Assembly (NCBI GenBank): GCA_016124845.1
Contig: WGMW01000058.1
Location: 1-45,173, forward strand
Length of the DNA: 45,173 nucleotides
Source of the DNA: Flavobacteriales bacterium
GTDB taxonomy: Bacteria; Bacteroidota; Bacteroidia; UBA10329
Direction: 5' to 3'
Under the pieces are notes generated by a model, which was given only the letters and a program-made list of their open reading frames with translations, had not been told where the DNA came from and did not search any database. The stretch's first letter is position 1. The number at the start of each line of letters is the position of its first letter. Below, piece by piece: positions 1-45,173 of the stretch. The translations under genes were made by a program, and so were the position numbers.

Positions 1-102
1 ACAAAACAAAACGAAATATTTGTTTCGTATGCAGAGTCGCCAGCATCTGCAATAGGGAAAGAAAAAGCGTGGGAAATAATCAAAAAGCCTATTAAGCTAT
101 GA
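1..102 (+). CDS. C-terminal fragment of an unknown protein, cut by the window edge
   Basis: Frame 1 is open from the first base to a TGA at 100-102 and gives 33 residues ending in KAWEIIKKPIKL. The composition (Lys, Ile and Glu rich, ending in an amphipathic helix-like segment) looks like a real protein end. The stretch is AT-rich compared with the next gene. It is convergent with the beta-propeller gene that ends at 176. No family can be assigned from so little sequence, and the frame could be open by chance. The 73 bases after its stop hold nothing I recognise. Confidence 0.4.
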   Translation, partial: TKQNEIFVSYAESPASAIGKEKAWEIIKKPIKL

Positions 103-175
103 AATATCGGAATCAATCCTTTATAGGGAGACGTACGAAAAACTAAGAAGGTGAACATGACGTGCTTCGATACCG

Positions 176-1810
176 TCATTGCATATTACCCATTAAGACT
201 GGAATAGAAAGTCGAGATGTTTCACCGAACACATTCGCCAGATACATTCCTGAAGAAACCATAGGAAGTTGTATCTCTCCGTTCTGAAATGAACCCGAGG
301 CAATTTCCCGCCCCAGAAGATCGGTCAGATTCCATGTTCCGCGCTCCACGCAGTTTGTGTTGATAACGTTTTGAAAGGGATCAAAAGCAAGACAATTGCC
401 CTTTTCAGAAGCTGCTTCATCCACGCTCATAATTCCTGACATGCGCGCCAGAAAACAATCGCCATGATCGGCAGGGCCGATGGTGGTCTGGTCGAAATCG
501 GAAAAGTAGAAATAGTAGCCTGTGATGTACAGACTTTGGTCGGGACCAAGGCACGCGGCCATGCCGAAATCGGAGCTTCCTGCGCCTGCACTTCTGCCGT
601 AGCGAATAGCGCCCGATGATTCGTAGCACAGCACGTAGATGTCGTAACCATCTCCCGTAAACGAAACATTATCGGCAAACATTTCTTCCTCAAAAACTCC
701 TGTGAGATACGTGGTGCCATCCCAATCCGTTGCCATGCCCAAACAGTTGTCCAACCCCCAGCTGCCAGCCGAACTCAGCCAATCGCAATTCCCATCTGCA
801 TCAAATCTGGATAGAAACACATCGTTGTAGCTGAGGCAAGTGGCCGAATGATTCTGGAAATGCGTGGTTCCCTGATAATAGCCCGAAACATAGACGCGGT
901 TTTCCAGGTCGGTGTCAACGCCTGTGGCCACATCCACATTGGTGCCGCCACACGTCCGCACCCACGCCATGTTGCCTGCATCATCAAACTTGGCAAGAAA
1001 AACATCTGAACTTGAATTTCCCACGGCCTGCAATGTTTCTCCTTGCATGGTGGCGCTTTCGTAAAAGTCGCCCGCTATGTAGATGGAGCCGTCATTTCCA
1101 GCGGCCACCGTTGCCGCAATATCATGCTCCAAACCACCACCCGACCGAACCCAATGCACGTTCCCATCCGGGTCAAGTTTCAGGAGAAAGGCATCTGTCA
1201 GACCAGAAGAAAGAACAGTAGATGAACCGAACTTTCCCCGTTCCTGAAAACCTCCGCTCACGAACAGTTTTCCGCTCCAGCGATATTGATCGATGTCCGT
1301 TGCCGTATCATCTCCGGTGCCTCCGCCCGTCACTTTCCAAAGCAGCGTTCCGTCTGGACTGTATTTCACCACAAAAACGTCCTGTCCGCCAGTTGATCTT
1401 GCCGCAATGGTATCTGTTGGTGTGATGGCAAATACAACCGTATCGGTAAAATGGCCAACCACATAAATGTTTCCCGATTGATCTGTGACCACACCACGCG
1501 CCATGTCTTCATCTGGACCAGAAATGACCTGCGCCCACAGCAGGTTGCCATCCGAAGTGTATTTGGCCACGAACGATTCCATCCCGCCAAGTCCGCTCAG
1601 GGTTGTACCTGCGATCTGCGTGCTTCCAGAAAAGGAACCGACCAGGATCACATTGCCGTCTGCATCGGTGGTAACGGCTCTTCCAACGTCCAATCCGAGG
1701 CCACCGATACTGCGGGCCCAATCAAAATTCTGGGCATTTGAAAGTGAGACGGTAAGACACAAAAAAAGCGACCAACCAACGGATCGCTTTATTGTCTTGA
1801 AAAGCCTCAT
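176..1810 (-). CDS. SBBP-type beta-propeller protein with T9SS type A sorting domain
   Basis: A 544-residue exported protein. Residues 1-26 form a signal peptide (basic start, hydrophobic core, cleavage near SNA-QN). About seven repeats follow, each with a core like GNVILVGSF or GNIYVVGHF and an aspartate-glycine turn (DADGN, DQSGN, DPDGN). This is the pattern of SBBP/NHL-like propeller repeats. The last ~75 residues have the shape of a Bacteroidota type A C-terminal sorting domain, with NLTDLLGREI followed by SSGMYLANV. The family is exported through the outer membrane by the T9SS and its sorting domain is then removed. A ligand cannot be predicted. The ATG at 1810 is supported by the signal peptide directly after it. 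A terminator-like hairpin lies within the signal-peptide codons. Confidence 0.85.
   Translation of the reverse strand: MRLFKTIKRSVGWSLFLCLTVSLSNAQNFDWARSIGGLGLDVGRAVTTDADGNVILVGSFSGSTQIAGTTLSGLGGMESFVAKYTSDGNLLWAQVISGPDEDMARGVVTDQSGNIYVVGHFTDTVVFAITPTDTIAARSTGGQDVFVVKYSPDGTLLWKVTGGGTGDDTATDIDQYRWSGKLFVSGGFQERGKFGSSTVLSSGLTDAFLLKLDPDGNVHWVRSGGGLEHDIAATVAAGNDGSIYIAGDFYESATMQGETLQAVGNSSSDVFLAKFDDAGNMAWVRTCGGTNVDVATGVDTDLENRVYVSGYYQGTTHFQNHSATCLSYNDVFLSRFDADGNCDWLSSAGSWGLDNCLGMATDWDGTTYLTGVFEEEMFADNVSFTGDGYDIYVLCYESSGAIRYGRSAGAGSSDFGMAACLGPDQSLYITGYYFYFSDFDQTTIGPADHGDCFLARMSGIMSVDEAASEKGNCLAFDPFQNVINTNCVERGTWNLTDLLGREIASGSFQNGEIQLPMVSSGMYLANVFGETSRLSIPVLMGNMQ
1761..1790 (-). promoter_or_regulatory. 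Terminator-like hairpin inside the first codons of the beta-propeller gene
   Basis: On the minus strand AAAGCGA pairs with TCGCTTT across a 12-base loop, and the right arm runs on into a tract of seven T in all. It covers about codons 7-17 of the gene starting at 1810. It has the form of an intrinsic terminator but lies inside coding sequence, so it may be coincidence of Lys/Arg and Phe codons. Confidence 0.3.
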
Positions 1811-1817
1811 ATAGTTA

Positions 1818-2669
1818 TCAGGCTACCGCCCAAGCACGGATTTCATCGATCATCTCATAAACGCCTTCCATCTTTTCAGCGTCAACCGTAGCATTTTCGC
1901 CTTCTCCTACTCGAATTTCCTTAGCTACAAGCACCTTATTCAACGCTTCCAATTTGGCTTTGAACTCGTTTACCAACGGATCATCATTCACCAAATTCAT
2001 GGCCGCCAATATCTTGTCGAGCACCACGTCCTGCTCCAGAATACGAAGCGAAATGATGTCTTCGGGTCTTCCGCCACCAACACCCAGATTGGCTGCGAGA
2101 TACATGGATTCCACCCAACCACCTGCAATCATCAGAATGGACGTGTTCATCCGATTGTTCTCCTTGAGATATTGATTGGCCACATCGTAAGCTCCGCTCA
2201 GAATGTGAAGCAGCGAGTCTCGGTTTTCGATATTGGCTTCCACACGGTCGAAAACCTCTTGATCGAAGGCTTCGGTCAGACCGATGGCATCGGAAAGCTT
2301 ACGAACGTTATTGAGGTAAAAGACGGTTTCCTGTGTTTGCTTGTAGAGCGATGTATAACCCACATCGGCACTGTAAACGCCCATGTTGATGGTCTTCTTT
2401 CCGTTGGTGACGTAATCATCAATGTGCTTTACATCGTTCAGTAAAGATGCGTTGTACTCGCCACCTGCATGCTTCACCAAAATGGCCATCTCAATGGGCG
2501 AAGGCATGTTATGGATCATCTCATCGGCCTTGGCCAGATCCTCTTCCGACATTCCCTCATCGGCAACCACAGCCTGTGGTTCTTGGGCAGCGGGTTTCTG
2601 CTCCGACCCGCAGGCTGAGAACAATGCTGTAATAGCTACAATTCCAATTGCTGTTCTGATCGACTTCAT
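1818..2669 (-). CDS. Putative lipoprotein of unknown function
   Basis: A 283-residue protein with a lipoprotein signal: a hydrophobic stretch at residues 7-17 and the lipobox FSAC with Cys20, followed by a flexible GSEQKPAAQEPQ linker. The mature part is predicted to be largely helical, with a methionine-rich motif near MIHNMPSPIEMAILVKHAGG. I recognise no catalytic motif. It is probably anchored in the membrane facing the periplasm. It lies 7 bases upstream of the beta-propeller gene on the same strand, so the two are probably co-transcribed. The predicted helical content suggests a structural or binding role, but that is inference only. Confidence 0.8.
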   Translation of the reverse strand: MKSIRTAIGIVAITALFSACGSEQKPAAQEPQAVVADEGMSEEDLAKADEMIHNMPSPIEMAILVKHAGGEYNASLLNDVKHIDDYVTNGKKTINMGVYSADVGYTSLYKQTQETVFYLNNVRKLSDAIGLTEAFDQEVFDRVEANIENRDSLLHILSGAYDVANQYLKENNRMNTSILMIAGGWVESMYLAANLGVGGGRPEDIISLRILEQDVVLDKILAAMNLVNDDPLVNEFKAKLEALNKVLVAKEIRVGEGENATVDAEKMEGVYEMIDEIRAWAVA

Positions 2670-2723
2670 ATTCCTTGGTTTGGTTTACCGAGCAAATTTA
2701 TCATTTCAAGTTTTGTGAGCACA

Positions 2724-5582
2724 TCAATGCGCTTCCAGCCAATTGCCTCCTACACCAATGTCAACCACCATCGGCACTTCCAAGTTGGCCGCACCGACCA
2801 TTTTTTCACGGGCCAGTTCTTTCAGCTCCTCCAGTTCCTGCTTATGCGCATCAAAAACCAATTCGTCATGCACCTGTAGCAGAAGTTTCGATTTCATTTT
2901 TCGCTTCTCCATCTCCGCAAACACGTGGATCATGGCCACTTTGATGATGTCTGCGGCAGAGCCTTGGATTGGCGCATTGATGGCGTTGCGCTCTGCATAA
3001 CCGCGCACGGTTTGGTTGTTGGAGTTGATGTCGCGCAGGTAGCGCCTGCGCCCCATAATGGTTTCCACGTAGCCGTGTTCTTTCGCAAACTGAATGTTGC
3101 TGTCCATGTACGCACGAATGGTCGGGAACTGCTTGAAATATTCGTCAATGATGTCGCGTGCCTCGGTGCGAGAAATTCCCAAGTTGTCGGCCAAGCCAAA
3201 GGCTGATTGACCGTACATCAACCCGAAGTTCACAGCCTTGGCCTTGCTTCGCATGTCGCGATCCACTTGCTCAACTGCCACTCCAAAAACCTTGGCAGCC
3301 GTTGCTGCGTGGATGTCCTGACCTTGCTTGAACGCCTCGATCATTGGGCCATCCTTGCTCAATGCTGCTATGATCCGCAATTCCACCTGCGAGTAATCCG
3401 CAGCCATCAGCACGAAATCATTATTTCGCGGGATGAATGCTTTGCGGATTTCGCGACCACGCTCCGTACGGATCGGGATGTTCTGTAAGTTGGGTTTATC
3501 CGAACTCAAACGGCCTGTTGCGGCCACCGCCTGATTGTAAGTGGTATGAATCTTCCCCGTTTTCGGGTTTACAAGATCGGGAAGCACATCAACATAGGTC
3601 GATTTGAGTTTCTGAACCGAGCGGTAATCCAAGATCTTCGGAACGATAGGATGGGCATTCACCAACTTGCTGAGCACGTCCTCACTCGTTTTGTACTGCT
3701 TCGTTTTGCCCGTCCGTTTGGCCTTATCATCAATTTTAAGATGCTCGAAAAGGATGTCGCCCAATTGTTTCGGTGACTGAATATTGAACTCAACCCCTGC
3801 CAATTCCTTGATCTCTGTCTGAAGTTTGATCAGATCGGTGTTCAGTTCCTCCGACATGGATTTCAATGCGGGAACATCCAATTTGATGCCTTCCATTTCC
3901 ATGGCACCAAGCACAGGGATCAACGGCATTTCCACTTCGTTGAAGAGTTTTCGCGCCTCCACTTCATCCAAAAGCGGGTCGAATTTCTCGTAGAGTTGCA
4001 ACGTGATGTCGGCATCTTCGCCCGCGTACTCTTTCACCTCTTCCACATCCACATCGCGCATATTGCCTTGGCCTTTTCCTTTCTTACCGATGAGTTCCGT
4101 AATGGAAACAGGCTTGTAGCCGAGGTACGTTTCGGCAAGGAAATCCATGCCATGGCGCATGTCTGGGTTGGCCAAGTAGTGCGCGATCATCGTATCAAAA
4201 GCTTTCGCTTTGAATTCCAGTCCGTAGCGTTTCAGCACACACAGATCGTACTTGTAGTTCTGCGCGACCAACGTTTTTTTCTCGTCCGAAAAAATGGGTT
4301 GAAACTCAGCAACCACCGCTTTGGCGTCTTCTTCTTTTTCGGGAATGGTGACGTAGAATGCCTTTCCGTTTTCGATGGAAAATGCAATGCCAAGTAGTTC
4401 GGCCGTGATGGTGTCCAATCCTGTGGTCTCCGTATCGAAACAAATCACTTCCACCTTCGCCAATTGAGTGATAAGTGCCTTTCGCTTTTCGGCCGAATCC
4501 ACCAATTGATAATCGTGCTCGGTCTGCTCCAACGTTTTGTAACCAGAACCATCGGCCGCCTCCACCACGGTTCCGCTTTCTGCAAACATGTCCATCTGAC
4601 CTGTTGCCGCTGACTTGGCGGTAGCTGGTTTTGCAGCCGTTTGAATGGCCACTTCCTGCCCAAGCACTTTCTTGGCAATGGTTCGGAACTCCAGCTCAGC
4701 AAACAGTTCGGTCAATTTTTCCCTGTCGGGATCTTCCATTATCAGATCTTCCTCATCCAACTCGATCGGAACATCGGTGATGATGGTTGCCAGCATCTTC
4801 GACATGAAGGCCTGCTCCTTATTCTCCGCAACCTTCTCCTGAATCTTTCCTTTCAGTTGGTCGACATTCTCATACAGCCCTTCCATGGAACCGTACTCCT
4901 GCACGAATTTGATGGCCGTCTTCTCGCCAACTCCTGGAATTCCTGGAATATTATCGACCGCATCGCCCCACATTCCCAAAATGTCAATGAACTGTTCGGG
5001 ACGTTCGATGCCGTATTTCTCGCAGATCTCTTTCGGTCCAAGCACTTCGATGTCGTTTCCCGTTCGGGCAGGTTTGTACATGTAGATCTTATCCGAAACC
5101 AGCTGGCCATAATCCTTGTCGGGAGTAACCATGTAGGTAGTGTAGCCATGCTTTTCGGCCTTCTTGGCCAAGGTTCCGATCACGTCATCGGCCTCGTAGC
5201 CTTCCACTCCCAGAACGGGAATTCGGAACGCGCGCACCAGATCCTGTATATACGGAATGCTGGCTGCCAGATCATCGGGCATTTCCTGCCTATTGGCCTT
5301 GTATGCGGTGAATTCCACCGCACGATGTGTTTCTCCTGGCATATCGAAAACCACAGCAATATGCGATGGTTTTTCCTTTTCGAGAAGTTCTAAAAGCGTA
5401 TTCGTAAATCCGAAAATGGCCGAAGTGTTCTGCCCCTTCGAATTGACCATGGTGTAGCCGCTGGCGCGATTGCCATGACGGTCAACTCTGTTGCCTGCGA
5501 ACGCGAAATACGCGCGGTAGATCAGCGCAAAGGCGTCAAGCAGAAACAGTCTTTTGTCTTCGGATGGGTCTTGTTTGGTCAT
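2724..5582 (-). CDS. polA: DNA polymerase I
   Basis: A 952-residue family A polymerase with all three domains. The 5'-3' exonuclease domain begins at once (LFLLDAFALIYRAY) and includes GYEADDVIGT. The 3'-5' proofreading domain keeps its acidic motifs: FDTETTG near residue 381, NYKYD, and YAGEDADIT. The polymerase domain has motif A (AADYSQVELR, near 727), motif B (RSKAKAVNFGLMYG) and motif C (VHDELVFD, near 907). It fills gaps and removes RNA primers in replication and repair. An ATG four codons upstream (5594) is possible. The ATG at 5582 is preferred because MTKQDPSEDKRLFLLDAF is a normal start for the family. The enzyme looks complete and proofreading-proficient. Confidence 0.98.
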   Translation of the reverse strand: MTKQDPSEDKRLFLLDAFALIYRAYFAFAGNRVDRHGNRASGYTMVNSKGQNTSAIFGFTNTLLELLEKEKPSHIAVVFDMPGETHRAVEFTAYKANRQEMPDDLAASIPYIQDLVRAFRIPVLGVEGYEADDVIGTLAKKAEKHGYTTYMVTPDKDYGQLVSDKIYMYKPARTGNDIEVLGPKEICEKYGIERPEQFIDILGMWGDAVDNIPGIPGVGEKTAIKFVQEYGSMEGLYENVDQLKGKIQEKVAENKEQAFMSKMLATIITDVPIELDEEDLIMEDPDREKLTELFAELEFRTIAKKVLGQEVAIQTAAKPATAKSAATGQMDMFAESGTVVEAADGSGYKTLEQTEHDYQLVDSAEKRKALITQLAKVEVICFDTETTGLDTITAELLGIAFSIENGKAFYVTIPEKEEDAKAVVAEFQPIFSDEKKTLVAQNYKYDLCVLKRYGLEFKAKAFDTMIAHYLANPDMRHGMDFLAETYLGYKPVSITELIGKKGKGQGNMRDVDVEEVKEYAGEDADITLQLYEKFDPLLDEVEARKLFNEVEMPLIPVLGAMEMEGIKLDVPALKSMSEELNTDLIKLQTEIKELAGVEFNIQSPKQLGDILFEHLKIDDKAKRTGKTKQYKTSEDVLSKLVNAHPIVPKILDYRSVQKLKSTYVDVLPDLVNPKTGKIHTTYNQAVAATGRLSSDKPNLQNIPIRTERGREIRKAFIPRNNDFVLMAADYSQVELRIIAALSKDGPMIEAFKQGQDIHAATAAKVFGVAVEQVDRDMRSKAKAVNFGLMYGQSAFGLADNLGISRTEARDIIDEYFKQFPTIRAYMDSNIQFAKEHGYVETIMGRRRYLRDINSNNQTVRGYAERNAINAPIQGSAADIIKVAMIHVFAEMEKRKMKSKLLLQVHDELVFDAHKQELEELKELAREKMVGAANLEVPMVVDIGVGGNWLEAH

Positions 5583-5662
5583 AGAATACTGCAATGAATA
5601 TTCTACGAATATGGAGAATAAATCGGGCTTGGTCAGCTGTACGTCCGAATATCTTTCAACGC

Positions 5663-7243
5663 CTACAATCTCTGCTTGAACATGCGGTCTGACGTGAAAA
5701 TATCGTGGTATTGTTTGAGGTAATAGGCATACCCGTCCTTCACTTTGAGGTGTTCTACAAAAGTGGCATCGGGCAAATAGGTGGTGCCGAGAACACGACC
5801 GTCATCAAGGCTGATTTCAGCCAAGTAAGACTTGTTTCCGCGTCTCAGATGTGCGTAGAGTTTCTTTCCGTTCTCATCAGGGATGAGCAATCTTTTCCAA
5901 CCGCTCAATTCCTGATGTTCAATAGGAAAGGAACGAACCTCTTTGCCGTCCGCGTCATGCACGTAACAAATGCCTACAACATGGTCGAAGATGAATATGC
6001 TGTCGCGAAGATTGAACATTGGGCTATATGTTGGACGACCGATCATGTTCAACCACGCTCGTTCCGCTGGCGATGGGTTCCATGTGTTCAGCATGGTCTG
6101 CTTGAATTCTAAATTCTGGTTGGAAACCGCCTGAAAGTACTGGCTGACCGAACTAAAATAACGTTGTGATCTGGCTTGGGCATAATGATCGGACAACATG
6201 GCTGAATAACCGAACATATTAGGTACGTCAGCATAGGTCATGTTCTGGTTACTATAGTAATATGGTCTGTAAATGCCAGGCGCACCATATAGCGTTCCTT
6301 TTATTGGCGTTCCGGGGTGATGGTTAAATCTGTATTGGTAAGCATCTGCACCCGTATTACGAGAATAACCCGCATACGTAGAGTATGGCTGATTGCCTCT
6401 ACTCCGGTGTCTGTATGGATTTGATTGAATACTGTGGATATAATCCTCGATTGAGCGTAAACCTTCCCGGTCAAAGACATGCTCCAAAATGACCCCTTCT
6501 TTTGTTTTGCGGTCGAAACCGTAGTGATACACTTCCTGACCTGCGCTCTGATATGAACTGAAGAAAATATGGCTGTTGCTTGACGTGCTGCAATGCCCCA
6601 TCTCTTTCACAAAATAGCTCTCCTCAACCGTGGTCACAAACTGTATCTGATCATCAACTACTGCAATCTGATAAACGCTGTCCTTACCGAAGAGGTGAAC
6701 GTTTCCAAGACAATCCTCATACAATCGGTCACCCTTTTTATCCACGCGCAACCGCGATATCTCTTTCCATTGATCATCGCACAGCATCAGGTATCGAATG
6801 CCATCCTGCGCCATCAGCAGAATATTGTGACCAGCGGCAAAACTGAAATCTCGGAGAACCACGCCTCGATGGCTGTCCAGAACGATATGCTGTTCGGCCG
6901 TTACCACAGCAGCCGACAGCAATGTAGACTCCTGATTCAATACAATTTGAAGATTCGTGACATTGCCATCGCTGGCAAACATTTCGGGCGTTACCTTGTA
7001 AAGAATCGGTCTGTAGCCCACATGCGAAACGCGAAGTACCGTTCCTGAATCGGCCACGCTCAACTGAAACTTACCGAACGCATCAGCTGCGGTACCCCTT
7101 TGGCTGTTGACATCAAGCACATTCGACTCCGCCAAAGACCAACCTTTGGCTGATTTAATTGAACCTATGATCTCTCGGTTCTGCGCTTGAACAATGACGG
7201 TTAGAAAAAGAACATGAACTGCGGTGAGGAAGAGTCGTCTCAT
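5663..7243 (-). CDS. Secreted protein with a carboxypeptidase-regulatory-like N-terminal domain
   Basis: A 526-residue exported protein starting at the ATG at 7243, where MRRLFLTAVHVLFLTVIVQAQ is a clear signal peptide. A 12-codon upstream extension from a non-ATG codon is unlikely. Residues ~22-105 form a CarboxypepD_reg-like beta-sandwich (REIIGSIKSAKGWSLAESNV through LRVSHVGYRPILYKV), as found at the N-terminus of many Bacteroidota outer-membrane proteins. The rest looks like a beta-propeller-like sensor region with repeated short strands and many aromatic residues (RPYYYSNQNMTYAD). There is no TonB-dependent barrel and no recognisable T9SS sorting domain. The role is unknown; it may bind a ligand at the cell surface or in the periplasm. 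Confidence 0.8.
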   Translation of the reverse strand: MRRLFLTAVHVLFLTVIVQAQNREIIGSIKSAKGWSLAESNVLDVNSQRGTAADAFGKFQLSVADSGTVLRVSHVGYRPILYKVTPEMFASDGNVTNLQIVLNQESTLLSAAVVTAEQHIVLDSHRGVVLRDFSFAAGHNILLMAQDGIRYLMLCDDQWKEISRLRVDKKGDRLYEDCLGNVHLFGKDSVYQIAVVDDQIQFVTTVEESYFVKEMGHCSTSSNSHIFFSSYQSAGQEVYHYGFDRKTKEGVILEHVFDREGLRSIEDYIHSIQSNPYRHRSRGNQPYSTYAGYSRNTGADAYQYRFNHHPGTPIKGTLYGAPGIYRPYYYSNQNMTYADVPNMFGYSAMLSDHYAQARSQRYFSSVSQYFQAVSNQNLEFKQTMLNTWNPSPAERAWLNMIGRPTYSPMFNLRDSIFIFDHVVGICYVHDADGKEVRSFPIEHQELSGWKRLLIPDENGKKLYAHLRRGNKSYLAEISLDDGRVLGTTYLPDATFVEHLKVKDGYAYYLKQYHDIFTSDRMFKQRL

Positions 7244-7392
7244 GGCGGGGGTCTTTAACTGCCCACCGAGTAACAACAATCATTCCGAAATGGCCTTTCC
7301 ACTCAGCCTCGCCAACCCTCCCTGAGTCTTCGGACAGGTCTTGGTCATTGTAATTGAACGCAGATGCCACAGAAATCGCGGAAAACGCGGCT

Positions 7393-7776
7393 TTATTTAA
7401 GATGGTTTGAAAATACCTTACGTCTGTATTCGGGCTTTTTGCCGAAGTTAAGCAGCAATCCGACCTCCATGTCAGTCGCACGTAGGTAATTTATCAATTG
7501 TGCTTCATGGCGTTCTGAAATCCCCTCTGTAGCTTTAAGTTCTACAATGACCCTGTCCTCAACCAGAATGTCCGCAAAATATTCACCGACATTCTCGCCA
7601 TTGTAAAACACAGAGATCGGATGCTGCTGACGACAGAAAAGGCCAAGCTCATCCAATTCGATCAGCATGGCATTTTCATACACTTTTTCAAGAAAACCGT
7701 ATCCCAGCTCATGGTAAACATTGAAAAATGCCTCAAGAATTTTCCCAGTAATATCTCCGTGTAACAGATTTGCCAT
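7393..7776 (-). CDS. GxxExxY family protein
   Basis: A 127-residue protein of the GxxExxY family. The signature is G27-F-L-E30-K-V-Y33. A nuclease-like triad pattern follows: D69, then E79-L-K81 in the strand VIVELKA. This is the arrangement of the PD-(D/E)xK fold, so a DNA-related role is plausible, but the function of the family is not established. The length is typical. It stands alone between the acetyl-CoA synthetase and the regulatory-like gene, with about 150 bases downstream and 38 upstream. The ATG at 7776 gives the usual N-terminus (HGDITGKILEAFFNVYHELG). These small genes are often found scattered singly, as here. Confidence 0.88.
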   Translation of the reverse strand: MANLLHGDITGKILEAFFNVYHELGYGFLEKVYENAMLIELDELGLFCRQQHPISVFYNGENVGEYFADILVEDRVIVELKATEGISERHEAQLINYLRATDMEVGLLLNFGKKPEYRRKVFSNHLK

Positions 7777-7814
7777 TTTCCGCGATTATCCGTGTCAACC
7801 GTGTTTTCCGCGTC

Positions 7815-9713
7815 CTATTTCAATCCGGCACCTGCTTTTATTTCATCCACCACAGCGGGATCGAGCAATGTTGAGGTATCTCCCAAATTGGAGACATCAC
7901 CTTCAGCCACTTTCCTCAGAATTCTTCGCATGATCTTACCCGAACGGGTTTTTGGCAAGCCACTCACTATCTGAATCTTATCTGGCTTCGCAATCGGTCC
8001 GATCATTTCCACCACGGTATCATTGATCTCTTTGCGGAATGCTTCCAAGTTTTCAGGCTCGCGATAGCAGGTGACGTAAGCGTAAATTCCTTGGCCTTTG
8101 ATGTCGTGCGGATAACCGACAACCGCAGTTTCCACCACATTCTTGTGCTCATCAATTGCATCTTCAATCTCTGCGGTTCCGAAGCGATGGCCTGAAACGT
8201 TGATCACATCATCTACGCGACCTGTGATCCGATAGAATCCATCTTGATCTCTGCGGCAGCCATCGCCCGTAAAGTATTTGCCTCTATAGGCTGAGAAATA
8301 GACCTGCTTGCATCGTTCGTGGTCACCATAAGTGGTCCGTAGCATGCTCGGCCACGGAAATTTGATGCACAGATTTCCTTCTACTCCGTTTCCTTCAATT
8401 TCATTTCCCTCCGTGTCTACCAAACAGGGCTGCACGCCTGGCAGCGGAAGCGTGGCGAAACTCGGTTTTAGCGGAGTGATGTTCGCCAAAGGAGAGATGA
8501 GAATTCCGCCTGTTTCCGTCTGCCACCACGTATCTACAATTGGGCAGCGACCTTTTCCGATGTGCTTGTGGTACCATTCCCAAGCTTCTTCATTTATTGG
8601 CTCGCCTACCGAACCAAGCACCTTCAGACTGTCGAGTTTGTATGGTTTCACATAGTCCAAACCAGCGGCTTCCAACGCTCGGATGGCCGTTGGCGCAGTG
8701 TAGAAAATGTTGACATCATGCTTGTCGCAAACCTCCCAGAATCTACCTGCGTCCGGCCAAGTCGGCACACCTTCGAACATCACTGTTGTGGCGCCCGCCA
8801 ACAATGGTCCGTAAACGATGTACGAATGCCCTGTGACCCAACCGATATCAGCCGTACACCAGTAAATATCACCTTCCTCATATTGGAACACATTGCGGAA
8901 ACTGTATTCGGCATACACCATGTACCCTCCACATGTGTGAACCACGCCTTTCGGTTTACCGGTTGAACCAGAAGTGTAAAGAATGAAAAGCATGTCTTCG
9001 CTGTCCATGTTTTCTGCCGGGCAATCATCATTCACCTGCTTCAATTCCTCTTCCAACCATACATCGCGGCCGTCTTTCATATTGACGGATGCACCAATTC
9101 TGTTCTGTACAATGCAGCGTTCCACCGAAGGACAATTCTCCAAGGCATCATCCACAATTCCTTTCAGGTCGATGGTCTTGGCTCCGCGATAGCCACCATC
9201 TGCGGTCACCACAATATTGCAGGTCGCATCATTTATTCTGTCTTCCAACGATCGCGCTGAAAATCCAGCAAACACCACCGAATGAATGGCTCCGATGCGT
9301 GCGCAGGCCAATGCTGCGATGGCCAACTGAGGCGTCATGGGCATGTACAAACAGATGCGGTCGCCTTTTTTGGCGCCATTGCGTTTCAGCACATTGGCAA
9401 ATGAACTGACGCGGCTGTGCAGCTCGCGGTAAGTGATCTTCTCCGCTTCTTCAGTTGGGTCATTGGGTTCGAAGAGAATGGCCACCTGATCGCCCCGCGT
9501 TTGCAGATGGCGATCCAGGCAGTTCTCAGTAATGTTCATCTTTCCACCCGAAAACCACTTTACCGAAGGCGTTTCGAACTCCCATTCCAACGTCTTGTCC
9601 CACTTCTTTTTCCAAACGAATGTTTCGGCCTTCTCATTCCAAAAACCCTCCGGGTCTTCAACGCTTCGTTTGTATTGTTCGTGGTACTCTTCGAGTGAAT
9701 TGATCTTCTGCAT
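7815..9713 (-). CDS. acs: Acetyl-CoA synthetase (AMP-forming acetate-CoA ligase)
   Basis: A 632-residue ANL-superfamily enzyme that activates acetate to acetyl-AMP and then acetyl-CoA in the cytoplasm. The ATP-binding loop [11 protein letters not shown] lies near residue 246. WWQTETGG is the A5 motif. [20 protein letters not shown] with [11 protein letters not shown] is the A7-A8 hinge. [11 protein letters not shown] near residue 591 holds the catalytic lysine, which in characterised homologues is switched off by acetylation. The N-terminus ([20 protein letters not shown]) matches the family. Two consecutive ATG codons (9716 and 9713) are possible starts; AGAAGG lies directly before them. A longer reading from 9764 lacks family similarity. 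It is monocistronic by spacing. Confidence 0.97.
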
Positions 9714-9749
9714 CATCCTTCTGCTTTTTGAGTGATTCTCAAATATAGA

Positions 9750-9782
9750 AAATGCCCCGACCAAGGTCTGATCGAGGCATTT
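9750..9782 (-). terminator. Terminator of the collagen/SprF operon
   Basis: The 11-base arms at 9750-9760 and 9772-9782 pair with one G-T-type mismatch around an 11-base loop. On the minus strand the stem is followed by TTTTCTATATTT. It lies 22 bases after the stop of the last operon gene and so closes the six-gene transcript before the acetyl-CoA synthetase gene. Confidence 0.7.
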
Positions 9783-9803
9783 CCTGTTCGGCTCATCGGC
9801 CTT

Positions 9804-11264
9804 CTATTCATACACGTCATATTCCCAAACGAGGCTGACGAAATAGTTGGTGTCCTCCACATAACAATCGCCTCCGGTACAGGCCGCGTCATCATCGAAC
9901 CTGAAACCGACCGCAACTCGGTCTCCTTCGGTGAAGGTCCAACTGGTTGGAACCGTCATGGATGCCGTTTGATTCTCGTTCAGGTTGAAGGCCCCGGAAC
10001 TTGTCACCAACGTTCCGTTCACATCCATCACAATCCGTGCTTTCAGATCCAGGCCGCTGTTCGAACTGTTGCCCACACGTACCACCACTTTCAGTAACCG
10101 GCCATCGAAAGGCGCGGCCCAGTGGTCTTTATAGTCGTTTCCGGATGAGCTGATGCTTCCCGTAACGGCATCATCCGCTCCGTCTCCATTTGCCGGAAAC
10201 CAAAGGATGCCCGTACCGTTCTGATATCCGGCATTATTGAAAGAATGAATGCTCCAATGGCGCATTTTGCCGAAAACCGCTCCGTTCACCTCCAGGGTTG
10301 CCTGCGGATTGGTGGTGCCGATACCCACATTGGTCCCATCGTTCCAAACCGTAGAATTTGCAACCCATGTTGAACCATCGTAACGCAAGGTCTGGTTTAC
10401 CGTTCCAGCGACCAATGGGCCTGTTGCACCAGTTGCTCCGGTCGGTCCTGTTGCTCCTGCCTGACCAGGGTTTCCTTGAATCCCCTGCGACCCAGTAGCT
10501 CCAGTTGGCCCTGTCGGTCCTTGTGACCCAGTAGCACCATTTTGTCCGTTTGCCCCAGTAGGACCAGTAGGACCCTGTGGGCCTGTGGAACCCTGTGGGC
10601 CGGTAGCTCCCGTAACACCATTTTGCCCAGTTGCTCCGGCAGCACCAGTAGCACCTGTTGGGCCGGTCGGCCCTGGAATTCCCACTCCAGTTCCGGTTGG
10701 ACCCATTGGGCCTGTGGGACCGGTCGCTCCGGTTGCACCATTCTGTCCATCGGCTCCTGTTGGTCCTGTAGGGCCTTGCAAACCTGTTGAACCTGTTGGC
10801 CCTGTTACACCGTTCTGACCGTCTGCACCTGTCGGGCCAGTTGCACCATCCTGTCCATCGGCTCCTGTTGGGCCAGTTGGACCGGCAATTCCAGTAGGAC
10901 CTTGAGCCCCTGTGGTCCCTGTCGGACCAGGAATTCCCTGCGACCCCGTTGGACCTGTTGGGCCCGTTACGCCATTTCCTCCTCCGTTGCAGAGGTTCTG
11001 CCAGCTACTTGTGCTTCCTCTGTAGAAGAAGAAGCATTGAATATCCGTATCATAGACCAAAAGTCCATCTGCGGGATTCACGATCAACATTCGTTGCAAT
11101 GTGTTCAGCGTGGGAACCAGCACGCCTTTGTCGGTTGCCGAAAGATCCAAAATGGCACTTGGATCGGGCGATGTGGTTCCAATGCCAACGTTATTCTGTG
11201 CTGAACTTTGCTTTGCAACAAGAGTGGCAACAAGCATCAGTAAAATGTATAGTCTATTCTTCAT
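9804..11264 (-). CDS. Collagen-like surface protein 4 (stalk with beta-sandwich head)
   Basis: A 486-residue exported protein. Residues 1-22 are a signal peptide ending SSA-QN. Residues ~23-100 form the Bacteroidota module that starts [17 protein letters not shown] and ends [18 protein letters not shown]. Residues ~100-285 are Gly-X-Y collagen repeats, mostly GPT, GAT and GPQ triplets, with NGQ/DGQ interruptions. The C-terminal ~200 residues look like a globular beta-sandwich head ([34 protein letters not shown]) with two Cys close together. A Gly-X-Y stalk implies a homotrimer. No T9SS sorting domain is seen. It is the last gene of the operon, 8 bases after the SprF-like gene, and is closed by a terminator. 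Confidence 0.88.
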
Positions 11265-11272
11265 AACTGAAT

Positions 11273-12307
11273 TTAGTTTCTCGATTGTCGGCCGGTCCAG
11301 TAGAAACCATCGGCAAGTATAACGCGCAATGATATTTCCAGACCGCCCTGATAGTTGGTTGCGTTTCTGAGTTTGGAAAGATTCACATCATAGCTCACTC
11401 CCAATCGCATCCAAAGATATTCTACACTTACCATTGGCGTAATGGCATCGCCCCAGCGGTAGGTTGCACCCATTCCAAGCGCGCCTCCTTTCACAAAACC
11501 TGTCACTTGTGCTGCATCGCGCAACAAAAAACGGTACATGCCACCGAACACGGCTTCGGTGGATGGTCCCTGCATCTGAAACAGGAACATGGGAACGATG
11601 TAACTGCGGCCGCTTCCAACGCCCATCATCGCATCGGCATGGATGGTCCAACGGACATCCAACCTGTCGTCTTCACCCAAATTGAATTTCTGTCTGGGTC
11701 TATTGAGGTGAAAAATACCCGTTCCGGCACGGACGTAAAGCTCTCGGAACGGCCCGATGCCGTGCGGTTCGTTCAGATTCCAGGCAAAGCCCATGGAAAC
11801 ATCGGGGTTGATGAACGAGTTGAAGTTGCTCACTTCGCCCGATGCCATGGTCGGGTCGTAATTGTTGCCATCATACTGGCTTCCCCAAACGGCCTTGGAC
11901 ATGTCGATTCCGCGATAGATGACCCCGCTTTGAATACCTGCCGTGACGGTTTGTGTATTGGTGAGATGAAGACTGCTGGCCAAACTGATAACGCCCGAAG
12001 TGGTGTGCAGACCGAGGTCTCCGGCATCATCGCGGTACGCGGCCAAACCAACACAGAGACTCGCTTTTTTCTTCCACTTTTTGGGGCTGATGCGTTGATC
12101 GTAATTGAACCCGAACGTACGGTAGGGCGCATCTACACTTGCCCACTGGTCGCGGTAATTGACGATGGCCCTGATCTTGCCATTGAAAACCCCTGTTTGC
12201 CCTGGATTGATGAGCTGTGGCGTTTCGGTAAACTGCACCATGTGTATATCCTGCGAAGCAGCCCAAAAAGGGAGAATGAGCAGCAGATATGCGAGCAGTT
12301 TCCTCAT
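11273..12307 (-). CDS. PorP/SprF family T9SS-associated membrane protein
   Basis: A 344-residue protein with a signal peptide ([16 protein letters not shown]) and the family's opening segment, [32 protein letters not shown]. This family forms an outer-membrane beta-barrel-like protein; SprF of Flavobacterium johnsoniae is required for SprB secretion. The rest alternates short amphipathic strands and ends with a strand-rich segment ([15 protein letters not shown]). Its ATG overlaps the stop of the type B protein gene by four bases (ATGA), so translation is coupled. By analogy with sprB-sprF, its substrate is probably that type B protein. Whether it also serves the collagen-like proteins is open. 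Confidence 0.9.
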
Positions 12308-13521
12308 CGGAGCAGCGTTACATTTCCTTTAGAAAGCACTTCACCGCCCGACATGATGTAATAGACAAAGACCCCGCTGTTCATGCGCTGACCTTTGAAG
12401 GTTCCGTCCCAGCCGCGATCGATCTCATTGCTTTCGAAAACGCAATTTCCCCAGCGATCGTAAACCCGCAGTTCGTATTCAAACGGTTCTGTTCCGCGTG
12501 GTTTGAAAACATCGTTGTGGCCGTCCTGATTCGGGGAAAACACGTTGGGAACGAACAGGTCGGTGGCAAGAGCAGCGAGTGCAATTTCAGGTGAGCCGAA
12601 ATCCCACCCGTCTGTTTTATATGAAGCCAACTCTGGAGCTGAGCCGAGAAACGGTCCTTCGACAGTACCTACGTTCTCCCGCCAGAAATCGGATTCGAGA
12701 TGTGCCAAGGTTTCAAATTTTCCATCGGTGGCTTCTTCATAATAGACGGTCAGCGCACCTGCCGAACTTCCTTCGGTACGCTCGACATAATGGTAGAAGA
12801 TCGGGTTGACGTAATAGATCTCCGGGCCGCGTTGGGTGTTGTTCGGGGTGAGACCGGGCGCATAACGCACCTTGTAAGTGTTATCGCCTCCTTGTGGTGC
12901 AATGGTTATGGGCCTGATCTTGAAATTATTGACCGTGCTTCCGACCGGGAAATAATAATCCTGCGAGCTATTGGTCATTCGCGAAAGGCCACCGCCCTCA
13001 TCCGCACTTACAAAACCCTGGTCATGAACAGCCATCACGGTCGGTGCCGAAGTATTGGTATGAAAAACCGTGTTCGGCCCTGCATGCAATTCTCGGTCGA
13101 TAAGGTCTAAAGTTCCGGCCGTGCTGATGTCCTTCAGTATATACTTGATTCCAGAACCTGTAAGTGTAAGATCGTAGAAATCGAGCTGCTGCGAACCACG
13201 CAAAAACTGGTCGTCACCGTATAGTTCGAACAGGCTCTGGCCGGGATTCATCTGTCCGTTGTTCTCCACGTCATTCAGCACTCTGTAAATTCCAGAAGAG
13301 GCTCCGCCAGAAAGCGTTCCGTCATTGATGATGTTGCCTTCCACCACCACTTCGCCTGCATTCGAGAATTCGCCTGCCGCATTCTGAATCCCTCCCTGAG
13401 CAAAGATCACCTGACAACCTGGGTTCACGCGGACATCCGTTCCATTGTTGATCACAAACTCCGTTTGACCGAAGGCAAACATCGGTAGGCAGAAAAGAAT
13501 GCTATAGGTTAACTGCTTCAT
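12304..13521 (-). CDS. T9SS type B sorting-domain (gliding-motility-associated C-terminal) surface protein
   Basis: A 405-residue exported protein beginning at the ATG at 13521 ([19 protein letters not shown] signal peptide). The N-terminal and middle parts are beta-strand rich, with a pattern common in adhesins (GGIQNAAGEFSNAGEVVVEG, then DLTLTGSGIKYILKD). The last ~85 residues are a type B sorting domain: VPNVFSPNQDGHNDVFKP, LRVYDRWGNCVFES and GVFVYYIMSGG. Type B domains direct T9SS export and in F. johnsoniae often need a dedicated SprF-like partner, which here follows directly with a 4-base overlap. Its own ATG shares one base with the preceding TGA (TGATG). It may be the surface anchor or assembly factor for the collagen-like proteins, which is inference. 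Confidence 0.9.
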   Translation of the reverse strand: MKQLTYSILFCLPMFAFGQTEFVINNGTDVRVNPGCQVIFAQGGIQNAAGEFSNAGEVVVEGNIINDGTLSGGASSGIYRVLNDVENNGQMNPGQSLFELYGDDQFLRGSQQLDFYDLTLTGSGIKYILKDISTAGTLDLIDRELHAGPNTVFHTNTSAPTVMAVHDQGFVSADEGGGLSRMTNSSQDYYFPVGSTVNNFKIRPITIAPQGGDNTYKVRYAPGLTPNNTQRGPEIYYVNPIFYHYVERTEGSSAGALTVYYEEATDGKFETLAHLESDFWRENVGTVEGPFLGSAPELASYKTDGWDFGSPEIALAALATDLFVPNVFSPNQDGHNDVFKPRGTEPFEYELRVYDRWGNCVFESNEIDRGWDGTFKGQRMNSGVFVYYIMSGGEVLSKGNVTLLR

Positions 13522-15638
13522 CAATTTATCCTTCTCCAAAAAATGACCGCCACATTGTCCGGTCTGGTTTCGCTTGCAGTTGAACCCGTGGCGGCTCCGT
13601 TCACTGTAATGTTCAGATTATGTGTGTGATCGGGAACACTATGGGTGTGGTCAGGCGCAGCATCAGTGGCCCGTTGTTTAATGAAATGTCTGTGCGCGTA
13701 AAAATTCACGGTGTGTGAATGGTTGCCAGCTGTAGTTATAGAGTGCGTATGTCCCATGCAATTGTCGCTCAAACGCCCCATGAAATTACCAACTGTTTCA
13801 TAACCGTTCCAACCGCTACCACAAGTGCTGGCAGTACCATTTGCGTTCAAACTCGCGGCATCTGAACTCAAATTGTCATCATACGGAATCCAGATGTTGT
13901 TGGAATTAGTGTTCGCCCCAGAGGTTGAGCCACCGTGGTTGTGATTTCCGTCTGTGCTGGTACCTCGCGAGGTGTAATCGGCCCCAGTACCATTGGTGCC
14001 ACCCCACCAAAATGTACCATCAGAAATGGTGTTACCCGTTCCGTTTCCATTGCCTGTTCCCGTATCGTACTGACGAGAATCATCATTGCTCCACCAACCT
14101 CCCCAATTGTGCGTATGAGAGCCTGCGGCCGATGTTGTAAGCGCTCCGGAGCCGGCCGTTGTACCGCTTGCCGTATGCGTATGATCCTGAAAAGCATTGG
14201 CCTGAACGGTTCCGGTCAACGCTCCCGCAGCATTCACGTTCGCACCGCCTCCCCGTGCACGGATGAAGCTTCCGTTCGTTACATCAGAGAATACCCATAC
14301 CGTGTTCGGATAGATGGTGTTCGGATCGGCCGCATTGGCCCATTGAATATAGGTTGAGCCGATAGGGGGTGTGTTGATATTCATCCAAGTAACACCTGTA
14401 AACACCTCCATCGTACCAAGGTCAGTGTTCCACCGCATGGCACCGGTTGGCACCGGACCCGTTGGTCTTTGGGCTGATGTGCCCGAAGGAACTCCAATAG
14501 CATCTGTGGTAGCAATTTCCAATGAGACCGTAGCACCGGTCGTACCGATCCCGATATTGTTGGTATTCGGGTCGTGAAAAAGATTACTTGTTGCAACCCA
14601 GGCGGTTCCATCGTTTAGCAATGTTTGACCCAATGTGCCCGGTGCAATGTTTCCCGTTGGCCCAGTGACACCTGTTGGCCCGATCGGACCAGTTACTCCT
14701 TGAGGGCCTGTGGGTCCCACATTTCCCTGAATTCCCTGCGGACCCGTGGGCCCAATGATTCCTTGAGGACCTGTTACACCTTGAGGGCCTATTGCTCCGG
14801 TTGGTCCTACCTGTCCCTGTGGGCCAGTAGCGCCTTGAATTCCCTGTGGGCCCGTTACACCCTGCGGGCCAGTAACGCCTATTGGCCCTTGAGCACCTGT
14901 ATTACCCTGTGGACCTGTATTTCCTTGTGGACCCAATGCTCCGGTTGGGCCTTGTATCCCCTGTGGGCCCGTTGGGCCGATGGGCCCTGTGGCTCCGGTC
15001 GGTCCTATGTTTCCTTGCACACCCTGCGGGCCGATAGGACCGGAAGGACCTGTAGGTCCGAGCAATCCTTGAGGCCCTGTTAAACCTTGAACTCCAGTGG
15101 GGCCAGTAGGTCCAGGCGGACCTTGTAGCCCGATCGGGCCAGTCGGTCCTGTAGGACCAATAGAACCTGTGATCCCCTGCGGCCCAGCAGCGCCAGTAGG
15201 CCCAGGCGGACCTTGTGGACCGGTTGCTCCATCCATCCCTATTATTCCATCCTGTCCGGCAGGCCCTTGCGGTCCGGTTGGTCCGGTTGGTCCGGTGGCG
15301 CCATCAACACCAATGGTCCCTGCAATTCCTTGCGGACCCGTTGGGCCAACGGGGCCCTGAGGGCCGATCGCCTCAACCCATTGAGTGCCATCGAAATACC
15401 AGAACGATTTGGTATCAAGGTCATAGACCAACAGGCCCGTTGCCGGACCTGCAATTGCCAATTTCTCGGCCGTGGTCATCCTTGTGATCAAAAATCCCAT
15501 GTTGTTGGCCTGCAGTTCAAGCAAGGCCGATGGGTCAGGGTTAAGCGTTCCAACCCCCATGTTCTGTTGCTGGGCAAAGACTGTCCGCGACACAACGAAT
15601 GCCGAAACCAGAATCAATATTTGTGCAATCCCTTTCAT
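13521..15638 (-). CDS. Collagen-like protein 3 with a phage short-tail-fibre-like, His-rich tip
   Basis: A 705-residue exported protein: signal peptide (to VFA-QQ), the [16 protein letters not shown] module, then ~235 residues of Gly-X-Y repeats dominated by GPT, GPQ and GIQ. The C-terminal part (from [20 protein letters not shown]) resembles tail-collar and receptor-binding tips of phage tail fibres. It has [10 protein letters not shown], eight His-X-His motifs between about residues 482 and 672 (HTH, HNH, HSH, HRH) and the ending [14 protein letters not shown]. In T4 gp12, HxH motifs bind metal at the fibre tip; that function here is inference. It has a signal peptide and sits in a host surface operon with no phage genes nearby. 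Confidence 0.88.
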
Positions 15639-15643
15639 CCGTA

Positions 15644-16801
15644 CTAAAACCCGGTGCCCCCACTGTTCGAACTTGCGGGACGTTGGTCATCGGTCATTTC
15701 CACTTTCACAAAAAGCACATCCACGCTCCAATCCTCATCATTCACGCTTTCCAGATCGCCTTTGAACCACCAGGTCCCGCCACTGGCATACATGCGTGCT
15801 CTTGTAGACTCCGAATCTCCATCATTTCCAGTAGGATAGAACCCGGCCACCCAAGCAATATAATCTGTGGTTGACATGCCCGTGTTCCGGTTCGGGTTGT
15901 CGCAGTTATTGCAGTAGAACCGCTTGAGTAGGAAGGGCTTGATGCCCGCCACCCAAACATCTCCATTGGAAAGTACACGCAGGCGTTCGGTGTTGTTGGT
16001 TTCCATGTTAAGATCCTGTGCATCTGTGGTGCCAAGGAAATTGTTGGTGGGATTTGTTCCACCATTTCCTGTTGTCATCCAAGCGGCCTGTTGCGCATTG
16101 AGGGTCGATTGTGGATCGGTCACAGACATCAGTCCGTTGGCATTTATGGCGATCGCTGTGTTGAAACTCGGTGGTCCCATCGGGCCGGTCGGACCAGAAA
16201 TTCCTTGCGGACCTTGCGGGCCATCAATTCCGGTAATTCCCACCACACCTTGCGGACCGGTATTTCCGATCGGTCCTGTTGGACCAAGAATTCCAGGAAT
16301 TCCCTGAGCACCTGTTGACCCCACCGATCCCTGCGGACCAGTAACTCCGTTAATACCAACAATTCCCTGAACGCCCTGCTGCCCAATTGGGCCAGATGGC
16401 CCCTGCATCCCTTGCAAACCTGTTATTCCGAGTATTCCCTGCGCACCAACAACGGTTGATGGCTGACCGGTCGGTCCCTGCGCTCCGGTCGGTCCCTGTA
16501 CTCCGGTCGGACCTACTGGTCCCTGAGGGCCTGTTGGACCGAATGGCTGAACCCATTGCACGCCATCGAAATACCAAAATCCAACGGTAGTTACATCGAA
16601 CACTAACAGGCCGTTGGTCGGATTCGGAATCATTTCGCGCTGTGCGCTGGTCATTCTTGGAATCAGCACGCCTTTGTTCTGCGCACTCAATTCCAACTTT
16701 GCAGATGGGTCAGGGCTAAGTGTTCCTACACCGACCTGTTGCTGCGCCATCGCCCGAAACGATAACACGAGCATCAGCAATATTTGAACGAGATTTCGCA
16801 T
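15644..16801 (-). CDS. Collagen-like surface protein 2
   Basis: A 385-residue exported protein: signal peptide ending FRAMA-QQ, the module [22 protein letters not shown], about 120 residues of Gly-X-Y triplets (GPQ, GPT, GIP, GVQ), then a globular head. The head is clearly homologous to that of collagen-like protein 1: both carry [40 protein letters not shown] with [23 protein letters not shown] and the ending DDQRPASS...GGTGF. It is probably a trimer. The ATG shares one base with the preceding stop (TGATG), and the stop lies 5 bases before gene 3. I do not recognise the head as a named lectin family. Confidence 0.88.
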
Positions 16802-17958
16802 CAGAATCCTGTTCCACCTCCTTGCGATGACGCTGGTCGCTGATCATCCACCATCTGAATCTTGATGAAGACGACATCAACACTCCAGTCTTCTCCGCTT
16901 GGCCCTTCTGTATCGCCTTTGAACCACCACGTACCGCCATTTTGGTACATCCTGGCGCGTGTGCTTTCCGAATCATTATTGCTGGTTGGGTAAAACCCAC
17001 CGATAAAGGCAATATAGTCGGCCGTTGACACCCCCGTGTTCCTGCTCGGATTATCGCAACCGTTGCAGTAATAGCGTTTTAGCATGATGGGCTTCACACC
17101 ATCAACCCAGATGTCGCCATTGGCCAGCACGCGCATCTTTTCCGTGTTGTTTGTTCGTACAACCAAGGGTTGATTGTCGGTAGTTCCCACGAAATTATTG
17201 GTCGGATTTGTTCCTGAATTGCCTGTGGTCAACCACGAACCGGAAGAAGTGGTGAGCGTTCCTCCATCATCTGTCAAGCTGTACGTTCCATCTGGATTTG
17301 ATGTGAAAGTGAGATTGTAGCTCGCAGAACCTGATGGACCCGTTGGGCCCTGAATTCCCTGCGGACCTGTTACACCTTGAGGACCTTGGACTCCTTGCGG
17401 ACCCGTTGGGCCAATCTGTCCTTGTGGACCCGTTGGGCCTTGAACTCCCTGTGGACCTGTTGGCCCTTGAACACCTTGAATTCCTGTAGGGCCTGGCGGA
17501 CCTTGTAAACCTTGCGGGCCTGTCGGGCCGATTGCTCCTGTTGGGCCTGTTATTCCCTGTGGTCCCTGCGGGCCTTGCGTGCCAGTCGGACCAGTCGGAC
17601 CAGGCACGCTCGAATCAGCACCAGGAGGGCCTGTTGGGCCTGTTGGGCCTTGAATGCCCTGCGGCCCAGTTGGACCAGTTGGACCCTGCGGACCCAATGC
17701 TTCAACCCATTGCGTTCCATCGTAATACCAGAACGATTCTGTATCGGTATCGAAAACAAAAAGACCTTGGGCAGGATTTGGAATACCGTTTTTCTGTGCG
17801 GATGTCAATCGCGGAAGCAGCACACCTTTGTCGGTACTTTGCACCTCAAGTATGGCGGATGGATCAGGATTCAGCGTTCCAATGCCCATATTGTCCTGAG
17901 CAAAAACCGAACTGATACCAAGTAGCCAGAAAAAGGAAAGTCGTAAAGTAAACTTCAT
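16801..17958 (-). CDS. Collagen-like surface protein 1, first gene of the operon
   Basis: A 385-residue exported protein. The ATG at 17958 starts [21 protein letters not shown], a proper signal peptide, so an upstream in-frame start (18015) is rejected. The module [20 protein letters not shown] follows, then about 120 residues of Gly-X-Y ([12 protein letters not shown]) with one break (ADSSVPG), and the head shared with collagen-like protein 2, including CNGCDN and GTWWFKGD. Threonine often fills the Y position where animal collagen has hydroxyproline; this is usual in bacterial collagens. The start codon lies in the 3' arm of a perfect 11-bp stem (17951-17985), so translation may be controlled by RNA folding. 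Confidence 0.88.
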
Positions 17959-17985
17959 GCCTCGGAGTTGAGAAGGCATGAAGTT
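17951..17985 (-). promoter_or_regulatory. Perfect stem-loop sequestering the start codon of collagen-like gene 1
   Basis: AACTTCATGCC at 17951-17961 and GGCATGAAGTT at 17975-17985 are exact reverse complements separated by 13 bases. On the minus-strand mRNA the second-transcribed arm carries the ATG and the next codon (AAG), so folding would bury the start of the first gene of a translationally coupled operon. Such a structure could act as a translational switch. A DNA-binding operator is the other reading. Confidence 0.55.
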
Positions 17986-18039
17986 AATAGAATACGCAGA
18001 AACTTCACTTGACAAGCGAAGTGTTCACGGTTTCCATTA

Positions 18040-19011
18040 CTACCAATCGAGCAACCACGCAAAAATGAGCGGAGCCACGATGGTCGCATCACTTTCTACA
18101 ATGAATTTTGGCGTGTCGATGTCGAGTTTTCCCCACGTTATTTTTTCGTTAGGAACGGCACCAGAGTAAGAACCATAGCTGGTTGTGCTATCCGAAATCT
18201 GGCAGAAGTAGCTCCAAAAAGGAATGTCGGTCATTTCAAGATCCTGATAGAGCATCGGCACCACACAGATCGGGAAATCTCCCGCAATTCCACCGCCAAT
18301 TTGGAAGAATCCAACTCCTTTTCCGCCTGAATTTTTGATGTACCAATCAGACAGATAGGTCATGTATTCAATGCCCGATTTCATGGTTGATGGGTTCAAT
18401 TCTCCTTTGTAGCAGTACGAAGCAAAGATGTTTCCCATGGTGCTGTCTTCCCATCCCGGACAAATGATCGGAAGGTTCTTCTCAGCCGCTGCCAACATCC
18501 ACGAATTCTTGGGGTCAATCTGGTAATACTGCTCCAGTTCTCCACTCAAAAGGATCTTGTACATGTACTCGTGCGGCAGATAGCGATTGCCGTTGTCCTG
18601 CGCATCTTTCCAAACCTTAAAAATGTGTTTCTGCAACCTGCGGAAAGCCTCTTCTTCCGGGATACATGTATCTGTAACTCTATTAAATCCATTTTCCAAA
18701 AGTTCCCATTCATCCTTCGGAGAAAGGTCTCTATAATGGGGCACGCGCTTGTAGTGGTCGTGCGCCACAAGGTTCATCAGATCCTCTTCCAAATTGGCTC
18801 CTGTGCAAGAAATGATGTCAACTTTTCCCTGACGAATGATCTCGGCCAATGAACGTCCCAGCTCGGCAGTACTCATCGCGCCAGCAAGCGTGATCATCAT
18901 CTTGCCGCCTTCGGCCAGATGGGTCTCGTAGCCTTTTGCAGCGTCCATCAGCGCAGCAGCGTTAAAATGGCGGAAATGTTCTTCAGCAAATTGGGAGATC
19001 GGTCCTTTCAT
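18040..19011 (-). CDS. Deoxyhypusine synthase family protein
   Basis: A 323-residue member of the deoxyhypusine/homospermidine synthase superfamily, which uses NAD and spermidine-type substrates. Seen: the early MITLAGAMSTAELGRSLAEII segment, ISCTGANLEEDL (NAD-binding), PIICPGWEDSTMGNIFA, the glycine-rich GVGFFQIGGGIAGDFP, and NEKITWGKLDID. Lys295 in that last motif lines up with the catalytic lysine of human deoxyhypusine synthase. Bacteria lack eIF5A, so modification of that protein is not expected; polyamine chemistry, as in homospermidine synthases, is more likely. It is cytoplasmic, 81 bases upstream of the collagen operon on the same strand and divergent from the EamA gene. Read-through into the operon is possible. 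Confidence 0.9.
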   Translation of the reverse strand: MKGPISQFAEEHFRHFNAAALMDAAKGYETHLAEGGKMMITLAGAMSTAELGRSLAEIIRQGKVDIISCTGANLEEDLMNLVAHDHYKRVPHYRDLSPKDEWELLENGFNRVTDTCIPEEEAFRRLQKHIFKVWKDAQDNGNRYLPHEYMYKILLSGELEQYYQIDPKNSWMLAAAEKNLPIICPGWEDSTMGNIFASYCYKGELNPSTMKSGIEYMTYLSDWYIKNSGGKGVGFFQIGGGIAGDFPICVVPMLYQDLEMTDIPFWSYFCQISDSTTSYGSYSGAVPNEKITWGKLDIDTPKFIVESDATIVAPLIFAWLLDW

Positions 19012-19044
19012 GGTTACAGATTATGAATAAGGTGCGAATATACA

Positions 19045-19074
19045 GCCCCTCCCAGCCTCCCCAAAGGAGAGGAG
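19045..19074. repeat. Degenerate CCCCTCC-type palindromic repeat
   Basis: The segment has CCCCTCCCAGCCTCCCC followed by AAAGGAGAGGAG. It resembles the intact palindromic repeats at 19956, 20776, 21125 and 38541 but with several mismatches. It lies between the divergent deoxyhypusine-synthase-like and EamA genes. Confidence 0.5.
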
Positions 19075-19093
19075 AAACTTTCTTCAACCCTCA

Positions 19094-19957
19094 ATGTTTG
19101 ACGATATTTGGCAAGTGTCAACTTTAACGTTCCTTCTGGTGCTTTCGAGCGCGCTGCTGCACGCATCATGGAACTTCATCGCCAAGAAACACGCTGGCAA
19201 TTACAGCATCATTTACCTTTCGTTCTGCATCAGTTCGGTCATCACAACCTTGCTTGCCATTCCACATTTGCGGGAAGTTGAATTGAACCCAAACCTTATC
19301 GTCCTTCTCATCGCCACAGGCGTGTTTCATGCGGTTTACGGATTTGTACTGACGTTCACGTATAAGAATGGCGACATCAGCACACTTTATCCAATTGTTC
19401 GCGGAAGCGGAATTGCAGGCGCGGTGATTCTTTCGCTGGTTATTCTGCACGAAATTGTAAACACTACTTCAGCTTCGGGCGTTGCGATGGTGGTTTCAGG
19501 AATCGCCATTCTTTCCTATCGGAGAAATAGGAAAGCGACATCCCCGAAGGGAATCTTTCTTGCGCTGATCTGCGGCTCGCTCATTATGAGCTACACCATT
19601 ATGGACAAATTGCTGGTGGCGAAAATCCATCCGATACCCGTTCTGGCGGCTTCGCAGGTTATTTCTGCACTGATGTTTTTGCCCTACGTGCTGAAAAGCC
19701 GAAGGGCTGAAATGCGATTGACTTTGAGAACGTTGATGAAGCCGACCATTGCCATCAGCATCATTGCAACCAGCAGTTACCTCATCATATTATATGTGAT
19801 GCAAATTGCGCCTGTCAGTCGGATTGTTGCGGTACGCGAGGCTTCGGTTGTCTTTGGCGCCATTGCGGGTTACGCGCTTCTGAAAGAGGATTTCAGTAAA
19901 ACCCGCCTGATCGGTGTGGTGTTTGTAATGCTGGGAATAATTCTTGTAAAGCTCTGA
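19094..19957 (+). CDS. EamA-family (DMT superfamily) membrane transporter
   Basis: A 287-residue inner-membrane protein with about ten hydrophobic segments in two repeats of five, as in EamA/DMT carriers. It opens with LLVLSSALLHASWNFIAKKH; the HASWN/K motif is typical for the N-terminal EamA half. The second half starts near GIFLALICGSLIMSYTIMDKLL and ends with REASVVFGAIAGYALLKEDF and VVFVMLGIILVKL, the usual family ending. The substrate cannot be predicted; family members export metabolites or amino acids. The start at 19094 is the first ATG; a later start would lose the first membrane segment. A palindromic repeat directly follows the stop. Confidence 0.9.
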   Translation: MFDDIWQVSTLTFLLVLSSALLHASWNFIAKKHAGNYSIIYLSFCISSVITTLLAIPHLREVELNPNLIVLLIATGVFHAVYGFVLTFTYKNGDISTLYPIVRGSGIAGAVILSLVILHEIVNTTSASGVAMVVSGIAILSYRRNRKATSPKGIFLALICGSLIMSYTIMDKLLVAKIHPIPVLAASQVISALMFLPYVLKSRRAEMRLTLRTLMKPTIAISIIATSSYLIILYVMQIAPVSRIVAVREASVVFGAIAGYALLKEDFSKTRLIGVVFVMLGIILVKL

Positions 19958-19993
19958 CCTCCCCTGACCCCTCCTTTCAAGGAGGGGAATTGG
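19956..19993. repeat. Intergenic palindromic repeat (CCCCTCCTT stem)
   Basis: CCCCTCCTT (19968-19976) and AAGGAGGGG (19979-19987) are exact reverse complements with a 2-base centre, preceded by GACCTCCCCTGA and followed by AATTGG. It starts at the last base of the EamA stop codon. The same design occurs at 20776, 21125 and, inverted, 38541. Confidence 0.85.
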
Positions 19994-20056
19994 AAGACGA
20001 GAAAAAGTAATTTCGAACCGCCATCAAACCATATTTGAACACCTATTCCATTTATC

Positions 20057-20773
20057 ATGAGATACGTTTTTCTTCTTTCATTTTTCGTTTCCTCACTTAG
20101 CGTGAACGCACAGAACTGTCGCGGACCGATGAACCCTCGAATGTTTCAAAGCGAATTGCAACAATTGCGAGCGTTGCCGCAGGAATCAGCACGTTTCAGA
20201 ACGGCCATGCAGCAGTTCGGACCATTCTGTTTGAGCAGCGCGCAGGTCTATCAAGTATGTCGCTTGCTCGGTCAGGATCCTTACCGGATTGATTTTGCGT
20301 ATGCGAGCTATCAGAACGTGACGGACCCTCAGAATTTCTACGATGTGTATGATTCGTTTCAACTGTTCAGTAGTGCGTTCCGATTGCACGATCTGGTGGT
20401 TGGAGAGATGACAGTTGAGTTGGTCCCGATTCCGCAACCTGCCCCAACTCCCGAACCAGCACCGATTCCGCAACCCGTTTGTGAAGTGAGCCCGCAGGAC
20501 ATGGCCGAGATCACGCAATTGGTGAAAGCGGCAACCTTCAAAGATTCGATGGAAAAGCAGGCCAAGATGATGATCAAATCGAAGCAATGTTTCCGTGCTG
20601 ACCAGATCGTGGAGATCCTCAACGTATTGACGTATGATGATTCGAAATTGGCGGTTGCCAAGTACGCGTTCGATTACTGCATTGATACGCAGAACTACTA
20701 CCGCGTGGTGAATTCATTCACCTTCAAGAGCTACAAGGACGACCTGACGCAGTTTATTGAGGCGAGGAACTGA
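20057..20773 (+). CDS. DUF4476 domain protein, secreted
   Basis: A 238-residue exported protein with signal peptide MRYVFLLSFFVSSLSVNAQ. Two related helical domains follow. The first (~25-115) includes FGPFCLSSAQVYQVCRLLGQDPYRIDFAYASY and NFYDVYDSF. The second (~145-236) includes FRADQIVEILNVLTYDDSKLAVAKYAFDYC and NYYRVVNSFTFKSYKDDL. They match the DUF4476 pattern of a run of helices ending in a 'counting' segment. A Pro-rich linker (PIPQPAPTPEPAPIPQP) joins them. Cysteines recur at the same place in both. The function of DUF4476 is not known. The gene is convergent with the acyl carrier protein gene, with a palindromic repeat between them. Confidence 0.88.
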   Translation: MRYVFLLSFFVSSLSVNAQNCRGPMNPRMFQSELQQLRALPQESARFRTAMQQFGPFCLSSAQVYQVCRLLGQDPYRIDFAYASYQNVTDPQNFYDVYDSFQLFSSAFRLHDLVVGEMTVELVPIPQPAPTPEPAPIPQPVCEVSPQDMAEITQLVKAATFKDSMEKQAKMMIKSKQCFRADQIVEILNVLTYDDSKLAVAKYAFDYCIDTQNYYRVVNSFTFKSYKDDLTQFIEARN

Positions 20774-20775
20774 CA

Positions 20776-20809
20776 CACCCCTAACCCCTCTCAAGAGGGG
20801 AATTAGGAG
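20776..20809. repeat. Intergenic palindromic repeat between convergent genes
   Basis: CCCCTCT (20785-20791) and AGAGGGG (20794-20800) form a perfect stem, extended outward by CCTAA/AATTAGG-type pairing. It lies between the convergent DUF4476 and acyl carrier protein genes, overlaps the last codons of the latter, and could terminate transcription both ways. Confidence 0.8.
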
Positions 20810-21060
20810 TTGGCCGCAATGTAATCAGCCATGGTTTTGATGGAATAGAAAACCTCTTTTCCTTCTTCAGGATCAGCGATTTGAATGTCATATTCCTTGT
20901 TCATCAGAACGATGAGCTCCAACGCATCAATCGAGTCAAGACCGATTCCGTCATCACCGAAAAGTGGGTCGTTGGCGTCAATGTCAGAAGGCTCAAGGTC
21001 TTCCAAGTTCAGCGTTTCGATGATCTGCACTTTCAGTTTTTCAATCAACTCTTGTGACAT
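20803..21060 (-). CDS. Acyl carrier protein of the dialkylresorcinol cassette
   Basis: An 85-residue acyl carrier protein. Ser43 in GLDSID is the phosphopantetheine attachment site. The protein shows the usual four-helix pattern, with acidic helix 2 (SIDALELIVLMNKEYDIQI) and a final helix (SIKTMADYIAANS). It carries acyl chains as thioesters for the condensing enzyme encoded upstream. In Pseudomonas dar clusters an ACP (DarC) sits beside darA and darB, so the same role is inferred here. It lies ~100 bases after the dehydratase-like gene on the same strand, with a palindromic repeat in the gap. A general fatty-acid ACP is less likely because fabF/fabD neighbours are missing. Confidence 0.92.
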   Translation of the reverse strand: MSQELIEKLKVQIIETLNLEDLEPSDIDANDPLFGDDGIGLDSIDALELIVLMNKEYDIQIADPEEGKEVFYSIKTMADYIAANS

Positions 21061-21124
21061 GGCTCTGTTTTAGAATGCATTAAGGAATCTGTCGCGAATT
21101 TGTTCAATTATTTTTAATCATGCC

Positions 21125-21158
21125 GACCTCCCCCGACCCCTCCTTGCCAGGAGGGGAG
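21125..21158. repeat. Intergenic palindromic repeat inside the dar cassette
   Basis: CCCCTCCT (21137-21144) and AGGAGGGG (21149-21156) pair around TGCC, preceded by GACCTCCCCCGA. It ends 2 bases before the stop of the dehydratase-like gene. If transcribed it could attenuate the ACP gene downstream or protect the upstream mRNA end. Confidence 0.85.
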
Positions 21159-21159
21159 T

Positions 21160-21606
21160 TTAAGCGGATTCTTGGCTTAAAAAGATCTTCATTTCGCAGG
21201 ATGCGATGATGTTTTTGCCGCAATGCACCTCAGCTTCCACCACTTGCATTCCCATTACTTCGTGAAGAACGGTGACCTTGGTCTTCAGCACAGAACCAAC
21301 AGACGGCAAATCAGAAACCACGAAGTTTTTCAACGCTCCAATAAAGCCGATGGGTGGTTCTTTCTGTTCGCCACCTTCCTGCATCTGCTGCGCGAAATGA
21401 TACCCAGAACGCAAGGCTGAGGTCTGCGCAATATTCTCCATCAAACCCGAAGGAAGCAACTTTCCATCGCGAACGAAAAGATGGTTTTCCTCTACATGAA
21501 ATTCAGAAACAGATGCGTTTTCGGAATGCTCAAGTAGACCGTGAACAACCACGATCGGTTCGCGCTGCGGGATGAATTTCAGTACATCTTCGCGGCTGAC
21601 CAGCAT
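21160..21606 (-). CDS. Hotdog-fold 3-hydroxyacyl-ACP dehydratase-like protein (ApeP-like)
   Basis: A 148-residue single hotdog domain. FIPQREPIVVVHGLLEH is the usual FabZ-type start (LPHRxPFLLVD). The central helix is LLPSGLMENIAQTSALRSGYHF, where FabZ has GHFPxxPVMPGVLxxEAxAQ. The glutamate (MEN) is kept, but the catalytic His of GHFP is not seen; the site reads FVRDGKLLP. IGFIGALKNF matches the strand after the helix in the family. The missing His recalls the ApeP-type dehydratases of aryl polyene clusters, which act with partners. It starts 3 bases after the stop of the ketosynthase gene, so the two are co-translated. Confidence 0.82.
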   Translation of the reverse strand: MLVSREDVLKFIPQREPIVVVHGLLEHSENASVSEFHVEENHLFVRDGKLLPSGLMENIAQTSALRSGYHFAQQMQEGGEQKEPPIGFIGALKNFVVSDLPSVGSVLKTKVTVLHEVMGMQVVEAEVHCGKNIIASCEMKIFLSQESA

Positions 21607-21609
21607 CTT

Positions 21610-22734
21610 TCAGCAAACAGTAAGAAGTGCGTACGCGTAAGAGAAACGGGCGCTTTCCGGAACCATCAGTAGAATCTGCTGGCCTTTCTGCAGTTTCCCC
21701 GAGTTGAAGAGCTCTTCCAACATTATATAGATGGATGCAGAACCAACGTTACCAACCTGAACCAAGTTGGTGAACCACTTGTCTTCGGTGATCTCCATTC
21801 CATCCGCTTTCAGCTGATCGTAAACCTGCTGACGGAAGAAATTGGACGAAAGATGCGGCAGGAAGTAATCGACAGAAGAAACATCCAAGTTTCTGCGCTT
21901 CGCGATTTCGGTCAGGTACTTTCCACCCAGCGGGACAATCGTGCTGCTCAACAATTTCACATCCTGCTTCATGGCAAAAACGCTGTGATCCAGCCATTCT
22001 TCAGGTTCAAACTCTTTCCAACTCTTTACCGAACCGTCCTCGTTCTTATCTGCCGAAGAATACATGCACGTTTCGTACTGGTGCGCGTACGAACGGCTCT
22101 CGATCCATTCTACTTTCAACGAAAGTCCAGACTCATTCGGTTTGTCTTGCAACAAGGCTGCGCCCGAACCATCAGACAACATCCAACGCAAAAAATCCTT
22201 CTCAAAACCGATGAACGGATTGCTTTCCAACTCCGATTCAGAGCGAGATTCTGCTTCAAAATTCCGCGCCATCATCATGGGAGAAACCAACTCAGAACCA
22301 CATGTGATTGCTTTCTGCGCTTCGCCTGCCTTGATGCTCATGTAGGCATACTTCATGGCGTGGATTCCCGAACAGCAGGCACCACTTGGCGAAACGATCT
22401 CCATCTCGGCATCCAACAGTCCGTGAACCATGGCGGTGTGCGATGGTAGCGCCTGATCTGCGGCCGATGTTCCGCAGGCCAACACATCCACTTCGTTCAG
22501 TTCAACACCCAACCTTTTAATGGATTCTACCACCAACTCTGCGTTGGAATGACTGAATTTTCCATTCGGTTGCAGCGAATAGTATCGGTTTTGAATTCCG
22601 TTGTTTCTGAGTACGATCCTTCGAGCCCGCGATGGCTTTCCACCGATCATTCCAAGAACCGACTCCATTTCATCGTTCGAGATGGGTTCGTTCGGCAAGA
22701 ACTTCGCTAATCCTGTAATGTAAACTTCCTTCAA
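21610..22734 (-). CDS. darB: Beta-ketoacyl-ACP synthase III-like condensing enzyme (DarB-like)
   Basis: A 374-residue thiolase-fold enzyme. The nucleophile region is SPSGACCSGIHAMKYA; Cys121 lines up with the FabH active cysteine. The His is in DYFLPHLSSNFF and the Asn in VGNVGSASIYIMLEEL. In dialkylresorcinol biosynthesis DarB condenses two beta-keto acyl chains to a cyclohexanedione. Start: codon 1 is TTG (22734), because an in-frame TAG lies four codons upstream and the first ATG, at residue 23, would remove the opening beta-strand VYITGLAKFLP. It follows darA by 88 bases. The assignment rests on the DarA neighbour; alone it could be another KAS III. Confidence 0.85.
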   Translation of the reverse strand: MKEVYITGLAKFLPNEPISNDEMESVLGMIGGKPSRARRIVLRNNGIQNRYYSLQPNGKFSHSNAELVVESIKRLGVELNEVDVLACGTSAADQALPSHTAMVHGLLDAEMEIVSPSGACCSGIHAMKYAYMSIKAGEAQKAITCGSELVSPMMMARNFEAESRSESELESNPFIGFEKDFLRWMLSDGSGAALLQDKPNESGLSLKVEWIESRSYAHQYETCMYSSADKNEDGSVKSWKEFEPEEWLDHSVFAMKQDVKLLSSTIVPLGGKYLTEIAKRRNLDVSSVDYFLPHLSSNFFRQQVYDQLKADGMEITEDKWFTNLVQVGNVGSASIYIMLEELFNSGKLQKGQQILLMVPESARFSYAYALLTVC

Positions 22735-22822
22735 CTGCTCGGTCTAATGCGTAAATCTCGCAAGCGCGCAAAGGTATGCTTGCATACCATAAATTCAAAT
22801 AAGTAGATTCCCGTAGAATTGT

Positions 22823-23740
22823 TCACTCGCGCAGCGAATTCTGTTTGTAGTAGCGAATCTCGGAAGCCAATTCCTTTCGCTTAATGACAGAAATCAAGAA
22901 TGATGACAAGGTTGTTATTGGAGAAAGGATGAAAGCTCCAATTGGCAACAGATAGGAGAGCAAACTCACGCGGCCCAACCGTTCCTTATCGAAAAATCCT
23001 CCTTTTTTGATGAGGAAGTTGCCGTACATGTGGAACAGTTTGGTGGCGCGCTTCTCCAAGATCACCAACGATGGATTTATCTCCACGGCACCTTTCTCAT
23101 TCAGTTCTTCCTGCATGTCGGAAAGATCGTTCTGTTTCAATCGATTCAGCAGAACTTCCCCAAAACGGTTGCTCGATTCAATGTCTTCTTGAATGATTCC
23201 TGCCCGTGGGAAACCCCAGAACGGATTTTTCTTTCCGTAGAACATCCATCTTATAATGGTGATGATGCTAACGAGATTCTTGTTGCGGTCGATGAGAACG
23301 ATATTTCCGATCAGGTCCGCTTTCAGCTCTTTCAGATGTCGCTTCACACGTTCCTGAGCCAGCACCCACATGTTCCGTGAACCGATGAGTGTGACCACTT
23401 TCTTTCCATTGAAAATGCGTTTGGCTTCTTCGTTCTGAAGCAAACTCGAAATGGGAATGCTCGGATTGAGATACCAAACGGTGTAAGCCAAAATGATGAG
23501 GTCGTAATCTTTCGATGCATCCACCCCAATCGGTTTCATTTTGAATGGAATACCGAAGACCGATTCTGGAAAGGCGTTGAAGAACGACAGCCTTGTCCAA
23601 GGAAACGGGAACTGGTGTTCGGTTTCCACTTTCACGAAATCAACGTCTACCGAATCATCCTTCACCAAAGGCGAGAGGCAATGATTGGCAATATCTTTCA
23701 ATTGCCCAGTTTGCGAATAATAGAGTACGAGAACCTTCAT
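22823..23740 (-). CDS. darA: Dialkylresorcinol-forming DarA-like flavodoxin-fold protein
   Basis: A 305-residue protein whose N-terminal ~180 residues are flavodoxin-like: MKVLVLYYSQTGQLKDIA holds the phosphate-binding loop (SQTGQ), YDLIILAYTVWYLNPSIPI a second FMN loop, and VVTLIGSRNMWVLAQE a third. The C-terminal part has a hydrophobic pair of segments (LLSYLLPIGAFILSPITTLSSFLISVI), so membrane association is likely. This layout matches DarA, the enzyme that aromatises the cyclohexanedione made by DarB into a dialkylresorcinol. It is the first gene of the minus-strand cassette. Direct repeats resembling a LytTR site lie 53-82 bases upstream of its start. Confidence 0.85.
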   Translation of the reverse strand: MKVLVLYYSQTGQLKDIANHCLSPLVKDDSVDVDFVKVETEHQFPFPWTRLSFFNAFPESVFGIPFKMKPIGVDASKDYDLIILAYTVWYLNPSIPISSLLQNEEAKRIFNGKKVVTLIGSRNMWVLAQERVKRHLKELKADLIGNIVLIDRNKNLVSIITIIRWMFYGKKNPFWGFPRAGIIQEDIESSNRFGEVLLNRLKQNDLSDMQEELNEKGAVEINPSLVILEKRATKLFHMYGNFLIKKGGFFDKERLGRVSLLSYLLPIGAFILSPITTLSSFLISVIKRKELASEIRYYKQNSLRE

Positions 23741-23792
23741 TTTCTGCTAAACGACAATGATATTCACTTTTTGTCGGTTGGCGATAAACCGT

Positions 23793-23822
23793 GTCGTTTA
23801 TCCAAACGATTGTGTCGTTTGT
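23793..23822. promoter_or_regulatory. LytTR-like pair of direct repeats upstream of darA
   Basis: GTCGTTTAT (23793-23801) and GTCGTTTGT (23814-23822) are separated by 12 bases. The LytTR consensus is two copies of [TA][AC][CA]GTTN[AG][TG] 12-13 bases apart; each copy matches at seven of nine positions. An inverted AAACGACA lies at 23749-23756. The site sits between darA (minus) and a small plus-strand frame. No LytTR protein is encoded in the window. Confidence 0.4.
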
Positions 23823-23874
23823 CGGTATTTGGAAACAGAGATTGGACTGATGCAGTTAAACCAACCAGAACACG

Positions 23875-24033
23875 ATGAAACGCACCAAAAACATATCGAA
23901 AATGGAAACGGGGATGAAAAAAAGGCTGAGTGCCTCGGAACAGCGATTTGCGAACGAAATTGCCCTTATGATGAAAATGTCGTTGACCGAATTGCTACTT
24001 GTTGAAAAGACCAGGATGCCAGTAAGCGTCTGA
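23875..24033 (+). CDS. Possible small protein, 52 residues
   Basis: ATG at 23875 to TGA at 24033 encodes MKRTKNISKMETGMKKRLSA followed by SEQRFANEIALMMKMSLTEL, a basic start and an amphipathic helix-rich remainder. A strong plus-strand terminator lies 46 bases beyond the stop, which suggests that something is transcribed here in this direction. A second overlapping frame (ending at 24005) is also open but is rich in His and Cys without pattern. No family is recognised. It is divergent from darA and shares the direct-repeat site with it. Confidence 0.3.
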   Translation: MKRTKNISKMETGMKKRLSASEQRFANEIALMMKMSLTELLLVEKTRMPVSV

Positions 24034-24038
24034 GCATT

Positions 24039-24073
24039 GGAACTACAGGAATTTAGGAACTACAGGAACTTGG
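24039..24073. repeat. Tandem 17-base direct repeat
   Basis: GGAACTACAGGAATTTA is followed at once by GGAACTACAGGAACTTGG. The two copies lie between the small frame and its terminator. Purpose unknown. Confidence 0.6.
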
Positions 24074-24078
24074 AATTG

Positions 24079-24110
24079 AACGGAGGGTGCGAAATTTCGC
24101 ACCCTCCGTT
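24079..24110 (+). terminator. Strong palindromic terminator
   Basis: The 32 bases are an exact palindrome with 16-base arms (left arm AACGGAGGGTGCGAAA) and are followed by CGTTTT on the plus strand. The GAAATTTC centre is shared with the terminators at 25038 and, in shortened form, 25962. No T-run follows on the minus side, so it serves plus-strand transcription. Confidence 0.75.
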
Positions 24111-24162
24111 CGTTTTGGCATGTGTATGTCAGATAATCAACAACAGACTTCGGTTCAATTCT

Positions 24163-24170
24163 TAACTTTG
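24163..24170 (+). promoter_or_regulatory. Bacteroidota -7 promoter element
   Basis: TAACTTTG fits TAnnTTTG exactly and lies 26 bases before the ATG of the first T9SS paralogue. No clear -33 TTTG is seen. Confidence 0.6.
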
Positions 24171-24196
24171 GACTCTTAAACAACAAATTCATAATA

Positions 24197-25012
24197 ATGA
24201 AGAAAACTCTACTTTCTATTCTTGCGTTGGGTGTTGCCTTCGGTGCTTCTGCTCAGACTTTTACTCCAGCTGCCGGGTCGCCATTGGCGAACGGTGAAGT
24301 TGGAACGGCTTACTCAGAAACGATCAATGCTGCCATTCCTGCTACGACAAACGTAACGGGGCAGCAAATTCTTGATGTGCTTCCTGCTCAGGCTGTGGCA
24401 CTTGTGGGCTCTTACATCAACGCGGGTACGAGCTATCCGGTTGCAGTAACATCAACGGCACTGACAGTAGCCGGATTGCCAGCAGGATTGAGCGATGATT
24501 GTGGCGGATGTAGCGTTGCAGGTGGTGCTACGCGCGACATCGTTATTTCTGGAACTCCAACCGCTGGCGGTGGTTTTACAGTTGACATCACGTCAGAAAC
24601 AACTGGTTCTGTCGATATTACTGTTCCAATTCTTGGAACTCAAACAGTTCCGTTTGGAGGTTCATTCCAAGGACAGTCTGTACCAACTCTTCCTGGTCTG
24701 ATGGATGCCCAAGGTTACTCCATGAACGTAAGCTCTACTGGAATCAAAGAAGCGAACGAGGTTTTCTCGCTTGGTTTCTACCCGAATCCAACGGAGGGTC
24801 TTTCAACTCTTGACATCAACTCAACTGTTGCAGGTCAGGTTTCTGTTGAGGTTTACGCAATTACAGGAGCGATCATCCAAACCAACACCAGAACCATCCG
24901 CATGGGAGCCAACCGTCTTTCTTTGGATCTTTCTTCTGTTCCTGCTGGAATCTACATGATCAAGGCAGAGATCGATGGTCATCAAGCATTGATCCGTACA
25001 GTTAAAAAGTAA
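24197..25012 (+). CDS. T9SS type A sorting-domain protein, paralogue 1
   Basis: A 271-residue exported protein. Signal peptide MKKTLLSILALGVAFGASAQ. The middle part looks like an Ig-like He_PIG domain: ALTVAGLPAGLSDDCGGCSV, then GATRDIVISGTPTAGGGFTVDITSET. The C-terminal ~80 residues are a type A sorting domain (FSLGFYPNPTEGLSTLDINS, VYAITGAIIQTNTRTIRMGANR, VPAGIYMIKAEIDGHQALIR). It is the first of three tandem paralogues and the most divergent: the Cys pair reads DDCGGC, not CDATPC. It has its own promoter and terminator. Confidence 0.9.
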   Translation: MKKTLLSILALGVAFGASAQTFTPAAGSPLANGEVGTAYSETINAAIPATTNVTGQQILDVLPAQAVALVGSYINAGTSYPVAVTSTALTVAGLPAGLSDDCGGCSVAGGATRDIVISGTPTAGGGFTVDITSETTGSVDITVPILGTQTVPFGGSFQGQSVPTLPGLMDAQGYSMNVSSTGIKEANEVFSLGFYPNPTEGLSTLDINSTVAGQVSVEVYAITGAIIQTNTRTIRMGANRLSLDLSSVPAGIYMIKAEIDGHQALIRTVKK

Positions 25013-25037
25013 GTACGGACCAGGTCTTTTAAACTTG

Positions 25038-25068
25038 AAGGGGCGATGAAATTTCATCGCCCCTTTTT
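25038..25068 (+). terminator. Terminator after paralogue 1
   Basis: A 28-base exact palindrome (left arm AAGGGGCGATGAAA) is followed by TTT. It lies 26 bases past the stop of paralogue 1 and ends 16 bases before the next promoter element. Confidence 0.85.
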
Positions 25069-25083
25069 CATTTATTCATTTTG

Positions 25084-25091
25084 TACCTTTG
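25084..25091 (+). promoter_or_regulatory. Bacteroidota -7 promoter element
   Basis: TACCTTTG fits TAnnTTTG exactly and is 25 bases before the ATG at 25117. It is preceded by a T-rich stretch but no clear -33 TTTG. It lies between a terminator and paralogue 2, so the tandem genes are separately transcribed. Confidence 0.65.
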
Positions 25092-25116
25092 CACAGTACA
25101 TAATTATTTTTCTACC

Positions 25117-25938
25117 ATGAAAAGAACCCTACTTTCTATTTTGACGCTGAGTGCCGCATTTGCAGTGAACGCTCAGGTTTACAATCCTTCTGCATCGGCA
25201 CTTCCTTCGGGAACAATTAATGAGGCGTATGCAGGTCAGGTTATCAATTTCACCGTTCCGTTGACCTCTACTGTTGATGGAGCTACTGTTGGTTCGGCTG
25301 TAGCCGCTGCATTCCCTCAAGCTGCCGCCATAACAGGTCTGCTTGGTGGCCAGTCGTTCCCATTGAACGTGCAGTCTGTAACGCTTTCTGTTACCGGGCT
25401 ACCTGCCGGAGTGACCGCCACTTGCGATGCCACCCCATGTACCTATGTGGCCGGGGCGAGCGGAAGCATTACGCTTGCAGGTACGCCAACTCAGGCCGGT
25501 AATTTCACCATCGATATTACATCATTGACCTCTGGAGAGGCCGATCTTTCAGCATTTGCTGGGGCACTTTCCGGATTTGGGATCCCATCAACGTTTGCCA
25601 TTCCTCAACCGATCCCTGGTGCTTTGGATGAAACTGGCTATACCATGAATGTAAATGACCCGAATGGAATTGAAGAGGCCAACGAGGTGTTCTCGTTAAG
25701 TCTTTACCCGAACCCAACTCAGGGTGTTTCTATTCTGGATGTGAATTCAACTGTTTCGGGCTTGGCAATTGTGGAAGTTTACTCTATCACAGGTGCATTG
25801 GTTCAAACAGACACCAAGTCGATCCGTTTGGGAAGTAACCGCATCAACCTTGATATGACCGCACTTCCATCTGGAATTTATTTGGTGAGATCTGACATCA
25901 ACGGACACCAAGCGCTTGTCCGCGTTCAGAAAAACTGA
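25117..25938 (+). CDS. T9SS type A sorting-domain protein, paralogue 2
   Basis: A 273-residue exported protein. The ATG at 25117 begins MKRTLLSILTLSAAFAVNAQ, a signal peptide like that of paralogue 1; an in-frame start 12 codons upstream would lie over the promoter and is rejected. Domain order is the same: an N-terminal strand-rich region (SGTINEAYAGQVINFTVPLT), an Ig-like part (LSVTGLPAGVTATCDATPC, SGSITLAGTPTQAGNFTIDI) and a type A sorting domain (FSLSLYPNPTQGVSILDVNS to GIYLVRSDINGHQALVRVQK). The CDATPC pair may be a disulfide. It is much closer to paralogue 3 than to paralogue 1. Surface function unknown. Confidence 0.9.
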   Translation: MKRTLLSILTLSAAFAVNAQVYNPSASALPSGTINEAYAGQVINFTVPLTSTVDGATVGSAVAAAFPQAAAITGLLGGQSFPLNVQSVTLSVTGLPAGVTATCDATPCTYVAGASGSITLAGTPTQAGNFTIDITSLTSGEADLSAFAGALSGFGIPSTFAIPQPIPGALDETGYTMNVNDPNGIEEANEVFSLSLYPNPTQGVSILDVNSTVSGLAIVEVYSITGALVQTDTKSIRLGSNRINLDMTALPSGIYLVRSDINGHQALVRVQKN

Positions 25939-25961
25939 GACTGATAACAACTTTGAACAGG

Positions 25962-25989
25962 AAGGGCGGTGAAATTCACCGCCCTTTTT
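25962..25989 (+). terminator. Terminator after paralogue 2
   Basis: AAGGGCGGTGAA (25962-25973) and TTCACCGCCCTT (25975-25986) pair exactly around one base and run on into TTT. It has the same design as the terminator at 25038. Confidence 0.85.
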
Positions 25990-26010
25990 CGTTGGTCAAA
26001 TCCGAACGTT

Positions 26011-26018
26011 TAGCTTTA
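26011..26018 (+). promoter_or_regulatory. Possible -7 promoter element for paralogue 3
   Basis: TAGCTTTA matches TAnnTTTG at all but the last base and lies 19 bases before the ATG at 26038, soon after the preceding terminator. Confidence 0.4.
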
Positions 26019-26037
26019 CGGTCGAATTCTGAGTACA

Positions 26038-26868
26038 ATGAAAAGTTTTTCCATTCTATTCCTTTTGTCATTCGCCTGCACCACTTGGGCGCAAACGTTC
26101 AACCCATCGGCAAGCAACCTTCCTGATGCGCATCTGAATCAGGCATATTCCGATCAGGTCATTTCATTCACCGTTCCTCCTACTTCTACATTGCCCGGAG
26201 ATATTGTGGAACAGGCACTTTCCGTGGCATTTCCGCAGGCGGCTCCTGCCCTCGGATTACTGAATCTCAGTTCACAGACGTTCGACTTCAACGTTACCCG
26301 TTCCACTTTCAATGTTGATGGACTTCCACAGGGCATGTCGGGCAACTGCGATGCTACACCGTGCACCTATTTGGCAGGGGCTTCCGGCAGCATCACCATT
26401 ACAGGAACACCGACCGAAGCTGGAAATTTCACCTTCGATATCCTTTCTTACACAGAGGGTGATGTCGATCTTTCGTCTCTTGGTGGCGGCCTGCTTTCCA
26501 CCCTTGGAATACCTTCTTCCTTCGATCTTCCCGCCCCCGTTCCGCAAGCGTTGGACGAAACCGGGTACACGATCACCGTACTTGATGCCAACGGCATTGC
26601 CGAACACAATGAAATGTTCTCGCTGAATTTTTACCCGAACCCCGCACAGGACCTTTCCATATTGGATATAAACTCAACTGTTACGGGGTTGGCCAACGTG
26701 GAGATCTTCGCCATTACTGGGGCATCGATCCGAACCGAAGCTCGGTCGATCCGTTCGGGAAACAACCGCATTCCGATCGATATGTCTGCACTTCCCGCTG
26801 GGGTTTATATGCTACGCACGCAGATCGGAGGCTATCAGGCACTGGTACGCGTACTGAAAAACGGATAG
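26038..26868 (+). CDS. T9SS type A sorting-domain protein, paralogue 3
   Basis: A 276-residue exported protein with signal peptide MKSFSILFLLSFACTTWAQ. It follows paralogue 2 along its length: NQAYSDQVISFTVPPTSTLP, FNVDGLPQGMSGNCDATPC, SGSITITGTPTEAGNFTFDI, then a type A sorting domain (FSLNFYPNPAQDLSILDINS, IFAITGASIRTEARSIRSGNNR, GVYMLRTQIGGYQALVRVLK). The Ig-like core is again the He_PIG pattern. Unlike the two genes before it, it has no terminator; its stop is one base from the next ATG, so it forms an operon with the PKD protein. This may mean the duplication copied the gene but not its transcript end. Confidence 0.9.
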   Translation: MKSFSILFLLSFACTTWAQTFNPSASNLPDAHLNQAYSDQVISFTVPPTSTLPGDIVEQALSVAFPQAAPALGLLNLSSQTFDFNVTRSTFNVDGLPQGMSGNCDATPCTYLAGASGSITITGTPTEAGNFTFDILSYTEGDVDLSSLGGGLLSTLGIPSSFDLPAPVPQALDETGYTITVLDANGIAEHNEMFSLNFYPNPAQDLSILDINSTVTGLANVEIFAITGASIRTEARSIRSGNNRIPIDMSALPAGVYMLRTQIGGYQALVRVLKNG

Positions 26869-26869
26869 G

Positions 26870-27898
26870 ATGCATAATTTCGAATCAATGTTCTTCCGCG
26901 TAACAGGACTTCTGTTCCTCACAACTTTCTGCGCTGGCCATATTGTGGCACAGATCAACTGCCCACCGCATTTACCACTCACACTTCTGGGCAATACGTC
27001 ATACTGCATAGGCAGTTCTGGCACCGACCTCAGTATTGAGCAGAATTATACCGGATATGAATGGCTGCCCACATCAGAAACGGGTCAAAGCGTATTCCTC
27101 ACGGCCGGGAACTACGAGGTGGTTGTAACGCACTACACCGGCTGTACCGATACATTGGCCTTTGTTGTTGCGCAGGTTTCCAATCCACCGCAACCGACCA
27201 TTAACGTTAGCGGGCCTACCGAATTCTGCGAAGGCGGAAGTGTTACGCTTTCTGTTGACTCACTTTATCCATATTACGATTGGAGCACTGGGTCCGTAAG
27301 TGAAGAGATAACGGTTTTTGAAAGCGGTACTTACAACGTTTCAGTTACGGATTGGATCGGCTGTAGCAGTGCCTCAAACTCTATTCAGATCACCGTCAAC
27401 CCACTCCCGACAGCCGCATTCTCACCGGGTCTGAACCTCTTTGATGTTCAGTTCAACAACTTTTCGTTGGATGCCACCGATTACGAGTGGAACTTCGGAG
27501 ACGGAAGCACAAGCACCGACTTCGAACCGACCCATACCTTCAGCGTTGGCGGTACGGTTCCCATGTATCTGGTGGCCTCCAACAGTTGCGGCAGCGACAC
27601 AGCCTTTCTCGACCTGACAAGCGTAAGTGTAGAAGAACAGCGCGATAGGCTGATGGCCAAGGCGTTTCCGAATCCAAGCAATGGGCAATTTCAGCTTTCG
27701 CTGGATGCTGCCGCACAAGGCCGCTGCACATTTACTGTGGCCGATGCAGAAGGAAGAATTTTGGAAAGCTTCACCAGATCCATTCTGGTCGGTCCGAACA
27801 GGTTTCAATTCGATCTGACGCACCTGTCATCCGGACTGTATTTCCTTTCCATACAGAATGGAGAGCACTCCGACCGTTTAACGCTTGTGGTGAATTGA
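26870..27898 (+). CDS. PKD-domain protein with T9SS type A sorting domain
   Basis: A 342-residue exported protein. The signal peptide is MFFRVTGLLFLTTFCAGHIVAQ; the ATG at 26870 adds six residues, and the one at 26888 is equally possible. Two Ig-like repeats follow, each with a Cys pair (TSYCIGSSGTDLSIEQNYTG to HYTGCTD; TEFCEGGSVTLSVDSLYP to DWIGCSS). A PKD domain is marked by YEWNFGDGSTSTDFEPTHTF. The type A sorting domain covers the last ~80 residues (AFPNPSNGQFQLSLDA, FTVADAEGRILESF, LSSGLYFLSIQNGEHSDRL). It is co-transcribed with paralogue 3. A carbohydrate- or protein-binding surface role is plausible. The 231 bases after it hold no strong signal I can name. Confidence 0.9.
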   Translation: MHNFESMFFRVTGLLFLTTFCAGHIVAQINCPPHLPLTLLGNTSYCIGSSGTDLSIEQNYTGYEWLPTSETGQSVFLTAGNYEVVVTHYTGCTDTLAFVVAQVSNPPQPTINVSGPTEFCEGGSVTLSVDSLYPYYDWSTGSVSEEITVFESGTYNVSVTDWIGCSSASNSIQITVNPLPTAAFSPGLNLFDVQFNNFSLDATDYEWNFGDGSTSTDFEPTHTFSVGGTVPMYLVASNSCGSDTAFLDLTSVSVEEQRDRLMAKAFPNPSNGQFQLSLDAAAQGRCTFTVADAEGRILESFTRSILVGPNRFQFDLTHLSSGLYFLSIQNGEHSDRLTLVVN

Positions 27899-28129
27899 GT
27901 GCCCAAGTAACCAAATGCGGCAATTAACGTAGGTTGCCCTCGAAACCAGACCAGGATTCAATTTGAATTGAGAACACCCGACACCAAAAACATTAGCAAG
28001 CAATTTTTCCTCCCAACAGAAGGCTGTTTTACTGCCTCTTGGAGTAATCCTAAAAATTGTACCTTAACCCCTTGATTTTTGACTGTTCCAACCTCGTCCA
28101 ATAAACCTATTTCTACCTAAATATTCGAC

Positions 28130-31100
28130 ATGAAGCGAGCTTTACGCGAACTCCTCTCATTTGGACTTCCGCTACTCACAACACTTCTGCTGGTGCAGAA
28201 GGCGGAAGCGCAATGTCCTGTCGTCATCGACTCTATCGTCACCACCGATGTTTCCTGTCCGGGAGCGAATGATGGATCGATCTGCATCTATGTGTCAGGC
28301 GGTTTCCCCAACTACACTTATCAGATCTTCAACGGTCCATTCTTCCTCAACTCCGGTCCACAGAGCAATACCAGCTACTGTTTCACAGGTTTGGGATCGG
28401 GTGTTACCAACTATCAGATCATTGTGGTGGGCGAAGATGGTGGCGGTGGTAGCTGTCAGGCGGCCATCGATTTTGCGGTGATCAACGATCCTCCTCCGTT
28501 CAATATTATGGTAACCACCACACCCGACTCTTGCCCCGGTGGCAATGTGGGTACTGCGGTGGTGGATGTAACGGGCGGAACGGCCCCTTACACGTATTTC
28601 TGGCCAGGTTTCGTGGAGACCAGCGATTCCATTTCGGGTCTTGATGGCGGATCTTACACCGTTCAAGTAACCGACAACAACGGCTGTCCTCAAACACAGC
28701 CATTCACTATCGATTCGCCTGCTGATTGGGCTGATACGCTTACCGCAACCGACCCGCTCTGTTTCGGAGGAACGGATGGACAGATCACCTCTTCCGGTGT
28801 CATCGGAGGAACTCCTCCTTACACATATTCGTGGTCTGGAACGGCACAGACAACGGAAAACATTTCCGGTCTTAGTGCAGGTACTTATGCGCTAACGGTT
28901 ACCGACAGCTTGGGTTGTACCAACACCTTCCCGACCGTTACCGTGAATGAGCCGACCCAAATTTCCATTACAGAAACGCACGTTGATGTAAGCTGTAATG
29001 GCGACACCGATGGCTCTATCAATGTTTCTGTTTCCGGTGGAACTCCCGGATATACTTATTTGTGGTCGCCCGGTGGGTCGACCGGACAGGATACCACAGG
29101 TCTTGCCCCAGGCACCTACCAGATCTTGGTGACGGATGCGAACGGATGTCAGGACTCATTGCAAATTGACATTTTGGAGCCGAATGTGCTGGTTGCCAGT
29201 TCTGTAAGTACAGACGCCACCTGTTCGGGTCTGTGTGATGGTACCGCAACCGTGAGCGGCACAGGCGGAACACTTCCATATACATTCGATTGGAGTCCTT
29301 ATTCCAACAGCGGTCCAAGTTCCGTGTCACTTTGCGCTGGAAATTACACCGTGGTTGTAACCGATGCCAATGGATGTCAGGATTCAACCTCCTTCACCAT
29401 TGATGATAACCAGTTGCAGGTTTCCGTGAACTCAACAAACGTGAGTTGCAACGGATATTGTGATGGAACGGCAACAGCCACGGTGACCGGAAATCATCCT
29501 CCATTCACCTACGATTGGCAACCAACCGGTGGTACAGGAACTTCCGAGTCAGGATTATGCGCTGGCAGCTACACGCTTACCGTAACAGACAATAACGGCT
29601 GTTCGCAAACGGTGAATTTCACTATAACGGAACCCGACCCGATCATGATTTCCATGGCCGTTACGGACGTGACCTGCGAAGGTGGTTCGGATGGAGCCAT
29701 CGACCTGACGGTTTCAGGAGGCGTGGGGCCATACACTTATCAATGGTATCCGCTGGGACAGACAACGGAAGATATAAGCGGGCTTCCTGCGGGCGATTAC
29801 TCTGTGGTGGTGACCGATGCCAATGGATGTACGTCAAGCACGGTTACGTTGGGAGGCTCTTTCAATGGCGGTACACTTGCACTTCCTGATGGAACTGGAG
29901 CAACCTACAGCACTTCCATCAACATTACAGGCTTCCCTGCGCTCGGTACCCTCACCAATGTCAGCGATTTCCAAGGCATCTGTATCACCATGGAGCACTC
30001 ATGGCTGAGCGACCTTGACATTGAACTGAGTTGCCCGAACGGTCAAACAGTCCTTCTGGAAGGCTCTTTCCCGACCAGTCAAACAGGTGCAAGCGTCTTC
30101 TTGGGCGATGCCAACGACAACGACAGCATTACGCCTGTTCCGGGAACAGGTTTTGAATACTGCTGGAACACGAACCCGATGTACGGGACCATGGAAACGG
30201 AGGCTGGGCTTGGAAACACGGTCATTGTAAGCCAAGGGGTCGCGCTTCCTGCAGGAAGTTACTCAAGTGTCGATCCACTTTCGGGTCTTTTGGGCTGTCC
30301 GTTGAATGGCGATTGGACCATTACCGTAACGGACAACTTCGCCATTGACAATGGCTTCATCTTCGATTGGAACATTGGCCTGAGCGGTGGCGGTGCAAAC
30401 GATTCGCTGGCGACCGTCAACGAACCGGGGCCGATCACCATCAGTGAAAATGTGACAGACGCAACCTGTGGTCAGTGTGATGGTTCGGTTACCGTAACGC
30501 CAACAGGTGGCGTAGCTCCTTACTCGTACCTGTGGAATACGGGTGCCACTTCGGCCACGATTTCCAACCTGTGTGCAGGCGTTTACAACGTGGAAGTGAC
30601 CGATGCCAACGGATGTTCTGAAACGTTCTTCATTCCTGTTGATCACTCAGATGGCCCAACAGGCGCCAACGTAACTGTGGTGGACGCGTCCTGCTATGGC
30701 GTTTGCGATGGGGAAGCAACAGTTACCGGAATCGGAGGAACTCCTCCTTACACCTATCAGTGGGTTCCGGGAGGTTACAACACCAGCAACGTAACAGGAC
30801 TTTGCGCAGGAACCTATAACGTTCAGATACAGGATTCGCTGCATTGCATCCATACCGAAACGGTAACCATCGGTCAACCGGATCAGATCATGGTCGGACA
30901 GACCGTGACCAACTCTGTTTGCGGACAGTGCAACGGTCAGATCCAATTGACACCGATCTCAGGAACACCACCGTATTCCTACTCGTGGTCTCCGAATGTC
31001 GGGTCGGGTACAAGTGCCACAGGGTTGTGTGCAGGCGTTTACAACATCACAGTAACGGATGGCACCGGCTGTTCCAAAGTTGTCACTTCCTTAGTGAACG

Positions 31101-34100
31101 ATATTCCTTCTGCTTCGATTGCCATGACGGGAATCGACCCATTGTGTAATGACTCTTGCAATGGCCAGGCAATTGCCACACCAACGGGTGGAACACCACC
31201 TTTCACGTATCTGTGGGATGACCCGGCAGGTCAGACAGATTCAATTGCAACCGGACTGTGCGAAGGACTTTACACCATCACGCTGACAGATAGCAACGGA
31301 TGTGTTGCTGTAAATCAGGTGAACCTGACCCAACCGACCCCGATCGGACTTTCGCTGCTCATTATAGATAACGGAACGTGCGCTGGCAACTGTGACGGTC
31401 AGATCACGGTCATTCCTTCCGGTGGAACCATTCCTTTCACCTACCAATGGAATGACCCCTTATCCCAGACAACGGCCAATGCAGACAGCCTCTGTGCAGG
31501 TACCTTTATCGTTCAGGTTACCGATGCCAACGGTTGTATGGACACCGTGGCCGGAACAGTGAACAACCCTGCGGGGCTTACGGCAACGGCTACAACCACC
31601 GATGTAAGTTGCAACGGGCTTTGCGATGGAACCGCAACCGTAACGGCCGTTGGCGGTACACCTCCATTCTCATACCTCTGGGATGACCCTTCTGCGCAGA
31701 CAACCGCAACCGCAACAGGGCTGTGTGCCGGAAACTACACCGTTACTGTAACAGACGCCAATAACTGCGATTTCACCGTTCCGGTGACCATTACAGAACC
31801 GGATCCGTTGGTCATCACATTCTCTGGAATCGTCAACCTGCAGTGTGATGGTATCTGTATAGGAGAGGCCACGGCAGATGTTGTCGGTGGAACAGGTCCT
31901 TATACATATCAGTGGGATGACGCTTTGGCGCAGACAACAGCAGCAGCCGACAGCCTCTGTGCAAGTACCTACACGGTTACTGTAACAGATGCCAACGGAT
32001 GTACCGCTTCTGAATCGGTGACAATCACAGGTCCCAACGGACTTTCATCCAGCATTGTGAGTCAGACCAATGTAAGTTGCAACGGGCTTTGCGATGGAAC
32101 GGCTGTGGTTGAAGGTACAGGTGGAACACCTCCGTACACCTATCAATGGAACGACATCAACAACACGACAAACGATACCATTACCGGGCTTTGTGCCGGA
32201 ACGTATAGCGTTACCGTAACCGACAACAACGGATGTGTCTCCGTTTCCACGGTCACCATCACACAACCGAACCCATTGTCAGCCTCAACCACGGCCAGCG
32301 ATGTAAGTTGCTTTGGGCAATGCGATGGAACGGCAACGGTATTCCCAACGGGAGGTACGTTCCCGTATTCATACCAGTGGAACGACCCGAACAACCAGAC
32401 AACACTTACGGCTGTCGGTCTCTGCCCGGGAAACTACACGGTAACCGTAACCGGATCGAACGGTTGTGTTACCACGGCTCCTGTGCAGATCTTCCAACCT
32501 ACCGAGATCATTATCGATACATTGGTTGTAAACGCAACGTGTGGTCAGTGCAATGGACAGATCACGGTAACGCCTGATGGGGGTGTTCCTCCGTACACCT
32601 ATCTATGGGGTAATGGTCAAACGACAGCTTCCATCAGTGGACTTTGTCCTGGCGTTTACACGGTAGATGTAACGGATGCCATCGGATGTACACAGAACTT
32701 CGATATTGCCGTAAGTAATGATGGTGGCCCAACAAGTGCCACGGTCGTAAGCACAGATGCCTCTTGTTTCGGTGTCTGCGATGGCGAGGCCACAGTAACA
32801 CCTGTCGGTGGAATTCCTCCTTATAATTACCTATGGGTGCCAGGAGGGCAAACAACCGCCAATGTTACCGGACTTTGCGCTGGCGTTTACAACGTTCAGA
32901 TCGAAGATTCGCTGGGATGCATCTATACACAGATCGTCACCATCAACGAACCAAGCCAGATCTTGGGCAACCCGAACGTAACGCAGGCCACCTGTGGGCA
33001 GTGCAACGGTCAGATCTACCTGACACCATCCGGTGGAGACAGCGGTCCTTACACCTACGCTTGGTCACCGAACGTTTCAACCAACGATACCGCCTCTGCC
33101 CTTTGTGCAGGAATTTACACGGTCACCATTACAGATGGTGCGGGCTGCGAAGGAATTGAAACCATCCCCGTTGGTAACATCAGCGGTCCAACGATCACCG
33201 TTTCCGGTGTAGATGCCACCTGCAACGGTTCCTGCGATGGCTCGGCAACCGTATCCATCTCAGGAGGAACGGCTCCGTTCACCATTCTTTGGGACGACCC
33301 AAGTGCGCAAACAGACTCAGTAGCTACCGGATTGTGTGCCGGACAGTACAACGTTACCGTGACCGATGCCAATGGATGTCAATCCGTGGCTCAGGTTCAG
33401 ATAGACGATCCTGATCCGATATCGTTGAGCCTGCAACTGGTCACAGATGCCACCTGTCCGGGTGCCTGCGATGGCGCTGCAACGGTTATCGCCTCTGGCG
33501 GAACACTGCCTTACACCTACAGCTGGTCATCAGGCGGTACTGCAAGCACCGAAACAAATCTTTGTGCCGGAACATACACCGTTACCGTTACCGATGCCAA
33601 TGGCTGTCAGCAACAGCAACAAGTGGTTGTGAATGAACCACCGGCCATCGTCATCAATACAAGTACGGTCGATGCAACCTGTTTCGGCCAATGCGATGGA
33701 GAAGCTTACGCGGATGCCACAGGTGGTTCTGGTGGATTCACGTATCAGTGGAACGACCCCGCATCTACAGCAAACGATACCGTGATCGGTCTGTGTGCTG
33801 GAACATACACCATTGTGGTGACCGATGTGGCCGGATGTATGGATTCTACGGACGTCACCATCAATCAACCCGATTCCATTACGGTAACCATCCAAACAAC
33901 TGCTGTTACATGTAATGGCGATTGCGATGGTAGTGCCATTGCGGTTGCAGTTGGTGGAAACTCACCTTATTCTTATCAGTGGAACGATCCATCATCAACC
34001 ATGAATGATACGGTGGCAAACCTTTGCGCTGGCATCTACAGCTTGGTGGTCACCGATTCCCTCGGATGTACAACCACTTCGGCTGCGGTTATCACCGAAC

Positions 34101-36226
34101 CATTGCCGCTGCTCCTGTTGGATTCTGCTCAGAACATCACCTGCGGTGGAACATGCGATGGTGTTGCTGGCGTATTGGCCCAAGGCGGCACAGCCCCATA
34201 TTCTTACCAATGGAACGATCCGTCCAACGCCACGGACCCGATCGTTCAAGGGCTTTGCGCAGGAACTTATCAGGTGGTGGTGACCGATGCGAACGGATGT
34301 TCAGATTCCACAACAGTTACCATTACCGAACCTGCCGTATTGGATGCTACGGTTTCCGTTCAGAATGCATCTTGCGGTGGCGTGTGTGATGGAGAAGCTT
34401 ATTTGAGCGTCACAGGCGGTACAACGCCTTATGGTGTGCTTTGGCTCCCCAACTTCGAAACATCCGATACGTTGACCGCCCTTTGTGCTGGTCAATACAT
34501 CGCGGTGGTATCTGACGCTTCCGGTTGTGTCGATTCTGCCACAGCAACAATTACGGAGCCTCCGATTCTGACCGCAGATATCACCTCGGTAACGCAGGTG
34601 CTGTGCGCTGGCGGTTGCATCGGAGAGGCCACCGTTACGCCTACAGGCGGAACAGCTCCTTACACGTATCAATGGAACACAAGCCCTGTTCAAACGGACA
34701 GCACGGCAACCAACCTGTGTGTCGGTATCTGGTCGGTAACGGTTACCGATGACATCGGTTGTACTGCAAATGCAACCACCGCCATATCCGATTCTGCGGC
34801 ATTGACAGCGGCCATACCGATCTTTACCAATGTTACCTGTAATGGAGCGTGCGATGGAACGGCCACGGTATTTGCCAACGGTGGTGTTGGGCCTTACTCC
34901 TACTCATGGGATGACCCGAATTCACAGAACACGCAAACGGCAACGGGTCTTTGTCCTGGAGTTTATACGGTAACGGTGACTGACTCTCAGTCTCCTGCCT
35001 GTACCACTCAAGCATCTGTGATCATTGTAGAGCCAACGGCTTTGACCGCCACCGCAACAGCTACGGACGTTACCTGCGGAACAGACTGTGATGGAATAGG
35101 TGTTGCTCTCCCATTGGGAGGAACGCCTCCGTACACCTACGCTTGGAATGACCCCCAAGGTCAACCAGATTCTGTGGCTACCAACCTGTGTGTGGGAACT
35201 TACACGGTGACAGTGACAGATGCTAACGGTTGTACGGTTTCCGCCAGCGCTACGGTCGGTGGTCCGCCTCCAATTGTTTCCAACGCAACCTCGGTGGCAT
35301 CCACGTGTAGCAACATTGCCAATGGCTCCATTGATCTTACGGTGGTTGGTGGTCAACCGGGTTACAGCTACAACTGGACGCCAGGAGGCATCATGACCGA
35401 AGACCTGACCAATGTGATGACAGGTACTTACACCGTTGTGATCACCGATGCCATCGGATGTTCAATTACGGCCACTTATGGTGTTGCCACACTTGTTCAG
35501 ATAGAAGCTGATGCAGGTGTAAGCGATACGGTCTGTATCGGTGAAAGCCTGACGCTTGACGGAACCGGTGGTGGAACGTACACATGGACTCCTGGGTCAT
35601 CCTTAAGTGATTCAACCATTTCCAACCCTGTGGCCACTCCTTTCGACACAACCACCTACTACCTGACGGTGATGATCGGAAACTGTGTGGATATGGATTC
35701 GGTGGTCATCTACACCTACGACAATCCTCCGGTAGATGCGGGCGATGACCTTCAGATTCCAACGGGGGGATCCATTGGACTGAACGCCTTGGGTGTAGTG
35801 ACAGGATGGACGTATAGTTGGGAACCGATCGATTTCTTGGATAACCCGGACATTACCAACCCGACCGCACGGCCGGACGGAACGACCATGTTCTACGTGA
35901 CCGTAACCGATAACCACGGTTGTATGAGTACCGACTCCGTGCTGGTGGAGGTTCTTCCCGGTATCTCCTTCCCTGATGGTATCTCGCCTAACGGTGACGG
36001 AATCAACGACACGTGGATCATTGACAACATCCACTTGTTTGAAGATGCCATCGTAGAGGTGTATAACCGCTGGGGACAGATGTTGTTCCGGTCGGCACCG
36101 GGCTACCCCGTGCCGTGGGATGGCCGCTACAACGGCAAAGACCTTCCAATAGGAACGTACTACTACGTAATTGATTCAAAGAACTTCGAGGAGCCCTTTA
36201 CCGGACCGATCACCATAATTAGATGA
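28130..36226 (+). CDS. Giant SprB-repeat adhesin with T9SS type B sorting domain
   Basis: A 2,698-residue surface protein. Residues 1-27 are a signal peptide (cleavage near AEA-QC). About 29 SprB-type repeats of ~70-75 residues follow, with the core CNGxCDGTATVxxxGGTPPYTY... then LCAGxYTVTVTDANGC. A P-domain-like region (proprotein-convertase type; ICITMEHSWLSDLDIELSCP, NGDWTITVTDNF) interrupts repeat 7 at about residues 573-755. After repeat 29 come two more Ig-like units and a type B sorting domain (ISFPDGISPNGDGINDTWII, VEVYNRWGQMLFRSAPG, GTYYYVIDSKNF). SprB of F. johnsoniae is a mobile gliding adhesin; gliding in this organism is not proven. The stop overlaps the SprF-like start by four bases. 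Confidence 0.95.
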   Translation: MKRALRELLSFGLPLLTTLLLVQKAEAQCPVVIDSIVTTDVSCPGANDGSICIYVSGGFPNYTYQIFNGPFFLNSGPQSNTSYCFTGLGSGVTNYQIIVVGEDGGGGSCQAAIDFAVINDPPPFNIMVTTTPDSCPGGNVGTAVVDVTGGTAPYTYFWPGFVETSDSISGLDGGSYTVQVTDNNGCPQTQPFTIDSPADWADTLTATDPLCFGGTDGQITSSGVIGGTPPYTYSWSGTAQTTENISGLSAGTYALTVTDSLGCTNTFPTVTVNEPTQISITETHVDVSCNGDTDGSINVSVSGGTPGYTYLWSPGGSTGQDTTGLAPGTYQILVTDANGCQDSLQIDILEPNVLVASSVSTDATCSGLCDGTATVSGTGGTLPYTFDWSPYSNSGPSSVSLCAGNYTVVVTDANGCQDSTSFTIDDNQLQVSVNSTNVSCNGYCDGTATATVTGNHPPFTYDWQPTGGTGTSESGLCAGSYTLTVTDNNGCSQTVNFTITEPDPIMISMAVTDVTCEGGSDGAIDLTVSGGVGPYTYQWYPLGQTTEDISGLPAGDYSVVVTDANGCTSSTVTLGGSFNGGTLALPDGTGATYSTSINITGFPALGTLTNVSDFQGICITMEHSWLSDLDIELSCPNGQTVLLEGSFPTSQTGASVFLGDANDNDSITPVPGTGFEYCWNTNPMYGTMETEAGLGNTVIVSQGVALPAGSYSSVDPLSGLLGCPLNGDWTITVTDNFAIDNGFIFDWNIGLSGGGANDSLATVNEPGPITISENVTDATCGQCDGSVTVTPTGGVAPYSYLWNTGATSATISNLCAGVYNVEVTDANGCSETFFIPVDHSDGPTGANVTVVDASCYGVCDGEATVTGIGGTPPYTYQWVPGGYNTSNVTGLCAGTYNVQIQDSLHCIHTETVTIGQPDQIMVGQTVTNSVCGQCNGQIQLTPISGTPPYSYSWSPNVGSGTSATGLCAGVYNITVTDGTGCSKVVTSLVNDIPSASIAMTGIDPLCNDSCNGQAIATPTGGTPPFTYLWDDPAGQTDSIATGLCEGLYTITLTDSNGCVAVNQVNLTQPTPIGLSLLIIDNGTCAGNCDGQITVIPSGGTIPFTYQWNDPLSQTTANADSLCAGTFIVQVTDANGCMDTVAGTVNNPAGLTATATTTDVSCNGLCDGTATVTAVGGTPPFSYLWDDPSAQTTATATGLCAGNYTVTVTDANNCDFTVPVTITEPDPLVITFSGIVNLQCDGICIGEATADVVGGTGPYTYQWDDALAQTTAAADSLCASTYTVTVTDANGCTASESVTITGPNGLSSSIVSQTNVSCNGLCDGTAVVEGTGGTPPYTYQWNDINNTTNDTITGLCAGTYSVTVTDNNGCVSVSTVTITQPNPLSASTTASDVSCFGQCDGTATVFPTGGTFPYSYQWNDPNNQTTLTAVGLCPGNYTVTVTGSNGCVTTAPVQIFQPTEIIIDTLVVNATCGQCNGQITVTPDGGVPPYTYLWGNGQTTASISGLCPGVYTVDVTDAIGCTQNFDIAVSNDGGPTSATVVSTDASCFGVCDGEATVTPVGGIPPYNYLWVPGGQTTANVTGLCAGVYNVQIEDSLGCIYTQIVTINEPSQILGNPNVTQATCGQCNGQIYLTPSGGDSGPYTYAWSPNVSTNDTASALCAGIYTVTITDGAGCEGIETIPVGNISGPTITVSGVDATCNGSCDGSATVSISGGTAPFTILWDDPSAQTDSVATGLCAGQYNVTVTDANGCQSVAQVQIDDPDPISLSLQLVTDATCPGACDGAATVIASGGTLPYTYSWSSGGTASTETNLCAGTYTVTVTDANGCQQQQQVVVNEPPAIVINTSTVDATCFGQCDGEAYADATGGSGGFTYQWNDPASTANDTVIGLCAGTYTIVVTDVAGCMDSTDVTINQPDSITVTIQTTAVTCNGDCDGSAIAVAVGGNSPYSYQWNDPSSTMNDTVANLCAGIYSLVVTDSLGCTTTSAAVITEPLPLLLLDSAQNITCGGTCDGVAGVLAQGGTAPYSYQWNDPSNATDPIVQGLCAGTYQVVVTDANGCSDSTTVTITEPAVLDATVSVQNASCGGVCDGEAYLSVTGGTTPYGVLWLPNFETSDTLTALCAGQYIAVVSDASGCVDSATATITEPPILTADITSVTQVLCAGGCIGEATVTPTGGTAPYTYQWNTSPVQTDSTATNLCVGIWSVTVTDDIGCTANATTAISDSAALTAAIPIFTNVTCNGACDGTATVFANGGVGPYSYSWDDPNSQNTQTATGLCPGVYTVTVTDSQSPACTTQASVIIVEPTALTATATATDVTCGTDCDGIGVALPLGGTPPYTYAWNDPQGQPDSVATNLCVGTYTVTVTDANGCTVSASATVGGPPPIVSNATSVASTCSNIANGSIDLTVVGGQPGYSYNWTPGGIMTEDLTNVMTGTYTVVITDAIGCSITATYGVATLVQIEADAGVSDTVCIGESLTLDGTGGGTYTWTPGSSLSDSTISNPVATPFDTTTYYLTVMIGNCVDMDSVVIYTYDNPPVDAGDDLQIPTGGSIGLNALGVVTGWTYSWEPIDFLDNPDITNPTARPDGTTMFYVTVTDNHGCMSTDSVLVEVLPGISFPDGISPNGDGINDTWIIDNIHLFEDAIVEVYNRWGQMLFRSAPGYPVPWDGRYNGKDLPIGTYYYVIDSKNFEEPFTGPITIIR

Positions 36227-37173
36227 TGACGATGAAAAGACTTCTATACATATCGACCCTTGTCTTGGGATTCTCGCTGTCTTCTTTCGCGCAGCAGATC
36301 CCGCAGTACAGCCAGTACATGCTCAACTCCTATATCCTGAATCCAGCGATGACCGGAGAGAACGACTACTGGGAGGTGAAATCGAACAACCGATTGCATT
36401 GGATCGGCATTAACGATGCGCCACGCACGTTCATTCTTTCGGCAAACGGCCCGTTCAAAAAGTACAACATGGGCATGGGAGGTTCCGTATTTGCGGACAT
36501 TACCGGGCCTACAAGCCGCGTGGGTGTTTACCTATCGTATGCCTATCATCTCAAACTTTCCAAGAAGTTGAGATTGGGAATGGGTATGAGCTTGGGATTG
36601 CTTCAGTACCGCATTGATGGAACCAAAGTGACCCTCTACCAGAACGGTGACCCGGTTTTCCCGAACCAGATGATGACCGTTTACACGGCCGATGCGACCT
36701 TCGGACTGAACCTGAAGCACAAGAATTTCAACTTCGGTATATCCATTCCGCAGTTGATCGGCAACAAGCTCAAGTTCTTGGAAAACCAGCAGGGTACGGC
36801 CAATTCGTTGGCGCGCCACTACATGGCCATGGGCAGTTACACATTCCACGTCAAGGATTTCGGCATCATGCCCAACGTGTTGCTCAAGTATGTATATCCC
36901 GCCCCACCTCAGTTCGATCTGGGTCTTAAAGTAGATTGGCGCGACCAGATCTGGATCGGTGCATGCTACCGTTACAAGGATGCGGTCTCCTTCCTCGGTG
37001 GGTTCGCCTACAAGGATTTCTTGACCGTGGCGTACAGCTATGACATGACCACCTCCAACCTGAGAAACTACTCAAGCGGTACACACGAGATGATGGTGGG
37101 TGTGCGCTTTCGACCATGGAAAAAAGCACCTGTTGAAAACCCAGAGGGTACATCTTCAGGAGAGGCGGAGTAA
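36223..37173 (+). CDS. PorP/SprF family protein, partner of the giant adhesin
   Basis: A 316-residue outer-membrane protein: signal peptide (LLYISTLVLGFSLSSFAQ), then the family signature QIPQYSQYMLNSYILNPAMTGENDYWEVK and NRLHWIGINDAPRTF. Strand-rich barrel segments follow (MGMGGSVFADITGPTSRVGV, FNFGISIPQLIG, FLTVAYSYDMTTSNLRNYSSGTHE, MVGVRF). The ATG at 36223 overlaps the adhesin's TGA (ATGA); ATGs at 36226 and 36232 are alternatives. In F. johnsoniae SprF is needed for SprB to reach the surface. It fits the family better than the SprF-like protein at 11273, which lacks the QYSQYM motif. A bidirectional terminator follows. Confidence 0.95.
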   Translation: MMTMKRLLYISTLVLGFSLSSFAQQIPQYSQYMLNSYILNPAMTGENDYWEVKSNNRLHWIGINDAPRTFILSANGPFKKYNMGMGGSVFADITGPTSRVGVYLSYAYHLKLSKKLRLGMGMSLGLLQYRIDGTKVTLYQNGDPVFPNQMMTVYTADATFGLNLKHKNFNFGISIPQLIGNKLKFLENQQGTANSLARHYMAMGSYTFHVKDFGIMPNVLLKYVYPAPPQFDLGLKVDWRDQIWIGACYRYKDAVSFLGGFAYKDFLTVAYSYDMTTSNLRNYSSGTHEMMVGVRFRPWKKAPVENPEGTSSGEAE

Positions 37174-37193
37174 CACCATTTGATAGAACGAAG

Positions 37194-37227
37194 AAGGGCG
37201 GCCAAGAGATTTTTCTTGGCCGCCCTT
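37194..37227. terminator. Bidirectional terminator between convergent genes
   Basis: AAGGGCGGCCAAGA (37194-37207) and TCTTGGCCGCCCTT (37214-37227) pair perfectly over 14 bases around a 6-base loop. GCGTTTT follows on the plus strand. It separates the SprF-like gene from the convergent gene ending at 37248. Confidence 0.85.
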
Positions 37228-37247
37228 GCGTTTTCCAGAACCTTACA

Positions 37248-38198
37248 CTATGGGGTCGGTGGAACTGGTTCAGGCGTAAGTACCAGATCAACCGTATAGT
37301 TGGTATGAGGCATTACAGCATGGCTGCCTTCAAAGGTCACATAGCCTACTAAGGTACCACGTAGCTGTACCGAAATGCCAGTACCCACAAACGAGCCCGG
37401 AAGGCCCAGCTTGTAGCGACCGTCCGAACCTGTCTTCGCCTTATATGACTTCGAAACAGTATCCGAACTGGCCACCACTTCCACACCGACAAGTGCCTCC
37501 CCGGTATCAGCGGCCGTTGCAATACCCGTAAGTACAACAGAAGGCTTTGAACTGCCCGTGTCAATGATTCTACGTGCATCAAAATAACCTTCATAAAAAT
37601 CAAGGTTCACCGCTTTGAACTGTGGCATAAGCGTATCCATCTGGTCCTTCAGTATCGCATCCGTTTCCGAGATCAGACGCTTCAAACCGTCCGTTGCTCC
37701 CTTCTTTATTACAATGGCCATGCGTGGGGCAGCCAAGCGGCCGTCAAAACCCTCTATGCTCAACGCCAGAGCATCCATCTCTGTTGCCGTCACTCCGAAA
37801 TCGGCCAGCGAGGCCAGCACATCATTGGCCTGATCATAGATAACCTGCGCCCGTTGCACCGCAATGGAATCGCGGCACTGCATCAGGTCCGTGGCCGTAA
37901 AATGAACCGCCTTCTTCAGCGTCTCATTGTTCACCGTACTTGCGTAGGCCGTTACAGCCCCGCTCACCAAAAGCGCAGCATCCCGCATCACCTCTCTGGC
38001 CGTCTTCTTGTCCTTGGTAACACCCGTGTAGGCCGTTTCCTGTACCTCCACCTTACTGTTTATGTCCGACAACTTGCCCCGAAACGCAGTTACCGCATTC
38101 GAAAACGCCACATTGCCCGACCAGATGGCATTGGCATCCGTCAACGCCTTGTCCAATACAAGGTACATCGACACCTTATTTTCCTGTCTATCATCCAT
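37248..38198 (-). CDS. Helical protein with a carboxypeptidase-regulatory-like C-terminal domain
   Basis: A 316-residue protein without a visible signal peptide. Residues 1-210 are predicted to be nearly all helical (KVSMYLVLDKALTDANAIWS, ASLADFGVTATEMDALALSI, LKRLISETDAILKDQMDTLM), suggesting a long helical bundle. Residues ~225-310 are a CarboxypepD_reg-like beta-sandwich (LTGIATAADTGEALVGVEVV, SDGRYKLGLPGSF, LVGYVTFEGSHAV), usually an extracytoplasmic domain, so the missing signal peptide is odd. The protein ends PEPVPPTP. I know similar proteins in Bacteroidota only as uncharacterised. The ~190 bases upstream hold no clear promoter. Confidence 0.8.
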   Translation of the reverse strand: MDDRQENKVSMYLVLDKALTDANAIWSGNVAFSNAVTAFRGKLSDINSKVEVQETAYTGVTKDKKTAREVMRDAALLVSGAVTAYASTVNNETLKKAVHFTATDLMQCRDSIAVQRAQVIYDQANDVLASLADFGVTATEMDALALSIEGFDGRLAAPRMAIVIKKGATDGLKRLISETDAILKDQMDTLMPQFKAVNLDFYEGYFDARRIIDTGSSKPSVVLTGIATAADTGEALVGVEVVASSDTVSKSYKAKTGSDGRYKLGLPGSFVGTGISVQLRGTLVGYVTFEGSHAVMPHTNYTVDLVLTPEPVPPTP

Positions 38199-38426
38199 GA
38201 TTTCCAGTTTTTTGGGGACCAGGTGGCCACAGCCTGAAGGTCGCTTGGCCCTGTTAGTAATATATCACAGACTGCAACAGAATAACCATCACCACATATA
38301 CATTATTGTACCGTACGAAAATTTTAACATTTCCCCATCCATCCAAACACACCACATGAACATCTCAACACAACTTACAGCAATGTCCGTCTAAAGAAAA
38401 TGTGAGCGAAGCGAACCCTGTCTTGA

Positions 38427-38486
38427 ATTCCTCCCCTTAGGGGAGAGCCTGCCCTGAGCTTTGTCGAAGGGTCAGGAGGGGTCAAT
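38427..38486. repeat. Palindromic repeat interrupted by a second repeat
   Basis: A perfect palindrome CTCCCCTTAGGGGAG (38431-38445) is followed by CCCTGAGCTTTGTCGAAGGG (38452-38471), a known type of dispersed element, and then AGGAGGGGTC, which looks like the end of a CCCCTCC-type repeat. It reads as one repeat inserted in another. Confidence 0.6.
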
Positions 38487-38540
38487 TCCTTTGCGCCCCT
38501 GCGCCTTCGCGAGAACCGACCGTGACGCATGCAGTTTGCG

Positions 38541-38577
38541 AATTCCCCTCCTGAAAAGGAGGGGTTAGGGGAGGTCA
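38541..38577. repeat. Palindromic repeat, inverted relative to the 20-kb copies
   Basis: CCCCTCCT and AGGAGGGG pair around a short centre; the flank TTAGGGGAGGTC is the reverse complement of the GACCTCCCC flank at 19956 and 21125. It is the same family in the opposite orientation, embedded in array 1. Confidence 0.85.
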
Positions 38578-38723
38578 ATTCTCCATTCCCCTCTGTGTAA
38601 AACGAGCAGCGCGAGCCCCCATCTCTCTGCGTCTCTGTGTGAATAAAATCTGTGAGCGTAGCGAACCCTTTGCGCCCCTGCGCCTTCGCGAGACCTTAAC
38701 GTGAGCGAAGCGAACCTCATCAT

Positions 38724-38801
38724 CTCTGTGTGAAAAATCCTTCGATACAATTTTCCGAGAAAGGAAAATCACTCAGGATGACCCGCGCACTCCTTTGCGC
38801 C
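38724..38801. repeat. 78-base direct repeat, copy 1
   Basis: Identical to 45047-45125 except for one added C in the second copy. It includes CCTTCGATACAATTTTCC, a stem of TTTTCC/GGAAAA and CACTCAGGATGACCCGCG. The pair brackets the signalling block. Confidence 0.9.
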
Positions 38802-39387
38802 TTGGCCGCTTTGCGAGAACCGACCGCGAGCGAAGCGAACCCTTTGCGTCCTTGCAACTTTGCGAGACCTAAACGTGAGCGAAGCGAACCTCCATCTCTC
38901 TGCGTCTCCGCGTGAATAAAATCTGTGAGCGAAGCGAACCCTTTGCGCCCATGCGCCTTCGCGAGACCCCAACGTGAGCGCAGCGAACCTCCATCTCTCT
39001 GCGTCTCTGTGTGAATAAAATCTGTGATCGAAGAGAACCCTTTGCGCCCCTGCGCCTTTGCGAGACCTCAACGTGAGCGAAGCGAACACCCTCTCCATGC
39101 ATCTCCCATCCTCCTTGCCCCTCCGTGCAACAACCCCGTGAGCGTAGCGAACCTCCATCTCTCTGCGTCTCTGTGTGGATAAAATCTGTGAGCGTAGCGA
39201 ACACCCTCATCTCTGTTCATCTGTCCATTTCTCTGTCTCTCCGCCCCTCTGTGTGAACTAAACCCTGAGCAAATTAAACAACATCTACTTCCACTCCCTT
39301 GCAAAGAAATGATTCACCAAATAAGCACCCGTCTTATGTATTGAAAGCCAACCAATACACCTCAAAGCTCTAAACATAAATTATTCG

Positions 39388-39395
39388 TAGGTTTG
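39388..39395 (+). promoter_or_regulatory. Bacteroidota -7 promoter element for the sia-like operon
   Basis: TAGGTTTG fits TAnnTTTG exactly and lies 18 bases before the ATG at 39414. No clear -33 element is visible. Confidence 0.55.
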
Positions 39396-39413
39396 TTTAA
39401 GACCAGTGAAAAA

Positions 39414-39785
39414 ATGGATAATCTGAACATAGATGCAACTTCCAGTACCCCATTGGTATCGTTTGATGGTACAATGGGTAACCTTCTGATTAAAGGGTAT
39501 TCCACGACAGAATATCCTTTTGAATTCTATGAGCGCTTGACCGAGTGGGTTGAGGACTACGGTCAAGGTGCCAAAGATGCTACCAGGATTGTTGTGGGAT
39601 TGGAATATTGTAATACGGCTTCTTCAAAGTGCCTTCTTAACTTTTTGAAAAAGGCTATTGAAGTGTTAGATGGAAAAGAGATCATCATTACGTGGGAGTA
39701 CGACAAAGAAGATGAAGATGCGTTGGATACTGGTAAAGACTTTGCCCGACTTTTAAAGATTCCGTTTGAATTTGAAGGCATCTAA
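39414..39785 (+). CDS. SiaC family regulatory phosphoprotein (DUF1987)
   Basis: A 123-residue protein starting at the ATG at 39414; an upstream TTG (39393) would overlap the promoter. It carries the family pattern: an N-terminal strand (PLVSFDGTMGNLLIKGYS), YPFEFYERLTEWVEDY, then LEYCNTASSKCLLNFLKKAI and IITWEYDKEDEDALDTGKDF. Thr68 in NTASSK lines up with, and has the same number as, the phosphorylated threonine of Pseudomonas aeruginosa SiaC. There the SiaB kinase and SiaA phosphatase set its phosphorylation, and unphosphorylated SiaC activates the cyclase SiaD. SiaB-like and phosphatase genes are adjacent; no cyclase is seen, so the output partner here is unknown. Confidence 0.93.
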   Translation: MDNLNIDATSSTPLVSFDGTMGNLLIKGYSTTEYPFEFYERLTEWVEDYGQGAKDATRIVVGLEYCNTASSKCLLNFLKKAIEVLDGKEIIITWEYDKEDEDALDTGKDFARLLKIPFEFEGI

Positions 39786-39814
39786 CATTAGCGACAGTAA
39801 TTATTCATTCCATC

Positions 39815-40378
39815 ATGTCAGAAGATAATCAGTTTCTGTCAATAATTGAAGAGACCTATCGGTTCAAAGAACTCATGCACAGGAATCGATTGATTCTGAT
39901 GTACACAGATGTGATTACATCTGAAACATTGGAAAATCTGGTCTCAATTACGGAAGACCGCCTAAGTTCCAGAAACACAGAGACCCGGGTTAAGAAGAAA
40001 ATCTTCAATATTATGATGGAATGTGTGCAGAACATAACCCGTCATGGACAGAAACACAATCTCGGATTGTTGTCGTCCATCTTTATCCTTGGCAAGGATG
40101 CGGAAGAAAGATTCTTTATTGTGTCAGGCAACAATGTGAAACGACATGAAAAGAAGCAGTTGCAGAATAGACTGGATCGATTGAATGAAATGAACTCCGA
40201 TGAACTGCATCAACACTATTTGGAGGTAATAGACGATGGAGAAATATCTGCTAAAGGTGGAGCAGGACTGGGGTTCATTGATATTATGAGGAAATCAAAG
40301 AGCAAGATACAATACCACTTCCGTGAGGTCGAAGACGATGACCTGTTCTTCGTTTATAAGGTAAGCATACAGGGTTAG
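39815..40378 (+). CDS. SiaB family protein kinase
   Basis: A 187-residue protein with a GHKL-type ATPase fold. The N-box is MMECVQNITRHGQ (Glu69, Asn73, His77) and the glycine-rich ATP-lid motif is KGGAGLGFIDI (Gly148-Gly152). The length fits the SiaB family. SiaB phosphorylates SiaC on threonine, much as anti-sigma kinases phosphorylate their antagonists. It follows the siaC-like gene by 29 bases on the same strand and is almost certainly in the same operon. Its stop is a single base from the stop of the convergent phosphatase gene, so the two transcripts probably overlap at their 3' ends. Confidence 0.92.
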   Translation: MSEDNQFLSIIEETYRFKELMHRNRLILMYTDVITSETLENLVSITEDRLSSRNTETRVKKKIFNIMMECVQNITRHGQKHNLGLLSSIFILGKDAEERFFIVSGNNVKRHEKKQLQNRLDRLNEMNSDELHQHYLEVIDDGEISAKGGAGLGFIDIMRKSKSKIQYHFREVEDDDLFFVYKVSIQG

Positions 40379-40379
40379 A

Positions 40380-41747
40380 TCAAAGCCCTATTCCTAAGAC
40401 CATAATATCATCGGTCTGTGGCAAAGAACCGCGCCATGAATCCAAAGTGTCATCAAGCATTCTACGCTGTTCATCGGCCGACTGGTTACTCATCTCCATA
40501 AGTAATTTGGTAAACCTCCTTCTTGTGTACTTTTTCGTGTTCGGCCCACCGAACTGGTCGAGATACCCATCGGTGAACATATACAACATGTCCCCCTTTT
40601 TGTATTCGAATTCAACTGCATCAAACACCTTTTCATCAGTATGTATATATGCCCCAAGGCCATACCTGCTCCCCCTAAACGTATGGGCATTTCCGTTGCT
40701 GACCAGAATAACTGGATTCATTGCCCCCGCAAATTTCACCTGCCGTTTGGCCGTGTTGATGATACAGAGCGAAATATCCATCCCATCATCCATCTTACTG
40801 GTTTTCCTTCCTATGGCATTGTTTAATTCCTGATCTAAGATTTTTAGAGCCGTATCAGGGCTCTGCCAGGTACGGTTCAACATCATACGATTCAATATAT
40901 TGATTCCAATGATGGTCATAAACGCCCCTGGAACCCCATGCCCAGTACAGTCTGCACAGGCAATGATGGTAGTGTCCCCATCTTTGTGCATCCAGTAAAA
41001 GTCTCCTCCAACGATATTCTTTTGGCTGGAGTAGACAAAGAAACGCTCAAACGATTCTCGAACACCAGCTTCCTCTGGAAATGTGGCTTTTTGAAGCTTT
41101 TCAGCATAAAGTATACTGTCCGTTATATCCTTGTTCTTGTCCTCAAGTTGCTGTCCCAACGCTGCCCGCTCGTCAACCTCATGGACAAGATCTTCCCGTA
41201 TCTTCTGGAATTTGTATGCCCACAGGCCGCACAGGCTGAAAATGACAGCTGCCAATGAAACATGATAAATGAACACTTCAAGGGTCATATAATCAAGTTG
41301 GGTAAAGAAAACCTGGTCAAATCCTATGTACTGTAAATAACCAAAGGTTCCATGATGGACAACTACAACAAGTGTAAGCGGTATTTGCAGCTTCCAGTTC
41401 TGATAGGTAATAAGTAAGGCACTTCCAATAAACGCGAAGAAATGCATCTCAAACATTCCATGCATCTGGTAGATGAACTGCGCCATAAAGACACCGCCTA
41501 CTGCACTTAATACATACTGATACAGGTCTGAATCCGGCATGACCCACCTTGTCGAATAATACGCGATAAGTGCAAGCGAGCCAACACCAATACCTATAAG
41601 CCAAGTATCATAATAAGTGGCCAAAAAGAGCCCAAAAAGGAAGTAGGTGCCTAAGAAATAGTTCATCAGGCGATCAGAACTCTCCTTTGACCTGAGGGAA
41701 AGACCCAACGTGTACGTATTCATATAGCCAATACTTGAGCTTGCCAT
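40380..41747 (-). CDS. Membrane-bound SpoIIE/PP2C-type phosphatase (SiaA-like)
   Basis: A 455-residue protein. Residues ~25-190 contain about six membrane segments with conserved-looking His residues (YQMHGMFEMHFFAF, VVVVHHGTFGYLQY). A similar six-segment sensor is known to me from bacterial diguanylate cyclases and chemoreceptors. A coiled coil (~190-215) leads to the phosphatase domain: GGDFYW near 248, ADCTGHGVPGAFM, DDGMDISLC, FTDGYLDQFGG and TDDIMVLGIGL, with all the metal-binding aspartates present. It probably dephosphorylates the SiaC-like protein on a signal sensed in the membrane. It is convergent with the siaB-like gene, with a 1-base gap. Confidence 0.92.
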   Translation of the reverse strand: MASSSIGYMNTYTLGLSLRSKESSDRLMNYFLGTYFLFGLFLATYYDTWLIGIGVGSLALIAYYSTRWVMPDSDLYQYVLSAVGGVFMAQFIYQMHGMFEMHFFAFIGSALLITYQNWKLQIPLTLVVVVHHGTFGYLQYIGFDQVFFTQLDYMTLEVFIYHVSLAAVIFSLCGLWAYKFQKIREDLVHEVDERAALGQQLEDKNKDITDSILYAEKLQKATFPEEAGVRESFERFFVYSSQKNIVGGDFYWMHKDGDTTIIACADCTGHGVPGAFMTIIGINILNRMMLNRTWQSPDTALKILDQELNNAIGRKTSKMDDGMDISLCIINTAKRQVKFAGAMNPVILVSNGNAHTFRGSRYGLGAYIHTDEKVFDAVEFEYKKGDMLYMFTDGYLDQFGGPNTKKYTRRRFTKLLMEMSNQSADEQRRMLDDTLDSWRGSLPQTDDIMVLGIGL

Positions 41748-41769
41748 AGGTTATGGATATGCAACTTCT

Positions 41770-42372
41770 TCATTTTGTACATACCGGAAGGGAGCAACCA
41801 TAGCTTTTTATCGCAGCAATGTCCGTGATGGGTGCAAATGTTCCTTTGAGCAATGAGTCAACAGCCATTTTGGCATAATAAGTCCCTCTATCAGTACAAT
41901 ATCGGCTTTTGTTGTAATTACCCCTGTAGCAGAGCCTTCCGTCACCATCTATCAATGCCGCTTGAGGTGTTGAGTAAACACCGCAAGAATCAGCAATGTT
42001 CTTATCGAAATATATGGGAATCGTATCAAGTCCAAAACGCTTTCTGATGTCTTCCACCGAATGTTGATTCTTATCATGCATAACAACAATTGCGAAAGCA
42101 ATCTGATTCCCGTAATCACGGACAAGTGAACGGAAATGAGGAATATTGAATCGGGAACAAGGACATGAGGGATTGAAAAAGTGAAGAAATAGCGGGGCAC
42201 CCTCTCTTCGTTTAACCTCGTTACCGATATTCACTTTATCACCCGGCTGTATTTCCACATAATCCGCAGGTATGGGGGTCGGCAGACTGTATTTCCAATC
42301 CTCGTGCCAGAATATATAGGCTATCGTGCAGAAAAGCAGAACAAGCCATACTGAAAGAATCAATTTTTTCAT
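41770..42372 (-). CDS. Membrane-anchored thioredoxin-fold protein
   Basis: A 200-residue protein starting at the ATG at 42372 (MKKLILSVWLVLLFCTIAYIFW, an N-terminal membrane anchor); a start at 42447 would add a non-hydrophobic leader. The thioredoxin-like part has APLFLHFFNPSCPCSRFN with a Cys-Pro-Cys-Ser motif near residues 69-72, IAFAIVVMHDK, and GVYSTPQAALIDGDGRLCYRGNY, whose cis-Pro loop (TPQ) is typical. It ends SYGCSLPVC. CPCS is not the standard CxxC, and this variant resembles the DUF6436 group. It probably acts on thiols in the periplasm. It lies between the two phosphatase genes on the same strand; a functional link to them is not evident. Confidence 0.8.
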   Translation of the reverse strand: MKKLILSVWLVLLFCTIAYIFWHEDWKYSLPTPIPADYVEIQPGDKVNIGNEVKRREGAPLFLHFFNPSCPCSRFNIPHFRSLVRDYGNQIAFAIVVMHDKNQHSVEDIRKRFGLDTIPIYFDKNIADSCGVYSTPQAALIDGDGRLCYRGNYNKSRYCTDRGTYYAKMAVDSLLKGTFAPITDIAAIKSYGCSLPVCTK

Positions 42373-42453
42373 CCCCAAACAGTCACTTTTCCGAAACCTT
42401 ACGGGTCGAATTTCAAATAGTTCCAACGAATTGGAAAACAACGTCAATTCCTC

Positions 42454-44442
42454 TTACAGCCTTAATCCCATCACCAGAACATCATCAACCTGATCATTCT
42501 GTCCTCTCCATTTTTCGAACTCGGAATGAATCTCCTGTCGCTGTTCCGATACTGACATTTCATGGATTCTCTCCAATAACAACAGAAGGTTTTTAAACAT
42601 GTAACGTTTGGTTCTCGGGCCACCTAATTGATCTTGGAACCCGTCCGAAAACATGTACAGCATTTCTCCCTCCTGAAATGGAATTTCCGCGGTTTCGAAA
42701 GATTTGTCGGCCGAACTGATATAAGCACCAAGCGAATAACGGTTTCCCTTGAATACGCGACTTCCTTCCTTTCCTATCAGTACAATGGAACTCATCGCAC
42801 CCGAAAATTGAATCTTCTGCTCCTTATTGTCAACGGTACAGAACGCCATGTCCATACCATCTCCCATTGTTTCATCAGAACTTTTACTCAATCGGTTCTC
42901 AAGTTCAACATCCATCAGTTCCAGAATAAGTGATGGAAAACGCCAATCCTGATCGATTACAACATGACGGAGAAGGTCAGTACCTATTAGGCTCATAAAC
43001 GCGCCCGGAACCCCATGACCCGTACAATCACCACAGGCCACCATCGTCTGTTTGCGGGATCGATAGCACCAATAAAAATCACCACCGATAATGTTAAGCG
43101 GCCTATAGTAAATGAAAGCTTCCGAGAAATATCGCTCGAAGGTCTTTAATCCAGGCAAGGCCGCATCCTGTAAATGTTTCGCATACCGCATACCATCGAT
43201 CACTTCTCGATTACTCCGTTCCAGCTCCTGTGTTCTGGCAGCTACTTTCAGTTCCAGGTTTTCCAACGTCTCTTGTAGTTCCGTCTGCGTCCTACTTAGA
43301 TCCGTTACATCCTGCATCACCCCATAGATCCTTACCGTAGTTCCCGACTTATCCTGCTCTATGTAGTTCCGGGCTTTTACAATACGCTCAACACCACCTT
43401 TTCCAATCAGCCGGAACTGAGCCTTTAGTTCCTTACCGTAATGCTCAACCTGGTTCATCTGTTCCACTACCCAAGGCCTATCATCTGGGTGAATGGCCAT
43501 TTTGAAAAACTCAAAATCCGGTTTAAAGTCCGGCTCTACTCCAAGCATGTCACGAAGCGAATCCGACCAATACAGATCGTATGTTTCCATATTCAAGTTC
43601 CAGTTGGCCACTTGAGCCAAATGCTGAGCTTCGTTCAAAAGATGCCTGGCGTGTTCCAACCTATCTGCCGCCCTTTCTCTTTCCTCCACGTCCCGGGTTA
43701 TGATAATGATCTCGGTCAATTCCCCAGTTTCTCCAACAACCGGACTTATTGAAGATTCGACCGATATCAGCGTACCATCTTTCCTAACCATCTTGTGGGG
43801 GAGAAGAAGGCTTTGTTTTGTTTCCAGAACCCTCACATGCTCCCCTCCGATATACTCCAACTGCTCCACCGGGATAAAGTCGTAGCCAAGACGACCAAGC
43901 ATTTCATTAGGTCTATATCCGAGAAGTGGATTACAAGCTGCCGAGACATAAACATAGATACCTTCAGGCGACACTACGGTTACCATATCCCGCGACTGTT
44001 CCATAATTGTCCTATGCCGGTCGGCTGCAATACGGTGCACCTCCTCCTGTTCCCTGAGCTCGATCTCCGTAAGTCGATGACCCAGCAGTTTTGTTATGGT
44101 CAAAGCCAGTCTTGATAATCGGTCCTTGATGAGATAATCATCAATTCCAATCTCCGCTATCTCCGCAGCCTGCGCATCCGTAAGTACACCCGTTACTATG
44201 ATGAATGGTACTTTTTGACCTCTTTCCGTCATTGACCGAAAGGCCATTAATCCGCTATATCCAGGTAAGGAATAATCGCTTAGAATAATATCCCAGTCAT
44301 GCTTGAGAGCCTTTTCAAAAGCAGCCCTGTTGGAAACATGGGTCAGTTCATACGACCATTCACCGTTATTGAGTTCATTCCTGATAAGCTCAACATCAGT
44401 AACGCTATCTTCCAGAAGTAGTACTCGTAAAGGCTTGCTCAT
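42454..44442 (-). CDS. Response regulator-PAS-SpoIIE phosphatase hybrid
   Basis: A 662-residue cytoplasmic protein. Residues 1-125: receiver domain with acidic Glu11-Asp12, phospho-acceptor Asp56 (LSDYSLPGYSG), a Thr in FIIVTG and a Lys in YLIKDRL. Residues ~140-265 form a PAS domain (IMEQSRDMVTVVSPEGIYVY) and ~270-385 a second PAS/PAC (HPDDRPWVVEQM, RIYGVMQDVTDLSRTQTELQ). A coiled coil (~390-425) follows, then the phosphatase: GGDFYW near 450, GDCTGHGVPGAFM, GDGMDMAFC, SDGFQDQLGG and VDDVLVMGLRL. The catalytic domain is a close paralogue of the membrane phosphatase at 40380. It probably tunes the same phosphoprotein in response to an unlinked histidine kinase. Confidence 0.93.
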   Translation of the reverse strand: MSKPLRVLLLEDSVTDVELIRNELNNGEWSYELTHVSNRAAFEKALKHDWDIILSDYSLPGYSGLMAFRSMTERGQKVPFIIVTGVLTDAQAAEIAEIGIDDYLIKDRLSRLALTITKLLGHRLTEIELREQEEVHRIAADRHRTIMEQSRDMVTVVSPEGIYVYVSAACNPLLGYRPNEMLGRLGYDFIPVEQLEYIGGEHVRVLETKQSLLLPHKMVRKDGTLISVESSISPVVGETGELTEIIIITRDVEERERAADRLEHARHLLNEAQHLAQVANWNLNMETYDLYWSDSLRDMLGVEPDFKPDFEFFKMAIHPDDRPWVVEQMNQVEHYGKELKAQFRLIGKGGVERIVKARNYIEQDKSGTTVRIYGVMQDVTDLSRTQTELQETLENLELKVAARTQELERSNREVIDGMRYAKHLQDAALPGLKTFERYFSEAFIYYRPLNIIGGDFYWCYRSRKQTMVACGDCTGHGVPGAFMSLIGTDLLRHVVIDQDWRFPSLILELMDVELENRLSKSSDETMGDGMDMAFCTVDNKEQKIQFSGAMSSIVLIGKEGSRVFKGNRYSLGAYISSADKSFETAEIPFQEGEMLYMFSDGFQDQLGGPRTKRYMFKNLLLLLERIHEMSVSEQRQEIHSEFEKWRGQNDQVDDVLVMGLRL

Positions 44443-44584
44443 TCCCTGGATTTTCCCTGTTCCAGCAGCAAGTTAGCAACAATGCACAAAGATTCCAACC
44501 CGGGGGCGATCTGGAAAAAACCCTCAATTAACATGGTTGTCCCGCCAATAGCTGCTAAAGAGAGTCCGTTCAATCAACCCCATA

Positions 44585-45173
44585 TCTCTCTTTCCCTGAT
44601 CTCTATTCACCTACCGATTTTCTCTGCCTCTCTGTTTGAAATAATCTGAGCGTAGCGAACCGACCAACGGGAGCTCATTGCCTCTGAATGTTCTCTCCGT
44701 GCATCTCCCATCCTCCTTTCCCCTCCGTGCAACAACACCGTGAGCGTAGCGAACCCTTTGCGTCCTTGCAACTTTGCGAGACCTAAACGTGAGCGAAGCG
44801 AACGCTCTCCGTGCATCTCCCATCCTCCATTCCCCTCCGTGCAACAACACCGTGAGCGAAGCGAACCCTTTGCGTCTTGGCCGCTTTGCGAGAACCGACC
44901 GTGAGCGTAGCGAACCCTCTCCGTGTATCTCCCATCCTCAATTCCCCTCCGTGCAACAACACCGTGAGCGAAGCGAACCCTTTGCGTCTTGGCCACTTTG
45001 CGAGAACCGACCGTGAGCGTAGCGAACCAAATCTGCTTCCCTGCGGCTCTGTGTGAAAAATCCTTCGATACAATTTTCCCGAGAAAGGAAAATCACTCAG
45101 GATGACCCGCGCACTCCTTTGCGCCCCTGCGTCTTCACGAGCAACCCACGTGAGCGAAGCGAACCTCCATCTC
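44585..45173. repeat. Noncoding array 2 of short modular repeats, continuing past the window
   Basis: Same modules as array 1: GTGAGCGAAGCGAACC or GTGAGCGTAGCGAACC in about eight copies, CCTTTGCGTCTTGGCCGC with TTTGCGAGAACCGACC, and CATCTCCCATCCTCCTTTCC with CCTCCGTGCAACAAC in three copies (near 44700, 44812 and 44925). The last copy is cut by the window end. Minus-strand frames through it are repeat translations. The 140 bases before it (44443-44584) hold no recognised feature. Confidence 0.85.
45047..45125. repeat. 78-base direct repeat, copy 2
   Basis: Same sequence as 38724-38801 with one added C in the TTTTCCC tract, in the same orientation. The near-identity over 78 bases contrasts with the variable modules around it and suggests recent copying or gene conversion. 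Confidence 0.9.

Follow-up and report, generated by a model that had tools for sequence, protein, structure and literature searches.

Covarying cysteine pairs suggest clamped and stapled Ig-like repeats in a secreted SprB-type protein of a Flavobacteriales bacterium

Architecture of the repeat protein

The window, the whole stretch of DNA analysed here, is a 45,173-nucleotide contig of a Flavobacteriales bacterium (WGMW01000058.1). One of its open reading frames (ORFs) codes for a secreted protein in which a presumed signal peptide, ending near AQ-C29, is followed by seven SprB repeats, a proprotein convertase P-domain, 22 further SprB repeats, two PKD/Ig-like domains and a CHU_C domain. The Pfam profile PF13573 matches the ORF in 28 tandem stretches with 769.8 bits, against a curated cut-off of 28. 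The CHU_C match (PF13585, 74.5 bits) and the adjacent PorP/SprF gene (PF11751, 261.9 bits) mark the protein as a type B substrate of the T9SS. We label the recurrent cysteines of a repeat C1 (the first Cys), C2 (in CxGxCDG), C3 (in GLCAG) and C4 (in NGC). The features of the locus are as follows.

28130–36226, + strand: secreted repeat protein of 2,698 aa, SprB-repeat array with a type B T9SS C-terminal domain (Pfam matches PF13573 and CHU_C PF13585)
28214–28216, + strand: C29, in an AQC motif after the presumed signal peptide; putative partner C109, C4 of repeat 1 (orthologue conservation)
28217–28483, + strand: repeat 1, without C2/C3, with a register-shifted pair C52 (28283–28285) and C84 (28379–28381) (alignment)
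28493–29179, + strand: repeats 2–4, without C2/C3 (alignment)
29183–29635, + strand: repeats 5–6, with C2/C3 (alignment, AlphaFold model)
29639–29860, + strand: repeat 7, without C2/C3, adjoining the P-domain; same state in orthologues (alignment, orthologues)
29861–30430, + strand: proprotein convertase P-domain inserted in the array, its four conserved Cys at 618, 635, 678 and 723 (Pfam, orthologues)
30431–35266, + strand: repeats 8–28, each with C1, C2, C3 and C4 (alignment)
35267–35494, + strand: repeat 29, without C2/C3; its C1 (C2393) would pair with C2519 of the following domain (alignment, orthologues)
35495–35959, + strand: two PKD/Ig-like domains, the first with C2469 (35534–35536) and C2519 (35684–35686), the second with C2598 (35921–35923) only (sequence, Pfam)
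35966–36214, + strand: CHU_C type B sorting domain (Pfam)
36223–37173, + strand: outer membrane partner of the PorP/SprF family, lacking a CxC motif at its C-terminus (Pfam)

The P-domain is inserted at the same place in the SprB array of orthologues and its four Cys are conserved there; C1 of repeat 7 (C516) and C4 of repeat 8 (C829) bring the number to six. At the other end of the protein, an AlphaFold run on repeat 29, the two PKD domains and the C-terminal domain with six orthologues gave a pLDDT of 39.4 and a pTM of 0.22, and the placement of the PKD domains rests on sequence. The genome of the window holds many further ORFs with SprB repeats. Elsewhere in the window, short tandem repeats resembling the collagen-type G-x-y pattern occur in minus-strand ORFs (10732–10883, 14895–14933, 16467–16510 and 17328–17514), and tandem DNA repeats sharing GTGAGCGAAGCGAACC lie outside the listed ORFs at 38792–39087 and 44693–45028.

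A cysteine pair within the repeat

In the aligned array, every one of the 29 repeats has C1 and C4, and C2 and C3 come together or not at all. Translation and alignment give both in 23 of the 29 repeats, neither in six and one alone in none, as the first-pass annotation had counted, and its list of the repeats that lack the pair (1, 2, 3, 4, 7 and 29) is exact. Repeats 8, 10, 17 and 19 have a CGQC form with one residue less before C2. The second pair of repeat 1 is shifted in register, with C52 at C2+5 and C84 at C3−5 (ORF amino acid numbering), and both of its cysteines are absent from the orthologue L085. The same annotation had placed the repeats without C2/C3 at the array ends and beside the P-domain; this placement is real and is kept in orthologues, which preserve the C2/C3 pattern around the P-domain. 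Among 114 mixed arrays, the last repeat lacks C2/C3 in 77%, compared with 52% overall.

The rule extends to other SprB-repeat proteins. A profile made from the window repeats, and then from a wider set, was used to collect repeats from the rest of this genome, relatives, the class and 80 named contigs; the contig scan took a single window stretch as its query, and the nearest named contigs are from uncultured Flavobacteriales. The first repeat set contained 533 repeats with both C2 and C3, 972 with neither and five with one, and the loci fetched once the rule was set contained 531, 1,085 and two, respectively. Once merged and made non-redundant, the fetched Bacteroidota loci yield 3,023 distinct repeats, of which 1,051 have both, 1,966 neither and six a single Cys, against 1,373 singles expected from the column frequencies if the two were independent; repeat counts are not counts of independent events, because the repeats are related by duplication and their tree is poorly resolved. 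Some apparent single-Cys repeats were set aside as artefacts, being PKD/Ig domains whose C1 was aligned to C2, or stretches truncated where a locus ends. Among the few odd cases that remain are repeats of the form CxxCxDG with an odd Cys and no C3 (CDTCNDG, CGTCPDG and CHSCYNG; loci L074, L095, L097, L120, L123, L143 and L160).

No residues of the repeat are coupled more strongly than C2 and C3. The pair tops the mean-field DCA ranking (columns 18–52, z 31), with no other column pair approaching it; the second coupling, columns 23–47, lies in the same antiparallel register with the same register sum (70), and contacts between strands C and F, F and G, and A and G are next among the top couplings. 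Columns 23–47 correspond to C2+5 and C3−5, and as a Cys pair they too are all or none (29 both, no single), never occurring together with 18–52. Rarer Cys pairs that come close to this behaviour are found at columns 7–70 (27 both, one single) and 57–71 (30 and eight). A GCTxxTC pair between strands C and E (columns 43–48; 14 both, four single) was observed in L090, L041 and L097. A Cys at column 58 in strand F (TYTCTITD; for example L215 and L164) is present in 148 repeats, mostly without a partner column; it is probably free and buried, and a single Cys thus appears to be tolerated at sites that do not pair.

Where these positions fall in three dimensions was taken from an AlphaFold2 model of repeats 4–7, made with 133 tandem stretches (pLDDT 95.8, pTM 0.77). 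Each predicted repeat has strands A, B, C, E, F and G, named by the Ig convention. C1 is predicted in the A–B loop, C2 just before strand B, C3 just after strand E and C4 in the F–G turn. Joint loss is seen between orthologues, as in the window repeat at residue 2,235, which reads CNGACDG..GLCPG where L083 reads CNGAGDG..GLVPG, the two being 86% identical elsewhere. The first-pass annotation had proposed two kinds of disulfide within a repeat, one between the extra cysteines and a usual one between C1 and NGC. Its first proposal has stood up: the covariation, the strand register, the alternative register and the joint loss make a putative C2–C3 disulfide across strands B and E within one repeat well supported. 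Its second is not supported by the coupling of C1 and C4 described below.

Coupling of C1 and C4 between neighbouring repeats

In an Ig-like sandwich, the A–B and E–F loops lie at one end and the F–G turn at the other. C1 and C4 would therefore sit at opposite ends of the predicted fold, and we accordingly tested their covariation at different partner offsets. Between C1 of one repeat and C4 of the next (offset +1), 2,596 pairs have both Cys, one has C1 only, 20 have C4 only and 20 have neither (p 3e-38); the other offsets give p values of 0.1 (−1), 2e-5 (0) and 0.15 (+2). The sole C1-only case is a truncated reading frame. Among the 20 C4-only cases, 12 have a replacement Cys in the linker that leads into strand A, and eight begin with a C1 outside the aligned column, as read by eye. 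Of the 20 joint losses, 16 retain C4 of the same repeat and 19 retain C1 of the next. Many of them read SGxxxCDG, in which C2 remains but C1 is gone, and in the repeat that follows NNGV, DANSI or DSSGG takes the place of DANGC. In the pairwise coupling analysis, C1–C4′ ranks first of 5,740 inter-repeat couplings. On the strength of the offset and of the opposite-end positions, we read C1–C4 as most likely an inter-repeat staple that runs along the array.

The ends of the arrays agree with this reading. Most repeats without C4 open a run (42 of 65 have no adjacent predecessor), and first repeats frequently lack C4 while keeping C1. In other proteins with a visible N-terminus, a Cys immediately behind the signal peptide accompanies C4 in the first repeat, the exception being L128, which has an N-terminal Cys without C4. 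In the window protein and its orthologues, C29 is present in all five complete N-termini (window and L082–L085), and the four orthologues that have an N-terminus keep AQC. At the C-terminal side, all five Cys of this stretch are invariant in six orthologues, and the second PKD domain, which holds C2598, has no further A–B Cys. A pairing scheme of C29–C109, C1(i)–C4(i+1), C2393–C2519 and C2469–C2598 would account for these residues, judging from the sequence, and is favoured because C1–C4 bonds inside repeats would orphan C29 and C2598.

The arrangement of the first-pass annotation, with C2–C3 and C1–C4 both closed inside one repeat, draws on the presence of both C1 and C4 in most repeats and on the weak covariation at offset 0. 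We consider it very unlikely, given that covariation at offset +1 is far stronger (p 3e-38 against 2e-5) with a truncated frame as its one exception, that the two residues are predicted at opposite ends of the fold, that first repeats often keep C1 without C4, and that C29 and C2598 would be left unpaired. The suggestion of the same annotation that repeats without C2/C3 form flexible joints also loses support, because C1–C4 is likely to staple one repeat to the next: C1 and C4 are kept in every window repeat, and the AlphaFold confidence in repeat 4 equals that in repeats 5–6, with repeat 7 only slightly below them.

Descent could in principle produce the C2/C3 pattern, if old four-Cys and two-Cys subfamilies had been moved among proteins with no selection acting on the pair. 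Repeats of one type do tend to lie together, with 1,529 adjacent repeats in the same state compared with 1,346 after shuffling, and on a tree built with the columns masked the C2/C3 state takes about 416 parsimony steps compared with about 870 with shuffled labels, a step count to be taken as a maximum, given the poor resolution of short repeats. So many steps have nevertheless left almost no single-Cys state, close repeats of related genomes change both Cys jointly, and no column pair comes near the C2–C3 coupling, so that we hold descent alone to be a highly improbable explanation. A reading of C1, C2, C3 and C4 as four ligands of a metal or cofactor site, rather than as disulfides, takes its appeal from the superficial resemblance of CxGxC to a metal motif. 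C2/C3 are lost with C1/C4 kept, however, and C1/C4′ with C2/C3 kept, and the pair can shift five residues along both strands; independent losses and such a shift do not fit a fixed four-ligand site, and this reading is almost certainly wrong.

A stapled fibre and its relatives

With an intra-repeat pair and an inter-repeat pair, the window protein is very probably a T9SS-secreted Ig-like SprB fibre with an optional C2–C3 clamp inside the repeat and a C1(i)–C4(i+1) staple between repeats. The observed covariation, strand register and offset specificity are the basis on which we infer bond formation in the cell and a mechanical role. The clamp would bridge strands B and E, at the start of the former and the end of the latter, and, being optional, could be replaced by other cross-strand pairs, for example five residues along in the same register. 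The staple would run from C1(i), in the A–B loop at the C-terminal end of one domain, to C4(i+1), in the F–G turn at the N-terminal end of the domain that follows. Nearly every repeat would be stapled to its successor, in a chain that leads from C29 into the C-terminal PKD domains.

Because the staples overlap, the shortest covalent path would skip two repeats per step, using only the 25–26 residues from C4 to the next C1. By sequence arithmetic, the shortest path from residue 780 to residue 2598 takes 12 disulfides and 279 backbone residues. With general length values (about 0.37 nm for a residue and about 4 nm for a folded domain), this path measures ~110 nm, near the folded length of 24 domains (~96 nm), compared with ~670 nm for the unfolded stretch without staples. 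Such a fibre would be nearly inextensible even with its domains unfolded. With somewhat more reserve, we think it likely that Bacteroidota SprB-type arrays are continuous staple chains, fibres of thousands of residues that are nearly inextensible whatever their folding, with interchangeable, optional intra-repeat clamps. A search of the window's genome for DsbA, DsbB, VKOR and Thioredoxin_4 gave no Pfam match, despite the many apparently disulfide-rich surface proteins encoded there.

The window protein shares with Flavobacterium johnsoniae SprB the PF13573 sequence family, the tandem arrays, the type B T9SS C-terminal domain and the adjacent PorP/SprF gene. In F. johnsoniae, a CxC motif in the periplasmic C-tail of SprF is disulfide-bonded to the gliding track protein GldK and so ties SprB to it (PMC12635249). 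The SprF homologue of the window (36223–37173, + strand) has a C-tail, PVENPEGTSSGEAE, without Cys, in contrast to the CxC of F. johnsoniae SprF, and the sign of a link to the track is thus missing from it. For this reason, the window protein may be an anchored fibre rather than a gliding adhesin. We found no disulfide scheme for the SprB repeat in the open-access literature searched.

The best structural match over the four modelled repeats is GhpA of Aureispira sp. (PDB 9flp, 9flw and others; Z 12.1, rmsd 7.8 Å, 284 residues), other Ig tandems scoring Z 8 to 10.7. GhpA is also the best sequence match in the PDB, and its aligned part carries Cys where the repeats have C1 and C4. The modelled repeats thus appear to have a GhpA-like fold, and a shared fold does not show a shared function. 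GhpA differs from the window protein in length (5,898 aa) and is about 20% identical to it. The GhpA hook is an assembly of several chains. Should inter-domain disulfides be present in the GhpA maps, a published structure would already show the staple; we found no open paper that states so.

Long tandem Ig-like fibres with added mechanical stability are likewise described for the Mobiluncus mulieris adhesin (PMC10619420) and the MpAFP/MhLap extenders (PMC5380327, PMC4083281). The stabilisation there is attributed to ester, isopeptide, disulfide and thioester cross-links in each domain, or to calcium. The window array would differ in that putative disulfides run between successive repeats.

A bonding scheme drawn from sequence alone would explain nearly every Cys in SprB arrays, and it names the residues for structural biologists to check. 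It also carries a mechanical prediction for gliding and attachment fibres: the staples would limit the stretched length, which should grow several-fold on reduction. SprB repeats are widespread in the class, and 84 of its 99 sampled genomes have a match above the Pfam cut-off.
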